Source: Ferrovibrio sp. MS7
GTDB taxonomy: Bacteria; Pseudomonadota; Alphaproteobacteria; Ferrovibrionales; Ferrovibrionaceae
Assembly: GCF_038404985.1 (NCBI RefSeq)
Contig: NZ_JBBKBA010000003.1
Span: 1 to 64,000, forward strand
DNA: 64,000 bases
Direction: 5' to 3'
The notes under the pieces are model-generated. The model was given only the letters and a program-made list of their open reading frames with translations. It did no database searches and was not told the origin of the DNA. Positions within the stretch are counted from its first letter, which is position 1. Each line of letters opens with the position of its first letter. Below are positions 1 to 64,000 of this stretch, in pieces. The position numbers were made by a program, and so were the translations under genes.

Positions 1-262
1 AGCCTACATCCTGACCAAGGAAGAGGGCGGCCGCCACACCCCGTTCTTCACCAACTACCGTCCGCAGTTCTACTTCCGCACCACCGACGTGACCGGTGTG
101 GTGTCGCTGCCGGAAGGTGTCGAGATGGTGATGCCGGGCGACAACGTGACCATGCAGGTCGAGCTGATCGCGCCGATCGCCATGGATGACGGCCTCCGCT
201 TCGCTATCCGCGAAGGCGGCCGCACCGTCGGCGCCGGCGTCGTCGCCAGCATCTCCGCCTAA
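1..262 (+). CDS. tuf: Elongation factor Tu, C-terminal part (5' end outside window)
   Basis: The window opens inside this gene; 86 codons remain before the TAA stop, read from base 2. They encode domain III of EF-Tu, the GTPase that delivers aminoacyl-tRNA to the ribosomal A site. The conserved blocks [13 protein letters not shown] and [10 protein letters not shown] make the assignment secure; the GTPase domain lies upstream of the window. It is followed after 23 bases by rpsJ, the usual junction between the str and S10 gene groups. Confidence 0.97.
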
Positions 263-285
263 GCGGGAACCGGAAAGCGAAAGTC

Positions 286-594
286 ATGGACAGCCAGAAT
301 ATCCGCATCCGCCTCAAGGCTTTCGATCATCGCGTGCTCGATCAGAGCACCAGCGAGATCGTCAGCACGGCGAAGCGCACCGGGGCCCGTGTGCGGGGCC
401 CGATCCCCTTGCCGACGCATATCGAGAAGTTCACCGTGAACCGCTCGCCGCACGTCGACAAGAAATCCCGTGAGCAGTTTGAAATCCGCACGCACAAGCG
501 GTTGCTCGACATCGTCGACCCGACGCCTCAGACCGTGGACGCGCTGATGAAGCTCGACCTGGCTGCTGGCGTCGACGTCGAGATCAAGCTCTGA
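286..594 (+). CDS. rpsJ: 30S ribosomal protein S10
   Basis: The 102-residue product has the normal S10 length and the S10 signature region ([20 protein letters not shown], residues about 38-57). S10 sits in the head of the small subunit and, as NusE, also takes part in transcription antitermination. It is the first gene of the S10 group; only 23 bases separate it from tuf, so it is probably co-transcribed with tuf. The upstream GGAAAG is a modest ribosome-binding site. The next gene starts about 10 bases after the stop. Confidence 0.97.
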
Positions 595-604
595 GGTGGA
601 TGTG

Positions 605-1288
605 ATGCGTACCGGATTGGTGGCACGCAAGCTGGGCATGACCCGGCTGTTCGCGGACGATGGGAGCCATGTTCCCGTCACCGTGCTTAAGGTGGACAAC
701 CTGCAGGTCGTTGCTCAGCGCACGGCCGACAAGGATGGCTACAACGCAGTGCAGCTCGGTCTTGAGACCGTGAAGCCGAAGAACGTCTCGAAGGCCATGC
801 GCGGCCACTTCGCCAAGGCGAATGTGGAACCGAAGCGCAAGCTGGTCGAGTTCCGCGTCGAGGCCGATGGCCTGGTCGATGTCGGTGCTGAACTGTCGGT
901 CGAGCATTTCGTCGTCGGTCAGTTCGTCGATGTGACCGGCACGACCGTCGGTAAGGGCTTCGCCGGTGCGATGAAGCGGCACAATTTCCGTGGTCTGGAA
1001 GCCAGCCACGGTGTGTCGATCAGCCACCGCAGCCATGGTTCGACCGGTAACCGCCAGGATCCGGGCCGTACCTTCAAGAACAAGAAGATGGCCGGCCATA
1101 TGGGCGACCGTCAGCGGACCCAGCAGAATCTGGTCGTGGTGCGCACCGATGCCGCCCGGGGCCTGATCATGCTGAAGGGCAGCGTTCCGGGTTCGGAAGG
1201 TCAGTATGTGCTGGTCAGCGATGCGGTGAAGAAGCCGCGCGCCAAGGACCTGCCGATGCCGGCCGCTCTGAAGTCGGCCGAGAAGTAA
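605..1288 (+). CDS. rplC: 50S ribosomal protein L3
   Basis: L3 is an early assembly protein at the peptidyl-transferase side of the large subunit. I chose the ATG at 605 ([16 protein letters not shown]) because GAGGTG at 594-599 is correctly spaced for it. In-frame GTG codons at 596 and 602 would add a few residues not typical of L3. The product is 227 residues. The loop with [13 protein letters not shown] contains the glutamine that PrmB methylates in other bacteria. Confidence 0.96.
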
Positions 1289-1298
1289 GGGTTAGACC

Positions 1299-1931
1299 AT
1301 GACCGAGACCATCGAAGTCAAGGTGACGGACCTGGACAACAAGGCGAGCGGCACGCTCGCCCTGTCCAAGGCTGTCTTCGGCCTGCCGGCGCGTGCGGAT
1401 ATCCTGCAGCGCATGGTGATCTGGCAGCTTGCCAAGCGCCAGCAGGGCACCCACAAGACCAAGACCTACGGCGAGGTCGCTGGTTCGACGCGTAAGATCG
1501 TCAACCAGAAGGGTTCCGGTGGCGCCCGTCACGGCGGCATCCGTGCCCCGCAGTTCCGCGGCGGCGGCAAGGCCTTCGGTCCGGTGGTGCGCAGCCATGC
1601 CATCGACCTGCCGAAGAAGGTCCGCAAGCTGGCGCTGAAGACCGCGCTGTCGGTCAAGCTCGCCGAAGGTAAGCTCGTGGTGCTGAACGACGCCGCCATC
1701 GGCGCTGCCAAGACCAAGGAACTGGCCGGCAAGCTCAAGACCCTCGGCCTGCAGAGCGCCCTGGTGATCGACGGCAAGACGCTGAACGACAACTTCGCGC
1801 TCGCGGCCCGCGCGATCCGCAACATCGACGTGCTGCCGGAGCAGGGCGCCAATGTGTATGACATCCTGCGCCGCGACACCCTGGTCCTGACCAAGGCCGC
1901 GGTCGAAGCCCTGGAGGCTCGCCTGAAATGA
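1299..1931 (+). CDS. rplD: 50S ribosomal protein L4
   Basis: This is a 210-residue L4 with the typical extended loop rich in Gly, Arg and Lys ([19 protein letters not shown], about residues 70-88) that reaches into the peptide exit tunnel. In E. coli L4 also represses the S10 operon; whether that control exists here cannot be seen. It overlaps rplW by four bases (ATGA at 1928-1931), so the two are probably translationally coupled. Confidence 0.97.
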
Positions 1932-2221
1932 GCACTCTGAACCACTACGATGTGATCATCAGCCCGGTGATTACCGAGAAGGCCACCCGTACTTCCGAGT
2001 ACAACCAGGTGACCTTCCGCGTGCCCCTCGATGCCACTAAGCCGCAGATCAAGGCGGCCGTCGAGGCTCTGTTCAAGGTTAAGGTCAAGGCCGTCAACAC
2101 CCTGCGGGTGAAGGGCAAGACCAAGTTGTTCCGTGGCCGTCCGGGCCAGCGCTCGGACTACAAGAAGGCGATGGTCACCCTCGCCGAAGGCCAGCGGATC
2201 GACGTGACGACGGGGATCTGA
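1928..2221 (+). CDS. rplW: 50S ribosomal protein L23
   Basis: The 97-residue product is L23, which sits at the tunnel exit and is the docking site for trigger factor and the signal recognition particle. The N-terminal motif [14 protein letters not shown] and the [17 protein letters not shown] block are diagnostic. Its start codon overlaps the rplD stop. rplB follows after four bases. Confidence 0.97.
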
Positions 2222-2225
2222 AGTC

Positions 2226-3062
2226 ATGGCGTTGAAGAACTTTAAGCCGGTCACGCCGTCCACCCGCGGCCTGGTGCTGATCGATCGCTCGCAGCTCTAC
2301 AAGGGCCGCCCGGTCAAGGAACTGACCGAAGGCCTGAAGAAGAGCGGCGGCCGCAACAATTCCGGCCAGGTGACCACCCGCCATATCGGCGGTGGCCACA
2401 AGCGCCGTTACCGCATGGTGGATTTCAAGCGTCGCAAGTTCGACGTGAGCGCCACCGTGGACCGCATCGAGTATGACCCGAACCGTACCGCTTTCATCGC
2501 GCTGCTGAAGTACGATGACGGCGAGGTGGCTTACATCCTGGCGCCGCAGCGCCTGAAGGTGGGCGACCGCGTGGTGGCCGGCGACAAGGCCGACATCAAG
2601 CCGGGCAATGCGATGCCGATGAAGTCGATCCCGGTCGGCACCATCATCCACAATGTGGAACTGAAGCCGGGCAAGGGCGGCCAGATGGCCCGTTCCGCCG
2701 GCGCCTATGTGCAGCTGGTCGGCAAGGACCAGGGCATGGCGCTGGTGCGCATGCCGTCTGGCGAGCAGCGCCTGGTGCGGGCTGAGTGCATGGCTACCAT
2801 CGGTGCCGTGTCCAACCCGGATAACCAGAACCAGAATCTCGGCAAGGCTGGCCGCAAGCGCTGGATGGGCATCCGCCCGACCGTGCGTGGTGTGGCCATG
2901 AACCCGATCGACCATCCGCATGGCGGCGGCGAAGGCCGCACCTCGGGCGGCCGTCATCCGGTCACCCCGTGGGGCAAGCCGACCAAGGGTAAGCGTACGC
3001 GTACTAATAAGCGTACACAGAAGATGATTCTGCGCCGCCGTCCGGCGGGCGCGCATAGCTGA
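2226..3062 (+). CDS. rplB: 50S ribosomal protein L2
   Basis: This is a 278-residue L2, a primary 23S rRNA-binding protein needed for subunit joining and peptidyl-transferase activity. The RNA-binding core is clear, and the highly conserved [15 protein letters not shown] loop lies near residues 225-239. The C-terminus is strongly basic. An 18-base gap with an AGGAGG site leads to rpsS. Confidence 0.98.
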
Positions 3063-3080
3063 TCGGCTTAGGAGGCTGTC

Positions 3081-3356
3081 GTGGCACGTTCTGTTTGGAA
3101 AGGCCCGTTCGTTGACGGGTATCTGCTGAAGAAGGCCGACACCGCGCGTTCGTCGGGCCGCAAGGAGGTCATCAAGACCTGGTCGCGGCGTTCGACTGTG
3201 ATGCCGCAGTTCGTTGGTCTGACCTTCGGTGTTCACAACGGGCACAAGTTCATCCCGGTGATGGTGACCGAGGAAATGGTGGGTCATAAGCTGGGCGAAT
3301 TCGCCCCGACCCGCAGCTTCCCCGGCCACACCGCCGACAAGAAGGCGAAGAAGTAA
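3081..3356 (+). CDS. rpsS: 30S ribosomal protein S19 (GTG start)
   Basis: The 91-residue S19 lies in the head of the small subunit and contacts S13 and the A-site tRNA. Its sequence begins [17 protein letters not shown], the standard S19 start. The initiation codon is GTG at 3081, well placed behind AGGAGG at about 3070-3075. The motif [17 protein letters not shown] is the family core. Confidence 0.97.
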
Positions 3357-3358
3357 CC

Positions 3359-3790
3359 ATGAGCAAGCAGGCACACGAATCCCGCCTCGGCGAGAACGAG
3401 GCCATGGCGATTGGTCGCAACATCCGCGTCAGCCCGCGCAAGCTCGGCATTGTTGCCGGCCTGATCCGTGGCATGCGCGTCGAGGCTGCCCTGTCGGAAC
3501 TGACCTTCTCCAAGCGCCGCATCGCGCAGGACGTGAAGAAGGTGCTGCAGTCCGCCATCGCCAATGCCGAGAACAACCATCAGCTCGACGTCGATCGTCT
3601 GGTGGTCTCGGAAGCCAGCGTCGGCAAGGGCCTGGTGATGCGCCGCTTCCATGCGCGCGCCCGCGGCCGTGGTACCCGCATCGAGAAGCCGTTCAGCCAT
3701 CTCACCATCGTGGTGCGTGAGCGCAGCGAAGAAGAGAAGAAGGCTAAGGGCAAGAAGGCTGCTAAGGCCAAGGCCGAGGAGCAAGCGTAA
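3359..3790 (+). CDS. rplV: 50S ribosomal protein L22
   Basis: L22 lines the peptide exit tunnel. The core begins at [18 protein letters not shown] and includes [10 protein letters not shown] and the conserved ENNHQLDVD segment. The ATG at 3359 gives 143 residues with an N-terminal extension of about 20 residues common in Alphaproteobacteria; ATG 3404 is an alternative without it. The C-terminal 25 residues are a Lys/Ala/Glu tail beyond the usual end of L22. The stop overlaps the rpsC start by one base. Confidence 0.95.
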
Positions 3791-4476
3791 TGGGTCAGAA
3801 AGTCAATCCGATCGGTCTCCGCCTCGGGATCAACCGCACCTGGGACTCCCGCTGGTACGCCAGCGACAAGGAGTATTCCACGCTGCTGCATGAAGACCTC
3901 AAGATCCGCAAGTATCTTGAGCAGCGTCTGGCCCAGGCCGGCGTCGCCCGCATCGTCATTGAGCGTCCGGCGAAGAAGGCCCGCATCACCATCCACTCGG
4001 CGCGTCCGGGCGTGGTGATCGGCAAGAAGGGCGCCGACATCGAGAAGCTGCGCGCCGAACTGGCCAAGATGACCAAGTCGGAAGTGCATCTCAACATCGT
4101 TGAGATCCGCAAGCCGGAACTGGATGCCCGCCTGGTGGCCGAGAACATCGCGCAGCAGCTCGAGCGCCGCGTGGCGTTCCGCCGCGCCATGAAGCGCGCC
4201 GTGCAATCGGCGATGCGTCTGGGCGCCGGCGGCATCCGTATCAACTGCTCGGGCCGCCTCGGCGGCGCCGAAATCGCCCGCATCGAGTGGTATCGCGAGG
4301 GCCGCGTGCCGCTTCACACCCTGCGCGCCGATGTCGATTTCGCTCGTGGCACCGCCAAGACCGCCTATGGCACTTGCGGCGTCAAGGTGTGGGTGTTCAA
4401 GGGCGAGATCATGGCCCATGACCCGATGGCCCAGGACAAGCGGCTGGCCGAACAGCCCAGCGGCCGTCAGGGCTGA
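3790..4476 (+). CDS. rpsC: 30S ribosomal protein S3
   Basis: The 228-residue S3 forms part of the mRNA entry channel. A KH domain is visible ([16 protein letters not shown], about residues 75-90), followed by the C-terminal domain with [20 protein letters not shown]. It starts within the rplV stop codon (TAATG), which implies coupled translation. Confidence 0.97.
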
Positions 4477-4493
4477 GACCGGAGTAACGCGTC

Positions 4494-4913
4494 ATGATGC
4501 AACCGAAGCGTACCAAGTTCCGCAAGGCCTTTAAGGGCCGTATCAAGGGCGTCGCCAAGGGCGGCACCGATCTGAATTTCGGCGCCTATGGCCTCAAGGC
4601 CCTGGAGCCGGCGCGTCTCACCGCGCGTCAGATCGAAGCCGCGCGCCGTGCGATCACCCGCCACATCAAGCGTCAGGGCCGCATGTGGATCCGCATTTTC
4701 CCGGATCTGCCGGTGTCCTCCAAGCCCGCCGAAGTGCGCATGGGCTCGGGCAAGGGCTCGCCGGAATTCTGGGTGTGCCGCGTCAAGCCGGGCCGCGTGA
4801 TGTTCGAACTCGACGGCATTCCGGGCCAGCTGGCCAAGGAAGCCTTCCTGCTCGGCGCCGCCAAGCTGCCGATCAAGACCCGCGTCGTCACCCGTCTCGG
4901 TGAAGGAGCCTAA
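4494..4913 (+). CDS. rplP: 50S ribosomal protein L16
   Basis: This 139-residue L16 sits next to the A site. The sequence begins [16 protein letters not shown]; the adjacent ATG at 4497 is an equally possible start that would match the E. coli form more closely. The [19 protein letters not shown] segment (about residues 81-99) contains the arginine hydroxylated by YcfD in some bacteria. It is followed five bases later by rpmC. Confidence 0.97.
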
Positions 4914-4917
4914 TGCC

Positions 4918-5118
4918 ATGAAGACCAGCGACCTGGTCGGCAAGACCAAGGATGAGCTTAAGGCCAAGCTCGTCGACCTGAAGAAGGAGCAGTTCAACCT
5001 GCGCTTCCAGAAGGCGACCGGCCAGCTCGAGAACACCGCGCGCGTCCGCCAGGTGCGCCGTGATATCGCCCGTGTGCGCGGCCTGCTGGACAAGCAGACC
5101 GCCGCCGCCCGGGCTTAA
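4918..5118 (+). CDS. rpmC: 50S ribosomal protein L29
   Basis: The 66-residue product ([20 protein letters not shown]) is L29, a small helical hairpin protein at the tunnel exit. I chose ATG 4918 because AAGGAG at 4903-4908 is ideally spaced for it. An upstream in-frame GTG at 4900 lies inside the end of rplP and has no ribosome-binding site. rpsQ follows after 12 bases. Confidence 0.95.
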
Positions 5119-5130
5119 GGAGAGCAAGAG

Positions 5131-5367
5131 ATGCCGAAGCGCGTATTGCAGGGCGTCGTCGTGAGCGACAAGGGCGAGAAGACCATCGTGGTCAAGGTCG
5201 AGCGTCGCATCATGGACCCCATGTACAAGAAGTTCATCCGCCGCTCGAAGCGCTATCATGCGCATGATGAGAACAACGCCCACAAGGTGGGCGATGTAGT
5301 CTGGATCGAAGAGACCCGCCCGCTTTCCAAGTTGAAGCGGTGGATCGTCGTCGAGAACCAGGCCTGA
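5131..5367 (+). CDS. rpsQ: 30S ribosomal protein S17
   Basis: This 78-residue S17 is an OB-fold primary 16S rRNA-binding protein. The motifs [19 protein letters not shown] and [18 protein letters not shown] are the family core. AAGGAGAG immediately before the ATG is a strong ribosome-binding site. Confidence 0.97.
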
Positions 5368-5400
5368 GCCGCAGTTAAGTAGAAGCGAGGTACAGGTCCA

Positions 5401-5769
5401 ATGATCCAAGTGGAAACCAATCTCGACGTCGCCGATAATTCGGGCGCGCGCCGGGTCCAGTGCATCAAGGTGCTGGGCGGCTCCAAGCGCAAATATGCCC
5501 AGGTCGGTGATGTCATCGTCGTGTCCGTGAAGGACGCCATTCCGCGCGGTCGCGTGAAGAAGGGTGACGTGCATCGCGCCGTCATCGTCCGCACCGCCAA
5601 GGAAATCCGTCGTGCCGATGGCAGCGCCATCCGCTTCGACCGCAATGCCGCTGTGCTCATCAACAAGCAGAACGAGCCGATCGGCACCCGCATCTTCGGG
5701 CCGGTGACGCGCGAGCTGCGCGCCAAGAGCCATATGAAGATCATCTCGCTGGCCCCGGAGGTGCTCTAA
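5401..5769 (+). CDS. rplN: 50S ribosomal protein L14
   Basis: The 122-residue L14 is full length and begins [20 protein letters not shown]14 forms part of the intersubunit bridge and is the docking site of the silencing factor RsfS. The ending FGPVTRELR...[11 protein letters not shown] is standard. The gap to rplX is only three bases. Confidence 0.98.
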
Positions 5770-5772
5770 GCC

Positions 5773-6096
5773 ATGGCTGAGAAGCTGAAGATCAAGAAGG
5801 GCGACAAGGTCGTCGTCACCACTGGCCGCTCCAAGGGCGTCAAGGGTGAAGTGCTGAGCGTCGACCGCGACGCCGGCCGTGCCGTGGTTGCCGGCGCCAA
5901 CAAGCTGACGCACCACACCAAGCCGAGCCGCACCGCGGCCGGTGGCATTGAGCAGCGCGAAGCTTCCATCGACCTGTCGAACCTGATGCATCAGGATCCG
6001 AAGGACGGCAAGCCGACCCGCGTGGGTTACAAGTTCCTGGATGACGGCCGCAAGGTGCGCTTCGCGAAGCGTTCCGGCGAAGTCATCGACCGCTAA
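5773..6096 (+). CDS. rplX: 50S ribosomal protein L24
   Basis: This 107-residue L24 is an assembly-initiating protein. Its N-terminal KOW motif is visible ([20 protein letters not shown], residues 8-27), followed by the conserved [10 protein letters not shown] block and the C-terminal [19 protein letters not shown]. The stop codon overlaps the AAGGAGG ribosome-binding site of rplE. Confidence 0.97.
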
Positions 6097-6107
6097 GGAG
6101 GCAGACA

Positions 6108-6650
6108 ATGGCTACCCGTCTGCAAGACTTCTACCAGAACGAGGTGCGCAAGCAGCTCATCGAGAAATTCGGCTACACCAATCCGATGGAAGTGCCGAAG
6201 ATCGAGAAGATCGTGGTCAACATGGGCGTCGGCGAGGCCGCTTCGGACTCCAAGAAGGTCCAGGTTGCCGCCGTCGAACTCGCCGCCATCACCGGCCAGA
6301 AGCCGGTGCTGACCCGGGCCCGCAAGGCGATCGCGAACTTCAAACTCCGCGAAGGCCAGGCGGTCGGCTGCAAGGTCACGCTGCGCCGCGACCACATGTA
6401 CGAATTCCTGGACCGTCTGATCAACATCGCGCTGCCGCGCGTCCGCGACTTCCGCGGCGTCAACGGCAAGAGCTTCGATGGTCGGGGCAACTACGCCCTG
6501 GGTCTCAAGGAACAGATCATTTTCCCTGAGATCGATTACGACAAGGTCGATGCCGTGCGCGGCATGGATATCATCATCTGCACGTCGGCGAAGACGGATG
6601 AGGAAGCCAAGGCGCTGCTCGCCGGTTTCCGCATGCCGTTCCAGAACTGA
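6108..6650 (+). CDS. rplE: 50S ribosomal protein L5
   Basis: The 180-residue L5 binds 5S rRNA in the central protuberance and contacts P-site tRNA. Conserved parts are [20 protein letters not shown] near residues 24-43 and the C-terminal [19 protein letters not shown]. It has the normal length and is the first member of the L5-S14-S8-L6 run that is conserved across bacteria. Confidence 0.98.
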
Positions 6651-6670
6651 GCCGGAAAGGATCGCTGATC

Positions 6671-6976
6671 ATGGCGAAGAAGAGTTCCGTCGAAAAGAAT
6701 GAGCACCGCCGCAAGCTGGCGGCCCGTTATGCTGCGAAGCGCGCCCGCCTGAAGGCGGCCGTGTCGAGCAAGACCGCCGAACCGGAAGAGCGTTTCGCGG
6801 CGGCCCTTAAGCTGGCGGAGATGCCGCGCAATTCCGCGAAGATCCGCGTGCGCAACCGTTGCGAACTGACCGGCCGTCCGCGCGCCTTCTATCGCAAGCT
6901 GAAACTGTCGCGCAACATGCTGCGTGAGCTGGCCTCGAACGGCCAGATCCCCGGCATGGTGAAGTCGAGCTGGTAA
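6671..6976 (+). CDS. rpsN: 30S ribosomal protein S14 (long, zinc-free type)
   Basis: This is the 101-residue long form of S14, an assembly protein of the small-subunit head. It has the signature [20 protein letters not shown] and a single cysteine, so it lacks the two CxxC pairs of the short zinc-binding paralogue. The stop codon overlaps the AAGGAGG site that serves rpsH. Confidence 0.97.
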
Positions 6977-6991
6977 GGAGGGCAGAGGAAA

Positions 6992-7387
6992 ATGGCTCTT
7001 TCCGATCCGTTGGGCGATCTGCTCGCCCGTATCCGCAATGGCCAGCAGGCCGGCAAGTCGAGCATTGAATCGCCGGCTTCCAAGCTGCGCGCCAATGTGC
7101 TCGAGGTCCTGAAGAAGGAAGGCTATATCCGCGGCTACGAGCTGCTGGAAGATGGCAACAAGCGCAACCTGCGCATCGAGCTGAAGTATTTCGAGGGCGA
7201 GCCGGTGATCAAGGCGATCAACCGCGTCTCCAAGCCTGGCCGTCGCGTCTATTCCGGCATCTCCGAGTTGCCGAAGGTGCGTGGTGGCCTTGGCATCTCG
7301 ATCCTGTCGACCCCGCGCGGCGTGATGTCGGATATCGAGGCTCGTTCCGCCAATGTCGGCGGCGAAGTCCTCTGCCGCGTGTTCTAA
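6992..7387 (+). CDS. rpsH: 30S ribosomal protein S8
   Basis: The 131-residue S8 is a central primary binder of 16S rRNA and, in E. coli, the translational repressor of the spc operon. It begins [21 protein letters not shown] and ends with the conserved [22 protein letters not shown] region. A 14-base gap precedes rplF. Confidence 0.97.
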
Positions 7388-7401
7388 GGGAGTAGGGGAA
7401 C

Positions 7402-7935
7402 ATGTCGCGTATCGGCAAACATCCCGTTGCGGTGCCCCAGGGCGTCCAGGTCCAGCTTGCTGGCCAGACCCTGACCGCCAAGGGCCCGAAGGGCGAGCTG
7501 AAGCTCACCATCGTCGATGACCTCTCGGTCGAACTGGCTGACAACAAGGTCACCGTCAAGCCGCGCAGCATTAACCGCCGCTCGCGCTCCATGTGGGGCA
7601 TGCAGCGCACGCTGGTCAGCAATCTGCTGAAGGGCGTGAAGGACGGTTACAGCCGCGAGCTGGACATCAACGGCGTCGGCCTGCGTGCTGCGCTGCAGGG
7701 CAAGAACCTGCAGCTCAACATGGGCTTCAGCCATGACGTGAACTATCCGATCCCTGCTGGCATCGAGATCAAGGTGGAAAAGCCCACCTCGATCAAGATC
7801 TCCGGCGCTGACCGCCAACTCGTCGGCCAGGTGGCTGCGGACATCCGCGCCATCAAGCCGCCCGAGCCTTACAAGGGCAAGGGCATCAAGTATTCCGACG
7901 AGACCATCCTGCGTAAGGAAGGCAAGAAGAAGTAA
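7402..7935 (+). CDS. rplF: 50S ribosomal protein L6
   Basis: This 177-residue L6 lies near the factor-binding site of the large subunit. It shows the family start [17 protein letters not shown] and the C-terminal signature [15 protein letters not shown] (about residues 153-167). Length and order are normal. Confidence 0.98.
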
Positions 7936-7946
7936 GGAATGGCCGC

Positions 7947-8318
7947 ATGAGCAAGCTCACTCGCCTCAATGCGCTGAATGCGCGCCGCAAGGAACGGAAC
8001 CGCACCCGGATCGTGGAGGCGGCCCATGGCCGTCCGCGTCTCAGTGTGCATCGCACCTCGCGCTTCATCTACGCCCAGATCATCGACGACACCAAGGGTG
8101 TGACGCTGGCCTCCGCCTCCTCGCTGGAGAAGGACCTGCGTTCCACGCTGAAGGCTGGCGGCAACAAGGATGCCGCTGCCGAGGTCGGCAAGCTGATCGC
8201 CGTGCGCGCCAAGGCCGCCGGCATCAACGACGTGATCTTCGACCGTGGCGGCTACCTCTACCATGGGCGCGTCAAGGCGCTCGCTGAGGCGGCTCGCGAA
8301 GGCGGCTTGAACTTCTAA
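7947..8318 (+). CDS. rplR: 50S ribosomal protein L18
   Basis: The 123-residue L18 binds 5S rRNA together with L5. The motifs [18 protein letters not shown] and [20 protein letters not shown] are diagnostic. The GC-rich leader before the ATG contains a weak AAGGAATGG ribosome-binding site. Confidence 0.97.
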
Positions 8319-8333
8319 GAAAGGTTTTCGGAC

Positions 8334-8912
8334 ATGGCTGGTAATCAACGGGAGCGGGGCGAACGCGGCGAGCGCGGTGAGCGCGGCGGCGAGCGCGGCG
8401 AGCGCGGCGACAGCGAGTTCGTCGACAAGCTGGTCTCCATCAACCGCGTCGCCAAGGTGGTGAAGGGCGGTAAGCGTTTCGGTTTCGCCGCCCTGGTGGT
8501 GGTGGGTGATCAGAAGGGCCGCGTCGGCTACGGTTCGGGCAAGGCCCGCGAAGTGCCGGAAGCGATCCGCAAGGCCACCGAGCATGCCAAGCGCAACCTG
8601 ATCCGCGTCAATCTGCGCGAAGGCCGCACGCTGCATCACGACATCGAAGCGCGTCATGGCGCCGGCAAGGTGGTGCTGCGCGCCGCTCCGGCCGGTACCG
8701 GCATCATCGCCGGCGGCCCGATGCGCGCCGTGTTCGAGACGCTGGGCGTTGCCGACGTGGTGACGAAGTCGATCGGCAGCTCGAACCCGCATAACATGGT
8801 GAAGGCGACTTTCGCCGCCTTGCAGGCGTTGAACGCTCCGCGTCACATCGCCAACAAGCGCGGCAAGAAGGTGGCCGACATCCTCGGCCGCCGCGCCGAC
8901 AGCGAGGAGTAA
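8334..8912 (+). CDS. rpsE: 30S ribosomal protein S5, with N-terminal ERG repeats
   Basis: S5 is needed for translational accuracy. After residue 30 the sequence is ordinary S5: [20 protein letters not shown], then the double-stranded RNA-binding-type and C-terminal domains. The 192-residue protein is somewhat long because residues 7-25 are six Glu-Arg-Gly triplets (four, a single Gly, then two), encoded by near-identical 9-base units at 8352-8408. The charged repeat is probably flexible. Confidence 0.96.
8352..8408 (+). repeat. 9-base tandem repeat inside rpsE encoding Glu-Arg-Gly
   Basis: Six copies of a unit close to GAGCGCGGC lie in tandem (four copies, GGC, two copies). All are in frame and each encodes ERG. 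Because the unit is a multiple of three, copy-number change by slippage would lengthen or shorten the S5 tail without a frameshift. Confidence 0.9.
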
Positions 8913-8918
8913 TCTGTC

Positions 8919-9101
8919 ATGGCGAACAAGAAGGTGAAGGTCACCTGGATCCGCTCCGCTAACAAGCGCACGGAAGACCAGCAGCAGACCATCAAGGGCC
9001 TGGGCCTGCGCCGCCTGCACGACAGCCGCGAGCTGGAGGATACTCCGGCGGTGCGCGGCATGATCGCCAAGGTGAGCCACCTGGTCCGCGTCGAAGGCTG
9101 A
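8919..9101 (+). CDS. rpmD: 50S ribosomal protein L30
   Basis: The 60-residue product is the short bacterial L30. The family core [20 protein letters not shown] is present at about residues 26-45. It sits in its standard place between rpsE and rplO; some bacteria lack this gene, so its presence is a useful marker. Confidence 0.95.
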
Positions 9102-9130
9102 TTTAGTCAGCCGCAGGAAGGAATAGGAAC

Positions 9131-9667
9131 ATGCGTCTCAATCAGATCGCCGATAACGAAGGTGCGCGCAAGAACCGCATGCGCGTCGGTCGCGGCATCG
9201 GCTCCGGCAAGGGCAAGACCTCGGGCCGTGGCGTCAAGGGCCAGAAGGCGCGCACCGGCGTGTCGATCATGGGCTTTGAAGGCGGCCAGACCCCGATCCA
9301 TCGTCGTCTGCCGAAGCGTGGTTTCAACCCGCTCAACCCGCAGGATTTCGATCTGGTCAATCTCGGCCGCCTGCAGGCCGCGATCGACAAGGGCAAGCTC
9401 GATGCTTCCAAGCCGGTCGACGGCGCGGCGCTGAAGGCTGCCGGCCTGATCTCGGGCAAGGCCGCCGATGGCGTGCGCCTGCTCGGCACCGGTGCCGGTG
9501 AGCTGAAGGCCAAGATCGCCGTGTCGGTGCAGGGCGTCTCCGCCACTGCCCGCGAGGCGGTGGAGAAGGCCGGCGGTTCGGTCACCGTGCTGGAGACCCG
9601 CAAGGTCAAGGCGCTGGCCCGCTCCGCAGCCGTCAAGGCCGAGAAGGCCAAGAAGAAGAAGAAGTAA
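9131..9667 (+). CDS. rplO: 50S ribosomal protein L15
   Basis: The 178-residue L15 is a late assembly protein. The Gly/Lys/Arg-rich N-terminal region ([20 protein letters not shown], about residues 20-39) and [17 protein letters not shown] are diagnostic. It ends in a Lys-rich tail (EKAKKKKK). A strong hairpin lies between its stop and secY. Confidence 0.97.
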
Positions 9668-9677
9668 GCCATCCACT

Positions 9678-9701
9678 TGGCGTGGGCTGAGGCCCACGCC
9701 A
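9678..9701 (+). promoter_or_regulatory. 10-bp perfect hairpin between rplO and secY
   Basis: TGGCGTGGGC pairs perfectly with GCCCACGCCA around a TGAG tetraloop. No T-run follows, so this is not a classical terminator. It could limit read-through, be an mRNA processing or stabilising structure, or lower secY expression relative to the ribosomal genes. Confidence 0.6.
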
Positions 9702-9768
9702 TATGGTTGGTTAGTCGTTTCGTTTCCCCCCAGGCATCGCCTCCCGGGCGTTGGATCAAGGAGCTACG

Positions 9769-11118
9769 ATGGCGTCGGCCGCAGAACGTATGGCAGCCAG
9801 CCTGAATCTTGGGGCCTTTGCCAAGGCCACCGAGCTGAAGAAGCGCATTTGGTTCACCCTGGGCGCGCTGATCATCTATCGGCTTGGCACTTACATCCCG
9901 CTGCCGGGTATCGACCCGACGGTGCTGGCCGACATTTTCAAGCAGCAGTCCGGCGGCATCCTTGGCCTGTTCAATGTTTTCGCCGGTGGCGCGCTCGAGC
10001 GCATGACCATCTTCGCGCTCAACATCATGCCGTATATCTCGGCCTCCATTATCATGCAGCTTCTGACGACCGTGGTGCCGTCATTCGAGGCGATGAAGAA
10101 GGAAGGCGAGGCCGGCCGCAAGCGCATCAATCAATTTACCCGCTACGGCACCGTGCTGCTCGCTGTGGTGCAGGCCTATGGCATCGCGATCGGCCTTGAG
10201 GGCATGACCGGCGGCCGCGGCGTCGGCGCCGTGATCGAGCCGGGGATGTTCTTCCGCCTCGTCACGGTCGTGACGCTCACCGGCGGCACCATGTTCCTGA
10301 TGTGGCTGGGCGAGCAGATCACCCAGCGCGGCGTCGGCAACGGCATTTCGCTGATCATCTTCGCCGGCATCATCGCCGAGCTGCCGCGTGCGCTCGCTGC
10401 CACCTTGGAACTGGGCCGCACCGGCGCGCTCTCCATGGCGGTGATCGTGGTGGTGCTGGTTGGTGCTGTTGCCGTGATCTACGGCATCGTGTTCATGGAG
10501 CGCGCCCAGCGCCGCATCCTGATCCAGTATCCGAAGCGCCAGGTCGGCGCCCGCATGTTCGGCGGCGAAAGCTCGCATCTGCCGATGAAGCTGAATTCGG
10601 CCGGCGTCATTCCGCCGATCTTCGCTTCCTCGCTGCTGCTGATGCCGATGACCATTGCGCAGTTCACCGCTGGCGCCGGCGGTCCGGAATGGCTCACCAC
10701 CGTCACGGCCCTGCTGGGCCATGGCCAGCCGCTCTACATGCTGATGTATGTGGCGCTGATCGTGTTCTTCTGCTTCTTCTATACCGCCGTGGTGTTCAAC
10801 CCGGTGGAGACCGCCGATAACCTGAAGAAGCATGGCGGCTTCGTGCCGGGCATCCGCCCTGGCCAGCGCACCGCCGAGTATTTCGATTATGTCCTGACCC
10901 GCATCACCGTGGCTGGCGCGGTTTATATCGCCGCTGTCTGCTTGCTGCCGGAAATCCTGATCTCGCGCTTCTCGGTGCCGTTCTACTTCGGCGGCACCTC
11001 GCTGCTTATCGTGGTCAGCGTTACCATGGACACCGTGGCGCAGGTCCAGTCGCACCTGCTGGCGCATCAGTATGAGGGCCTCATCAAGAAGGCCAAGCTG
11101 AGGGGAGCACGCAAATGA
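9769..11118 (+). CDS. secY: Preprotein translocase subunit SecY
   Basis: SecY is the pore-forming subunit of the SecYEG channel in the inner membrane. The 449-residue protein has ten predicted transmembrane segments starting near residues 25-45. Family motifs include [10 protein letters not shown] and [19 protein letters not shown] chose ATG 9769 over an upstream in-frame TTG because AAGGAG at 9758-9763 fits it. It overlaps adk by four bases (ATGA). Confidence 0.97.
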
Positions 11119-11765
11119 GGCTTATCCTGCTCGGACCGCCAGGCGCCGGTAAAGGCACCCAGGCCCAGCGTCTGACCCAGAGCCATGGCCTCGTGCAGCT
11201 CTCCACCGGCGATATGCTGCGTGCCGCCGTCAAGGCCGCCACCGCCATCGGCCTGAAGGCCAAGGCGATCATGGACCAGGGTGGCCTGGTTTCCGACGAT
11301 ATCGTGGTTGGCATCATCGCCGACCGCATCGACCAGCCGGATTGCCGCAAGGGCTTCATCCTGGACGGTTTCCCGCGTACCACCAAGCAGGCCGAGGCGC
11401 TGGACAAGATGCTGTCCGAGCGCAAGCTGAAGCTTGATGCCGTGATCGAGATGAAGGTGGACGACAAGGTGCTGGTATCCCGCATCACCGGCCGCTTCAC
11501 CTGCGCCAAGTGCGGCGCCGGCTATCACGACACTTTCCAGCCGACCAAGCAGCCGGGCGTGTGCGACCGCTGCGGGTCGACCGAGTTTACCCGCCGTGCC
11601 GACGACAAGGCCGAGACCGTAGTTCCCCGGCTCAAGGCCTACCATGAACAGACTGCACCACTTCTCCCGTACTATGAGGGGAAGGGTATACTCCGTCAGG
11701 TTGATGGCATGGCGGAAATCGATGAGGTGACGCGTCAGATTGATGGAGTTCTGAAATCGATCTGA
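11115..11765 (+). CDS. adk: Adenylate kinase with zinc-finger LID
   Basis: This enzyme interconverts ATP + AMP and two ADP. The 216-residue product has the P-loop GPPGAGKGT at residues 7-15 and the FPRT motif near 86-89. The LID carries Cys130, Cys133, Cys150 and Cys153 in a CxxC...CxxC arrangement, so it is the zinc-binding long type rather than the Cys-free E. coli type. Coupling to secY by an ATGA overlap is the standard spc-operon order. Confidence 0.97.
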
Positions 11766-11784
11766 GGCGAAAAGCCTTTTAGAG

Positions 11785-11812
11785 TTGACTAGTTACGGAG
11801 AGTTTCTATAAT
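11785..11812 (+). promoter_or_regulatory. Strong sigma70-like promoter for rpsM-rpsK-rpoA-rplQ
   Basis: A -35 box TTGACT (11785-11790) is separated by 16 bases from a perfect -10 box TATAAT (11807-11812). It lies in the 195-base gap after adk and should start transcripts near 11819, giving a leader of about 140 bases before rpsM. It is the clearest promoter in the ribosomal block and separates the spc part from the alpha part. Confidence 0.75.
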
Positions 11813-11861
11813 CGCGCCCCTTGGGCAGCGGGTGCGATCAAACAACTGGATGGCCGCTCAG

Positions 11862-11940
11862 CGTAAATCACTGTTTACGTTGAGTTTTTCTGTTGGCTAT
11901 CAGGTCGCCCGGATTGACCGACTCAAGCGGGCTTGAGTCG
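11862..11940 (+). promoter_or_regulatory. Structured leader upstream of rpsM
   Basis: Two inverted repeats lie in the leader: CGTAAA (11862-11867) with TTTACG (11874-11879), and a 9-bp perfect stem CGACTCAAG (11919-11927) with CTTGAGTCG (11932-11940) around a CGGG loop. The second hairpin ends 20 bases before the GTG start, close to the GAGGAGAG ribosome-binding site. In E. coli the alpha operon is controlled by S4 at a leader pseudoknot. A regulatory role here is inference from position only. Confidence 0.45.
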
Positions 11941-11960
11941 TTGACGCGAGGAGAGAAGGC

Positions 11961-12338
11961 GTGGCGCGTATCGCAGGCGTGAACATCCCGACCAATAAGC
12001 GGGTCGAGATCGCACTGACCTACATCTACGGCATTGGCCGGGTGAAGGCGAAAGAGATTTGTGAAAAGGTCAACATCCCGGCCGAGCGTCGGGTGAATCA
12101 GTTGACCGATGCGGAAGTGCTTCAGATCCGCGAAGCCATCGACCGCGAGTACAAGGTCGAGGGTGATCTCCGTCGCCAGATCGCGATGGACATCAAGCGC
12201 CTGATGGACCTGGGCTGCTATCGCGGCCTGCGTCACCGCAAGGGCCTGCCGGTCCGCGGTCAGCGCACCCACACCAACGCCCGCACCCGCAAGGGCAAGG
12301 CTGTCGCGATCGCCGGTAAGAAGAAGGCGCCGCGCTAA
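11961..12338 (+). CDS. rpsM: 30S ribosomal protein S13 (GTG start)
   Basis: The 125-residue S13 bridges the small-subunit head to the large subunit. The sequence [20 protein letters not shown] and the C-terminal [15 protein letters not shown] are diagnostic. Initiation is at GTG 11961 behind GAGGAGAG. It is the first gene after the promoter at 11785. Confidence 0.97.
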
Positions 12339-12348
12339 AGAATTTTGG

Positions 12349-12381
12349 TGGCGGCCCAGGCTGATCCGGCCTGGGCCGCCA
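12349..12381 (+). promoter_or_regulatory. 13-bp perfect hairpin between rpsM and rpsK
   Basis: TGGCGGCCCAGGC pairs perfectly with GCCTGGGCCGCCA across a 7-base loop. It starts 11 bases after the rpsM stop and is not followed by a T-run. Such a stable stem in a 95-base gap between co-transcribed genes suggests mRNA processing or partial attenuation. Confidence 0.6.
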
Positions 12382-12433
12382 TTACCATATGCGGCATTCG
12401 CCGCAGGAATGATGCAAGGATAGTAGGATCGCC

Positions 12434-12826
12434 ATGGTCAAGGACAAGGCTGCGCGCCCCCGGCGCAAAGAGAAGAAGAACATCACCTCTGCCGTCGCGC
12501 ATGTGAATGCCTCCTTCAACAACACGATGATCACCATCACCGATGCGCAGGGCAACACCATTGCCTGGTCGTCGTCGGGCAGCCAGGGCTTCAAGGGCTC
12601 GCGCAAGTCGACTCCGTATGCCGCGCAGGTCGCCGCCGACGTAGCCGGCCGCCGCGCCGCTGAGCATGGCGTGCGTACCCTGGAAGTGGAAGTGAAGGGC
12701 CCGGGTGCTGGCCGTGAGTCCGCTCTGCGTGCCCTGCAGGCCGTTGGTTTCGTGATCACCAGCATCCGCGACGTGACGCCGATCCCGCATAACGGCTGCC
12801 GTCCGCCGAAGCGCCGCCGCATCTGA
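12434..12826 (+). CDS. rpsK: 30S ribosomal protein S11
   Basis: S11 forms part of the platform that holds the mRNA in the E/P site region. The 130-residue product has the conserved [19 protein letters not shown] block and the ending [14 protein letters not shown]. It lies in the standard place between rpsM and rpoA, with stable hairpins on both sides. Confidence 0.98.
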
Positions 12827-12832
12827 TCCCAG

Positions 12833-12857
12833 CCGGCACCGGCTTTGCTGGTGCCGG
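12833..12857 (+). promoter_or_regulatory. Hairpin between rpsK and rpoA
   Basis: CCGGCACC (12833-12840) pairs with GGTGCCGG (12850-12857). The loop can extend the stem by up to three further pairs (one of them G-U) and close on TTT. The next bases are GTTTATATT, a poor T-run, so it may act as a leaky terminator or an mRNA stabiliser. It is the third such structure in this operon. Confidence 0.5.
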
Positions 12858-12938
12858 GTTTATATTCCGGCCGCGTCGCCGGGCACTTGGCTGTGAGCCA
12901 GGGCTCTTGCGCGATGCGGCAACAGAACGAGGTCGCAG

Positions 12939-13955
12939 GTGATCCAGAAGAATTGGACCGATCTGATCAAGCCGAACAAGTTGGTGATCGAGCCGGGCGC
13001 CGTGCCGGGCCGTACCGCGACGATCGTCGCGGAGCCGCTGGAGCGTGGTTTTGGCCTGACGCTGGGCAACGCACTGCGTCGCGTGCTGCTGTCGTCGCTG
13101 CAGGGCGCTGCCGTCACCTCGATCAAGATCGACGGCGTGCTGCATGAATTCTCCTCCATCCCGGGTGTGCGCGAGGATGTCACCGACATCGTGCTGAACA
13201 TCAAGTCGATGGCGCTGCGCATGCACGGCGAAGGCCCGAAGCGCATGTACCTGAATGCCAAGGGTCCGTGCGAAGTCACCGCCAAGATGATCGAGACCGG
13301 CCATGACATCGAAGTCATGGATCCGGACCATGTGCTGATGACGCTGGATAACGGTGCCGCCATCCGCATGGAACTGACCGTCGAGACCGGCAAGGGCTAC
13401 GTGCCGGCTTCGGCCAACCGCCCGGAAGACGCGCCGATCGGCCTGATCCCGGTGGATGCGCTCTACAGCCCGGTGCGCAAGGTTTCCTACAAGGTCGAGA
13501 ATACCCGCGAGGGCCAGATCCTCGACTATGACAAGCTGACCATGCAGGTCGAGACCAACGGCTCGATCAAGCCGGAAGACGCCGTGGCCTATGCCGCGCG
13601 CATCCTGCAGGACCAGCTGCAGCTCTTCATCAACTTCGAGGAGCCGAAGAACGAAGTTCGCGAGAAGTCGATTGCCGAGCCGGAATTCAATCCGAACCTG
13701 CTCCGCCGCGTCGACGAACTCGAACTCTCGGTGCGTTCGGCGAACTGCCTGAAGAACGACAACATCGTCTACATCGGCGACCTGATCCAGAAGACCGAGG
13801 CGGAAATGCTCCGCACGCCGAACTTCGGCCGCAAGTCGCTGAACGAGATCAAGGAAGTGCTGTCGCAGATGGGCCTCCATCTCGGCATGCATGTGCCGAA
13901 CTGGCCGCCTGAGAATATCGAAGAGATGGCCAAGAAATATCAGGATCAGTACTGA
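12939..13955 (+). CDS. rpoA: RNA polymerase alpha subunit (GTG start)
   Basis: The 338-residue alpha subunit has its N-terminal dimerisation domain at about residues 1-235 ([19 protein letters not shown]) and, after a linker, the C-terminal domain that binds UP elements and activators ([31 protein letters not shown]). GTG 12939 behind GAGGTCGCAG gives the standard start [15 protein letters not shown]. The gene is co-transcribed with rpsM, rpsK and rplQ. Confidence 0.98.
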
Positions 13956-13991
13956 TCCAAGGCCGATAAGAAAGACTAAGGAGAGTTTCCC

Positions 13992-14411
13992 ATGCGCCAT
14001 CGTAATGCCGGCCGCAAGCTGAACAAGTCCAGCTCCCACCGCCGCGCCATGTTCGGCAACATGGTTGCCGCGCTGATCAAGCACGAGCAGATCACCACCA
14101 CGCTGCCGAAGGCCAAGGAGCTGAAGCCGCTGATGGACAAGCTGATCACGCTCGGCAAGCGCGGCGATCTGCATGCCCGCCGTCAGGCTCTGGCCTTCAT
14201 CCCCGAGAAGTCGGCGGTGGACAAGCTGTTCAAGACCCTGAACGCCCGCTATGCCTCGCGCCAGGGTGGCTACACCCGTGTGCTCAAGGCCGGCTTCCGC
14301 TACGGCGATGCCGCCCCGATGGCAGTGATCGAGCTGGTCGACCGCGATCCGGCCGCCAAGGGCCTGGACTCGGGCCCGGTGCAGGTGGCCGAGGAAGCCG
14401 AAGCGGCATAA
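13992..14411 (+). CDS. rplQ: 50S ribosomal protein L17
   Basis: The 139-residue L17 begins [20 protein letters not shown], the family signature, and has a short acidic C-terminal tail (VAEEAEAA). It lies at the tunnel-exit side of the large subunit. AAGGAGAG precedes the ATG. It is the last gene of the ribosomal block; a terminator follows. Confidence 0.98.
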
Positions 14412-14434
14412 GTCGCTTCAGGCATACCGAATTG

Positions 14435-14468
14435 AAAAGGCCGGTGCTCACGCGCCGGCCTTTTTCTT
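14435..14468 (+). terminator. Rho-independent terminator after rplQ
   Basis: AAAAGGCCGG and CCGGCCTTTTT form a GC-rich stem with a 10-base loop and a T-run. The A-run on the 5' side means it could also work for the opposite strand, where the minus-strand PAS gene ends at 14473. Confidence 0.85.
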
Positions 14469-14472
14469 TTAT

Positions 14473-14919
14473 CTAGATTGCCTCGAAGGCAACGCCGATC
14501 AACAGCATGCTGACAGTGCCATCCTGGCCCAGTGGCAGCAGCAGCGACTGGTGGCGGAATGAGCGGCCATCGAGTTCCTGTTCGCGGGTGAAAATCTCCG
14601 GCCTGCCGCTGGCCACCACGCGGTCGTAGCTGGGAGTGATCTCGGCGGCGAAGGCCGGCCAGGGATGCTGCTCCAGGAACTGCCCTGTCAGGTCGAAGCC
14701 CTGGCGTTCCACCACGTTGGAACCATAGAGCCGGTAGCGGTAGCGCCAGCCGCCTCCGGGCTTCGGCAGCACGTCAATCAGGATCAGGTCGCCGAGGATG
14801 AAGGTCATCCCGGCGGGATCGATCTTGGCGCGGCTGGGATAGGGCAGGGTACCGGCACGCTCGCGCCAGTAGGTATGCAGCCGGCGCAACCGGCCACTTT
14901 CAAGGGGTGGGTTGATCAT
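14473..14919 (-). CDS. PAS-type sensor-like protein, DUF family
   Basis: The 148-residue product resembles the small stand-alone PAS proteins common in Rhodospirillales (PF07310-like). Recognisable parts are LRRLHTYWRERAG near the start, a hydrophobic strand FILGDLILIDVL, RYRYRLYGSNVVERQGFDLT and a C-terminal strand SMLLIGVAFEAI. No enzymatic or DNA-binding domain is attached. I chose the start MINPPLE at 14919; ATG 14931 is an alternative, and neither has a good ribosome-binding site. A longer reading towards 15108 would overlap the DegP gene and is unlikely. The ligand is unknown. Confidence 0.7.
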   Translation of the reverse strand: MINPPLESGRLRRLHTYWRERAGTLPYPSRAKIDPAGMTFILGDLILIDVLPKPGGGWRYRYRLYGSNVVERQGFDLTGQFLEQHPWPAFAAEITPSYDRVVASGRPEIFTREQELDGRSFRHQSLLLPLGQDGTVSMLLIGVAFEAI

Positions 14920-14973
14920 TGCCCCTAGCATAACCGAGCAGAGGTGGCGGTAAACCAGGACACCGCTCCCGGC

Positions 14974-15003
14974 TTGAATTTTCCCGCAACGGCTCCTTAT
15001 CAT
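14974..15003 (+). promoter_or_regulatory. Possible promoter giving a leaderless degP-like mRNA
   Basis: TTGAAT at 14974-14979 and TATCAT at 14998-15003 are 18 bases apart (17 if TTATCA is taken as the -10). The expected start point falls at about 15009, exactly on the ATG of the protease gene, which has no Shine-Dalgarno sequence. Confidence 0.4.
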
Positions 15004-15008
15004 CCAAC

Positions 15009-16457
15009 ATGACGAAACGCTTTTTCCTGACTTCCGGCCGGCTGGCAGCGCTGCTGCTTTCGGCCCTGGCTCTCCTGCTGAATGCCGGCACGGTGTTCGC
15101 CCAGGCATCCCTGCCGGCCCAGCGCGTGCCGCAGAGCCGCACCGAGATCCAGCTTACGTTTGCGCCGCTGGTACGCCAGGTGGCGCCGGCTGTGGTGAAT
15201 GTCTATACGCGCAAGGTGGAACGGGTGGTGCAGCGTTCGCCGCTGCTCGACGATCCGATCTTCCGCCGTTTCTTCGGCGACCAGCAGATGTTCGGCATCC
15301 CGCGCGAGCGCGTGGCACAGTCGCTCGGTTCCGGCGTGATCGTGGAAGCCGATGGCGTCATCGTCACCAACAACCATGTCATCGATGGCGCCACCGAGAT
15401 CGTGGTAGCCCTGGCCGACCGCCGTGAATTCGAGGCCAAGGTGATCGCCGCCGATCCCAAGACCGACCTGGCGATCCTGCGCATCGAAACGCGCGGCGAG
15501 GTGCTGCCGGCGCTTGAGTTCCGCGATTCCGACGATCTCCAGGTCGGCGAACTGGTGCTGGCTATCGGCAATCCTTTCGGCGTCGGGCAGACCGTGACCC
15601 AGGGCATCGTCTCGGCTTTGGGCCGCACCGATGTCGGCGATGCCGATGCGCAATCCTTCATCCAGACCGATGCCGCGATCAATCCGGGCAATTCCGGTGG
15701 CGCGCTGGTGACGATGGATGGCCGGCTTGCCGGCATCAACACCGCGATCTTTTCCAAAACCGGCGGCAGCGTCGGCATCGGCTTCGCCATTCCCTCCAAC
15801 CTTGTTGCCGCCACAGTGGCCAGCGCGCTTTCCGGCAAGGGCATCCGTCGCCCGTGGTTTGGCGCCAGCGCCACGCCGGTAACGGCGGAAGCGGCACAGG
15901 GCCTCGGCATGGAGCGGCCGAACGGCGTGCTGGTCGGCCAGACCTTCCCCGGCGGCCCGGCCGACCGCGCCGGCCTGCGCACCGGCGATGTGGTGCTGAA
16001 GGTGGATGGCCGCGAGGTGAACGATCCGCGCGCACTGAAATTCCGCATCGCCACGCGCAAGCTCGGCGAGAACGCGACGCTCGACGTGCTGCGCCAGGGC
16101 CGTATGCGCACATTGTCCATTCCGCTGATTGAGGCGCCGGAAACGCCGCCGCGCGAACTGACCCAACTCAATGGCAATCATCCTCTGGCCGGCGCCACGG
16201 TGGGCAACCTCTCGCCGGCCTTTGCCGAGGAGATCGGCTTCGATGCCCTGGCCAGCGGTGTCATCGTGCTGAATCTGGCAGGTGGTTCGCCGGCCAACCG
16301 CATCCGGCTGCGACCGGGCGATGTGGTGGTCAAGATCAACAACACTGACATCAAGGATGTTGCCGACTTGCAGCGCGCGCTGCGCAACAGCCCGCAGCAA
16401 TGGCTGCTGGTGCTGAAGCGCGGCGACCAGTTGCTGCAGCTTCAGGTCCGCGCTTGA
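15009..16457 (+). CDS. DegP/HtrA-family periplasmic serine protease
   Basis: This 482-residue Do-like protease handles misfolded envelope proteins. A signal peptide (residues 1-31, ending GTVFAQA) exports it to the periplasm. The trypsin-like domain has the catalytic triad His123 (TNNHVID), Asp153 (KTDLAIL) and Ser229 (GNSGGAL). Two PDZ domains follow at about 275-370 and 395-482. No Shine-Dalgarno sequence is seen before the ATG. Its stop codon overlaps the start of rarA, so the two genes are coupled. DegP and DegQ forms cannot be separated from sequence alone. Confidence 0.93.
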   Translation: MTKRFFLTSGRLAALLLSALALLLNAGTVFAQASLPAQRVPQSRTEIQLTFAPLVRQVAPAVVNVYTRKVERVVQRSPLLDDPIFRRFFGDQQMFGIPRERVAQSLGSGVIVEADGVIVTNNHVIDGATEIVVALADRREFEAKVIAADPKTDLAILRIETRGEVLPALEFRDSDDLQVGELVLAIGNPFGVGQTVTQGIVSALGRTDVGDADAQSFIQTDAAINPGNSGGALVTMDGRLAGINTAIFSKTGGSVGIGFAIPSNLVAATVASALSGKGIRRPWFGASATPVTAEAAQGLGMERPNGVLVGQTFPGGPADRAGLRTGDVVLKVDGREVNDPRALKFRIATRKLGENATLDVLRQGRMRTLSIPLIEAPETPPRELTQLNGNHPLAGATVGNLSPAFAEEIGFDALASGVIVLNLAGGSPANRIRLRPGDVVVKINNTDIKDVADLQRALRNSPQQWLLVLKRGDQLLQLQVRA

Positions 16458-17764
16458 GCAACCTGTTCCAGCAGGCGGGCCTGGAGCCGGCGGGGCCGCT
16501 GGCCGACCGGCTGCGGCCGAAGGCGCTGGACGAGGTGATCGGCCAGGACCATCTGCTGAAGGGCGAGGGGCCGCTGGCCCGCATGGTGGCAGCAAAGCGG
16601 CTGTCCAGCCTGATCCTGTGGGGACCGCCGGGCACCGGCAAGACTTCCATCGCGCGGTTGCTGGCGGAAGCCACCGGGCTTTATTTTGCGCCGCTCTCGG
16701 CGGTGTTCTCCGGTGTTGCCGATCTGCGCAAGGCTTTCGATGCCGCCCGGGCGCGGCGTGAGCAGGGCCAGCGTACGTTGCTGTTCGTGGATGAAATTCA
16801 CCGCTTCAACCGGGCGCAGCAGGATGGCTTCCTGCCTTATGTGGAAGACGGCACCGTGGTGCTGGTTGGCGCCACCACGGAGAATCCCAGTTTCGCGCTG
16901 AACGGCGCCTTGCTGTCGCGGGCCAGCGTGCTGGTGCTGCACCGCCTGGATGATGCGGCGCTGGATGCCTTGCTTGCGCGCGCCGAGGCCATTGAAGCCA
17001 AGCCGCTGCCATTGACGCCGGAGGCGCGCGCCGCACTCCGCGCCATGGCCGATGGCGATGGCCGCTACCTGCTGAACATGGCCGAGCAGGTCTTCAGTCT
17101 GAGCACCGGCGGCGACCTCGATCCGGCACGGCTGGCAACCCTGCTGCAGCGCCGTGCGCCGCTCTACGACAAGAGCCAGGAAGAGCATTACAACCTGATC
17201 AGCGCGCTGCATAAATCGCTGCGCGGTTCCGATGTCGATGCCGCGCTCTACTGGCTGGCGCGCATGCTGATCGGCGGCGAGGAACCGCTCTACATCATGC
17301 GCCGGCTGGCGCGCTTCGCCGCCGAGGATATTGGCATGGCCGATCCCAATGCGCTGCTGCAGGCGATGGCGGCCAAGGAGCTGTATGATTTCCTCGGCAG
17401 CCCGGAAGGCGAGATCGGCCTGGTGCAGACCGTGGTGTATCTCGCCACAGCGCCGAAATCGAATGCCGTCTACAAGGCCGAGAGCGCCGCCAAGCGGGCC
17501 GCCAAGGAGCATGGCTCGCTGATGCCGCCGATGCATATCCTGAATGCGCCAACCAAGATGATGAAGCAGCTCGGCTATGGCAGCGGCTATGCCTATGACC
17601 ACGATGCCGAGGACGGCTTCTCCGGCCAGAACTACTTCCCCGATGGGATGGACCGCCAGCAACTCTACCGCCCGGTTGAGCGCGGCTTTGAGCGGGAAGT
17701 CATTAAGCGCTTGGAATATTGGCAGAAATTGCGCGCCAAGCGACAGGAAGAGGGCGATCTTTAA
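16454..17764 (+). CDS. rarA: Replication-associated recombination protein A, AAA+ ATPase (TTG start)
   Basis: RarA (MgsA) is a clamp-loader-related AAA+ ATPase acting at stalled replication forks. The start is taken at TTG 16454, which overlaps the protease stop (TTGA) and gives the family start MSNLFQQAGLEPAGPLADRL. The Walker A motif GPPGTGKTS is at residues 57-65, Walker B LLFVDEIHRF at 109-118, and a sensor GATTENPSF follows. The C-terminal tetramerisation domain with EHGSLMPPMHILNAPTKMMK is complete. The product is 436 residues. Confidence 0.93.
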   Translation: MSNLFQQAGLEPAGPLADRLRPKALDEVIGQDHLLKGEGPLARMVAAKRLSSLILWGPPGTGKTSIARLLAEATGLYFAPLSAVFSGVADLRKAFDAARARREQGQRTLLFVDEIHRFNRAQQDGFLPYVEDGTVVLVGATTENPSFALNGALLSRASVLVLHRLDDAALDALLARAEAIEAKPLPLTPEARAALRAMADGDGRYLLNMAEQVFSLSTGGDLDPARLATLLQRRAPLYDKSQEEHYNLISALHKSLRGSDVDAALYWLARMLIGGEEPLYIMRRLARFAAEDIGMADPNALLQAMAAKELYDFLGSPEGEIGLVQTVVYLATAPKSNAVYKAESAAKRAAKEHGSLMPPMHILNAPTKMMKQLGYGSGYAYDHDAEDGFSGQNYFPDGMDRQQLYRPVERGFEREVIKRLEYWQKLRAKRQEEGDL

Positions 17765-17845
17765 GGGAATATCCCCGCCGGGGGTGACTTTACCGGAAAG
17801 GCTCCCTAACTATTTGGTAAGGCTAGGGAGATAGGGTTTGCCATC

Positions 17846-18247
17846 ATGGCCCAGCTCGCCAATCTGCTGCCAGACAAGAATTCCCCGGTCGCGCGCCTGC
17901 TGACCGGCATGGGTGCCGTGTTGCTGTTGGCCGTGCTCTCGGGCTATATCGGCATGTCCATCGTGAAGGACGATGACAAGCCGTACTATCAGCCCGGCGT
18001 CATTCCCTCGCGCGAGGAATGCTTCATCGAGAAGCTGTCGCGGTTCTCCAAGATCAACAAGCAGATCCTTTTCCAGGTCGGCCAGGAATGCGAACTCGAA
18101 GTCCAGTCGATAGAGGGTCACGAGCAACGCCGCCTGGAATGGCTGGAGGAGCAGGCGGAGAAGCGCCGCCAGCAGAAGCAGGAAGTCCCCGTGGCCCAGC
18201 CCGAGCCGCAAGCCCCCGTCGATACCGTGCGCCGAGTCTGGCGCTGA
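17846..18247 (+). CDS. Small single-pass membrane protein of unknown function
   Basis: I do not recognise this 133-residue protein. It has one hydrophobic segment (about residues 17-40), then a region with two Cys (EECFIEKL and GQECELEV, residues about 57 and 88), then a charged helical stretch (RRLEWLEEQAEKRRQQKQE) and a Pro-rich tail. It is probably anchored with its C-terminus in the periplasm. An inverted repeat CTCCCTA/TAGGGAG at 17802-17830 overlaps its AGGGAG ribosome-binding site and could reduce initiation. The next gene starts 13 bases after its stop. Confidence 0.7.
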   Translation: MAQLANLLPDKNSPVARLLTGMGAVLLLAVLSGYIGMSIVKDDDKPYYQPGVIPSREECFIEKLSRFSKINKQILFQVGQECELEVQSIEGHEQRRLEWLEEQAEKRRQQKQEVPVAQPEPQAPVDTVRRVWR

Positions 18248-18260
18248 TCGGACCAACACC

Positions 18261-19244
18261 ATGAATCAGATTACCACCCGCGTCGTCGCCGACGATGAGG
18301 CTGACCTGCGGCTCGACCGCTGGTTCAAGCGCCATTATCCCTGGCTTGGCCATGGCAAGCTGGAAAAGCTGCTACGCACCGGGCAGGTGCGCGTGGATGG
18401 CGGCCGCGCCAAGGCAGCCACCCGGCTTGAAGCCGGCCAGACCTTGCGCATTCCGCCACTGGGCGATCCGCCGGCAGCGGATTCCAAGCCGGCGCCGCGC
18501 ATCCTGAAGATCGACCCCGAGCGGATCGAGGCTTTGCAGGCCGCCGTGCTGCACAAGGACGACGCGGTGATCGTGCTGAACAAGCCGCCGGGCCTCGCCA
18601 CCCAGGGCGGCACCGGCCTGAACGAGCATCTCGACGGCCTGCTGGATTACCTGCGCTTCGAGGCAGCGGAACGGCCGCGCCTGGTGCATCGCCTGGACAA
18701 GGATACCAGCGGCGTACTGGTGCTGGCGCGCACCGCCAAGGCTGCCGCCAAGCTCACCGCCGCCTTGCGCAAGCGCGAAGCGCACAAGCTCTACTGGGCG
18801 CTGGTGACCGGTGTGCCGACGCCACGCCAGGGCAAGATCGACATGCCGCTGGCCAAGCTGCCTGGCCCCTTGGGCGAGCGCATGGCCGGCGACCCGGAAG
18901 CAGGTAAATCTGCAATCACGCTCTACCGCACGGTTGCCACCGCCGGCCGCCGCGCCGCCTGGCTGGCCATGGCGCCAGTGACCGGCCGCACACACCAGCT
19001 CCGCGTCCACTCGGCTTTCATCGGCACGCCAATTGCCGGCGACGGCAAATATGGCGATGCCGAGAAGCAGCTTACCGGCGGCATCAGCCGCAAGCTGCAC
19101 CTGCATGCCCGCGCCCTGCGGCTTGAGCATCCGGATGGCGATATCTTCCAGGTGCGTGCGCCGATGCCGCCGCATATGCTGGCGTCCTGGGATTTTCTCG
19201 GTTTCGATCCGGAAGAAGACGACGCCGATTCATGGCTGGAATAG
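18261..19244 (+). CDS. RluC/RluD-family 23S rRNA pseudouridine synthase
   Basis: This 327-residue enzyme isomerises specific uridines in RNA. An S4-type RNA-binding domain covers about residues 10-70. The catalytic domain has the RLDKDTSG motif with the nucleophile Asp146, preceded by VIVLNKPPGLATQGG and followed by GRTHQLRVH. Sequence and context suggest RluC rather than RluD, but the target site cannot be read from sequence. Its last bases overlap the next gene by 13 bases. Confidence 0.9.
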   Translation: MNQITTRVVADDEADLRLDRWFKRHYPWLGHGKLEKLLRTGQVRVDGGRAKAATRLEAGQTLRIPPLGDPPAADSKPAPRILKIDPERIEALQAAVLHKDDAVIVLNKPPGLATQGGTGLNEHLDGLLDYLRFEAAERPRLVHRLDKDTSGVLVLARTAKAAAKLTAALRKREAHKLYWALVTGVPTPRQGKIDMPLAKLPGPLGERMAGDPEAGKSAITLYRTVATAGRRAAWLAMAPVTGRTHQLRVHSAFIGTPIAGDGKYGDAEKQLTGGISRKLHLHARALRLEHPDGDIFQVRAPMPPHMLASWDFLGFDPEEDDADSWLE

Positions 19245-20542
19245 ACGGCAGCAACGCCGGCGCGATGCCGGCCACTATCCATCCGCTGCGCCAGGCGCTG
19301 GCAGACGAACTGCATGCGCGGCCGCCGGTGCCGCTGTCCGCCCCCGCAAGGGTACTGAATTTCGTGCTGTTCGGCCCGGCCAGCCTGACGGGCGATCCGT
19401 TGCGCAGCCTGGCGCTGGCGCAGGGTGTCGAAGCTGCCGAGACCATCGCCAAGCATGCCGTGCTGACGCTCGGCCCCTATGTGGCCATTCAAGAGCGCCG
19501 CACCGAATTCACCACCTACACGCTCTACCTTCCGCGCGCCGCCGGCTCGTCGGTGGAAGCAGCCGCCGATCTACCACCGGCCTTGCAGGCCTGGATCGCC
19601 AGCCTGCCGGGTGAACTGATCGCGGCCTCTGATCTGGTGATCCTGGCGCCCAATGAGCCGGCCCCCGATACCGCCTTGCTGGCGCGGCTTTATGACGAGA
19701 ATGCCCTGGTCGCCTCGCGCGCGGTTTCTGGCCGCGCCGATGTGTGGACCGATTTCAAGTTGCGGCAGGGCAAAACCATGCTGCTGATCCACGATCACGG
19801 CCTCACCGATGCGCAGCGTGGCCGCCTGGTGCTGCGCCTGCTGGATATCGAGAGCTACCGCATGATGGCGCTGCTGGCTTTGCCGCTGGCGCAGAAGGTG
19901 GCGCCACGCATCACCGCGCTGGAGCAGGGGCTGGGTCGGCTCGCCAGCCGCATGGTGGATGTGGAGCATCAGGAAAGCGAGCAGACCCTGCTGCGCGAGA
20001 TCGCCGGTGCGGCAGCCGAGGTCGAGACCCTGGCGGTGGACACGCCATTCCGCTTCGGCGCCGCGCGCGCCTATCACGCGCTGGTGTCGCGCCGCATCGA
20101 GGAATTGCGCGAGGAGCGCATCGAAGGCTTGCCGACGCTTGGCGAATTCATGGAGCGGCGTCTCAGCCCTGCGATGCGCACCTGCGAGACCATGGCCGAG
20201 CGTATCGAGGGCCTGTCGCGCCGCGCCACCCGCATGGCGAACCTGCTGCGCACCCGCGTCGATGTGGCGCTGGAGCGGCAGAACGTGGCGCAGCTCGATG
20301 CCATGAACCGCCGGCTGAAATTGCAGCTACGGCTGCAGGAGACCGTGGAAGGGCTTTCGGTTGCGGCGATCACCTATTACGCCGTCGGTCTGGTCGGCTA
20401 TGCCGCTCAGGCGCTGCATGCGGTCGGCGTGCCGATCCACAAGGAAGTCGCCATCGGCGTCGCCATTCCACTGGTCGCCGGCACGGTATGGCTCGGGCTG
20501 CGCCGCCTGCGCCGCAGCCTGCAGAAGGATGGATTGCACTAA
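19232..20542 (+). CDS. DUF3422-family membrane protein
   Basis: The 436-residue protein matches the alphaproteobacterial/betaproteobacterial family of unknown function DUF3422, recognised by the N-terminal [16 protein letters not shown] block. The middle is a helical, charged region (about 220-360). The end has two hydrophobic segments (about 373-395 and 405-425), so it is likely a membrane protein with a large cytoplasmic domain. The ATG at 19232 overlaps the previous stop; ATG 19265 (MPATIHPL) is an alternative start. No activity is known. Confidence 0.85.
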
Positions 20543-21312
20543 ACCGTCGGTACCGTGCCGCCATCGATGACGAATTCCGAGCCGGTAATGCTGGCGGCGG
20601 CCGGCGAAACGAGAAATGCGATTAGGTCCGCCACTTCCCGTGGCCGGGCGGGGCGGCCGATGGGAATGCCGCCCAGCGACTGCATTAGCTGGGATTTTGC
20701 CCCGTCGTAATCGGTCCCGCTGTTGTGCGCCAGTTCCCGCACAAAGTTGATCGCGGCTTCGGTTTCCACCCAACCGGGCGATACCCGCACCACGCGGATG
20801 CCGCGTGGCCCCACTTCCTTCGACAGGCCCTTGCTGTAGTTCGATAGCGCGGCCTTGGCAGCGGCATAGGCCAGGGTTGCCTCATGCAACGGCAATTGCC
20901 CTTGAATCGAGGTAACATGCACGATCACACCGCTGCCCCGCGCCAGCATTGCCGGCAATAGAGCGCGGTCAAGACGCATCGCTGCTAGCAGATTAAGGTC
21001 GAGTGCCTTTTGCCATTCCGTGTCATCGAGCGTGGCGAAGCCACCGGCTGGTGCTGAGGAACCGCCAGCGACATGTACCAGAATATCCGGTGCCCCGAAG
21101 CGTTGCCGCACCGCATCGGCTAATTTCGCGCAGCCACCAGGGGTCGAGAGGTCCGCGGCGATGCAGTCGGGATCCTCACCGATATTGCGCGCCGCGGCCA
21201 GAACATTGACTCCGGCTTCCCGCAAGGCCGCAACTGTTGCGGCACCAATACCTTTCGTTCCGCCAGTGACCAGGGCAGAACGGCCAGACAGCGGCGCTGT
21301 GGGAATAGTCAT
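20539..21312 (-). CDS. Short-chain dehydrogenase/reductase
   Basis: This 257-residue SDR has the cofactor motif TGGTKGIG (residues 16-23) and the catalytic Ser135, Tyr149 and Lys153 (YAAAK). The substrate is not predictable. GGAGGT lies correctly before the ATG. It is transcribed divergently from an HxlR-type regulator 55 bases away, which is the most likely controller of its expression. It overlaps the end of the DUF3422 gene by four bases on the opposite strand. Confidence 0.92.
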
Positions 21313-21367
21313 CGATGTACCTCCGGTTCGATTTGCGTGGCCCGGAAGGTGGAGATAAGATTCCGCA

Positions 21368-21733
21368 ATGGCAAGAACGCACGAAAAAGTAAGCTACACA
21401 CCGAAAAGTAAGGATGATGCCTACACGCCGCAGACCGCTGCGCTCGGCGTCGAGCACGCGCTTGGCATGCTTGAAGGGCGTTGGAAGCTGACCATCCTGT
21501 TCCATCTGTTCGGGGGCAAGTTGCTGCGCTTCTCGGAGTTGGAGCAAGCGATCCCGACGATTTCACAGAAAATGCTGGCGCAACAACTGCGGCAATTGGA
21601 GCGCGACGGTATTGTGCGCCGTATCGTATATCCACAGGTGCCGCCGAAGGTTGAATACCATCTCACCGATTGGGGGCAGTCGCTTTGTCCCGCCCTCGAC
21701 AGCCTGCTGCAGTGGCTGGAGGCGAAACCCTAG
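21368..21733 (+). CDS. HxlR-family transcriptional regulator
   Basis: The 121-residue protein is a winged helix-turn-helix of the HxlR type. It begins its domain at [20 protein letters not shown] and continues with [20 protein letters not shown] and [19 protein letters not shown]. Such proteins often respond to reactive aldehydes, quinones or oxidants and act on a divergent oxidoreductase, which fits the SDR gene next to it. The single-Cys pattern of aldehyde sensors is not obvious here. Confidence 0.9.
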
Positions 21734-22614
21734 ACTTCCGACTGCTTGAGCTGGCGGACGATGCTCTCAGCTATCGCATCGGCGGCGGCGCGCAGCCGTG
21801 GCGCCTGGCGCGTGTCCTTGTGCCGCACCAGCCATAGCTCGCGGCTTAAGGCCGGGGCTTTTTCCAGCGGTATCAGATCGGGCCATTGCCGTGCGGCGAA
21901 TTCCGGCAGCAGGCCAGCGCCGAGGCCGGCGCGCAACGCGGAAAGCAGCACCGGCATGCTGTTGCAGCGGAACACAAAGCGGAATCGCTCCGGTTGCTTG
22001 AGCAGCCAGCGCTGTTCCGGCAATTCGTCCAGGCTTTCGTCATAGCCGAGTGTCGGCAATGGTTGGGCGCTGGCCTGGAAGCCATCGCGCACGTAAAGCC
22101 GGAACGGCACCTCGCCGAGCTTGCGGGCATAGAGTTCGCCGCCGCGCGGCCTGGCCCAGCGCAGTGCCAGATCGGCCTCGCGCCGCGCCAGGCTCAGCGG
22201 CTTGTGGTCGGTGAGCAGCGTGACGGTCAGGCCCGGATGGCGCCGGCGCAGTTCCAGCAGGGCCGGCACCAGCAGCAGCATGGCGGCGCCCTCGGTGCCG
22301 GTGAGGCGCAGATGGCCGCCATAGCTGGCATTGCGCCCGGCGGCCAGCCGCTCGATCTGCAAGGCCGGTTCCTCGATGCGCGAAGCGGCGGCCAATGCTT
22401 CCTGGCCCAAGGCGGTGAGGCGCCATTGTCTGCCGGCGCGTTCGGTCAGCGCCGCGCCAAGCTGCTGTTCCAATGCATCCAGGCGGCGGCCGACCGTGGC
22501 GTGGTTGACGCCGAGCGCGCGCGCCGCACCGGAAAGGCTGCCCTGGCGCGACAGCTCCAGCAGGTAGCGCAGATCGTTCCAGTCCAGGCTATTTGTGCGT
22601 TTTTGCACAGTCAT
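21730..22614 (-). CDS. LysR-family transcriptional regulator
   Basis: The protein has an N-terminal LysR helix-turn-helix (LRYLLELSRQGSLSGAARAL, then HATVGRRLDALEQQLG) and the effector-binding domain (LRLTGTEGAAMLLLVPALLE). The start is taken at ATG 22614, giving MTVQKRTNSLDWNDL and 294 residues; an upstream in-frame start would add 13 atypical residues. It is divergent from the isochorismatase-like gene. The 79-base gap holds ATAG-N3-CTAT at 22624-22634, a weak candidate operator. Confidence 0.92.
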   Translation of the reverse strand: MTVQKRTNSLDWNDLRYLLELSRQGSLSGAARALGVNHATVGRRLDALEQQLGAALTERAGRQWRLTALGQEALAAASRIEEPALQIERLAAGRNASYGGHLRLTGTEGAAMLLLVPALLELRRRHPGLTVTLLTDHKPLSLARREADLALRWARPRGGELYARKLGEVPFRLYVRDGFQASAQPLPTLGYDESLDELPEQRWLLKQPERFRFVFRCNSMPVLLSALRAGLGAGLLPEFAARQWPDLIPLEKAPALSRELWLVRHKDTRQAPRLRAAADAIAESIVRQLKQSEV

Positions 22615-22693
22615 GGCGCGAGAATAGCGACTATCGGTTCGCAAATCGACCAATTAGGCTGCTTCCACTGTTACGCAACAAGGAATCAGTCCG

Positions 22694-23290
22694 ATGACCA
22701 TGCCCAAGACCCTGCTTGAAATGGCCGGTGCGCCGAAGCTGCCGCTGACCTGGGCGGCCTCCGCCCTGGTGCTGATCGACCATCAGCAGGAATACACCAT
22801 CGGCAAGCTGCCGCTGGTCGGTATCGATGCCGCCGTGGCCGAGCTTAAACTGCTGATCGCCGCCGCGCGCAAGGCCGGTGCGCCGGTGGTGCATGTGCGC
22901 CACCAGGGCAAGCCAGGCGGCGCCTTCGATCTCGACGGCGTAGGCGGCCAGTTCATTCCCGGCATGGAGCCGGTGGCGGGCGAGACGGCCATCACCAAGG
23001 GGCTGCCCAATGGTTTCGCCAACACCAATCTGAAGGATGTGCTGGCCGGCTTGGGCCGCAAGGAAATCATCGTCGGCGGCTTCGCCACCCATATGTGCAT
23101 TTCCGCCACGGTGCGGTCAGCGGTGGATAATGGCTTCCGCGTCGGCGTGGTGGCGAATGCCTGCGCCACCCGCGACCTGCCGGATCCGCTCGGCGGCGTG
23201 CAGACGGCTGACATGGTGCATCGTGCCACCATGGCGGCACTGAATGACCGTTTCGCCACCGTGGTGGCGGAGACCAGCGCGGTCGTTTAA
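22694..23290 (+). CDS. Isochorismatase-like cysteine hydrolase
   Basis: The 198-residue protein is a cysteine hydrolase with the expected triad Asp29 (VLIDHQQEY), Lys102 (AITKGLPNGF) and Cys135 (ATHMCISATVR), with the usual cis-peptide region before the Cys. Family members hydrolyse isochorismate, nicotinamide, N-carbamoyl compounds and other amides, so the substrate is open. It is divergent from a LysR regulator and is followed three bases later by a secreted phosphatase-like gene. Confidence 0.9.
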   Translation: MTMPKTLLEMAGAPKLPLTWAASALVLIDHQQEYTIGKLPLVGIDAAVAELKLLIAAARKAGAPVVHVRHQGKPGGAFDLDGVGGQFIPGMEPVAGETAITKGLPNGFANTNLKDVLAGLGRKEIIVGGFATHMCISATVRSAVDNGFRVGVVANACATRDLPDPLGGVQTADMVHRATMAALNDRFATVVAETSAVV

Positions 23291-23293
23291 GCG

Positions 23294-23851
23294 ATGCTGC
23301 GGCTCTTCCTGTTGCTGGCGCTGGCCTTGATGGTAGCGCCAGCCGCTGCCAACGAGACGGCCTGGAGCGCCTTGCAGCAGGGCGGCCAGGTGGTCGTGAT
23401 GCGCCATGCCAGCACGGTGCCGGGGACGGGGGATCCGCCGAATTTCCGCCTTGGCGACTGCACCACGCAGCGCAATCTCTCGGAAGCCGGCCGGGCCGAG
23501 GCGCGCAGCCTGGGGGAAGCCTTTCGTCGGCGTGCCATCGTGATCAGTGCCGTATTGAGCAGCGAATGGTGTCGTGGCATCGAGACCGCCGAATTGGCTT
23601 TCGGGCGGGTGGAAGCCTGGTCTGGCGCCAATTCATTCTTTGATAACACGGCTGACCGTGAAGGCCGCACAATGGCACTGCGCCAGCGCGCTGCGGCGCA
23701 TCGCGGGCCGGGCAACCTGGTAATCGTGACGCACCAGGTGAACATCACCGCGCTTACCGGGATATTCCCGCAGCAGGCCGAATTCGTGGTGCTGACACCG
23801 GATCAGGCCGGCGGTTTCAAACTGGTCGGTAGCGTCAAGCCTGGGGCGTGA
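23294..23851 (+). CDS. Secreted histidine phosphatase superfamily protein
   Basis: This 185-residue protein has a signal peptide (residues 1-19, ending APAAA) and the histidine phosphatase core. Arg37-His38 (VVMRHAS) form the phosphorylated site, LSEAGRAEARSLG follows, and the second His147 lies in VIVTHQVN. Two Cys (56 and 93) could form a disulfide in the periplasm. It may share a transcript with the preceding hydrolase, but a functional link is not evident. Confidence 0.88.
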   Translation: MLRLFLLLALALMVAPAAANETAWSALQQGGQVVVMRHASTVPGTGDPPNFRLGDCTTQRNLSEAGRAEARSLGEAFRRRAIVISAVLSSEWCRGIETAELAFGRVEAWSGANSFFDNTADREGRTMALRQRAAAHRGPGNLVIVTHQVNITALTGIFPQQAEFVVLTPDQAGGFKLVGSVKPGA

Positions 23852-23853
23852 TT

Positions 23854-24672
23854 TCAGCGGCGCGGTGCCGGCAGTGGTGTTGAGTCGACGCCGCCGCGCG
23901 GCGCTGCCTGCACCTGCGGCACCGGCGCCAGGGCCGGCTGGCCGCCACTCGGGCGCTGGCGCGGTTTGCGGTCGGCGGGCAATTCGGCCCATAGCCGGTC
24001 GGCTTCCGCCATCGCCAATTGCTGGTCGCCGGGGCGGCAGGCGCGGCTGCGATAGAGCACACGGCGACCGCTGAAAAAGCACCAGGCGGCCTGTTCAAGC
24101 GCGGCACGCTGCAGGGCTTCGGCTTCCGGCGTGTCGATCCAGCGGCTGCCTGGCGGGCATTGGTCGGCACCGAAAATCTGCTGCCGGCTGTCGTCATAGC
24201 ACAGCGCCTGGCCGCTCTGGCGCAGGGCTTCCGGCGGCTGGATGCCGGCGCCCAAGGTGGCAACCTGCGGCGTTGCTGGCTGCCCCGGTTGAGGTTCGGT
24301 GGGCAATGGGCCTTCGCGCAACGGCAGCAGGCGGCGCTGCTGCGGGGCGGCGGTTGTGCTGCCGCTGGTATCGGCATCGCGCCGCGCCAGTTGGCGCTCG
24401 GCGTCGCTGGCCGGAATATCGACATAGCCCGGCGCGCAGCGGCCGGTCTGGCTGAAATACAGCATGCCGTTTTCGGTGTTGAGGCAGGCGGTGAGCGGCC
24501 CGCTGGCGCCGCTGGCATTGCGGGCGGCGGCGGAGGGGCGTTCCTGGGCGCCGCCGATGCCGCGATAGAGGCTGCGGTTGAGGTCGCGGATGGAATCCTC
24601 CATGCCGCCGCAGCCGGCCAGCCACAGGCAGGCCAGGAAAACGGCAAAAGCGCGGGGGAGTGCCGCCCGCAA
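23854..24672 (-). CDS. Lipoprotein with three tandem Cys-x13/15-Cys modules
   Basis: I do not recognise this 272-residue protein. It has a lipoprotein signal (LAGC, lipidated Cys21). After a Ser/Ala-rich linker come three related modules: Cys63/Cys79, Cys158/Cys172 and Cys198/Cys212, each with 13-15 residues between the Cys and with Pro-Gly two residues after the second (CAPG, CPPG, CRPG). The modules are probably small disulfide-bonded periplasmic units, separated by Pro/Gln-rich linkers. It starts three bases after the queF stop, so it is likely co-transcribed with queF. Confidence 0.78.
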   Translation of the reverse strand: MRAALPRAFAVFLACLWLAGCGGMEDSIRDLNRSLYRGIGGAQERPSAAARNASGASGPLTACLNTENGMLYFSQTGRCAPGYVDIPASDAERQLARRDADTSGSTTAAPQQRRLLPLREGPLPTEPQPGQPATPQVATLGAGIQPPEALRQSGQALCYDDSRQQIFGADQCPPGSRWIDTPEAEALQRAALEQAAWCFFSGRRVLYRSRACRPGDQQLAMAEADRLWAELPADRKPRQRPSGGQPALAPVPQVQAAPRGGVDSTPLPAPRR

Positions 24673-24675
24673 GCT

Positions 24676-25164
24676 TCAGCCCCGGCCGCGATAGGACGGC
24701 ACGCCCTGGTCCGGCAGCCAGAGGCCGGCAGGCGGCTTGCCGGTTTGCCAGAACACATCGATCGGGATGCCGCCGCGCGGATACCAGTAGCCGCCGATGC
24801 GCAGCCAGCGCGGCTTCATCGTCGCCGCCAGGCGTTCGCCGATATAGACCGTGCAATCCTCATGGAAGGCGCCGTGATTGCGGAAGCTGCCGAGGAACAG
24901 CTTCAGCGACTTGCTTTCCACGATGCGCTTGGCCGGTACATAGTCGATCACCAGATGGGCGAAATCCGGCTGGCCGGTGAGCGGGCAGAGGCTGGTGAAT
25001 TCCGGCTGCACCAGGCGGATGGCATAGAGCCGGCCGGGCTTCGGATTGGGCACGGTTTCCAGCACAGCCGCTTCCGGGGAAGCGGGCAGGCGGGTGGCCT
25101 GACCGAGCTGGGTGAGGGCGGAGAGACCCTTGCTGTCTTTGGAACTGTCTTTTGTCTTTGCCAT
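24676..25164 (-). CDS. queF: NADPH-dependent preQ0 reductase
   Basis: QueF reduces 7-cyano-7-deazaguanine to preQ1 in queuosine synthesis. The 162-residue form is the short, unimodular type. The active-site Cys60 and Asp67 lie in [14 protein letters not shown], and the NADPH-binding motif [20 protein letters not shown] spans residues 83-102. No other queuosine gene is nearby, and I saw no preQ1 riboswitch in the 212 bases upstream. Confidence 0.94.
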
Positions 25165-25376
25165 GATGGATAGCTGCCTTGTTTACCCGGCAGGATACCG
25201 CCCCCTCCGGTGATTTGCACCCCGCAGACGGCGCCACTATTCGGCCACAACAATACCCCGGAGTCACCCCTATTGCGGCTCAAGGCCGCCATGTTCGGCG
25301 GCGATAACCTGTCTCACGCACCGGCCAGGGCGAGCCCGCCCAGCCCAGCGTGATACGACCCGGAGGAAGTTCAATC

Positions 25377-25712
25377 ATGATCACCCGTTTCAAGACCCTT
25401 GCGACCGCCCTGCTGGTGAGCAGCGGTCTTGCGTTCGGTACCGCTGCCGCCTATGCCCAGGCGCAGACCCCGGCCCCCTCGGTGACCACTGGCGTGACCG
25501 CGCCGGTCGCCGTGCAGGCAACCCAGCCGACCCCGACCCCGGCGGCGCCCGCTAAGGTGGAGCAGAAGGCCGCTGAGAAGAAGGCCGATGCCCACAAGAC
25601 CGACGCCAAGAAGGCCGAGCACAAGGCGGAAGCCAAGAAGGCCGAGGTGAAGAAGGCTGAGGCGAAGAAGGCCGAGGTCAAGAAGGACGAAGCCAAGAAG
25701 GCCGTGAACTAA
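25377..25712 (+). CDS. Secreted Lys/Ala/Glu-repeat protein
   Basis: The 111-residue product has a clear signal peptide (residues 1-27, ending AYAQ), a Thr/Pro/Ala-rich segment, then about 55 residues of repeated KA(E/D)(A/V/H)KK units. The mature protein is very basic, low in complexity and probably helical or disordered. GGAGGAAG is well spaced before ATG 25377; an earlier GTG at 25350 is less likely. A strong terminator follows, so it is a single-gene unit. Function unknown; binding to anionic polymers or DNA is only a guess. Confidence 0.8.
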   Translation: MITRFKTLATALLVSSGLAFGTAAAYAQAQTPAPSVTTGVTAPVAVQATQPTPTPAAPAKVEQKAAEKKADAHKTDAKKAEHKAEAKKAEVKKAEAKKAEVKKDEAKKAVN

Positions 25713-25748
25713 CCGTTCCGCGGTCTGGCGTCGCGTTCAGTAAGTAGG

Positions 25749-25778
25749 GCCCCCCGTTCTCCAGGACGGGGGGCTTTT
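25749..25778 (+). terminator. Rho-independent terminator after the Lys/Ala-repeat gene
   Basis: GCCCCCCGT pairs perfectly with ACGGGGGGC around an 8-base loop and is followed by TTTT. It closes the monocistronic unit that ends at 25712. Confidence 0.85.
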
Positions 25779-25854
25779 ATGTTGCAGTGCGGGGGGGTGA
25801 ATTTGATCCCCTCACCACATTGAGCCCCGGCGGTGAGCATGCTTTTCTCTTCAA

Positions 25855-26550
25855 ATGATTCTCGCCACGGATGCGTTTTCGCCCCCCTGCCTGGTGCTGT
25901 TCGATTGCGACGGCACGCTGGTGGATAGCCAGCACCACATCATCGCTGCCATGCGGCAGGCCTTCGCGGCATTCAACCTGCCGGAACCGGCCGCAGACGA
26001 TGTGCGCCGCCTGGTCGGGTTGCCGCTGGATATCTCGGTACGCCGGTTGCTTGAAGCTGGCGCCGCCAATGCCGATCAGGTGGTGGCGGCCTATCGCGAG
26101 GCGGCTTTTTCGATGCGCCACCAGCCCGATCATGAGGAGCCCTTGTTCCCCGGCTTGCGCGAGGTGCTGGACAAGCTTGAAGCAGATGGCTGCCTGCTCG
26201 GCATCGCCACCGGCAAGGCGCGGCGCGGCCTGGATGCAACGCTGGCGATGCACGGCCTGACGAATCGCTTCATCACCTTGCAGACGGCGGATATCGCGCG
26301 CGGCAAACCGGATCCCGACATGGTATTTCGCGCCATGCGTGAAACCGGTGCGTCGGCGGGTTCCACCCTTGTCATCGGCGACACGACTTTCGATATGCAT
26401 ATGGCACGCAATGCCGGAGCGCGTGCCATCGGCGTCGCCTGGGGGTATCATGATCCAGCCGAACTGATGCAGGCTGGCGCCCAGACGGTGATTCGCCGTT
26501 TTGCCGAGTTGCCGCCGCTGGTGCAGCAATTGATGGGACGCGACCGCTGA
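25855..26550 (+). CDS. HAD-family phosphatase, phosphoglycolate phosphatase-like
   Basis: This 231-residue hydrolase carries all HAD motifs: motif I FDCDGTLVDS (nucleophile Asp17, acid Asp19), motif II in GIATGK, the motif III Lys in ARGKPDPDM and motif IV VIGDTTFDM. A helical cap lies between motifs I and II. It resembles Gph/YjjG-type enzymes acting on small phosphoesters; the substrate is unknown. No clear ribosome-binding site is seen. The AsmA gene follows after 17 bases. Confidence 0.9.
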   Translation: MILATDAFSPPCLVLFDCDGTLVDSQHHIIAAMRQAFAAFNLPEPAADDVRRLVGLPLDISVRRLLEAGAANADQVVAAYREAAFSMRHQPDHEEPLFPGLREVLDKLEADGCLLGIATGKARRGLDATLAMHGLTNRFITLQTADIARGKPDPDMVFRAMRETGASAGSTLVIGDTTFDMHMARNAGARAIGVAWGYHDPAELMQAGAQTVIRRFAELPPLVQQLMGRDR

Positions 26551-26567
26551 TTAATTAGGAGGCCGCC

Positions 26568-28889
26568 ATGCGTTACGTGAAATGGATCGTTCTTGCCCTG
26601 GTGCTGCTGATTGGTGGCCTCGTCGCCGTGGCCTTGAGCATCGACGTCAACCGCTTCAAGCCGCAGATTCTGGCGCAGGCGCAGAGCGCCGTGGGTCGCA
26701 AGGTGGATGTGGCCAGCGACCTGAAACTGGCGATTTTCCCGAAGCCGGCGGTGACGGTGAAGGGCGTGACGCTGGCTAATCCTTCCTGGGCCTCGCGGCC
26801 CAACATGCTCACTGTCGGTGAATTCTCCGCCGAACTGGACCTCTTCGCGCTGCTTGGCCGGCAGCTCAAGATCGACCGCCTGGTGCTGGCCGATGTTGAC
26901 CTGCTGCTGGAGAAGGACCGCCAGGGCCGCGCCAACTGGGAATTCGGCGAACCGGCGAAGCAGGCCGCCCAGACTCAGGCACCGGTGCAGGCCGAAGCCG
27001 ATGGCGTGACCCTGACCATGCCGACGATTTCCGATCTGCTGCTGAAGAATATCAAGCTGACCTACCGCGATGCCCAGGCCGGGGCGTCGAATGACGTGCT
27101 GCTGAGTGAACTCTCGCTGAAATCGAATTCGGCCGGCATGCTCGCCGCCAAGCTCGCCGCCAAGGTGGACGGCAACGACATCACTGCCGACGGCACTTTC
27201 GGCACGCTCGCCGAGATGATGGCACCGACCAAGCCCTGGCCGGTGAAGCTGAACCTCGCGATTCCAAATGCCGGCCTCAAGGCCACGGTGGATGGCAGCG
27301 TGAAGGATCCCGTCGGTGGCAAGGGCTATGCGCTGAAATTCACCGCCGAGGCGCCGGATATCGCCAAGCTGGCGGCGCTGGCGAAGCAGACCGCACCGAG
27401 CTTCGGCCCGCTGAGCGCGGCAGGGACGTTGCGCGACGATGCCGGCGAGCCGGGTGTATTCGACCTCAAGGCCGGCCTGGGCAGCGACGATATCGGTCGT
27501 GTTTCCGTGACCGGCAGCGTACGGCAATTGATGCAGCAGAAGGGCCTGGCGCTGGAGATCGATTTCGCCACGCCGAATGCCAAGGCCTTCGCCGCCAAGT
27601 TCGGCGCCGAAGTGGCGCAGGCGGTGCCGGTGAAGCTGAAGGCGCAGGTGAAGGATACCGGGCCGAAGCGCTATGCCTTGAGCAATATCAGCGCCGATAT
27701 CGCCGGCAGCGATCTGGCCGGCAATGGCGAGATTGCGCTCGTGGGGGCGAAGCCGGCGGTGAAATTCGACCTGGCCTCGAAGTCGCTCGACCTGATGCCG
27801 CTGCTCGGCGATGGCAAGGGCGGCACGGCCGGCGGTGCCGGTGGGGCTGGCGGCAAGGCGGCGCCGAAGCAGAGCGACCGGGTGTTCAGCGATGAACCGC
27901 TGCCGCTCGATGGCCTCAATGCAGCCGACGCCGATCTGCGCTTCAAGGCCGATAAGTTCCGCGCCCCGATGCTCGCGGCGCAGAATGTGACTGTCGCGCT
28001 GACGCTCAAGGATGGCGTGCTGAATGTGAAGCCCTTCGGGCTTGGCGTTTCCGGTGGCAGCATCGGCGGCGAGCTTGGCCTGAACGGCAAGAGCAAGGCG
28101 CTGACGGTGAAGCTGGATGGCAAGAATTTCGGTCTGAGCGACTATCTCAAAAGTGAGAAGATCACCGACATCATCAGCCGCGACGCCCGCACCGATCTGA
28201 CCGCTGACCTCACCAGCCAGGGCGGCAGCGTGCGTGCGCTGATGGCCGGCCTGAACGGCAAGGTGCTGATCAAGGTGGGCGAGGGCGAGTTGCGCGACCA
28301 GTATCTCGATTTCCTCGGCGCCGATATCCTGCGCACGCTTGGCCGTATCGGTCAGGCCACCGCCAAGACCAAGCTGGAATGCGTTGTGACGGCGCTGGAA
28401 ATCAAGGGCGGCGTGGCAACGCCGAAACCGCTCTTTGTCGAAACCGGCCGCATCACCATTGCCGGCGAAGGCGCGATCAACCTCGGCACCGAGCAGCTTG
28501 ATCTCAAGATCGTGCCGTCTTCGCGCGAGGCGGCGCTGGCCAGCCTGGCGGTGCCGATCAAGATCGGCGGCACGCTGGCTAATCCCAGCGGCTATCCCGA
28601 TCCGGTGGCGACCGCCAAGGGCGTGGTCGGCGCTTTGGCTGGCGCGGCCCTGCTCGGTCCGGCGGCGATCCTCTCGCCGCTGATGAGCAGCGGCAGCAGC
28701 GAGACCGGCCAGCAGGCCTGCGCCAAGGCAGTGGCATTGGCGGAAGGCAAGCCGGTGCCGGGCGGCACGGCGCGTCCGGCTCAGCAGGGCCAAGGACAGC
28801 AGGGGGCGCAGCAGCAACAGGCGCCGGCGCAGAACAACAATCCGGTCGAGAATCTCGGCCGCAGCCTCAACAACCTGTTCCGCCGCTAA
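26568..28889 (+). CDS. AsmA-family inner membrane protein
   Basis: The 773-residue protein starts with an uncleaved membrane anchor (residues about 5-25). It continues as the long beta-rich periplasmic body typical of AsmA/TamB-like proteins, including KRLDVASDLKLAIFPKPAV-like N-terminal features and a C-terminal AsmA domain (LDLKIVPSSRE). These proteins are linked to lipid transport and outer-membrane assembly. A Gly/Ala-rich insert lies near residues 420-435, and the end is a Gln-rich linker. TTAGGAGG is a strong ribosome-binding site. Confidence 0.88.
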   Translation: MRYVKWIVLALVLLIGGLVAVALSIDVNRFKPQILAQAQSAVGRKVDVASDLKLAIFPKPAVTVKGVTLANPSWASRPNMLTVGEFSAELDLFALLGRQLKIDRLVLADVDLLLEKDRQGRANWEFGEPAKQAAQTQAPVQAEADGVTLTMPTISDLLLKNIKLTYRDAQAGASNDVLLSELSLKSNSAGMLAAKLAAKVDGNDITADGTFGTLAEMMAPTKPWPVKLNLAIPNAGLKATVDGSVKDPVGGKGYALKFTAEAPDIAKLAALAKQTAPSFGPLSAAGTLRDDAGEPGVFDLKAGLGSDDIGRVSVTGSVRQLMQQKGLALEIDFATPNAKAFAAKFGAEVAQAVPVKLKAQVKDTGPKRYALSNISADIAGSDLAGNGEIALVGAKPAVKFDLASKSLDLMPLLGDGKGGTAGGAGGAGGKAAPKQSDRVFSDEPLPLDGLNAADADLRFKADKFRAPMLAAQNVTVALTLKDGVLNVKPFGLGVSGGSIGGELGLNGKSKALTVKLDGKNFGLSDYLKSEKITDIISRDARTDLTADLTSQGGSVRALMAGLNGKVLIKVGEGELRDQYLDFLGADILRTLGRIGQATAKTKLECVVTALEIKGGVATPKPLFVETGRITIAGEGAINLGTEQLDLKIVPSSREAALASLAVPIKIGGTLANPSGYPDPVATAKGVVGALAGAALLGPAAILSPLMSSGSSETGQQACAKAVALAEGKPVPGGTARPAQQGQGQQGAQQQQAPAQNNNPVENLGRSLNNLFRR

Positions 28890-28896
28890 GGGTCGC

Positions 28897-29586
28897 ATGA
28901 AGCGTTTCTATAAGACCGCCACCGCCGAACAGCGCGAGGATGGTGCCGTGGTGCTGCTGGATGGCCGTGTGCTGAAAACGCCGGCGAAGCTGGACATGAC
29001 GCTGCCCAACCTGGCGCTGGCCGAGGCTATTGCTGAGGAATGGGCGGCACAGGGCGAGAGCATCCAGCCGCAGACCATGCCGCTGATGAAGCTGGCGGCC
29101 ACGGCGATCGACCGCACGGCCGTCGATGCGGCGCCTGCCACCGCCGATATCGTGCGCTATAGCGGCTCGGACCTGCTGTGCTACCGCGCTGACATGCAGG
29201 TGGAACTGGCGGCACGCCAGGACGAGGTCTGGCAGCCCTTGCTGGACTGGTTCCAGCGCCGCTACGACCTCACCATGCACACCACCAAGGGCATCGTGGC
29301 GGTGGCGCAGCCGCCGGAACTGGCCGAGCGCCTGCGCCGGCTGTGCGCTGGCCTCGATCCGCTGCGGCTGACGGCATTGCATACCGCCACCACGGTTTGC
29401 GGCTCGGCGGTGATCGGCCTTGCCCTGCTGGAAGCGCATCTCGATGCCGAGGCCGCCTATGAGGCCGCCTTCCTGGACGAACTGCACCAGGCGCAGCTTT
29501 GGGGCGAGGATGAGGAAGCCGCCGAGCGTCGTGCCGACCTCAAGGCCGAGATTGCATCCTTGGAGCGGTTCCTGAAGCTGCTTTAG
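28897..29586 (+). CDS. ATP12-family F1-ATPase assembly chaperone
   Basis: The 229-residue protein is an ATP12 homologue, which in mitochondria and Alphaproteobacteria helps assemble the alpha subunit of F1-ATPase. Diagnostic parts are RFYKTATAEQREDGAVVLLD at the start, AIAEEWAAQGESIQPQTMPL, and the ARQDEVWQPLLDWFQRRY block. It follows AsmA by seven bases, so it is probably on the same transcript. Its stop overlaps the convergent corA stop. Confidence 0.92.
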   Translation: MKRFYKTATAEQREDGAVVLLDGRVLKTPAKLDMTLPNLALAEAIAEEWAAQGESIQPQTMPLMKLAATAIDRTAVDAAPATADIVRYSGSDLLCYRADMQVELAARQDEVWQPLLDWFQRRYDLTMHTTKGIVAVAQPPELAERLRRLCAGLDPLRLTALHTATTVCGSAVIGLALLEAHLDAEAAYEAAFLDELHQAQLWGEDEEAAERRADLKAEIASLERFLKLL

Positions 29587-30551
29587 AGCCAGCCGGACTT
29601 GCGGAAGCGCCAGTAGAGGAAGCCGGCGGCGCCGGCGATTACCAGCAAGGCTGTCGGGTAGCCGTATTCCCACTTCAGTTCGGGCATGACTTCGAAATTC
29701 ATGCCCCAGATGCCGGCGAAGGCGGTGGCGACGGCGAAGATGCCGGCCCAGGCGGCCAGCCGCTTGTTCACTTCGCCTTCCTCGATGGTGACCATGGACA
29801 GGTTCACCTGCATCGCGGTGTTGATGGTCTCGCGGATGACATCGGTGAGCTGGTTGATGCGGATCAGGTGATCATAAACGTCGCGGAAATAGACCTGCAT
29901 GTCGGTACAGGCCAACGGCACGCGACCGCCGCCGGTGAGTTTGCCAACGGCATCCATCAGCGGCGCAACGGCATGCTTCAGCACCTGCACCTTGCGCTTG
30001 AGCGCATAGAGCCGCTCGATATTGGAGCGCGCCGAACCCTGGCTGAAAATCTGCTCCTCGATCTCCTCGAGTTCAGTTTCCAGCGCATCGACGATAGGGA
30101 AGTAGCGGTCCACCACGGCGTCGATCAGGGCATAGAAGACGAAGCCGGAGCCGAGTTTGAGCAGATGCTGCTCGCGTTCGGCGCGGGCGCGCACGCCGAG
30201 GAAATTCTGCTGGCTGCGGTTGCGCACCGACAGCACATAGTTTTTGCCGACGAAGATATCGACTTCACCGACCTGCAATTCACCGTCGACGATCTCGACA
30301 AGCTGGATCACGGCGAACAGCGAGTCGCCGTATTCCTCCACCTTGGGCCGCTGGTGGCCGTGCTGTGCGTCTTCCACCGCCAGTTCATGCAGGCCGAATT
30401 CTTCCTGCATCGTTTTCAGTTCGGCGATATCGGCATCCTTCAGCGCCACCCAGACGAAGGCGTCCTTGCGGCTGACATAGTCGCTGATTTCGCCGATTCC
30501 GGGTTCGGCGAGCTTGTGGCCGTTCTGGTAGGCAACGCAATTGATCAGCAT
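29583..30551 (-). CDS. corA: CorA-family magnesium/divalent cation channel
   Basis: The 322-residue protein has the large cytoplasmic N-terminal domain, the long stalk helix and two C-terminal membrane segments. The selectivity-filter motif GMN is at residues 283-285 (FAGIWGMNFE). CorA forms a homopentameric channel for Mg2+, and some relatives carry Co2+, Ni2+ or export Zn2+. The gene stands alone and converges on the ATP12 gene. Confidence 0.94.
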   Translation of the reverse strand: MLINCVAYQNGHKLAEPGIGEISDYVSRKDAFVWVALKDADIAELKTMQEEFGLHELAVEDAQHGHQRPKVEEYGDSLFAVIQLVEIVDGELQVGEVDIFVGKNYVLSVRNRSQQNFLGVRARAEREQHLLKLGSGFVFYALIDAVVDRYFPIVDALETELEEIEEQIFSQGSARSNIERLYALKRKVQVLKHAVAPLMDAVGKLTGGGRVPLACTDMQVYFRDVYDHLIRINQLTDVIRETINTAMQVNLSMVTIEEGEVNKRLAAWAGIFAVATAFAGIWGMNFEVMPELKWEYGYPTALLVIAGAAGFLYWRFRKSGWL

Positions 30552-30615
30552 GGCACCCCCGGTCCGCTGGGCGGATTCTCGACCGCGCTAGAATAAGCGC
30601 GAACGGCGCTGAGGG

Positions 30616-31272
30616 CTAGCCGAGGTGGGCGGCGATGCGGTCGAAAACCGCATGGAACATGGCCTCGGTGAGGCGGCCTGTATTGGTATTGTAACGTGAG
30701 CAATGGTAGCTGGAGAACAGCGTCGCGCCATTGGGCATCAGGTAGGCGGTGTTATGCCCGAAGGGCGCCGCCGCCCGCTTCATCTTCAGCGTATCCAGCA
30801 CCGCCACATGGGCGATCTGGCCCAGCGCCAGGATGGCGCGCAGCTTGCTCATGGCGGCGATTTCCGGCGCCAGGAAATGGCTGCGGCAGATCTTGGTTTC
30901 CGCCGGGGTCGGCTTGTTTTCCGGCGGCACGCATTTCACGGCATTCGAGATGCGGGCGCGGCGCAGTACCAGGCCGTCATTCGGGTCGGCGCGGAATTCG
31001 CCTTCCGAGAAGCCGTATTTTTTCAGCGTGCTGTAGAGCAGGTCGCCGGCATAGTCGCCGGTGAAGGGCCGTCCGGTGCGGTTGGCGCCTTTCAGGCCCG
31101 GCGCCAGGCCGACCACCAGCAATTGCGGCTCAGGATCGCCCCAGGCCGGTACCGGTGCATTGAAGAAAGCCGGGTAGGCGGCGCGGTTGTCGGTGCGGAA
31201 CTGCGCCAGCCTTGGGCAGAGGCCGCAATCGCGGCCAGGGACCGGCGCGGCCTCTAGGGTCACGGCGCTCAA
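30616..31272 (-). CDS. Type-5 (UdgB-like) uracil-DNA glycosylase
   Basis: This enzyme removes uracil and some other deaminated bases from DNA. The 218-residue product has the motif GLAPGLKGANRTGRPFTGD, which lacks the catalytic Asp of family 1 and matches family 5. Four Cys (16, 19, 114, 129) are placed to bind a 4Fe-4S cluster. The apparent start is TTG 31272 without a clear ribosome-binding site; GTG 31263 is an alternative. It begins nine bases after the NYN gene, so the two are probably co-transcribed. Confidence 0.88.
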   Translation of the reverse strand: MSAVTLEAAPVPGRDCGLCPRLAQFRTDNRAAYPAFFNAPVPAWGDPEPQLLVVGLAPGLKGANRTGRPFTGDYAGDLLYSTLKKYGFSEGEFRADPNDGLVLRRARISNAVKCVPPENKPTPAETKICRSHFLAPEIAAMSKLRAILALGQIAHVAVLDTLKMKRAAAPFGHNTAYLMPNGATLFSSYHCSRYNTNTGRLTEAMFHAVFDRIAAHLG

Positions 31273-31281
31273 TCTTGCTGC

Positions 31282-31950
31282 TTAGCGGCCGTAGCCGCGC
31301 GGATTCGCGGTGTCGATCTCATCGTCATCGTCATAGGCGCCGGCCGGCGTGGTATTGCCGACGCGGAGCGTGGCATTGAGGCCGGCGGTGCGCTGGGCAT
31401 GTACCTGGTCGCGCCCACCGCCCTCGCGCATGATCTTCGGCATCAGGTCCTGCAGTTCAACGAAGGTGTCGGCCTGGCGGCGCAGTTCATCGGCCACCAT
31501 CGGCGGCTGGCTCTTGGTGGTGGCAACCACCGAGACACGGACGCCGCGGCGCTGCACGGCTTCCACCAGACGGCGGAAATCGCCATCGCCGGAGAACAGC
31601 ACGGCATGATCGAGATGCGGCGTCAGGTCCATCATGTCGATGGCCAGTTCGATATCCATGTTGCTCTTGAAGCGGCGGCGGCCGGTGGCGTCGGTATATT
31701 CCTTCGCCGGCTTGGTCACCATGGTGTAGCCGTTATAGTCGAGCCAGTCGATCAGCGGGCGCAGCGGCGAGTAATCGGCGTCTTCCACCAGCGCGGTGTA
31801 GTAGAAGGCGCGCATCAGATGCGCTTCCTTGCGGAAATGCTCGAGCAGGCGACGGTAATCGATCTCGAAACCGAGGCTGCGGGCGGCAGAATAGAGGTTG
31901 GCGCCATCAATAAAGAGCGCCACGCGCTCCTGCGGATAAAATTTCATCAT
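31282..31950 (-). CDS. NYN-domain protein (LabA/DUF88 family)
   Basis: The protein has the NYN nuclease-like fold with acidic metal-binding motifs: LFIDGANLY near the start, SNMDIELAIDMM, and VLFSGDGDFRRLV. Such proteins are predicted RNases. The tail after about residue 180 is variable, with an acidic run (YDDDDEID). AGGAG at 31959-31963 is best spaced for the ATG at 31950; 31947 and 31956 are alternatives. The RNA target is unknown. Confidence 0.88.
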   Translation of the reverse strand: MMKFYPQERVALFIDGANLYSAARSLGFEIDYRRLLEHFRKEAHLMRAFYYTALVEDADYSPLRPLIDWLDYNGYTMVTKPAKEYTDATGRRRFKSNMDIELAIDMMDLTPHLDHAVLFSGDGDFRRLVEAVQRRGVRVSVVATTKSQPPMVADELRRQADTFVELQDLMPKIMREGGGRDQVHAQRTAGLNATLRVGNTTPAGAYDDDDEIDTANPRGYGR

Positions 31951-32042
31951 TAGCATCACTCCTACTGCAGAGAAGAAAGACGGTTTATCGAAATAGATAT
32001 AATGGGCTAATTAAATCATCAGATAGACTACACAAGGCTTCC

Positions 32043-32588
32043 ATGCCGGAAAATCCCTCGAATGATCTAGTTTTCATAGCACTTGGCGCAAATCTGCCCG
32101 CTGAGGGTCAGGCGGATATTCGCGCCACAATCATCGCGGGCATGAATGACTTGAGTGCAGGCGATTCTCATGTTGTCGCGCGCTCCAGCTTGTGGCGTTC
32201 TCCAGCCTGGCCGCCACCCCGCACGGGCGAAACGAAACAGCCCGATTACCTAAACGCAGTGGTAGCGCTGCGCACGGCGCTCGATGCCGATGCCTTGCTG
32301 CGGCGGTTGCATGAGATCGAGGCGGCGTTTGGCCGTCGCCGTGCCGGCCGTTGGGATGCGCGGCCGCTGGATCTCGACATACTTGATTACCGCGGCCTGG
32401 TGCAGCCAATGGAGGGGCCGGGGCGGGCGGTGCTGCCGCATCCGCGCATGAGCCGCCGGCTGTTCGTGCTGCTGCCGCTGCAGGAAGTTGCCCCAGACTG
32501 GCGCCACCCGGTCAGCGGGGCTGCCTTGCCGGCCCTTATCGCCGCGGCAGAGCCTATTGAAATCAATAGGTTGGAGGAGGGGCGCTGA
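32043..32588 (+). CDS. folK: Hydroxymethyl-dihydropterin pyrophosphokinase
   Basis: FolK transfers pyrophosphate from ATP to 6-hydroxymethyl-7,8-dihydropterin in folate synthesis. The 181-residue product begins with the FIALGANLP strand and contains the HPPK signature RWDARPLDLDILDY (about residues 102-115). The following rpoZ-rsh order is common in Alphaproteobacteria. The 5' end of the gene has weaker GC bias than the rest. Confidence 0.93.
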   Translation: MPENPSNDLVFIALGANLPAEGQADIRATIIAGMNDLSAGDSHVVARSSLWRSPAWPPPRTGETKQPDYLNAVVALRTALDADALLRRLHEIEAAFGRRRAGRWDARPLDLDILDYRGLVQPMEGPGRAVLPHPRMSRRLFVLLPLQEVAPDWRHPVSGAALPALIAAAEPIEINRLEEGR

Positions 32589-32661
32589 ATAGCCCTTGCA
32601 TGCTGCCAGGGAAGGCGCTAGGAAGCGCAATTCCCCGGATGGTCACTAAGGATGAGCCGCC

Positions 32662-33039
32662 ATGGCCCGCGTTACCGTTGAAGATTGCGTCATCAAGGTT
32701 CCGAACCGCTTCGAGCTGGTGATGCTCGCCGCCCAGCGTGCCCGTGCCGTGTCGGCTGGCGCGCCGCTGACCGTGGACCGCGACAACGACAAGAACCCGG
32801 TGGTGGCCCTGCGCGAAATCGCTGATGAAACCGTGGATATCGAAACCCTGCGCCAGCGCATGATCGGCGGCATGCAGAAGCATGTCGAGGTCGATGAGCC
32901 GGAAGAGGACAACATGGCCGCCCTGATGGAATCGGCCGAGTGGTCCGGTGTTCAGCAGGCAGACGACCTGGCCGAGGGCATGGGCATCGAGGAAGACGGC
33001 GCCGACGAGCCCGACCTTGGGGATGCCGTCGAGGAGTAA
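32662..33039 (+). CDS. rpoZ: RNA polymerase omega subunit
   Basis: Omega helps fold and recruit the beta' subunit. The first 60 residues carry the family core ([20 protein letters not shown], then [10 protein letters not shown] and [13 protein letters not shown]). The 125-residue protein has a long acidic C-terminal tail (many Glu/Asp), as in many Alphaproteobacteria. Its location before the Rsh gene is the classical rpoZ-spoT arrangement, here interrupted by a 268-bp repeat element. Confidence 0.95.
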
Positions 33040-33057
33040 TCCTCGTCCTTTCGACCG

Positions 33058-33325
33058 AGAGCATGATGACACCATATTGACGCACTACGCCGAGGTGAAT
33101 TTGGTCTTCGGGTAGGAGTGCGGCGCAGTGCGTAGTGGGACTACGGGCAAGCCGCACGACGCCCCCGAAGGCCAAATTCGCCCGGCCCGGAGGGTTTCGT
33201 CTGAAGGCGGCATCCACGTCGTCGAAGCGCTTGCAGGTACCCACCAGGTACCTGCCGCGCGCCTCTCCTAGTGGCTACCGCCTCCAGACGAAACGTAGGG
33301 CATCAATATGGTGTCATCATGCTCT
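33058..33325. mobile_element. 268-bp element with perfect 23-bp terminal inverted repeats
   Basis: The left end (33058-33080, beginning AGAGCATGATG) is repeated exactly in inverted orientation at 33303-33325. Inside are further inverted pairs: CACTACGC (33083) with GCGTAGTG (33130); GCAGGTACC (33233) with GGTACCTGC (33247); and 17 bases at 33194-33210 matching 33278-33294 with one mismatch. No open reading frame of note is present and I see no target-site duplication. The layout is that of a non-autonomous MITE or an intergenic palindromic repeat. It fills most of the gap between rpoZ and the Rsh gene. Confidence 0.75.
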
Positions 33326-33356
33326 GGAATCATTCCAGGGTCTTGCCCTGGACTAA
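33326..33356 (+). promoter_or_regulatory. Two small palindromes after the repeat element
   Basis: TGGAATCATTCCA forms a short palindrome, and CCAGGG-TCTTG-CCCTGG follows at 33335-33351, then ACTAATTTT. Together they resemble a weak terminator or stabilising hairpin placed 60-80 bases before the Rsh start. Confidence 0.35.
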
Positions 33357-33416
33357 TTTTCGCCCAAAATTCAGGGTGTTGTGAAACCGTTTCCCGTTGA
33401 AGGAGGGCGGGACGGC

Positions 33417-35609
33417 ATGGCGCGCGCTCGGATTCTGCGGCAGGTTGAATTGGTGGAGAAGGTTCTGGCGTACGATCCCGGCGCCAACGAGGACCTGTTG
33501 AACCGCGCCTACGTGTTTTCCATGAAGGCGCATGGCGCCCAGATGCGCGCCTCCGGCGACCCGTATTTCTCCCATCCCGTGGAAGTGGCCGGCATCCTCG
33601 CCGGCATGAAACTCGACGACAAGACCATTGCCACCGGCCTGCTGCATGACACGCTGGAAGACACCGTGGCGACGCCGGTCGAGATCGAGAAGAATTTCGG
33701 CGGCGATGTGCTGCGCCTGGTCGACGGCGTCACCAAGCTGTCGCGTATCGAGCAGCAATCCGACCGCACGCGGCAGGCGGAGAATTTCCGCAAGCTGCTG
33801 CTGGCGATGTCGAACGACATCCGTGTGCTGCTGGTGAAGCTGGCTGACCGGCTGCACAACATGCGCACGCTGCATTACATCAAGACGCCGGAAAAGCGCA
33901 AACGCATCGCCAAGGAGACGATGGAGATCTACGTTCCGCTTGCCGACCGCATCGGCATGCAGGAACTGAAGGAGGAACTGGAAGACCTGGCCTTCGCCGA
34001 ACTCAATACCGATGCGCGTGCCTCGATCATCACGCGCCTGGAACAGTTGCGCAGCGAAGGCGGCAGCCTGACCCAGCGCATTTCCGACAAGATCAAGCGC
34101 ACCCTGGCGGAACAGGGGCTGGATGCCTGGGTCTCGGGCCGCGAGAAGCGCCCATTCTCGATCTGGGAGAAGATGCAGCGCAAGAACATCCCGTTCGAGC
34201 AGCTTTCCGATATCATGGCCTTCCGCATCGTGGTGCGCGATATCACCGCCTGCTATCAGGCACTGGGCATCATTCACGGCACCTGGCCCTCGGTGCCCGG
34301 CCGCTTCAAGGATTATCTCTCGACGCCGAAGCAGAACGGCTATCGTTCGCTGCATACCACGGTGATCGGGCCTGAGAACAAGCGCATCGAAATCCAGATC
34401 CGCACCCAGGACATGCATGAAGTGTCCGAACTCGGTGTCGCGGCGCATTGGCAATACAAGCAGGATGGCAATGGCGGCGGCACCGCGCCGGATGCCGAGG
34501 CGAAGCAATATCGCTGGCTGCGCGAATTGCTTGAAATCCTGGAGCAGGCATCCGATCCGGAAGAATTCCTCGAGCATACCAAGCTCAACATGTTCCAGGA
34601 TCAGGTGTTCTGCTTCACGCCGAAGGGCGACCTGATTGCCCTGCCGCGCGATGCCACGGTGGTTGATTTTGCCTATGCGGTGCATTCCGGGGTCGGCGAT
34701 ACGGCGGTGGGCGCCAAGGTGAACGGCCGCGTGGTGCCGCTGCGCACCGTGCTGCGCAATGGCGACCAGGTGGAAATCCTGCGCTCCAAGGTGCCGGCGC
34801 CGCATCCGAACTGGCTCAACTTCGTCAAGTCGGGTCGTGCCAAGTCGTGCATCAACCGTTTCATCCGCCAGCAGCAGCGCGGCCAGTATGTCGAGCTCGG
34901 CAAGGCAATCCTGAAGAAGACCTTCCATGAGCGCGAGCAGCAGCTCACCGATAAGGGTCTGGAAGCAGCGGTGAAGGTGCTGAAGCTGCGCGGTGTCGAC
35001 GACGTATATGTCGGCGTTGGCGATGGCTCGATCACTGCACGCCAGGTGCTGCATATCGTCTATCCCGGCGAGAAGGAAAACGACCGCGAGGCCGACAAGC
35101 TGCCGCCGCTGCCGCGCCAGCAGCACAAGGCGCCGGAGGCGAAGCATAACGGCATCCCGATCCGCGGGCTGATCCCCGGCATGGCGATGCATATTGCCGG
35201 CTGCTGCCATCCGTTGCCGGGAGACCGTATCGTCGGCATCGTCACCACCGGCAAGGGCGTCACCATCCACACCATCGACTGCGAGGCGCTGGGCCAGTTC
35301 TCCGACCAGCCGGAACGCTGGCTCGATCTCGCCTGGGACGCCCCGGGCGACGGCGACAAGAGCGGCCAGGTGCATTTGGGCCGCGTCATCCTGCTGGTGG
35401 CCAACGAGCCGGGTTCGCTCTCGGCGCTTAGCACGGTGATCGCCAAGCACAAGGGCAATATCACCAACCTGAAGATCACCAACCGGACCCAGGAATTGTT
35501 CGAGATGTATGTCGATGTCGAAGTGCGCGACGTGAAACACCTCTCGAACATCATCGCCGCGCTGCGGGCCACCCCGAATATCAGTAGTGTCGAGCGCGCC
35601 AGGGGGTAA
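33417..35609 (+). CDS. Bifunctional (p)ppGpp synthetase/hydrolase, RelA/SpoT family
   Basis: The 730-residue Rsh makes and degrades the stringent-response alarmone. The hydrolase HD domain looks active (FSHPVEVAG, His77-Asp78 in LLHDTLEDT, LVKLADRLHNMRTL). The synthetase domain contains PKQNGYRSLHT and the HEVSELGVAAHWQYK end. TGS (about 390-455) and ACT (about 655-730) regulatory domains complete it. The start is ATG 33417 with AGGAGG at 33401-33406; an in-frame GTG at 33381 is less likely. It is the only Rsh in view, as expected in Alphaproteobacteria. Confidence 0.95.
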   Translation: MARARILRQVELVEKVLAYDPGANEDLLNRAYVFSMKAHGAQMRASGDPYFSHPVEVAGILAGMKLDDKTIATGLLHDTLEDTVATPVEIEKNFGGDVLRLVDGVTKLSRIEQQSDRTRQAENFRKLLLAMSNDIRVLLVKLADRLHNMRTLHYIKTPEKRKRIAKETMEIYVPLADRIGMQELKEELEDLAFAELNTDARASIITRLEQLRSEGGSLTQRISDKIKRTLAEQGLDAWVSGREKRPFSIWEKMQRKNIPFEQLSDIMAFRIVVRDITACYQALGIIHGTWPSVPGRFKDYLSTPKQNGYRSLHTTVIGPENKRIEIQIRTQDMHEVSELGVAAHWQYKQDGNGGGTAPDAEAKQYRWLRELLEILEQASDPEEFLEHTKLNMFQDQVFCFTPKGDLIALPRDATVVDFAYAVHSGVGDTAVGAKVNGRVVPLRTVLRNGDQVEILRSKVPAPHPNWLNFVKSGRAKSCINRFIRQQQRGQYVELGKAILKKTFHEREQQLTDKGLEAAVKVLKLRGVDDVYVGVGDGSITARQVLHIVYPGEKENDREADKLPPLPRQQHKAPEAKHNGIPIRGLIPGMAMHIAGCCHPLPGDRIVGIVTTGKGVTIHTIDCEALGQFSDQPERWLDLAWDAPGDGDKSGQVHLGRVILLVANEPGSLSALSTVIAKHKGNITNLKITNRTQELFEMYVDVEVRDVKHLSNIIAALRATPNISSVERARG

Positions 35610-35703
35610 AAGCCCCGGCCTAGCTTTGAATCGGTTGTCCCGTCTTGAACCCGGGGGCGCCTGCGCTTAGGCTGCGCCCGGTTAGTTCAAGGGACCCTAG
35701 ACC

Positions 35704-36291
35704 ATGACGCGTGACGAAGTTTTGCAGCATTACCGCGAATCCGGCGCCTTGCTGGAGGGGCATTTCCTGCTCACCTCCGGCCTGCACAGCCCGGTCTACA
35801 TGCAGTCGGCCAAGGTGCTGTCGCATCCGGCCCGGGCCGAGGCGATGTGCCGCGCGCTGGCCGACAAAATCCGCGCCAAGCTGGGGCCGAAGCCGGTGGA
35901 TATCGTCTGCTCGCCGGCCATGGGCGGCGTGGTGGTGGGCTATGAACTGGCCCGTCAGCTTGGCGTGCCGGCGATCTTCACCGAGCGCGTGGATGGCAAG
36001 TTCGCGCTGCGGCGCGGCTTCGAAATCGCCCCCGGCGCCCGCGTGCTGATGGCTGAGGACGTAGTCACCACCGGCAAATCCAGCCGTGAATGCATCGACT
36101 GCATCGCCGAGCATGGCGGCGTGACGGTGGCGGCATCCTGCATCGTCGATCGCTCGGATGGCGAGGTGCAGCTTGGCGTGCCGATGTTCGCGCTGTGCGG
36201 CTTTAAGGTGCCGGCCTATCGCGACGACGAATTGCCGCCGGAGCTGGCGAAGCTGCCGGCGGTGAAGCCCGGCTCGCGCGGCCTGAAGTAG
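35704..36291 (+). CDS. pyrE: Orotate phosphoribosyltransferase
   Basis: PyrE converts orotate and PRPP to orotidine 5'-phosphate in pyrimidine synthesis. The 195-residue enzyme has the PRPP-binding motif [14 protein letters not shown] (about residues 115-128) and the N-terminal [15 protein letters not shown]. It lies between Rsh and pdxJ in the conserved alphaproteobacterial order. Confidence 0.95.
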
Positions 36292-36302
36292 GGGATAACG
36301 AG

Positions 36303-37049
36303 ATGAGCAAGCTGCGGCTGGGCGTCAATATCGACCACGTTGCCACCATCCGCAACGCGCGCGGCGGCAAGCATCCCGATCCGGTGCGCGCCGCGATCAT
36401 GGCGGCGGCTGCCGGCGCCGATGGCATCACGGCGCATCTGCGCGAAGACCGCCGCCATATCTCGGATGGCGATATCGACCGGCTGATGGCCGAGATCAAG
36501 CTGCCGCTGAACCTGGAAATGGCCGCCACCGCCGAGATGCTGGGCATCGCGCTGCGCCACAAGCCGCATGCCTGCTGCATCGTGCCGGAACGCCGCGAGG
36601 AACGCACCACCGAGGGCGGCCTGGATGCGGCCGCGCAGCATAATCACCTGGCACCGATCATCACTCGGCTGGTGGATGCCGGCATCCGTGTGTCGTTGTT
36701 CATCGAGCCGTCGCGGGTGCAGCTTGCCGTTGCCAAGGCGCTTGGCGCACCGGTGGTGGAATTGCATACCGGCCGTTATTGCGAGCTGGAAGGCGCGGCG
36801 CGCGAGACCGAGCTGAACCGCATCCGTGCGGCCGCCGACTATGCCGCTGAACTCGGCCTGGAATGCCATGCCGGCCATGGCCTGAGCTTCGACAATGTGG
36901 GCGCCATCGCCGCGATCCCTACCGTTGTCGAACTCAATATCGGCCATTTCCTGATCGGCGAGGCGATCTTCGGCGGCCTGGATGGCACTATCCGCCGCAT
37001 GCGTGCATTGATGGATGCGGCGCGCGGCGACCGCAGCCTCAGCGCCTGA
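36303..37049 (+). CDS. pdxJ: Pyridoxine 5'-phosphate synthase
   Basis: PdxJ condenses 1-deoxyxylulose 5-phosphate with 3-amino-2-oxopropyl phosphate, the last ring-forming step of DXP-dependent vitamin B6 synthesis. The 248-residue TIM-barrel protein begins [19 protein letters not shown] and contains [15 protein letters not shown] and [16 protein letters not shown]. It is eleven bases after pyrE and seven before acpS. Confidence 0.96.
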
Positions 37050-37056
37050 CAGAGCC

Positions 37057-37482
37057 ATGACCATTCTTGGCATCGGCTCCGACCTGATCGACATCAGGCG
37101 GATCGACAAGACCATCGCCCGCTTCGGCGACCGCTTCCTCAACCGCGTGTTCACCGCCACCGAGAAGGCGCGCTCGGAACGCCGGCCGCTCACCCGCATC
37201 GCTTCTTATGCCAAGCGTTTCGCCGCCAAGGAGGCCTGTTCCAAGGCGCTTGGTACCGGTTTTCGTAAGGGCGTGTTCTGGCGCGACATGGGGGTGGTGA
37301 ACCTGCCCGGCGGCAAGCCGACCATGCAGCTCAGCGGCGGCGCCCTGGCGCGGCTGCAAAGCCTGCTGCCGCCCGGCCATGTGGCGCAGATCGATATAAC
37401 CATCACCGACGAGCCGCCGCTGGCCCAGGCGCTGGTCATCATCTCGGCCGTGCCGGCGCCCCCGATTCAGCCAAATACCTGA
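37057..37482 (+). CDS. acpS: Holo-[acyl-carrier-protein] synthase
   Basis: AcpS moves 4'-phosphopantetheine from CoA to acyl carrier protein. The 141-residue enzyme has the Mg-binding motif [11 protein letters not shown] (Asp9) and the [14 protein letters not shown] motif near residue 55. ATG 37057 is chosen as the family start; a longer in-frame extension into pdxJ is not supported. The pdxJ-acpS pair is widely conserved. Confidence 0.95.
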
Positions 37483-37650
37483 AATAAAATCAATGCCTTA
37501 ACTGGCGGCAATATCTTGGCCTGCGGCACTTGGGTCACTTGACTTGCCCAGTGCCAGCGGGCTTGATGCCGCTTGCCAGCGGGCTGTATGCCGGTGGGTT
37601 GTGCCGCGCCGGCTTGGGCGCCGGCGGTGGCGTAGCGCAGGAGTGAACGA

Positions 37651-38412
37651 GTGGCGAAGAGCAAGGCGGATCGCGAGCAGGGCACGGGCCTGTGGGAAAA
37701 CCTGCAGACCCTGATCTATGCCCTGGTGATTGCTGGCGGCATCCGCACCTTTGCCTATGAGCCGTTCCATATCCCGTCTGAATCGATGCTGCCGACCCTG
37801 CTGGTCGGCGATTTCCTGTTCGTGTCGAAATACGCCTACGGCTATTCGCGCTTTTCGCTGCCGGGCAGCCCGGACCTGTTCAAGGGCCGCGTGCTGGAAG
37901 GCCAGCCGGAGCGCGGCGACGTGGTCGTGTTCCGCTATCCCGGCGACACGTCGCTGGATTACATCAAGCGCGTGATCGGCGTGCCGGGCGACCGGGTGCA
38001 GATGCGCGATGGCGAATTATGGCTGAACGGCGAGAGGGTGCAGCGCCGCCGCGTGGCCGATTTTGAACTGCATGACCGTTTCGGCATGGTGCGCCGCGAG
38101 CGCCAGTATGAGGAAACCCTGCCGGGTGGCCGCAGCTACATGACCATCGACCTGCGCACCAGCGAAGGCGACAACACCCCGGTCTTTACCGTGCCGCCGG
38201 GCCATTTCTTCGTGATGGGCGACAATCGCGACAATTCGCAGGATAGCCGCTTCCAGGTGATCCATGGCGGCGTCGGTTTCCTGCCGGCGGAAAACCTGGT
38301 CGGTCGCGCCAATATCCGCTGGCTGTCGGTGGATGGCTCGGCCTCGCTGTTCAAGCCGTGGACCTGGCCCGGCGCCTGGCGCTTCGAGCGCATGTTCACC
38401 AGCATTCACTGA
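37651..38412 (+). CDS. lepB: Signal peptidase I (GTG start)
   Basis: LepB cleaves signal peptides on the outer face of the inner membrane. The 253-residue enzyme has a membrane anchor near residues 18-35 and the Ser/Lys dyad: Ser45 in PSESMLPTL and Lys106 in YIKRVIGVPGD. Box E, GDNRDNSQDSR, is complete. The GTG at 37651 is preceded by AGGAG. The 168 bases before it carry Gly/Cys-type GC repeats but no clear promoter. Confidence 0.95.
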   Translation: MAKSKADREQGTGLWENLQTLIYALVIAGGIRTFAYEPFHIPSESMLPTLLVGDFLFVSKYAYGYSRFSLPGSPDLFKGRVLEGQPERGDVVVFRYPGDTSLDYIKRVIGVPGDRVQMRDGELWLNGERVQRRRVADFELHDRFGMVRRERQYEETLPGGRSYMTIDLRTSEGDNTPVFTVPPGHFFVMGDNRDNSQDSRFQVIHGGVGFLPAENLVGRANIRWLSVDGSASLFKPWTWPGAWRFERMFTSIH

Positions 38413-38413
38413 C

Positions 38414-39160
38414 GTGTCGGACGACGCCCAAAAATCCGGCCTCGACATCCTGCAGCAGACGCTCGGCCATCGCTTCAGCGAGCCGAAACTGCTGGAGGAG
38501 GCGCTGGTGCATCCCTCGGCCAATCCGCGCCGCTCGCGCGCCAAGTCGGCCCGTCGCGGTGCGGCCAAGGCGGAAGCCGCCCGCGACTATAATCGGCTTG
38601 AATTCATCGGCGACCGCGTGCTCGGCCTGATCGTTGCCACCTTGCTGGCGAAGATGTTTCCCGATGCCGCCGCCGGCGAACTGGCGCTGCGCTACAATGC
38701 ATTGGTGCGGCAGGAAAGCCTGGCGCGCTTCGCCCAGGATCTGGGCTTGGGTGAGCATATCCAGCTTTCGCGTTCCGAGCGCGATTCCGGCGGCGCCGGC
38801 AAGCCGGCGATCCTGGCCGATGCGCTGGAAGCGGTGATCGCCGCTTTGTATCTCGATGGCGGCCTGGCGGCCGCCGAGCAATTCGTGTCGCGCCACATGG
38901 CGCCACGCCTGGACGATTCCTCCTATGCCGGCGCTGCCAAGGACGCAAAAACCGCCTTGCAGGAATGGGCCGCCGCGCGGGGCATGAATGTGCCGCGCTA
39001 CCAGGTGGCCGGTATCGAAGGTCCGCCGCATGAGCCGCGCTTCACCGTGGAAGTGGCGCTGGGCGATGGCGAACCGGAACAGGGCAAGGGCGGCTCCAAG
39101 CGGGCTGCTGAACAGGAAGCCGCCGGCCGGCTATTACGCCGTCTGGAGCAAAATACATGA
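38414..39160 (+). CDS. rnc: Ribonuclease III (GTG start), with basic insertion
   Basis: RNase III cuts double-stranded RNA, including rRNA precursors. I took GTG 38414, one base after the lepB stop, giving MSDDAQKSGLDILQQTLGHR and 248 residues. The catalytic signature RLEFIGDRVLGL is at residues 61-72, and the dsRNA-binding domain covers about 175-245. Between HPSAN (residue 37) and the signature lies an Arg/Lys/Ala-rich segment of about 20 residues that most RNase III proteins lack. The stop overlaps era. Confidence 0.94.
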   Translation: MSDDAQKSGLDILQQTLGHRFSEPKLLEEALVHPSANPRRSRAKSARRGAAKAEAARDYNRLEFIGDRVLGLIVATLLAKMFPDAAAGELALRYNALVRQESLARFAQDLGLGEHIQLSRSERDSGGAGKPAILADALEAVIAALYLDGGLAAAEQFVSRHMAPRLDDSSYAGAAKDAKTALQEWAAARGMNVPRYQVAGIEGPPHEPRFTVEVALGDGEPEQGKGGSKRAAEQEAAGRLLRRLEQNT

Positions 39161-40062
39161 GTGAAACCCCCACCACTTGCGGCTATGTCGCCATTGTCGG
39201 TGCACCGAATGCCGGCAAGTCGACCTTGCTGAACGCTTTGGTCGGCGCCAAGATTTCCATTGTCTCCTCCAAGGTGCAGACGACGCGGGCGCGCATCACC
39301 GGCATCGGCATGGAAGGCCAGACGCAGCTCATCTTCCTGGACACGCCCGGCATCTTCGCGCCGAAGCGGCGGCTCGACCGCGCCATGGTGCAGGCGGCCT
39401 GGGGCGGCGTGGATGATGCCGATGTGATCCTGCTGGTGGTGGATGCGGCGCGCGGCTATGACGACGAGACGCGCGAAATCCTCAAGCGCCTGAAGGAACA
39501 GAAGACGCCGGTGGTGCTGGCGCTGAACAAGGTGGACAAGCTGCTGCGCGAGAAGCTGCTCGGTCTGACCCAGGCGATGAACAACGATTTCCCCTTCGCC
39601 GCCACGTTCATGATATCGGCGGAGAAGGGCGATGGCGTCGGCGATCTGCGCCGCGACCTTGCTCGCCGCATGCCTGAAGGCCCCTGGCTCTATCCGGAAG
39701 ACCAGCTTGCCGACGTCCCGATGCGTTTCCTTGCCGCCGAGATCACGCGCGAGAAGCTGTTCAACGCGCTGCGCCAGGAACTGCCCTATGCCGCCACGGT
39801 GGAAACCGAGGATTGGAAGGACCAGAAGGACGGCGCCGCCAAGATCAACCAGGTGATCTTTGTTGAGCGTGAGACGCAGAAGAAGATCGTCATCGGCGAG
39901 GGTGGTGCCATGCTCAAGCGCATCGGCGCCAATGCCCGGCGCGAGATGGAAGAACAATTCGAGCGCCGCGTGCATCTTTTTCTGTTTGTGAAGGTGCGCG
40001 GCGACTGGGGCGACGATCCCGAGCGCTACGAGGCCATGGGCCTCGATTTCCCCAAAGCCTAA
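39157..40062 (+). CDS. era: GTPase Era
   Basis: Era is a KH-domain GTPase needed for 16S rRNA maturation and 30S assembly. The 301-residue product has G1 GAPNAGKST (residues 12-20), the DTPG switch and NKVD (about residues 124-127), then a type-2 KH domain (ETQKKIVIGEGGAMLKRIG). It overlaps rnc by four bases (ATGA), the classical rnc-era coupling. Its end overlaps the convergent AEC gene by four bases. Confidence 0.97.
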   Translation: MSETPTTCGYVAIVGAPNAGKSTLLNALVGAKISIVSSKVQTTRARITGIGMEGQTQLIFLDTPGIFAPKRRLDRAMVQAAWGGVDDADVILLVVDAARGYDDETREILKRLKEQKTPVVLALNKVDKLLREKLLGLTQAMNNDFPFAATFMISAEKGDGVGDLRRDLARRMPEGPWLYPEDQLADVPMRFLAAEITREKLFNALRQELPYAATVETEDWKDQKDGAAKINQVIFVERETQKKIVIGEGGAMLKRIGANARREMEEQFERRVHLFLFVKVRGDWGDDPERYEAMGLDFPKA

Positions 40063-40982
40063 AGCCCCATCAGGCCGAGCAGGATCGGCATGGTGATGAA
40101 GGCGCCGAGCGTGGTGGCGGTGACAATCGCCGCCATCAGCGGCGCGTCGCCGCCCATCTGGCGGGCCAGGATGTAGCTGGCGCTTGAGGTTGGCAGCATC
40201 GCCCACAGCACCAGCACCTGTGTCTCGAGCAGGGTGAGGTGCCATAGCCGAGAGAGGCCGAACATCGCCGCCGGATAAAGCAGCAGCTTCAGCACCAGGG
40301 TTGCCGCCACCGCTGGGCCGCCCCGGCGCAGGGCGTCAAGCTGCAAGGCGGCGCCGACCGTGAGCAGGCCGAGCGGGGCCGCGACATCGCCGAGTGTCTT
40401 GAACACCGCGTCGATGCCGCGCGGCAGGCCGATGCCGGTCTGGTTCAGGAAGATGCCGACAAGGCAGGCGATGATCAGCGGGTTCTTCGCCAGCGCAAAG
40501 AACTGGTCGCGCAGCGAGGCGCCGCCCTGGGCATGGCTGCCGAACCGCATCATCACCAGCACGGTGAGGATATTCAGCACCGGGATTGCCACCGAGATCA
40601 CCACGGCATAGAGCGTGATACCCGCATTACCGGCCAAAGCCGCCACGGCACCGAAGCCGACGAAAGTGTTGAAGCGGATCGAGCCCTGGAACAGGCTGGT
40701 GAAGGCCGGGCCGTCCAGCCTGAGAGGCCGGCGCAAGCCGTAGCCGATGGCGGCGATCAGCAGGATCGAGCCGAACAGCGTGCCGAACAGGCCGGTGGGA
40801 TCGAGGTCGCCGAGATCGGCGCGCGCCAGGTTGTGGATCAGCAGCGCCGGGAAGAACAGGAAATAGACGCTGCGGTCGGCCAGCGGCCAGAAGCCTTCGC
40901 CGGGAAAATTCCAGCGCCGCATGCCAAGGCCGATCAGGATCAGCAGGAAGATCGGCAGAATCGCGAAGATGACGTCGAGCAT
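40059..40982 (-). CDS. AEC-family permease (auxin efflux carrier fold)
   Basis: The 307-residue protein has ten hydrophobic segments and matches the AEC transporter fold, including the N-terminal ILPIFLLILIGLGMRRW and a second half starting around LRDQFFALAKNPLI. Bacterial members transport small carboxylates such as malate or malonate, but the substrate here cannot be deduced. Confidence 0.88.
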   Translation of the reverse strand: MLDVIFAILPIFLLILIGLGMRRWNFPGEGFWPLADRSVYFLFFPALLIHNLARADLGDLDPTGLFGTLFGSILLIAAIGYGLRRPLRLDGPAFTSLFQGSIRFNTFVGFGAVAALAGNAGITLYAVVISVAIPVLNILTVLVMMRFGSHAQGGASLRDQFFALAKNPLIIACLVGIFLNQTGIGLPRGIDAVFKTLGDVAAPLGLLTVGAALQLDALRRGGPAVAATLVLKLLLYPAAMFGLSRLWHLTLLETQVLVLWAMLPTSSASYILARQMGGDAPLMAAIVTATTLGAFITMPILLGLMGL

Positions 40983-40991
40983 CCGAAAAGT

Positions 40992-41498
40992 TTAGGCGCC
41001 CTGCATCAGGATGGCGAGGTCGAGCAGGCGGTTGACCAGCGAATAGGCGAAATACAGCATCAGCGCCCGCAACAGGGTTTCGCCCCAGCCGAGCGGGCGG
41101 GAGGCTTCGCTGGGGGATGCGCTGGTGCGGCGGCGCTGCTGGCTTTTGGTCGGCCGCGGCATTGGTTTGGGCATGGCCCCGGCGATATCGTTGGCCGGTT
41201 CCGGCACCACGTCGATGATCACCGGCAGATTGGTAATGGGCAGAGTGGCGACCGGTGTGGCTTCCGGCGGTACCGGCTGCGCCTGGTCCTGGCTGCCCCC
41301 CTGATTCACGGCGGCGATGCGGGTGCGTTCGGGGCCATAGATGCGGCGCCAGCGGAAGGCTTCGGCCTGGGCCGCCTCCACATCCTCATGCACGGTACGC
41401 AGAATCCAGCTATCGCCGAGCTGCGTCAGCACGATGAAGCAGCCACCGGAAAAAAAGCCTCCCGGGGCGTTGCCCGGTATGTCGGCCATGAAACGCAT
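40992..41498 (-). CDS. Hypothetical protein with C-terminal membrane segment
   Basis: I do not recognise this 168-residue protein. The N-terminal half is a small mixed alpha/beta region (GGCFIVLTQLGDSWILRTVH, then RWRRIYGPERTRIAAV), the middle is Pro-rich and disordered, and the end has one hydrophobic helix (LRALMLYFAYSLVNRLLDLA). It starts at ATG 41498 or 41489, neither with a ribosome-binding site. A CtrA-type box lies 34-48 bases upstream, so it may be a cell-cycle-regulated gene. Confidence 0.65.
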   Translation of the reverse strand: MRFMADIPGNAPGGFFSGGCFIVLTQLGDSWILRTVHEDVEAAQAEAFRWRRIYGPERTRIAAVNQGGSQDQAQPVPPEATPVATLPITNLPVIIDVVPEPANDIAGAMPKPMPRPTKSQQRRRTSASPSEASRPLGWGETLLRALMLYFAYSLVNRLLDLAILMQGA

Positions 41499-41531
41499 GG
41501 CAACATTTTGTCAGATCAGCGTTAACGGATG

Positions 41532-41546
41532 TTAAACAGCGGTTAA
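41532..41546. promoter_or_regulatory. CtrA-type box TTAA-N7-TTAA
   Basis: TTAA (41532-41535) and TTAA (41543-41546) are separated by exactly seven bases, the consensus for the alphaproteobacterial cell-cycle regulator CtrA. A further GTTAAC lies at 41521-41526. The site is in the gap upstream of the minus-strand hypothetical gene starting at 41498. Confidence 0.55.
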
Positions 41547-41583
41547 TTTTTCTCGGGCTTTGCAACCTCTGTTAAAAGCGGGC

Positions 41584-42816
41584 TTATTCGAAGCGGAGGG
41601 CTTCCATGGGTTCCAGTCTCGAGGCTTTGCGGGCCGGATAGAAGCCGAAAAACACCCCCACGGCGGCGGCGAAACCCACTGCCAGTATAATCGCTGCCGG
41701 GGCGATGCGCACCGGCCAGTCGGTGAAATAGGCGATGCCGATGGCGGCACCGATGCCGAGGCCAACGCCGATCAGGCCGCCGATCGCTGCCAGGGTCACG
41801 GCTTCGATCAGGAATTGCGCCAGGATGTCGCGCCGCCGGGCGCCCACCGCCATGCGTAGGCCGATCTCGCGGGTGCGTTCGGTGACGCTGACCAGCATGA
41901 TGTTCATGATGCCGATGCCGCCGACCACCAGCGACACCGAGGCCACGGCGGCCAGCAGCAGGGCCATGACGCGCTGCGCCGCCTGCTGCGTCTCCAGTAC
42001 CTCGGAGAGATTGCGCAGCCAGAAATCGTCATCCTGGTTCGGCTGCAGGCGATGGCGCTGGCGCAGCAGGTCGCGGATCTGGCTCTCGGCCTCGGCCATG
42101 TCGGCGCCATCATGCACCTTCACGGAAATCGCCACCACGGCGCGCTGGCGTGCCTGCTGGCCGCCGAGCAGGCGCTTGCGCGCGGTGCTGATCGGCACCA
42201 GCACCACGTCGTCCTGGTCCTGACCTTGCATGCTCTGGCCCTTCTTGGCCAGCACGCCGATCACCGTGAACGGCACCTTGCGGATGCGGATGGTCTGCTC
42301 GATGGGGTCGGCATCGCCGAACAGGTTGTTGGCCACCGTCTGGCCCAGCAGCACCACCTTGGCGGCGCTGTCGATTTCCTCTTGGGCGAGACTACGGCCA
42401 CTGGCCATTTCCCAATCGCGCACATCCAGGTAATCCGGCGTGATGCCCATGACCACGCTGGACCAGTTCTGATTGCCGAACACGATCTGCGCCGTGCCGC
42501 GCGACACCGGCGCCGCTGCCTGCACCAGATCGACCTCGCGGGCGATGGCATAGCCGTCATCCTCGGTGATGGTGAGCTGTGAGCCGAAACCGAGCCGGGC
42601 GCCGCCGCTGGTGACAGCGCCAGAGAGGATCACGATCAGGTTGGAGCCGAGACTTTTGATCTGTTCGCGCACGCGCTCCTGCGCGCCTTCGCCCACCGCC
42701 ACCATGGTGATCACGGCGGCCACGCCGATCACGATGCCGAGCATGGTGAGGCCGGAGCGCAGCATGTTGACGCGCAGCGCGCGGAGCGCGACCAGCAGGC
42801 TGGCGAGCGGGCTCAT
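41584..42816 (-). CDS. MacB-like ABC transporter permease
   Basis: The 410-residue protein has the MacB membrane topology: one N-terminal segment, a large periplasmic domain (about residues 50-270) and three C-terminal segments with the FtsX core (GGIGIMNIMLVSVTERTREI). It overlaps the upstream ATPase gene by four bases (42813-42816). With the ATPase and adaptor it should form a tripartite exporter spanning the envelope; the outer-membrane channel is not encoded here. Confidence 0.92.
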   Translation of the reverse strand: MSPLASLLVALRALRVNMLRSGLTMLGIVIGVAAVITMVAVGEGAQERVREQIKSLGSNLIVILSGAVTSGGARLGFGSQLTITEDDGYAIAREVDLVQAAAPVSRGTAQIVFGNQNWSSVVMGITPDYLDVRDWEMASGRSLAQEEIDSAAKVVLLGQTVANNLFGDADPIEQTIRIRKVPFTVIGVLAKKGQSMQGQDQDDVVLVPISTARKRLLGGQQARQRAVVAISVKVHDGADMAEAESQIRDLLRQRHRLQPNQDDDFWLRNLSEVLETQQAAQRVMALLLAAVASVSLVVGGIGIMNIMLVSVTERTREIGLRMAVGARRRDILAQFLIEAVTLAAIGGLIGVGLGIGAAIGIAYFTDWPVRIAPAAIILAVGFAAAVGVFFGFYPARKASRLEPMEALRFE

Positions 42817-43535
42817 AATTCCTCCGCTGCCTGGCGCGGGGCCGGGTTGCGCTCGTCGCTCACCAATTTGCCATCGCGGAACAGCAGCTTGCGGCTGGCA
42901 TAGGCGGCGATATCCGGCTCATGGGTCACCAGCACGATGGTGATGCCGCGCTGGTTCAGCGCCTGGAACAGCGCCATGATCTCCACCGAGGTGCGGCTGT
43001 CCAGCGCGCCGGTTGGCTCGTCGGCGAGTAGCAGGGCCGGATCGTTGACCAGGGCGCGAGCAATGGCGACGCGCTGCTGCTGACCGCCGGAAAGCTGCGA
43101 GGGTTGATGGTGGCCGCGTTCGGCAAGGCCGACTTCCTTGAGGCGCCCGGCAGCCCGCGCACGGCGTTCGGCTGCCGGCATGGCGGCGCCACGGCGGTAG
43201 AGCAGGGGCAAAGCCACATTGTCCAGCGCCGTGGTGCGCGGCAGCAGGTTGAAGCTCTGGAACACGAAGCCGAGCAGCCGGTTGCGCAGGTCGGCGCGGG
43301 CATCCTCGTCCATGGCGGCAACATCCTCGCCATCCAGGCGGTAGGAGCCGCCGGTGGGTGAATCGAGGCAGCCGACCATGTTCATGAAGGTGGATTTGCC
43401 CGAGCCGGACGGCCCCATCACGGCGACGAAATCGCCGCGCGCGATGCTCACGTCGATGCCGGCCAGCGCCAACACCTCGTTGTCGCCGAGGCGGAACACC
43501 TTGCGTAGGCCGGCCACTTCGATGAGGGCGCTCAT
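42813..43535 (-). CDS. MacB-like ABC transporter ATPase
   Basis: The 240-residue ATPase has Walker A GPSGSGKST, the Q-loop (FQSFNLL), the signature LSGGQQQR and Walker B ALLLADEP. I chose ATG 43535 (MSALIEVAGLRKVF); upstream codons overlap the end of the adaptor gene and do not fit the family. It belongs to the LolD/MacB group of mechanotransmission ABC systems. The order adaptor-ATPase-permease on the minus strand is a single operon. Confidence 0.94.
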   Translation of the reverse strand: MSALIEVAGLRKVFRLGDNEVLALAGIDVSIARGDFVAVMGPSGSGKSTFMNMVGCLDSPTGGSYRLDGEDVAAMDEDARADLRNRLLGFVFQSFNLLPRTTALDNVALPLLYRRGAAMPAAERRARAAGRLKEVGLAERGHHQPSQLSGGQQQRVAIARALVNDPALLLADEPTGALDSRTSVEIMALFQALNQRGITIVLVTHEPDIAAYASRKLLFRDGKLVSDERNPAPRQAAEEL

Positions 43536-43545
43536 GGCGTCGGGT

Positions 43546-45144
43546 TCAGAGCCGCAGGCGCGGTGCGTTGCCGCCGCCCGAGCCAGACGATACGGCACCC
43601 TGCACCCCGATCACGATTTCATCGCCTTCCTTCAAGCTGCCGCCGATGATCTCGGTGAAGCTGCCATCGCTGATACCGATGCGCAGGCTGTGGCTGACCA
43701 GTCCGGCACCCTTGGCCTGGTAGGCGCGGCCATCGCTGCCGCGCGCCGCATTCGTACCGGCAGCGGGCGCCATGGCCTGATAGCGCTGGCGCTGTTCCGG
43801 CGTCAGCATGGCGGCGATCTTGTGCCGGTTCTCGGCGCGTAGCCGTTCAATGGCGGCGCGGCGCTGGTTTTCATTCAAGTCAGGTCCGAGGGCGGCGATC
43901 CTGCCGCGCAGCTCGTTGAACGCATCGTCCAGCGCCTGGGCCTGGGCGTCGTTGAGCTGCAACTCGCGCACCAGCCGTTCGCGCACGGCCTGCAAACCGG
44001 TGCCCTGGGAGGCGTTTGCCGCCACTGCCGGCTGGCTGCCACCGGCGGCCTCGATGGTAACACCCGCCGGCGCCCGGAACCGCAGCGCGGCATTGGGCAG
44101 CTTCAGGGTATTGGCACGCTGTTCCACGACAATGCGGACATTCGCGGTCATGCCCGGCAGCAGTTTGAGGTCCGGGTTGTCGGCGGCAATCACCACTGTA
44201 TAGGTCACCACATTCTGCACCACTTGCGGCGATTTGCGGATCTGGCGGATCTGGCCCTCGAAGGTGCGGCCGGGCAAGCTGTCCACTGTGAAGGTTGCGG
44301 CCATGCTCTCGCTGAGCCGGCCGATATCGGCCTCATCGACGCTGGTTTCCACCTGCATCTTGGTCAATGTCTCGGCGATGGTGAACAGGATCGGCGCCTG
44401 CAGGCTGGCGGCCACGGTCTGGCCGGCGTCGATATTGCGCAGGATAACCACGCCATCGACCGGTGAACGGATATAGGTGCGCTCCAGGTCGATGCGCGAC
44501 TGGCGCAGGGCGGCCTCGCGCTGGCGCACGGCGGCCACGGCATTGGCAAGCTGCGCCTCGGCCATGGTGGTGGCGGCGCGCGCGCCCTGCACCTGCGCCT
44601 GGGCGCCCAGCGCATTGGCCTCCTGGCGGTCCTTGTCGGCGGTGGAGCCGACGCCGCGATCCGCCAGGTCGCGCTTGCGGCTGTATTCGCGCTCGGCATC
44701 GACGCGGGTGATCTCGGCGCGCTGGGTGTCGGTGCGCGCGCGGTCCAGGCTGGCGCGCTGCATCAGCACGGCGGCCTGCGCCACCTCAAGCTCGGCGGCG
44801 GCCTGGGCGACGCGGGCCTCGAAGGATTCCGGGTCGATGCGGGCGATCACCTGGTTGGCGCGGACCTCGGAGTTGAAGTCCGCCAGGATTTCCTTGACCT
44901 GTCCGGATACCTGGCTGCCGACCTGCACCTGGGTCACCGGCGCCAGCGTGCCGGAGGCGGAAACGCTGGCGACAACGCTGCCGCGCTCGACTTTTGCAAT
45001 GCGGTAGCGCGGGCCGTCGCCGGTGGCGAAATTCTGCCGCCAAAGCAGGAAGCCGCCGCCGGCCACGGCCAGCAGCAGCACAAGCATGGCCAGCAGTCGC
45101 ACTGGCCCGGATTTACGCTGCCGGTATTTTAGATTCTCTGGCAT
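43546..45144 (-). CDS. MacA-like membrane fusion (adaptor) protein with Spy/CpxP-like insertion
   Basis: The 532-residue periplasmic adaptor has an N-terminal anchor (residues 15-35), the lipoyl/barrel parts (SGTLAPVTQVQVGSQVSGQV at 64-83, then YIRSPVDGVVILRNIDAGQT) and a long coiled-coil hairpin (about 108-220). It is about 130 residues longer than typical MacA. Residues 367-475 form an insertion before the last beta strands that contains LNDAQAQALDDAFNELRGR and LTPEQRQRYQ, a Spy/CpxP-like LTxxQ helical motif. The C-terminus returns to the adaptor fold (ISDGSFTEIIGGSLKEGDEI). Confidence 0.9.
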   Translation of the reverse strand: MPENLKYRQRKSGPVRLLAMLVLLLAVAGGGFLLWRQNFATGDGPRYRIAKVERGSVVASVSASGTLAPVTQVQVGSQVSGQVKEILADFNSEVRANQVIARIDPESFEARVAQAAAELEVAQAAVLMQRASLDRARTDTQRAEITRVDAEREYSRKRDLADRGVGSTADKDRQEANALGAQAQVQGARAATTMAEAQLANAVAAVRQREAALRQSRIDLERTYIRSPVDGVVILRNIDAGQTVAASLQAPILFTIAETLTKMQVETSVDEADIGRLSESMAATFTVDSLPGRTFEGQIRQIRKSPQVVQNVVTYTVVIAADNPDLKLLPGMTANVRIVVEQRANTLKLPNAALRFRAPAGVTIEAAGGSQPAVAANASQGTGLQAVRERLVRELQLNDAQAQALDDAFNELRGRIAALGPDLNENQRRAAIERLRAENRHKIAAMLTPEQRQRYQAMAPAAGTNAARGSDGRAYQAKGAGLVSHSLRIGISDGSFTEIIGGSLKEGDEIVIGVQGAVSSGSGGGNAPRLRL

Positions 45145-45303
45145 TTTCCCCCATGATGCTCCCCATCACGCTGCCTTATACCACGGAATGAAACCAGGAT
45201 TCCTGCGCTGCTCCAGTGGCCTAGGACTGGCGGCAGCCCCGGGCTCTGGCTATGCTCCGCCGCGAACCAGCCAGTTTCCGTAGCTTAGGGAGAAACCAGA
45301 GCC

Positions 45304-47091
45304 ATGAAGGGCAAGTCCAAGAAAGCCGCCGCCCCCAAGAAGCCTGCCGCGAAATCGAAAGCGAAGGCGAAGACGAACGGCTTCGACAAATCCAAGCTGC
45401 CCAGCCGTTTCGTCAGTGTCGGCCCCGAACGTGCACCGCACCGCAGCTTCTACTATGCGATGGGCATGAAGGAGGAGGAGATCTACCAACCGCTGGTCGG
45501 CGTGGTCACCACCTGGAATGAGTCGGCGCCGTGCAATATCTCGCTCGGCCGCCAGGCGCAGAAGGCCAAGGCCGGCGTGAAGGCCGCCGGCGGCACGCCG
45601 CGCGAATTCACCACCATCACCGTTACTGACGCCATCGCCATGGGCCACCAGGGCATGAAGGCCTCGCTGGTCAGCCGCGAAGTGATCGCTGACTCGGTTG
45701 AACTCTCGGTGCGCGGCCATTGCTACGACGCCCTGGTCGGTTTCGCCGGCTGCGACAAGTCGCTGCCCGGCCTGATGATGGCTATGGTGCGCCTGAACGT
45801 GCCCTCCGTGTTCGTCTATGGCGGCTCGATCCTGCCTGGCCGCTTCAAGAATCGCGACGTCACCATCGTCGATGTGTTCGAGGCCGTGGGCCAGGTCGCC
45901 GCAGGCACCATGAACGAGGACGAGCTGCACGAACTGGAATGCGTTGCCTGCCCGTCGGCCGGCTCCTGCGGCGGCCAGTTCACCGCCAACACCATGGCCT
46001 GCATTTCCGAAGCCATCGGCCTGGCGCTGCCGGGTTCCAGCGGCGCCCCGGCGCCGTATGAGAACCGCGACGATTACGGCTATGCCTCGGGCAAGATGGT
46101 GATGGAGCTGATCAAGCGCAATCTTCGCCCGCGCGACATCGTCACCCGCAAGGCGCTGGAGAATGCCGCCATGATCGTGGCGGCCACCGGCGGCAGCACC
46201 AATGCCGGTCTGCATCTGCCGGCCATCGCCAGCGAATGCGGCATCAAGTTCGACCTCGAGGACGTGGCCCGCATCATGAAGCGCACGCCCTACATCGCTG
46301 ACCTCAAGCCGGGCGGCAAGTATGTCGCCAAGGACCTCTACGAGGTCGGCGGCGTGCAGGTGGTGATGAAGCAGTTGCTCGATGGCGGCTACCTGCATGG
46401 CGACTGCATCACCGTTACCGGCAAGACCATTGCCGAGAACCTCAAGGGCGTGAAGTTCCCGAAGAACCAGGACGTCATCCGTCCGATCACCAACCCGCTC
46501 AGCCCGACCGGCGGCGTGGTCGGCCTCAAGGGCAACCTGGCGCCGGAAGCCGCCATCGTGAAGGTGGCCGGCCTGAAGAAGCTGAAGCATGTTGGCCCGG
46601 CCCGCGTCTTCGACTGCGAGGAAGATGCCTTCGCCGCCGTGCAGGCGCGCAAGTACAAGGAAGGCGATGTCATCGTCATCCGCTATGAAGGCCCGAAGGG
46701 CGGCCCCGGCATGCGCGAAATGCTCGCCACCACCGGCGCCATCTACGGCCAGGGCATGGGCGAGAAGGTGGCGCTGATCACCGATGGCCGCTTCTCCGGC
46801 GGCACCCGTGGCTTCTGCGTCGGCCATGTCGGCCCGGAAGCTGCCGTCGGCGGTCCCATTGCCTTGATCAAGAATGGCGACATCATCACCATCGACGCCG
46901 AGAAGGGCGTGCTGAGCGTGAACGTGTCGGCCAAGGAATTCGCTGAGCGCAAGAAGAAGTGGAAGCCGCGCAAGCATGAATTCCAGTCGGGCACCATCTG
47001 GAAGTATTCCCAGACCGTGTCGACCGCCGCCCATGGCGCCGTGACCCATCCGGGCGCCGCCAAGGAAACCCACGTTTACGCGGACATCTGA
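45304..47091 (+). CDS. ilvD: Dihydroxy-acid dehydratase
   Basis: IlvD dehydrates 2,3-dihydroxy acids in valine, leucine and isoleucine synthesis. The 595-residue enzyme has the Fe-S Cys sites ([30 protein letters not shown]) and the C-terminal TDGRFSGG. Residues 1-25 are a Lys/Ala/Pro-rich tail absent from most IlvD; internal start codons do not offer a better alternative, and AGGGAGAAA precedes ATG 45304. It is a stand-alone gene with its own terminator. Confidence 0.95.
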
Positions 47092-47123
47092 GTTTTCGGC
47101 ATTGCTGCTATGACGGCAGGGAA

Positions 47124-47150
47124 GGGCGCCTATTCAAGGCGCCCTTTTTT
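47124..47150 (+). terminator. Rho-independent terminator after ilvD
   Basis: GGGCGCCT and AGGCGCCC form an 8-bp perfect stem with an ATTCA loop, followed by six T. It ends the ilvD transcript. Confidence 0.9.
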
Positions 47151-47219
47151 GTTGCCTCTGAGGGTGTGGCCTGCATAATCATTCGTCTGCCAACGATCCG
47201 ATAACAGGACGCGCCCCGC

Positions 47220-48728
47220 ATGCCCTTTACCGTAGCCATTGCCGGCTTCCAGCATGAGACCAACACCTTCGCGCCGCAGAAGGCCGAACTGAAAAAGTTC
47301 ATCGACGGCGAGGGCTGGCCCGCCCTGACCATGGGCAAGGACATCCTGGATGTTTTCCCGCCAGCCAATATCCCGATTGGCGGCTTCATAAACGCCGCGA
47401 CCAGCCTTGGCATGGCGCTGGAGCCGATTGCCTGGGCGGCGGCACAGCCGTCGTCCTATGTCACGGTCGAGGCCTTCGAGTATGTCGCTAAGCTGATCTG
47501 CGACGGCATCGCGGCCCTGCGCGGCCGCATCGACGCGGTCTATCTCGACCTGCATGGCGCCATGGTGACGGAGCATTTCGAGGATGGCGAGGGCGAGTTG
47601 CTGCGCCGCATCCGTGCCATCGTCGGGCCGGACCTGCCGGTCGTGGTCAGCCTGGACCTGCATTGCAACATGACTGAGGTGATGCTGCGCGAGGCGGATG
47701 TGCTGATCGCCTACCGCACCTATCCGCATCTCGACATGGCCGTTACCGGTGGCCGCGTCGCCAAGCATCTCGCCAAGCTGTTGAGCCGCGAGCGGCCGCG
47801 CCAGGCCAAGGCGATGCGCCGGCTGCCCTTCCTGATCCCGCTGACCGCGCAATGCACCTTCATCGAGCCATGCAAGAGCATCTATGACCGCATCCAGGAA
47901 ATGGAATTCGGCGGCGTCTCGTCGATGAGCTTCACCCCCGGCTTCCACCCGGCGGATATCCGCGAATGTGGCCCGGCGGTGTTTGCCTATGCCGACAGCC
48001 AGGAAGCCGCCGACAAGGCCGCCGATGCCCTGGCCCGCCATATCACCGAGCGTGAGAATGAATTCGCCACGCGGCTGCTGAAGCCGCATGAAGCCATCGA
48101 GGAAGCGCGCCGGCTGATCACCGGCGGCGCCAAAAAGCCGATCGTGCTGGCCGATGTGCAGGACAATCCCGGTGCCGGCGCCACCTGCGACACCACCGGG
48201 CTGCTGCAGGCCATGGTGGAGGCCGGCGTGCCGGATGCGGCACTCTGCCTGATGTTCGATCCGGAAGCGGCGCTGGCGGCGCATCAGGCCGGCGAGGGCA
48301 GCAGCATCGATTTCCCGCTCGGTGGCAAGCTGTTCGCCGGCTCCAAGCCCTATCGCCAGCGCTATACCGTGGCCAAGACCGGCGATGGCCGCTTTCTCTG
48401 CACCGGGCCGTTCTATGGTGGTACGCGGATGAATCTCGGGCCGATGGCGCTCTTGCGCTGCAATGGCGTCGATACCGTGGTGTCATCCACCCGCGTGCAG
48501 GCGGCGGACAAGGAGATGTACCGCCATCTCGGCATCGAACCTGTGCAGCGCCAGATTCTCGGCCTGAAAAGCACCGTGCATTTCCGCGGCGACTTCACCG
48601 ATATCGCCCATGACATCCTGATCGTGGAAAGCCCCGGCGCCTTCATCGAACGCGCCGAAACACTGCCCTACAAGCGCCTGCGCTCAGGCATCAAGCTGAA
48701 GCCGCTGGGGCCGGTGCATAAGGGGTGA
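47220..48728 (+). CDS. M81-family metallopeptidase (MlrC-like)
   Basis: The 502-residue protein matches the family named after microcystinase MlrC. The N-terminal domain has the putative zinc motif FQHETNTFAP (residues 10-19) and DLHGAMVTEHFEDGEGE; DLHCNMTEV and YRTYPHLDM follow. The C-terminal domain contains QDNPGAGATCDTTGLLQAM. Most members do not act on microcystin, and peptide substrates are unknown. No clear partner gene is next to it. Confidence 0.88.
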   Translation: MPFTVAIAGFQHETNTFAPQKAELKKFIDGEGWPALTMGKDILDVFPPANIPIGGFINAATSLGMALEPIAWAAAQPSSYVTVEAFEYVAKLICDGIAALRGRIDAVYLDLHGAMVTEHFEDGEGELLRRIRAIVGPDLPVVVSLDLHCNMTEVMLREADVLIAYRTYPHLDMAVTGGRVAKHLAKLLSRERPRQAKAMRRLPFLIPLTAQCTFIEPCKSIYDRIQEMEFGGVSSMSFTPGFHPADIRECGPAVFAYADSQEAADKAADALARHITERENEFATRLLKPHEAIEEARRLITGGAKKPIVLADVQDNPGAGATCDTTGLLQAMVEAGVPDAALCLMFDPEAALAAHQAGEGSSIDFPLGGKLFAGSKPYRQRYTVAKTGDGRFLCTGPFYGGTRMNLGPMALLRCNGVDTVVSSTRVQAADKEMYRHLGIEPVQRQILGLKSTVHFRGDFTDIAHDILIVESPGAFIERAETLPYKRLRSGIKLKPLGPVHKG

Positions 48729-48730
48729 TT

Positions 48731-49156
48731 CTAAGGCGCCTGGCGCAGTTCGATCATGGTGCCATGCGTCTGGCGCGCATCCACCACCAGCACGTGGTGG
48801 CCATCGCCCTCGATGCGCGGCTCTGACGGGCCGACGATGGCCGCGCCTTGCGCCACCAGATTGGCGGCAGCGGCACGGACATCCTCCACCAGATAGGCGA
48901 GGTGATAGACACCGCCTTGCGGATGGCTCTCAAGATAGCGCGCCGCCGTGCTGGTCGTGGTGGTGGGCTGCACCAGTTCCAGCTTGGCGCCGCCAATCTC
49001 GACATAAACCAGGCGGTAGGCGAGGCCCGGAATGGTGAATTCCGGGCCAACCATGGCGCCTGGGATTTTGCTGTACTGCAAGACTGCCGCGTCGAGGTCG
49101 GGAATTGCGAGGCCGATATGGTGCAATGCGCCGATGGCAGTCTTGCTCATGCTCAT
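48731..49156 (-). CDS. VOC-family protein, methylmalonyl-CoA epimerase-like
   Basis: The 141-residue protein has two beta-alpha-beta-beta-beta modules of the vicinal oxygen chelate fold. Metal-ligand candidates are in GALHHIGLAIPDLDA (His) and KLELVQPT (Glu); VYHLAYLVEDV and MIELRQAP follow. This resembles methylmalonyl-CoA epimerase, but some related proteins are dioxygenases or glyoxalases. The start is ATG 49156, which overlaps the thiolase stop (ATGA). Confidence 0.82.
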   Translation of the reverse strand: MSMSKTAIGALHHIGLAIPDLDAAVLQYSKIPGAMVGPEFTIPGLAYRLVYVEIGGAKLELVQPTTTTSTAARYLESHPQGGVYHLAYLVEDVRAAAANLVAQGAAIVGPSEPRIEGDGHHVLVVDARQTHGTMIELRQAP

Positions 49157-50355
49157 ACCCGTTCGATAATCATGGCGATGCCCTGGCCGACGCCGATGCA
49201 CATGGTGCAGAGCGCGTAACGGCCACCGGTACGCTCGAGTTGGTTCAGTGCCGTGGTGATTAGCCGTGCGCCGCTCATGCCGAGCGGATGGCCGAGCGCG
49301 ATGGCGCCGCCATTCGGATTTACGTAGGTGGCATCGTCGGGCAGGCCGAGGCCACGCATCACGGCCAGCGCCTGGGCCGCAAAAGCCTCATTCAGTTCAA
49401 CCACATCCATGTCGCGGATGCTCAAGCCCGCTTTGGCCAGCACCTTCTCGGTGGCCGGCACCGGGCCATAGCCCATGATGCGCGGCGCCACGCCGGCAGT
49501 GGAGGTGGCGATGATGCGGCCGCGCGGGGTGAGGCCATGGCGGCGCGCGGCATGATCGGAGGCCAGCAGGATGGCGCAGGCGCCATCATTGACGCCGGAC
49601 GCATTGCCCGCCGTGACCGTGCCGCCCTGGCGGAACGGGGTCGGCAGCTTGGCCAGCGCCTCGATGGTGGTATCGCGCGGATGCTCGTCGCGGTCCACAA
49701 CGGTCGGATCGCCCTTGCGGCTCGGGATCGTCACCGGGGTGATCTCGGCCTCGAACAGGCCGAGCCGCTGCGCGTTGATGGCGCGCTGCTGGCTGCGCAG
49801 CGCGAAGGCATCCTGGTCGGCGCGGTTGATCTGGAACTGCTCGGCCACATTCTCCGCCGTCTCCGGCATGGAATCGACGCCATACTTCTGCTTCATCAGT
49901 TTATTGACGAAGCGCCAGCCGATGGTGGTGTCGTATATTTCCGCCGTGCGCGAGAACGGGCTTTCCGCCTTGCCCATCACGAAGGGCGCGCGGCTCATGC
50001 TCTCGACGCCGCCGGCGATGCAGAGATCGGCCTCGCCGGTGCGGATGGCGCGGGCAGCGGCGGATGTTGCCTCGATGCCGGAACCGCAGAGGCGATTCAC
50101 GGTGGCGCCGGGGATGCTGTCGGGCAGACCGGCCAGCAACAGCGACATGCGCGCCACGTTGCGGTTGTCTTCGCCGGCCTGGTTGGCACAGCCATAGGTG
50201 ACGTCGTCGACCTGGCTCCAGTCGACGCTGGGATTGCGCAGCATCAACGCCTTGATCGGAATGGCGCCGAGATCGTCGGCGCGTACCGAACTGAGCGCGC
50301 CGCCGTAGCGGCCGATGGGGGTGCGAATAGCATCGCAGATGAAGGCTTCTGTCAT
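49153..50355 (-). CDS. Acetyl-CoA acyltransferase, 3-oxoadipyl-CoA thiolase-like
   Basis: The 400-residue thiolase has nucleophile Cys90 ([11 protein letters not shown]), the second active site in [15 protein letters not shown] and the C-terminal [10 protein letters not shown]. The stretch [12 protein letters not shown] followed by [19 protein letters not shown] is very like PcaF/PaaJ, which cleave 3-oxoadipyl-CoA at the end of aromatic degradation. No other beta-ketoadipate gene is nearby, so this is a family-level call. ATG 50355 follows GGGAGAGAC; a longer reading is not supported. Confidence 0.88.
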
Positions 50356-50395
50356 TTGTCTCTCCCTAGGGTCTCTCGACTGACAGGTTGCGGAT

Positions 50396-51409
50396 TCAGG
50401 AAATCGGTGCCGTGCGCGCCAGGATCTGTGAGAACAGCGCGGCATCGACATTGCCGCCAGAGGCCACGGCGACCACGGTCTTGCCCTTTATCATGTCGCG
50501 GCGATGCAGCAGCGCGGCGAGGGCCGCAGCACCGCCCGGCTCGATCACCAGCTTGAGATAGTGGAAGGCAGTGGCCATCGCGACTTCGACTTCCGCGTCG
50601 CTGGCGGTAATACCGCCCTTCAGCACGCGGCGCATCACGGCGAAGGTGATGTCGCCCGGCGTCGGCGCCATCAGCGCGTCGCAGAAACTCGGCGGTGCAT
50701 CAGCAGCCACCTTCTGCTTGCTGCCCGCACTGAGCGAGCGGGTGATGTCGTCGAAATCCTTGGGCTCGCCAGCATAGACCTCGGTTTTCGGGTGGCGTGA
50801 TTCCATCACCAGCGCGATGCCGGAGATCAGGCCGCCGCCCGACGAGCCGGCGGTGATGATATCCGGCACCAGGCCGCGCTCGGCAAGCTGGGCATCCACT
50901 TCCAGGCCCACGGTGCCCTGGCCGCAGATGATATGCGGATCATCGAAGGGCGGCACCAGCACCATGCCGCGATCCTGCATGTACTTGGTGGCGATGCCTT
51001 CGCGACTTTCCTTCCAGCGGTCGTAAAGCACCACCTCGGCGCCATAGGCGCGGGTATTCGCCACCTTGATCTGCGGCGCGTCGGATGGCATCACGATCAC
51101 CGCCGGCAGGCCGCAGAGCTTGGCGGCATAGGCGACGCCCTGGGCATGGTTGCCGGACGAGAAGGCGACTACGCCACGCTTGCGCTCGTCGGCTGAAAGC
51201 TGACAGAGGCGGTTATAGGCGCCGCGGAACTTGAACGAGCCGGTAAGCTGCAAAGTCTCGGCCTTCACGAACAGGCGGCAGCCGAGGATTTCATTCAGCA
51301 GCGGGCTTTCCACCAGCGGCGTCGGCGCCGCGATACCGCGCAGGCGTTTCGCCGCCGCCTCCACATCCGCGACAGTGGGCAGGGGCGGCAGGGTGACGGG
51401 CGCGTTCAT
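50396..51409 (-). CDS. Threonine/serine dehydratase-like PLP enzyme
   Basis: The 337-residue fold-type II enzyme has the PLP Schiff-base Lys60 in SFKFRGAYN, an asparagine-loop FSSGNHAQGVA and a Gly-rich phosphate loop (SSGGGLISG). It lacks the C-terminal ACT-like regulatory domain of biosynthetic IlvA, so it is closer to TdcB, serine racemase or hydroxyaspartate dehydratases. The exact substrate is open. Confidence 0.88.
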   Translation of the reverse strand: MNAPVTLPPLPTVADVEAAAKRLRGIAAPTPLVESPLLNEILGCRLFVKAETLQLTGSFKFRGAYNRLCQLSADERKRGVVAFSSGNHAQGVAYAAKLCGLPAVIVMPSDAPQIKVANTRAYGAEVVLYDRWKESREGIATKYMQDRGMVLVPPFDDPHIICGQGTVGLEVDAQLAERGLVPDIITAGSSGGGLISGIALVMESRHPKTEVYAGEPKDFDDITRSLSAGSKQKVAADAPPSFCDALMAPTPGDITFAVMRRVLKGGITASDAEVEVAMATAFHYLKLVIEPGGAAALAALLHRRDMIKGKTVVAVASGGNVDAALFSQILARTAPIS

Positions 51410-51439
51410 GGCGGTTTCCTCGAGACTTTCTGGCGGTAA

Positions 51440-53155
51440 TCAGTCGCCGAGCGCCACGCCTTCACGGCGTGGATCGGCTCCGCCGGCAAGCAGCCCGCCG
51501 GCGCGGCGCCAGATTACATGCAGGCCGCTGGTCATTTCCAGGGTCTGGGTCTTGTGGCCCAAGCGCCCAAGCGCCTCGGCCCAAGCGGGATCGGCGCCGG
51601 CTTCGATCTCGGTCGGGCCGTTGCGGCTGCCGATATGCGGCAAGGCCACGGCGGCCTGCGGGCCATAGCCCTTGTCGAGCAGCAGCAGCAGGGTCTGCGC
51701 CACATAGCCGATGATCTGGCTGCCGCCTGGCGAGCCGGCGACACCAAGCAGGTCTCCAGTCGGGGCAAAGACCAGAGTGGGCGACATCGAACTGCGCGGC
51801 CGCTTGCCGGCCTCGACCCGGTTCGCCACGGCGCGGCCATCCTGTTCCGGCAGGAAAGAGAAATCGGTAAGCTGGTTGTTGAGCAGGAAGCCGCCGACCA
51901 TCAGGCGCGCGCCGAAGACATCCTCTATGGTGGTGGTCATGCTCAGCGCATTGCCCCAGGCATCGACGATGGAGACATGGCTGGTGCCGGGCGGGCCATC
52001 ATGCGGCGCATTGCCGGGCAACGCGCCGCGCCGGCCGGGCGGCTCACCGGGCTGGGCACTGCCGAGGCTGGCATCGGGGCGCACCAGCCGGGCGCGTTCG
52101 GCGAGATAGGCCTTGTCGATCAGCCCGGCCACCGGCACCGGCAGAAAGTCGCTGTCCGCCACATAGAGGTTGCGGTCGGCGAAGGCGAGCCGGCTGGCTT
52201 CCGCCAACCGGTGCAGGTCGGCGGTCTCGAGCCGGGTCGACGGGCTGGGATCGAGGGCTTCCAGGATGCTGAGGATTTGCAGTACGGCGATGCCGCCCGA
52301 ACTCGGCGGACCGAAGCCGCAGATCTTGTAGAGCCGGAATGTGCCGCAGAGTTCGGGTCGCCGCTTGGCCTCGTAGCCGGCAAGGTCGGCTGCCGTCATG
52401 TCGCTGCCGCGGGCCTGCAGTGCCGTTAGCATCGCCTGGGCTAGTGGGCCGCTTTGTAACGCGCGGGCGCCGTCAGTGGCAACGCGCCTGAGGCTTTCGG
52501 CCAGCGCCGGATTGCGCAAGCTGGCGCCGACCTGCAAAGGTTCGCCGCCGGGATAGTAGAGCGCTGCGGCTGCCGCATCTTGCCACAGGCGTTGTTCAAG
52601 TTTCAAAAGGCCGGCGAGGCGCGGCGTCACCTTGAAGCCGGCCTCGGCGCGGGTGATGGCCGGCTGGAACAGCGTTGCCCAGGGCAGCTTGCCATGGGCC
52701 TTGTGCGCCAGTTCCAGGGCGGCAACCGCGCCGGGCACGCCGGTCGATAGCCCGCTGAACACCGCCTCGCGGAAGGGCAGCGGCGTGCCATCCGGTTTCA
52801 GGAACCGGCGCGGCGTCGCGGCAGCCGGCGCGGTCTCGCGGCCATCAAAGGCATGCAGTTGCTTGTTGGTGTTATCCCAGTAGAGGATCAGCGCGCCGCC
52901 GCCGATGCCTGAGGATTGCGGCTCGACGAGGTTGAGCATCATCTGCACGGCGACTGCCGCGTCGATGGCGCTGCCGCCCTGGCGCAGCATGGCAAGGCCG
53001 GCCTCGGCGGCCAGCGGATGCGCCGCCGCCACCATCTGGCGCTGCGCGGTGGCTTCGGCTTTTTCAGCACGGCCCGTGGCGGCTTCCGGCGCCGGCTGCG
53101 CCAGGGCAGGGGCAGCGAATAGCAGCAGCAGCAGCAGGGCCACCAGCCAGCGCAT
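51440..53155 (-). CDS. ggt: Gamma-glutamyltransferase
   Basis: Ggt cleaves the gamma-glutamyl bond of glutathione in the periplasm. The 571-residue precursor has a signal peptide (residues 1-19) and autocleaves before the nucleophile Thr391 in GPPGTSHVSIVD, giving large and small subunits. The Gly-Gly motif SPGGSQIIG and the N-terminal MLNLVEPQSSGIGGGALIL are complete. Its start codon overlaps the stop of the HAD gene by one base. Confidence 0.93.
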   Translation of the reverse strand: MRWLVALLLLLLFAAPALAQPAPEAATGRAEKAEATAQRQMVAAAHPLAAEAGLAMLRQGGSAIDAAVAVQMMLNLVEPQSSGIGGGALILYWDNTNKQLHAFDGRETAPAAATPRRFLKPDGTPLPFREAVFSGLSTGVPGAVAALELAHKAHGKLPWATLFQPAITRAEAGFKVTPRLAGLLKLEQRLWQDAAAAALYYPGGEPLQVGASLRNPALAESLRRVATDGARALQSGPLAQAMLTALQARGSDMTAADLAGYEAKRRPELCGTFRLYKICGFGPPSSGGIAVLQILSILEALDPSPSTRLETADLHRLAEASRLAFADRNLYVADSDFLPVPVAGLIDKAYLAERARLVRPDASLGSAQPGEPPGRRGALPGNAPHDGPPGTSHVSIVDAWGNALSMTTTIEDVFGARLMVGGFLLNNQLTDFSFLPEQDGRAVANRVEAGKRPRSSMSPTLVFAPTGDLLGVAGSPGGSQIIGYVAQTLLLLLDKGYGPQAAVALPHIGSRNGPTEIEAGADPAWAEALGRLGHKTQTLEMTSGLHVIWRRAGGLLAGGADPRREGVALGD

Positions 53156-53823
53156 CAGGCGATCCCCAGAATGGCTGGCACATCGTCCAGGCTTTTCAGT
53201 TCATGGTCGGGGGCATGCGGCAGGCCCTCTTTCGGCTGGCCGGCGCGGTTGATCCACAGCACGCGAAAGCCGAAGCATTTCGCGCCATGGGCATCCCAGC
53301 CATTCGAGGAATGGAACGCGACTTCATCGGGGCTCAGCCCAAGCCGGTCGGTGACGAGCTTGTACACCCGCATATCCGGCTTGTAGATGCCGGCTTCCTC
53401 GATCGAGATGACATGATCCAACAAGTTATCGATGCCGGCGCTGGTGCAGGCGGCTTCCAGCATGGACGGCGAGCCGTTCGAGAGAATGCCGGTGGTCAGC
53501 CCGGCGGTTTTCAGCCGGTGCAACAGGCCGGGCGCTTCGGGGAATGCTTCCAGCTTCACATAAAGCTGCATCAGGCGCTGGCGCAGGCCGGGATTGCGGA
53601 TGCCTTGCGCGGCCAGGGCGAAATCCAGGGCTTCGCCGGTCACCTGCTCGAAATCGGCATGCTGGCCCATCAGGCTGCGCAGCCAGGTGTAGTTGAGCTG
53701 CTTGGCGCGCCAGGTCTCGGCAAGCTGCGCCCAGCCGGGGCCGATCTCGGCGCTCAATTGCCGCGCGGCAGCGTTGACATCGAACAGCGTGCCATAGGCG
53801 TCGAAGATGCACGCCTTTATCAT
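53155..53823 (-). CDS. Haloacid dehalogenase type II (HAD) family protein
   Basis: The 222-residue protein has the HAD nucleophile Asp8 (CIFDAYGTLFDV), motif II (LSNGSPSML), the motif III Lys (IYKPDMRVY) and the motif IV region FHSSNGWDAHGA, which matches L-2-haloacid dehalogenases (SSNxWD). The start is ATG 53823; upstream codons overlap the transglycosylase. Real dehalogenase activity is not assured. It lies in an operon-like run between the transglycosylase and ggt. Confidence 0.88.
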   Translation of the reverse strand: MIKACIFDAYGTLFDVNAAARQLSAEIGPGWAQLAETWRAKQLNYTWLRSLMGQHADFEQVTGEALDFALAAQGIRNPGLRQRLMQLYVKLEAFPEAPGLLHRLKTAGLTTGILSNGSPSMLEAACTSAGIDNLLDHVISIEEAGIYKPDMRVYKLVTDRLGLSPDEVAFHSSNGWDAHGAKCFGFRVLWINRAGQPKEGLPHAPDHELKSLDDVPAILGIA

Positions 53824-53827
53824 GGCG

Positions 53828-56059
53828 TCAGCAGGTCGCGGCGGCGCAGGCCTTGCGCGGCAGGCCGCGCAGATCGGCTTGCAGGCGGTCGGCAGTGGGT
53901 GCCGCGCCGCGCAGCAGGGCGCGATAGACCTGCACGCCTTCCAGCACGCGCTGCACATAGTTGCGCGTCTCGGAGAACGGGATCAGTTCGATCCAGTCGA
54001 CCGCATCGATGCTTTCATAGCGCGGGTCGCCCCAATCCTTGATCCATTTCCGTGCCCGCGCCTCGCCGGCATTGTAGCTCACCAGCGCCAGGATGTAGTT
54101 GTGGTCCCAGTTGCGCAGCAGGCCATCGAGATAATGGCTGCCGAGCCGCACGTTGTAATGCGCGTCGTCGGTCAGCTTGGCCGGGGAATAGGGTTGCTTC
54201 ACTTCCTTGGCCACGCCCTTGGCGGTGGCGGGCATGAGCTGCATCAGACCGCGGGCGCCGACCGGCGACACGGCATGCTGGTTGAACTCGCTTTCCTGCC
54301 GCGCCACGGCCAGCACCAGGGCGGTTTCCGGCGTCGCGGTCTGCGCCATCGGCTCGACCAGCGGGAAGGCTTCGCGCACCAGGCTCAGGCCGGCATAGCG
54401 CGCGGAGCGCTTGGTGGCGGCAACGGCAAGGTCGACGCGGTTGAGCATGCGGGCCAGGCGGGCGGCAAGCTGGTGTTCTTCCAGCGTGTCGGCGGTATGG
54501 GCGAGGCGGAGAATGAAGGGCCGCAGCCGGTCCTCCTGGCCGAGTTCGACCAGTATCTTGGCGGCGCGCACCACTTCGCGCTTGTCGAATTGCGCAATCG
54601 CCGCCGCACTCGGTTCGGGATCATCGGGCAATTGCAGCCGTGCCTTGGGGTCCAGCGCGAAGGTGGCAAGCTGGCCGTAGAATGTGGTGGCGTGCTTGGA
54701 GGCTTGTGCATACCAGTGCCGCGCCTGGGCCTGGTCGCCGGTGATGGTGTAGGTGCGGCCAAGCCAGTAGCCGGCGCGCGACTGGCTTACCGGCGTGCGC
54801 ACATTGCTCTGCAAGGCGGCGAAATGCTTCACCGCGATCTGCGGTTCCTGCAGCAGGCGCAGCGCGATCCAGCCGGCCAGCCATTCCGCTTCGGCATAGC
54901 TCGCGCCGCCGGAAAGGCCATGGTTGGAGGCAAGGCGGTAGGCTTCCGAGATGCGGCCGTCGATCAGCGCCTTGCGGGCGCGGAAATGCCGCTCCACCCA
55001 CCATTTCTCGGCGCGGCCGAGTTCATCGGGCGCGTTGTAGAGCAGGCTCTCGACGATATCGTCCTTGCCCTCGCGGCGGTTCCAGCGCATCTGCTCATAG
55101 GCCAGGCCGCCATCCTCGCGCAGCTTCTGTGGCAGCATGGCGGCGATCTTGTCGGCAGCGGGTGTGCGCAAAGCCAGGGCCAGGCGAGCTTCGCCGAGAA
55201 TCTTTGCCTCGCCATCAACACGCGGCAGCATGCGGCGGGCGGCATCGTATTGCGCATCCCACAGCAGGCGGTCGAGGCGGGCGGCATTTTCCGCCGGGGT
55301 CAGCCGGTTACCGAATTCGCGCCACACGTCGTTCTCGTCGCGCAGCGACAGGTTGCCGTCTGTCCAGGCCTTGCGCACCGCCACCAGGGCTTCGGCGCTG
55401 CGGCTCTGGCGATCCAGGGCCTCGGCATAGCGCAGCCAGCCGAGCCCGCTTTCCGGCGGCCGCTGGGTGTACCATTGGATGATCCGCGTATCGCCCACGG
55501 CTTCGTTGATGCTTTCGTCGGCCCGGCGCAGCAGGGCTTCGCGCGCCGGCCAGTCGGGCGACTTCTCGATGAATTCGGCGATGGCCTCGAAGGGGGCGCC
55601 GGAATTCGGCGTCTGCAGCCACAGCCAATGCACCAGGCGACCGACCAGCGGGTCTTTCGCCTTAGCCGCCGCCTCGCGCGCCTTGTCGAACTTGCCGGCC
55701 TTGGCTTCCCGCATCGCCTCGCGGCCCCAGGACTGGTCGGCCTGGCTGAGCAGGATGGCAGGCGCCAGGGCGGCGCCGGCCACAGCCGCACCGGCGGCGG
55801 CTTTGGCGGCTGGCTTGGCGGCGCTGTCCTTTTTGGGTTCGGTTTTCTTCGCGGCTTCCTTGTTGGTCTTGCCCGGTGCCGCCGGCTTGGCGGTAGCGGG
55901 CTTGGGGGCTGGCTTTACCGCTGCGGTGGGCTTGGCTGCCGGTTTAGGCGCCGTGGTGCTGACCGGCACCGGCTCGGCGGCGCGCGCCGGTGTTGCCGCA
56001 ATACCGGCCAAGGCCAGCAGGGCAATCAGGGCGGGTGCGTGGTTGAATCGGCTAAGCAT
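53828..56059 (-). CDS. Soluble lytic murein transglycosylase
   Basis: The 743-residue enzyme cleaves peptidoglycan between MurNAc and GlcNAc with 1,6-anhydro product formation. It has a signal peptide (residues 1-28), a long Ala/Lys/Pro linker (about 30-95), a superhelical U-domain and a C-terminal SLT domain with catalytic Glu589 (VARQESEFN), GLMQLMPATAK and ALVSYNAGEARARKW. The Lys/Pro linker is longer than usual. It resembles Slt70. Confidence 0.93.
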   Translation of the reverse strand: MLSRFNHAPALIALLALAGIAATPARAAEPVPVSTTAPKPAAKPTAAVKPAPKPATAKPAAPGKTNKEAAKKTEPKKDSAAKPAAKAAAGAAVAGAALAPAILLSQADQSWGREAMREAKAGKFDKAREAAAKAKDPLVGRLVHWLWLQTPNSGAPFEAIAEFIEKSPDWPAREALLRRADESINEAVGDTRIIQWYTQRPPESGLGWLRYAEALDRQSRSAEALVAVRKAWTDGNLSLRDENDVWREFGNRLTPAENAARLDRLLWDAQYDAARRMLPRVDGEAKILGEARLALALRTPAADKIAAMLPQKLREDGGLAYEQMRWNRREGKDDIVESLLYNAPDELGRAEKWWVERHFRARKALIDGRISEAYRLASNHGLSGGASYAEAEWLAGWIALRLLQEPQIAVKHFAALQSNVRTPVSQSRAGYWLGRTYTITGDQAQARHWYAQASKHATTFYGQLATFALDPKARLQLPDDPEPSAAAIAQFDKREVVRAAKILVELGQEDRLRPFILRLAHTADTLEEHQLAARLARMLNRVDLAVAATKRSARYAGLSLVREAFPLVEPMAQTATPETALVLAVARQESEFNQHAVSPVGARGLMQLMPATAKGVAKEVKQPYSPAKLTDDAHYNVRLGSHYLDGLLRNWDHNYILALVSYNAGEARARKWIKDWGDPRYESIDAVDWIELIPFSETRNYVQRVLEGVQVYRALLRGAAPTADRLQADLRGLPRKACAAATC

Positions 56060-56123
56060 CTTGCGCAGCCTAGCATTTCAGGCGCCGGGGGCCAAACCCG
56101 TTCTGCCCCTAAATCACCCCAGA

Positions 56124-56774
56124 CTAGGGCAGGCGCAAGGCCAGTTCGCGCCGCACTTCATCGCCCAGCTTGAGGCCCAGCCCCAGCATGGCGAGGCCGG
56201 CCAGGCCATCCAGCCAGCGTGCGATGCGGGCATAGCCCTGGCGCGCGATGCCGGTGGAGAGCAGCAGCGCCACAAGTCCGTACCAGAAGGCCGACTGCAC
56301 CGCGATCACCGCGATCACGGCGGCATAGAACCAGGCCGGCGGCGTGGCGGGCAGGGCGATGGCGAAAACGCTGGTCCAGAACACCGCCGATTTCGGGTTG
56401 CTGAGCGTGGTGACGAGGCCAGCGGCAAAGGGCCGCTGGCCGAGCCAGCCGAGTGCCGGCGGCGCGGTCGCCGCGTCCTGCCGCCGTAAGGCGCTGCGCA
56501 GCAGGCGGAAGGCGACATAGAGCAGGTAGGCGGCGCCGAGCAGCCGCAGCAGGCGGTAGAGCGCCCCGGCCTCCAGCAGCAGCAGGCCGATGCCGGCGAG
56601 GCTTAAGGCCACCCAGAGCAGCGAGGCCAGCACCACGCCGGCCATCGCCGCCAGTCCATCGCGCCGCGACCGGGCGGCGGAAAAGTGGCTTACCACAACG
56701 GTGTTCGGACCCGGCACCATGGCCATCAGCAGATGCATGCCGGCGAGCGCGACGAGGTGAGGCAGCAAATCCAT
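56124..56774 (-). CDS. LysE/RhtB-family amino acid exporter
   Basis: The 216-residue protein has six hydrophobic segments and the family start [19 protein letters not shown] (about residues 13-31). LysE/RhtB proteins export amino acids such as lysine, threonine or homoserine. I chose ATG 56774; upstream codons are atypical. It is divergent from dapA, which makes the lysine precursor. The exported compound is unknown, but the neighbourhood fits lysine. Confidence 0.88.
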
Positions 56775-56851
56775 GTATGTTCCTGATGTAAGGGTGCAAT
56801 TTCGCAGCAGTATCGGCCCGCCGACGGTGCGCTGCAACAGCGGCAGGGCGC

Positions 56852-56880
56852 TTGCCGTTGCCCGGTTCGGCGTTTATGTT
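56852..56880 (+). promoter_or_regulatory. Possible promoter for dapA
   Basis: TTGCCG (56852-56857) and TATGTT (56875-56880) are separated by 17 bases and lie 40 bases before the dapA start. Boxes are imperfect, so this is a weak call. Confidence 0.35.
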
Positions 56881-56919
56881 CGCCGCTCCGTGACTGTTTT
56901 ATTTTCGAGGAACTCGCTC

Positions 56920-57810
56920 ATGTTCAAGGGCTCTTTTGTCGCGCTGATCACCCCGTTCAAGAACGGCAAGGTGGACGAGCGCGCCTTCGGTGATCTGGTC
57001 GAATGGCAGATCACGGAGGGGACCCATGGCCTGGTGCCCTGCGGCACCACCGGTGAATCGCCGACGCTCAGCCATGACGAACACAAGCGTGTGATCGAAC
57101 TCTGCATCGAAGTGGCGCGTGGCCGCGTGCCGGTGATGGCCGGCGCGGGCTCGAATTCCACCGCCGAGGCGATCGAACTGACCAAGCATGCCAAGAAGGC
57201 CGGCGCTGATGCCGTGCTGGTGGTGACGCCGTATTACAACAAGCCGAACCAGGCTGGCCTCTATGCGCATTACAAGGCGCTGCATGATGCCACCCGCATT
57301 CCGATCTTCATCTACAACATCCCGCCGCGCTGCGTGATCGACATGAGCGTCGAAACCATGGCGGCTCTGGCCAAGCTGCCGCGCATTGCCGGCGTGAAGG
57401 ATGCCACTGGCGACATCCTGCGCCCGCTGCGCATGCGTGCGGCTGCTGGCGAGAAGTTCTGCCAGCTCGATGGCGACGATGCCACGGCGCTGGCCTTCAA
57501 CGCCCATGGCGGCGTCGGCTGCATCTCGGTGACGGCGAATATCGCGCCGGGACCGGTGGCGCGGATGCAGGAAGCCAGCCTGGCCGGCGATCACGCCAAG
57601 GCGCAGGCGATCATGGAAAAGCTGCTGCCGCTGCACACCGCCCTGTTCGTCGAGCCGAACCCGGCGCCGGTGAAGTATGCCGCCCAGCTTCTCGGCATCT
57701 GCCAGGCCGATGTGCGCCTGCCGCTGGCGCCGATCACCAAGGACACCCAGGCCAAGGTGAAGGCGGCCCTGGCGGCAGCCGGCATCAAGAAGCCGCGCAA
57801 GAAGAAGTAA
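56920..57810 (+). CDS. dapA: 4-Hydroxy-tetrahydrodipicolinate synthase
   Basis: DapA condenses pyruvate with aspartate semialdehyde, the first step of the lysine and diaminopimelate branch. The 296-residue TIM barrel has GTTGESPTL (residues 42-50), Tyr132 (FIYNIPPR) and the Schiff-base Lys160 ([10 protein letters not shown]). The start is ATG 56920 behind GAGGAAC. The C-terminus ends in a Lys/Arg-rich tail (KKPRKKK). smpB follows after six bases. Confidence 0.95.
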
Positions 57811-57816
57811 GCAGCC

Positions 57817-58293
57817 ATGGCAGCCGCTCCGCGCGCCGGCCAATCCAAGACGGTGGCCGACAACCGGCGCGCGCGCTACGACTATCACCTCGACGAGACG
57901 TTTGATGCCGGTATCGTGCTGGTTGGTTCGGAGGTAAAAAGCCTGCGCACCGGCCGCGCCAATATCCAGGATTCCTACGCCGAGGAAGTCGATGGCGAGA
58001 TCATCCTGGTGAACGCCTATATCCCGGAATATGCCGGCGCCAACCGCTTCAACCATGAGCCGCGCCGGGGGCGCAAGCTGCTGTTGAAGCGCAAGGAGAT
58101 CAGTAAACTTATCGGGAGCCTGAAGCGGGGCGGCGTGACCTTGGTGCCGCTGTCCCTATATTTCAACGAGCGCGGTCTGGCCAAGGTGAAACTGGCCCTG
58201 GCGCGCGGCAAGAAGCTCCACGACAAGCGCGATTCCGAGAAGGAGCGCGACTGGAACCGCGAGAAGCAGAGGCTGCTGCGCGCGCGGGACTGA
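57817..58293 (+). CDS. smpB: tmRNA-binding protein SmpB
   Basis: SmpB binds tmRNA and enables rescue of stalled ribosomes. The 158-residue protein has the RNA-binding core ([40 protein letters not shown]) and the functional C-terminal tail ([17 protein letters not shown]). It is complete and follows dapA closely, a common order in Alphaproteobacteria. Confidence 0.97.
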
Positions 58294-58315
58294 GGCGAAG
58301 CGAGGCGAGGCAGGC

Positions 58316-58993
58316 ATGAGCGGCAACGACTACAAGCCCACCCTGGTCGGCAAGATCAAGGACAAGCTGATTGCCAGCAAGCAGCAATGGGCCAAGGATG
58401 GCCGTTTGTTGACGGGTGAGAAGGACGCGCCGCAACTGACCCGCCGGCTGCCGCCGGGCCAGCGCCAGGTGCGCGACTGGCCGGTGCTCGATCTCGGCGT
58501 GCAGCCGAATATCCTGCTAGACAAGTGGCAGCTCAGCGTAGGCGGCCTGGTGGCCAATCCGGTGAAGCTGGACTGGAATGCCTTTCTCGACCTGCCGCAG
58601 ACCGAGACGCTCTCGGATATCCACTGCGTCACCGCCTGGTCACGCTATGACAACCACTGGGCCGGCGTGCGCACTGTCGATCTGCTGAAACTGGTGAAGC
58701 CGCGCCCGGAAGCGAAGTTTGTCGTTTTCCAGAGCTATGACGGTTATGCGACGAATGTGACGCTGGAGCATTTCAGCGCGCCGGACGTGCTGCTAGCCCA
58801 TAGCTGGGAAGGGGCGCCGATCACCCGCGAGCATGGCGGCCCGGTGCGGGTGGTGATGCCGCGCTGGTATTTCTGGAAATCCGCGAAATGGGTGAAGCAT
58901 ATCGCCTTCCTCGACCGCGACGCGCCGGGCTATTGGGAAGTGCGCGGCTATCACAATGAAGGCGATCCCTGGAAGGAAGACCGCTACGGTTAA
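58316..58993 (+). CDS. Sulfite oxidase-like molybdopterin protein (YuiH-like)
   Basis: The 225-residue protein has the sulfite-oxidase molybdopterin fold. Cys104 in DIHCVTAWSRYD is the expected molybdenum ligand, and HFSAPDVLLAHSWEGAP and the GGPVRVVMPRWYFWKSAKW block follow. There is no signal peptide, heme or dimerisation domain, as in the small YuiH/YedY-like relatives. The substrate is unknown. Confidence 0.9.
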   Translation: MSGNDYKPTLVGKIKDKLIASKQQWAKDGRLLTGEKDAPQLTRRLPPGQRQVRDWPVLDLGVQPNILLDKWQLSVGGLVANPVKLDWNAFLDLPQTETLSDIHCVTAWSRYDNHWAGVRTVDLLKLVKPRPEAKFVVFQSYDGYATNVTLEHFSAPDVLLAHSWEGAPITREHGGPVRVVMPRWYFWKSAKWVKHIAFLDRDAPGYWEVRGYHNEGDPWKEDRYG

Positions 58994-59003
58994 CGCGGGT
59001 TAA
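58990..59003. promoter_or_regulatory. Tandem TTAAC half-sites before the M23 lipoprotein gene
   Basis: TTAAC (58990-58994) is repeated at 59000-59004, with N6 between the TTAA cores. This is near, but not equal to, the CtrA N7 spacing. It lies about 60 bases before the start of a cell-division-type M23 gene. Confidence 0.3.
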
Positions 59004-59063
59004 CGGTTCCGCAACCAACCCCGGGCTATAAGCACGAGTCGATTCCTGCAAGAGGGTGCTCCG

Positions 59064-60359
59064 GTGGTCATTGGTTCGAACCTCAAGAGCCTGCGTTTCG
59101 TTGTCCCGGCCGTCGCCCTATTGCTTGGCGCCTGCGGCCAGCAGCCGCCGGCCCCCGTCACCTTCAATCACCGCCTCGGCCCGGCCCAGGAGCAGCAGCC
59201 GGCCTATGCCAGCCGCCGTACCGCACCGGCACCCGTGGCCATGGCTGCGGCCGATAGTGCCGGCGGCGATATCACCGTGCAGCGCGGCGATACGCTTTAT
59301 GGCCTGGCGCGCCAGCACAATATTTCGGCCCGCGCCCTGATCGACGCCAACGGCCTGCAGGAACCCTACAATCTGCAAATCGGCCAGCGCCTGCATCTGC
59401 CGGGCGGTGCCGTAAGCAATGACCGCGTGCATGTCGTGCAGCGCGAGGCGCCGGCTGTCGTCGCGGCTGCGCCTGCACCGGCGGCCCGGAGTTCCAGCGG
59501 CTTGGCCCAGTCTTCCTACGCCTTGTCACCGGCCCCGGTGGCGCCGGCCCTCAGCGGCACCGGCGTGATGGTGGAGGAATTGCCGTCGCCGACGGCCCAG
59601 CCGGCCGCGCGCCAGACTGCTGCCGCCAAGTCCGCCCCGGTAGCTACTGCCGTCGCTGCGCCGGTGGTTGCCGCCGCGCCGAAGGCCGCGCCGGCCAGCG
59701 AACCGGTGCGCGAGGAGGCTGTTGCCCAGGCCCAAGCCCAGGCCGAGCCGGAACCGCAGCCGGTTGCACAGGCGCCCGTTGCTCAAGCCCCGGCTCCTGC
59801 CGTTGCCCAGGCCTCAGTTACGGCTCCGGTTGCTGCTCCGTCGATGCCCGCCGCGCCGGTGATGGCCCCGACCCCGGCTGCTGTCGCCATGCCGCCGCAG
59901 ACTTTCCCCGGCGCGCCCCGTGCCGATGACGAGCCGCCGCCGCGCGCCGGCCGCACCTTTGCCTGGCCAGTGCGTGGCCGCATCCTCTCGACCTTTGGCC
60001 AGAAGCCGGACGGCATGCACAATGACGGCATCAACATCGCCGCCCGTGCCGGTTCCGCCGTAATATCGGCGGAGAATGGCGTGGTGGTCTATTCCGGCAG
60101 CGAAGTGCGCGGCTTCGGCAATCTGGTGCTGGTGCGCCATGCCGATGGCTGGATCACCGCCTATGCCCATCTCGACCGCGTGCTGGTGCAGAAGGGTCAG
60201 AAGGTAACGCGTGGCCAGGCCATTGCCACCGTCGGTTCGTCCGGCGGTGTCGACCAGCCGCAGCTTCACTTTGAAATCCGCCGTGGCACCCAGGCCGTCG
60301 ATCCGGCCAAGTTCCTCACCGTCGCGATGCTTGATCGCCGCGAGACGGCATTGGGCTGA
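59064..60359 (+). CDS. LysM/M23-family lipoprotein, NlpD/DipM-like (GTG start)
   Basis: The 431-residue lipoprotein has a lipobox (LLGAC, Cys24), a LysM domain (about residues 72-115, ITVQRGDTLYGLARQHNISA), a long Ala/Pro/Val/Gln linker and an M23 domain (about 295-425). The zinc site looks incomplete: HNDGINI has Asn where active enzymes have Asp, while AYAH and LHFE remain. This fits NlpD/DipM/EnvC-type activators of cell-wall amidases during division. The GTG at 59064 follows AGAGGGTG. Confidence 0.88.
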   Translation: MVIGSNLKSLRFVVPAVALLLGACGQQPPAPVTFNHRLGPAQEQQPAYASRRTAPAPVAMAAADSAGGDITVQRGDTLYGLARQHNISARALIDANGLQEPYNLQIGQRLHLPGGAVSNDRVHVVQREAPAVVAAAPAPAARSSSGLAQSSYALSPAPVAPALSGTGVMVEELPSPTAQPAARQTAAAKSAPVATAVAAPVVAAAPKAAPASEPVREEAVAQAQAQAEPEPQPVAQAPVAQAPAPAVAQASVTAPVAAPSMPAAPVMAPTPAAVAMPPQTFPGAPRADDEPPPRAGRTFAWPVRGRILSTFGQKPDGMHNDGINIAARAGSAVISAENGVVVYSGSEVRGFGNLVLVRHADGWITAYAHLDRVLVQKGQKVTRGQAIATVGSSGGVDQPQLHFEIRRGTQAVDPAKFLTVAMLDRRETALG

Positions 60360-60370
60360 TTAGCCCGGCT

Positions 60371-60490
60371 GTCATCCCCGCGAAGGCGGGGATCCCATTT
60401 GGATTCATAAAAATGGGACCCTGTAAGCGCGCGAACGCCGAACGGCGTTCGCGGACGCACAGGCCCGAAGGGCTGGCGCGAGGGTGACGG
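60371..60490. repeat. Composite palindromic intergenic repeat
   Basis: Several hairpins follow one another: ATCCCCGC-GAAG-GCGGGGAT (60374-60393), CCCATTT/AAATGGG (60394-60417), CGCGAACGCCG-AA-CGGCGTTCGCG (60430-60453) and GCCC-GAA-GGGC (60463-60473). The outer ends (GTCATCCCCGCG and CGCGAGGGTGAC) are themselves nearly inverted. The TCATCCCCGCGAAGGCGGGGAT core is a common intergenic repeat type in Alphaproteobacteria. Confidence 0.75.
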
Positions 60491-60497
60491 ACAAGGC

Positions 60498-60548
60498 TTA
60501 CTTCGCCTTCGGGCTGTCGAGCTTGGCGCCGAGGTTCTGGGTGAATTG
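60498..60548 (-). pseudogene. Displaced 3' end of the DUF815 ATPase gene
   Basis: On the minus strand this encodes QFTQNLGAKLDSPKAK and a TAA stop. The intact ATPase 650 bases away ends QFIQDLAGRLGAKLEKK. The 21 bases at 60528-60548 match 61188-61208 at 17 positions, in the same frame and orientation. The codons here are GC-rich like the host. The simplest reading is that this is the old 3' end of the ATPase gene, cut off by an insertion. Confidence 0.5.
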
Positions 60549-60614
60549 CCTTGGTACTTTTTCAAGGCGCAATTTCCTTCAGGATGCAAACCTACGTATA
60601 TTGCACAGCAGAGC

Positions 60615-60628
60615 TGCAAATATTTGCA
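60615..60628. repeat. 14-base perfect palindrome in an AT-rich segment
   Basis: TGCAAATATTTGCA is a perfect palindrome flanked by further TTGCA/TGCAA copies (60601, 60626, 60630). The region 60550-60720 has no gene and is much richer in A and T than its surroundings. It could hold protein-binding sites of the inserted cassette. Confidence 0.4.
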
Positions 60629-60730
60629 ATGCAAAAGACGAGTCGGACTCAAGAACTAAAAAAGCACAAGATTGTTTCATACGAAATGTTGACTTAAAAA
60701 GTTAGGTTCGGAACCACATATTGTGTGGGC

Positions 60731-60758
60731 TTGCGAGTCGTTCCAGGATGTGTATAAT
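60731..60758 (+). promoter_or_regulatory. Sigma70-like promoter of the small cassette
   Basis: TTGCGA (60731-60736) is 16 bases from a perfect TATAAT (60753-60758) preceded by TGTG, an extended -10 form. Transcription should start near 60765 and run through the leader into the 56-codon gene. Confidence 0.6.
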
Positions 60759-60764
60759 GGAACG

Positions 60765-60944
60765 CAGAAGGGGTGAGGTCTACGAAACCTCACCCCCTCC
60801 AGGTTACCATCGCCATGCGGCAAAGGTGGAACCTTGGTACGCCACAGGGACGTCCCGCAAGACAATCCTACTCTGTGTCGGCCCAAAACTCAACCGCCGC
60901 ACCACTTGAGCCCCCCAGATTGGGCTTGATTAGGAGTATGGATC
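60765..60944 (+). promoter_or_regulatory. Palindrome-rich leader of about 180 bases
   Basis: The leader begins with a 10-bp perfect stem GGGGTGAGGT/ACCTCACCCC (60770-60796, 7-base loop) almost at the predicted 5' end. A GGGACGTCCC palindrome (60847-60856), AAGGT-GGA-ACCTT (60823-60835) and AGCCC/GGGCT follow near the ribosome-binding site. It is long for a 56-codon gene and may be a regulatory or functional RNA. Short overlapping reading frames inside it have no convincing starts. Confidence 0.4.
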
Positions 60945-61115
60945 ATGACCCGAGTTCCGCTTGGCACTAAAGCTCGCACAGGTGAAATTTGCCCTGAGAG
61001 TGGCGTATGGAAAGTGGACGGTAATCCGTCTACGACCGCGCCAATCGCAAAGGGCGACCGCATGCCGCCGTATAATGGTAGCGCAGTTGTTTGGATTCTC
61101 ACGCAGTACGCGTAA
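60945..61115 (+). CDS. 56-residue protein of unknown function
   Basis: ATG 60945 is preceded by AGGAG at 60932-60936 with 8-base spacing, and the frame runs to TAA at 61113-61115. The product starts MTRVPLGTKARTGEICPESG and continues with VWKVDG, IAKGDRMPPYNGSA and VVWILTQYA. It has one Cys, several Gly/Pro turns and a hydrophobic end, and looks like a compact beta-rich domain. I do not recognise it. It has its own promoter, long leader and terminator. Confidence 0.6.
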   Translation: MTRVPLGTKARTGEICPESGVWKVDGNPSTTAPIAKGDRMPPYNGSAVVWILTQYA

Positions 61116-61135
61116 GTATCAGGACGATTTGCATG

Positions 61136-61165
61136 AATAGGGGGGGAGACCCCCCTATTTTTTTT
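61136..61165 (+). terminator. Rho-independent terminator of the small cassette, overlapping the ATPase stop
   Basis: AATAGGGGGG pairs with CCCCCCTATT around a GAGA loop, followed by a run of seven to eight T. On the other strand the same bases supply the last codons of the ATPase (GAA AAA AAA TAG), whose stop lies in the stem at 61155-61157. Confidence 0.85.
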
Positions 61166-62063
61166 CTAATTTAGCGCCCAGCCGGCCGGCGAGGTCCTGG
61201 ATGAACTGCCAGGCGACGCGGCCGGAGCGCGAACCACGCGTCATCGACCATTCCACGGCTTCGGCGCGCAGGCGCTTCTGATCGATCTTCAGGCCATAGG
61301 CGGCGACATAGGCGTCGAGCATGGCGAAATAGTCTTCCTGGCTGCAGCTATGGAAGCCGAGCCAGAGGCCGAAGCGGTCGGACAGCGACACCTTCTCTTC
61401 CACCGCTTCGCCGGGATTGATCGCCGTCGAACGCTCGTTATCCACCATGTCGCGCGGCAGCAGGTGGCGGCGGTTCGAGGTGGCGTAGAAGATCACATTG
61501 TCGGGCCGGCCCTCGATGCCGCCTTCCAGCACCGCCTTCAGCGACTTGTAATGCTGGTCCTCGGCATCAAAAGAGAGATCGTCGCAGAACAGGATGAAGC
61601 GGCGCTTCGAGTTGCGGAGCTGCTTCAGCAATTCGGGCAGGGTGGGGATGTCCTCGCGGTGGATTTCCACCAGCGCCACCGTGCCCGGCTTCTCGGCATT
61701 CACGGCACCGAGCGCGGCCTTCACCAGCGAACTCTTGCCCATGCCGCGCGCACCCCAGAGCAGGGCATTGTTGGCCGGCAGGCCGCGCGCGAAGCGGCGG
61801 GTGTTGTCGAGCAGGATGTCGCTCACGCGCTCGATGCCGCGCAGCAGCTTGAACGGCACGGCGTTGATCTTGTTGACCGGCTCCAGCCAGCCCGGAAGCG
61901 GTTCGGCATGCCAGACATAGGCATCGGCGGCGCGGTCGTCGAAAGCCGGCGCCTGCGGCGGCACCAGGCGCTCCAGCGCAGCGGCGATGCGCGCGAGATT
62001 CGTGGCGACGTCAGCAGCATCGGGGGCAGGCGGGGTCATGGGGGTTTTGACGGGCTTTTTCAT
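61155..62063 (-). CDS. DUF815-family AAA+ ATPase
   Basis: The 302-residue protein belongs to DUF815, a family of P-loop ATPases of unknown cellular role. Walker A is GARGMGKSS, Walker B RFILFCDDLSFD, and the sensor-like segment is VIFYATSNRRHLLPRDM; the family end GRVAWQFIQDLAGRLG is intact. The start is ATG 62063 or 62039, neither with a ribosome-binding site. The tail after that block (AKLEKK) is AT-rich and lies in the terminator of the neighbouring cassette. Confidence 0.9.
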   Translation of the reverse strand: MKKPVKTPMTPPAPDAADVATNLARIAAALERLVPPQAPAFDDRAADAYVWHAEPLPGWLEPVNKINAVPFKLLRGIERVSDILLDNTRRFARGLPANNALLWGARGMGKSSLVKAALGAVNAEKPGTVALVEIHREDIPTLPELLKQLRNSKRRFILFCDDLSFDAEDQHYKSLKAVLEGGIEGRPDNVIFYATSNRRHLLPRDMVDNERSTAINPGEAVEEKVSLSDRFGLWLGFHSCSQEDYFAMLDAYVAAYGLKIDQKRLRAEAVEWSMTRGSRSGRVAWQFIQDLAGRLGAKLEKK

Positions 62064-62256
62064 GGTTTTTATAACGGCTTTATTTCTTTCTCGGGGGCGA
62101 CATATTGCGGAGACGGCAGGGGTGGCGCAAGCCGTAGCGGTCGCTGAGGCCCAAGCGGTAGCGGTGGTTTTATGATTGCGCCATACTCCGCACCGATACG
62201 ATGCCCCCCGCGCCCCAAGCATGGTCCGGTGCGGGTTTTCTTCAGGAGGAAAATAA

Positions 62257-63690
62257 ATGTATCCCAACACCCAGCTTCATATTGGCGGTTCCTGGGTCGG
62301 CGGTGCCGCCGGCGCAACCATCCCGGTGCTGAACCCGGCCACCGGCGAAACCATCGGCACTGTTGCCAAGGCCGAGAAGGCCGATCTCGACCGGGCGCTG
62401 GCCGCCGCCGAGAAGGGCTTCCAGGTATGGAAGAAGGTCGGTGCCTTCGACCGCTACAAGACGCTGCGCAAGGCCGCCGACATCATCCGCAGCCGCGCCG
62501 ACGACATCGGCAAGATCATGACCGCCGAGCAGGGCAAGCCGTTCATCGAGGCCAAGGGTGAAACCCTGCTGGCCGGTGACATCATGGACTGGTTCGCCGA
62601 AGAAGCCCGCCGCACCTATGGCCGCGTGGTGCCGCCGCGTGCCGAAGGCGTGTACCAGCTTGTGGTGAAGGAGCCGGTCGGTCCGGTCGCCGCCTTCACG
62701 CCGTGGAACTTCCCGATCAACCAGGCCGTCCGCAAGGTCTCGGCCGCCGTTGCCGCCGGCTGCTCGATCATCCTCAAGGGCCCGGAAGAGACCCCGGCTT
62801 CCTGCGCCGCCCTGGTCCAGGCCTACCTGGATGCCGGCGTGCCGGAAGGCGTGGTGCAGCTCGTCTACGGCGTGCCGTCGGAAATCTCGGAATACCTCAT
62901 TCCGCATCCGGTGATCCGCAAGGTCACCTTCACCGGCTCGACCCCGGTGGGCAAGCATCTCTCGATGCTGGCGGGTGCGCATATGAAGCGCATCACCATG
63001 GAACTGGGCGGCCACGCCCCGGCTATCGTGTTTGAAGACGCAGATGTAGATACTGCCGTTAAGGTATTGTCTGCCAACAAGTTCCGCAATGCTGGCCAGG
63101 TCTGCGTCTCGCCGACCCGCTTCCTCGTGCATGAGAAGGTCTACGACCAGTTCGTGGATGGCTTCGTCAAGGTCGCCAAGGGCCTCAAGGTCGGCGACGG
63201 CATGGACAAGGATACCCGCATGGGTCCTCTGGCCAATGACCGCCGCGTGCAGGCGATGGAGATGTTCGTCAGCGATGCCGTGTCGAAGGGCGCCAAGATC
63301 CAGGCCGGCGGCAAGCGCATCGGAAACAAGGGCAACTTCTTCGAGCCGACGGTGATGACCGATGTGCCGCTGGACGCCCGCATCATGAACGAGGAGCCGT
63401 TCGGCCCGCTGGCGCCGATCAGCCCGTTCTCGGATTTCGATGCGGTGGTGAAGGAAGCCAACCGGCTGCCCTATGGCCTGGCGGCTTATGCCTATACCAA
63501 GTCGGCCAAGACGGCGGCGGCGATCGGCTCGGCCTTCGAGAGTGGGATGGTGTCGATCAACCACCACGGCCTGGCTCTGCCCGAAGTGCCGTTCGGCGGC
63601 ATCAAGGATTCGGGCTTCGGCTCGGAAGGCGGCTCGGAAGCCATCGAGGCTTACCTGAACACCAAGTTCATTTCGCAGATCGGCCTCTAA
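62257..63690 (+). CDS. NAD(P)-dependent aldehyde dehydrogenase, succinate-semialdehyde-type
   Basis: The 477-residue enzyme has the catalytic Cys283 ([12 protein letters not shown]), general base Glu249 (MELGGHAP), Asn151 (FTPWNFP) and the cofactor motif FTGSTPVG. The overall pattern is closest to GabD/class-V enzymes that oxidise succinate semialdehyde or related aldehydes. CAGGAGGAAA precedes the ATG. It is single and closed by a terminator. Confidence 0.9.
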
Positions 63691-63712
63691 GCCGGGTATC
63701 CGCGTCTATCGG

Positions 63713-63740
63713 AAAAGGGGGCCATCAGGCCCCCTTTTTT
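63713..63740 (+). terminator. Rho-independent terminator after the aldehyde dehydrogenase gene
   Basis: AAAAGGGGGCC and GGCCCCCTTTT pair with an ATCA loop, followed by further T. It could also act for the opposite strand, but no gene is there. Confidence 0.9.
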
Positions 63741-63967
63741 ATTACTCATGGTACGGAATAAAATTTTCATAATCATTCCATCGGTTTATTATATTTTTAT
63801 AGTGATAATGAATTGCAACAAGATTTCCGCCAAGGTACAAGCTCCGCATCCGGAGCAGGGCCCCGCGCTTTCCGGTCGATATTAACCACCCAGCCAGCCA
63901 GTTTCCGGCTTTTCCCACCGGACAGCCAGCCAGGTCAGAACCTCACCGCCATGCCGGAGGCCTGTCC
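63741..63967. other. AT-rich intergenic region
   Basis: The 227 bases between the terminator and the last start codon hold an AT-rich stretch (about 63751-63830) with several possible -10 boxes, such as TATAGT 16 bases after TTCCAT. A 6-bp hairpin GCTCCG-CATC-CGGAGC lies at 63841-63856, and two copies of AGCCAGCCAG lie near 63889 and 63925. No open frame is convincing. It is probably the promoter region of the gene starting at 63968. Confidence 0.5.
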
Positions 63968-64000
63968 ATGACTGAGCAGAATCCAATCCGTAAAAACTTC
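63968..64000 (+). CDS. Start of an unidentified gene, cut by the window edge
   Basis: ATG 63968 is preceded by CGGAGG with 7-base spacing, and 11 codons (MTEQNPIRKNF) are visible. This is too little to name a family. Confidence 0.45.
   Translation, partial: MTEQNPIRKNF

Follow-up and report, generated by a model that had tools for sequence, protein, structure and literature searches.

A gene-less mobile element near rsh whose predicted fold and length are conserved more than its sequence

The 266-bp stretch between rpoZ and rsh in a Ferrovibrio-related genome is a copy of a mobile, MITE-like element without a recognised gene, whose predicted folded shape and length, more than its sequence, have been kept in many Proteobacteria. 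It lies in the 64,000-nucleotide stretch of DNA that was analysed here (hereafter the window; positions 1 to 64,000 of contig NZ_JBBKBA010000003.1, assembly GCF_038404985.1, Ferrovibrio sp. MS7). The original prediction described a 268-bp element with 23-bp perfect terminal inverted repeats and a branched fold, and interpreted it as a MITE or a complex intergenic repeat. We found that it was right about a mobile element. The mobile unit is, however, one base shorter at each side, since the outermost A/T belong to the target dinucleotide. The coordinates are summarized in Table 1. Among the ORFs listed, only mechanical ones run across the element.

Table 1. Features of the element and its surroundings (positions in the window).
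Feature	Position	Strand	Remarks
Mobile element	33059..33324		266 bp; no gene recognised; limits from the empty site and comparison with other copies
Left target dinucleotide	33057..33058		GA here; TA in 7 of 8 copies of this genome; empty site CTAG
Right target dinucleotide	33325..33326		TG here; TA in 7 of 8 copies
Left terminal inverted repeat	33059..33080	+	22 perfect bases
Right terminal inverted repeat	33303..33324	-	22 perfect bases
Perfect match of the original prediction	33058-33080 / 33303-33325		23 bp
Outer inverted pair	33058-33089 / 33294-33325		32 nt, 94% complementary
Inner inverted pair	33194-33217 / 33271-33294		24 nt, 88%
Arm A	33089..33186	+	about 98 nt; model hit 33106-33170 (covariance models, 82.0 and 81.3 bits); TAGGAG at 33113-33118
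Predicted mini-hairpin	33187..33193		CCGGAGG, between the arms
Arm B	33194..33294	-	about 101 nt; same motif on the other strand; model hit 33211-33277
Terminator-like hairpin	33334-33352		just downstream of the element
rpoZ	32662..33039	+	upstream gene; stop codon 33037-33039, 19 bases from the element; omega subunit, TIGR00690 above its cut-off
rsh	33417..35609	+	downstream gene; RelA/SpoT family, TIGR00691 above its cut-off; ATG chosen from the relatives' alignment, 92 nt after the element; listed ORF starts with GTG at 33381

Both strands of the element fold far better than 200 dinucleotide shuffles (z -14.8 and -16.8), and none of the 200 shuffles reached the observed value. No Rfam family reached its gathering score in the window element, where one match had an E value of 0.45, or in the elements of 14 further loci. 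The best of the latter was a weak full-length match of an arm (258-355 of one locus) to RF02966 (DUF3268 RNA), with 30 bits and an E value of 0.015 against the 65.3 bits needed, while a tRNA found at another locus lies outside the element.

The element is not single copy. A DNA search of the genome revealed four further near-full copies at 79% identity as well as fragments, and folding around a fragment hit showed a second subfamily whose ends and stems are unrelated but whose fold is the same. A covariance model built from 14 arms found 16 arms, that is 8 elements of 261-270 bp, five of the GAGC/GACC type and three of the GGGTCC type. The arm model also finds copies with unrelated stems that the plain DNA search of the window element did not report as full copies. 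Seven of the eight copies are flanked by TA on both sides. In addition, a lone 30-bp copy of the window element's end lies next to CTAG on contig C4 of this genome (about position 197500), without an arm-model match.

In a genome labelled as the same species (G061), all eight orthologous sites were found, four of them uninterrupted and four carrying the element. The empty sites read CTAG in three cases and CCAG in one. At the site of the window copy the match to G061 is 100% (rounded) over 320 bp, with one mismatch in the 60 bp aligned, at the left dinucleotide, where the query carried the window's own letter. None of the nine other genomes of the genus examined carries the element in this rpoZ-rsh spacer: eight were aligned, one of which (G007) also reads CTAG there, and the ninth (G003) gave an uninterrupted flank match. 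The insertion is therefore recent in the window's lineage, or it was replaced in G061 by an empty allele. Interestingly, both target dinucleotides of the window copy deviate from TA, and deviations on one side are also seen in other copies.

The branched inner fold, which had also been noted in the original prediction, proves to be the conserved part of the family. Of 88 full-looking elements that were folded, 79 are 255-272 bp long. Sixty-seven fold as an outer stem (median 31 nt), an arm, a small hairpin and a second arm (arm median 98 nt), 20 as two arms without a predicted mini-hairpin, and 1 otherwise. Of the nine longer ones, six (309-322 bp) have one arm lengthened by about 38-54 nt, while the other arm keeps its usual length. 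These figures apply to full-looking copies only, since 8 copies of one set (173-288 bp, mostly shortened), 6 of a second set (170-260 bp, shortened or doubtful), duplicate and orthologue loci and one sequence holding an N were left out. Each arm tip carries TAGGA-[7 bp]-GCA-[hairpin]-AA-[7 bp]-GACG or close variants, in opposite orientation in the two arms.

The stems drift with compensatory changes. On 138 arms 90.9% of 2782 cells are paired and 754 cells change on both sides, against 225 in shuffles, while slid controls collapse. Since palindromic DNA alone can give compensation, we looked at the type of mismatch. In each arm's own reading strand, G-T mismatches outnumber A-C mismatches 173 to 31. 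With a symmetric aligner on the outer arm stem of 124 of these arms the ratio is 55 to 7 (p 2e-10), and in 42 elements it is 15:4 on plus-strand arms and 20:3 on minus-strand arms. On 25 arms from other classes it is 27 to 5. The size of the effect is uncertain, because many sequences are related and not independent and because, except with the symmetric aligner, the alignments were fitted to an RNA model that favours G-U. Within the species, only 10 substitutions separate the four copies shared with G061 and none is paired with a second change, which is too little for a test. Because the two arms lie on opposite strands, a strand-biased mutation pressure does not explain the excess of G-T, and it suggests selection on each arm as a folded single strand.

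The family is widespread. A strict motif of 20 fixed letters gave 83 stretches in 84,980 species genomes. By title or genus nearly all of these appear to be Alphaproteobacteria (Ferrovibrio, Mesorhizobium, Rhizobium, Ensifer, Sphingomonas, Sphingopyxis, Roseibium, Kiloniellaceae and others), and three are titled Proteobacteria bacterium. Sixty-two of the 83 stretches were examined further. Two come from one Armatimonadetes MAG and score 41.6 and 32.9 bits with the arm model as single arms only, which may reflect transfer, mis-binning or chance. With a broader model, 51 of 385 genomes and 43 of 276 genera of the class match at E 1e-5, and in a phylum sample 31 of 398 genomes match, 15 of the same class and 16 of other classes. 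At most 13 candidates per genome were scored in these two samples, hence copy numbers are lower bounds. Twenty loci from 10 of the 16 genomes of other classes were read; by eye most show the same fold, with longer CAAGGCG...CAACGCCG feet, and end pairs were found in 19 of 20, with TA next to at least one end in 14 of the 19. In named plasmid records, an Agrobacterium copy (95% of the query; both arms score) is sound, whereas a Halomonas match covers 42% with one scoring arm, a Comamonas match covers 99% at 68.7% identity but is not reported by the broader model, and matches in Variovorax (40%) and Ensifer (21%) are partial. The window element itself has no blastn match in the plasmid or phage records. 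A looser pattern gave 40 stretches in viral contigs, but the arm model reported only two weak hits, neither at a pattern match, so these look like chance. ORF calling placed 47 of 61 sites outside ORFs (5 skipped); it is unreliable in GC-rich DNA, where a first pass mis-called the window itself, and we draw no conclusion from it.

Most ends touch TA. In a set of 49 of 67 loci, TA lies next to 45 left and 45 right ends, with Y-TA on the left in 42 and TA-R on the right in 41; of the remaining loci, 11 had no ends found, one of them an empty site, and 7 were duplicates, orthologues or copies with displaced ends. In a second set, with ends found for 52 of 60 anchors, 31 have TA on both sides, 16 on one and 5 on none. 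It should be noted that end calling favoured TA in both sets. The end sequences differ widely (GAGC, GGGTC, GCCCGCATTTCTCAC, CCAA and GTACCC types).

A possible mobiliser was identified for one end type. In G003, an 846-bp insertion sequence flanked by TA has the ends GGGTCCGGACCCATTA and GGGTCCGGACTCATTA and encodes DUF4096 and DDE_Tnp_1 parts (IS5 family, NF033580) in two overlapping frames; no arm-model match is listed on its contig. Its first 15 bases are identical to one end each of two copies in the window genome and one in G003, although only one of the two ends of each matching element reaches 15 bases. This concerns the GGGTCC subfamily only, and no donor was found for the GAGC ends of the window copy. 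Of 30 further DUF4096 loci, 11 gave end pairs under a rule that demanded TA on at least one side; 8 have TA on both, and one reads GGGTCCGTACTCAATTA. At another locus a DUF4096 insertion sequence seems, by eye, to be inserted at the CTAG of an arm foot of one of these elements, and the arm foot itself often contains the insertion target. No DUF4096, DDE_3 or Y1 transposase was found in the window genome (99.9% complete), nor in G061, G007, G014 and G016, but the latter four are only 72-87% complete. The association with DUF4096 across genomes is weak, with 7 of 12 genomes with and 2 of 5 without the element, and 20 of 40 with and 13 of 40 without in a wider set, where the latter 40 were genomes not listed as positive.

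Taken together, we consider it likely that the window copy belongs to an old, non-autonomous element family and was inserted here in the window's lineage. Movement in trans by visiting insertion sequences is the simplest fit. We infer that the ends are used by TA-inserting DDE transposases, mainly IS5-family DUF4096 ones, possibly of the IS427-like group. We further infer that the fixed geometry is read by a protein or RNA machinery, as RNA or as single-stranded or cruciform DNA during movement. Because the arms are inverted copies, whichever strand is transcribed or exposed presents one correctly oriented arm.

An origin from IS630/Tc1-mariner throughout appears unlikely. TA duplication in CTAG may be typical of that superfamily, and two DDE_3 loci (in the genomes G004 and G023) begin with GAGC next to TA, loosely like the ends of the window copy. 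However, DDE_3 was found in only 4 of 17 genomes (G001, G023 and G026 with the element, where no matching ends were found, and G004 without), and not in the window genome, G003, G007, G014, G016 or G017. Moreover, the one long identical donor end is IS5-family, though a donor since lost cannot be excluded. It is also rather doubtful that these are ordinary MITEs, that is internally deleted insertion sequences whose inner fold is a functionless by-product of palindromic DNA. The ends, the TA targets and the lack of a recognised gene would fit. Nevertheless, arm motif, arm length and total length persist while stems and ends have drifted beyond recognition, the core is shared between copies with unrelated ends in one genome, and double-stranded palindromes alone do not predict the excess of G-T over A-C.

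A REPIN-like element moved by a RAYT is very unlikely. Two inverted hairpins with a conserved foot and the single-strand signal on both strands would be in line with it, and all four of the 17 genomes with a Y1 domain (G003, G017, G023, G059) carry the element. But Y1 was not found in 8 of 12 element-bearing genomes (the window genome, G061, G001, G007, G009, G014, G016, G026), and TA target duplication and long outer inverted repeats do not appear to be features of REPINs. REPs of the GTAG and CGTC type are 20-40-bp hairpins, CGTC stems being 8-9 bp with AT pairs at positions 1 and 2 (PMC3733652), while here the arms are about 98 nt above a ~31-bp outer stem and the stem pair next to the foot is G-C in 121 of 134 distinct arms. 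In common are the inverted hairpin pairs with a conserved foot; no dedicated transposase is known for CGTC repeats, and two REP dimer families set inside palindromes have been noted (PMC3733652). Finally, a fixed regulatory RNA of the rpoZ-rsh operon can be rejected despite the stable fold before a RelA/SpoT gene, since the site is empty in the nine other genomes of the genus examined and copies lie elsewhere in the genome.

The original prediction also suggested that the element may change rsh expression or uncouple it from rpoZ. The copy lengthens the rpoZ-rsh spacer by about 268 nt and adds a large stem to any read-through transcript. Just downstream lies the terminator-like hairpin TCCAGGGTCTTGCCCTGGA with the tail CTAATTTTCG, whose stem core is also present in the empty spacers of G061 and G007; as 0.6 such sites are expected per shuffled region, this may be chance. 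No promoter-like site pointing to rsh was found by a simple scan. Without expression data, an effect on rsh is possible but cannot be claimed, and the copy is not conserved at this site.

The element meets the general definition of a MITE, and we compared it with previously described families (PMC2229807, PMC3733652; see also PMC10969869, PMC2245857). Correia/NEMIS, ERIC and RUP are likewise gene-less, with TA at the termini, target duplication and stem-loop transcripts, and RUP is proposed to be moved by the transposase of IS630-Spn1 (PMC2229807). They are described as about 100-200 bp and for single groups (Neisseria, enterobacteria, pneumococcus), while the element described here is ~266 bp, has two arms with one conserved inverted motif and variable ends, and occurs in several classes. 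The CIR elements of Caulobacter/Brucella are also two-armed and found in Alphaproteobacteria. However, they are about 110 bp, their arms are joined by a linker without pairing of the two ends, and they carry GANTC at a terminal loop (PMC2229807), whereas here the ends pair over about 31 bp and the apical loop is GGG-like. We found no description of this family in the open-access literature searched.

Bacterial MITEs are commonly taken for decayed insertion sequences of limited range. Here, a gene-less element keeps its length and branched fold in several Proteobacteria classes while losing most sequence identity and changing its ends. It is possible, though this remains a tentative reading, that it is a proteobacterial selfish element defined and selected by shape, a constant cloverleaf with two inverted copies of one hairpin motif that is read as single-stranded RNA or DNA on whichever strand is exposed. 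Such an element would change its terminal repeats over time to exploit whatever TA-inserting transposases (IS5-like, possibly IS630-like and others) pass through, while an unknown host or element factor reads the arm tips at fixed geometry. Whether a mobile element can be selected for nucleic-acid shape, and which protein or RNA process reads it, thereby becomes a testable question. Shape and length, more than sequence or ends, are what the family has kept.
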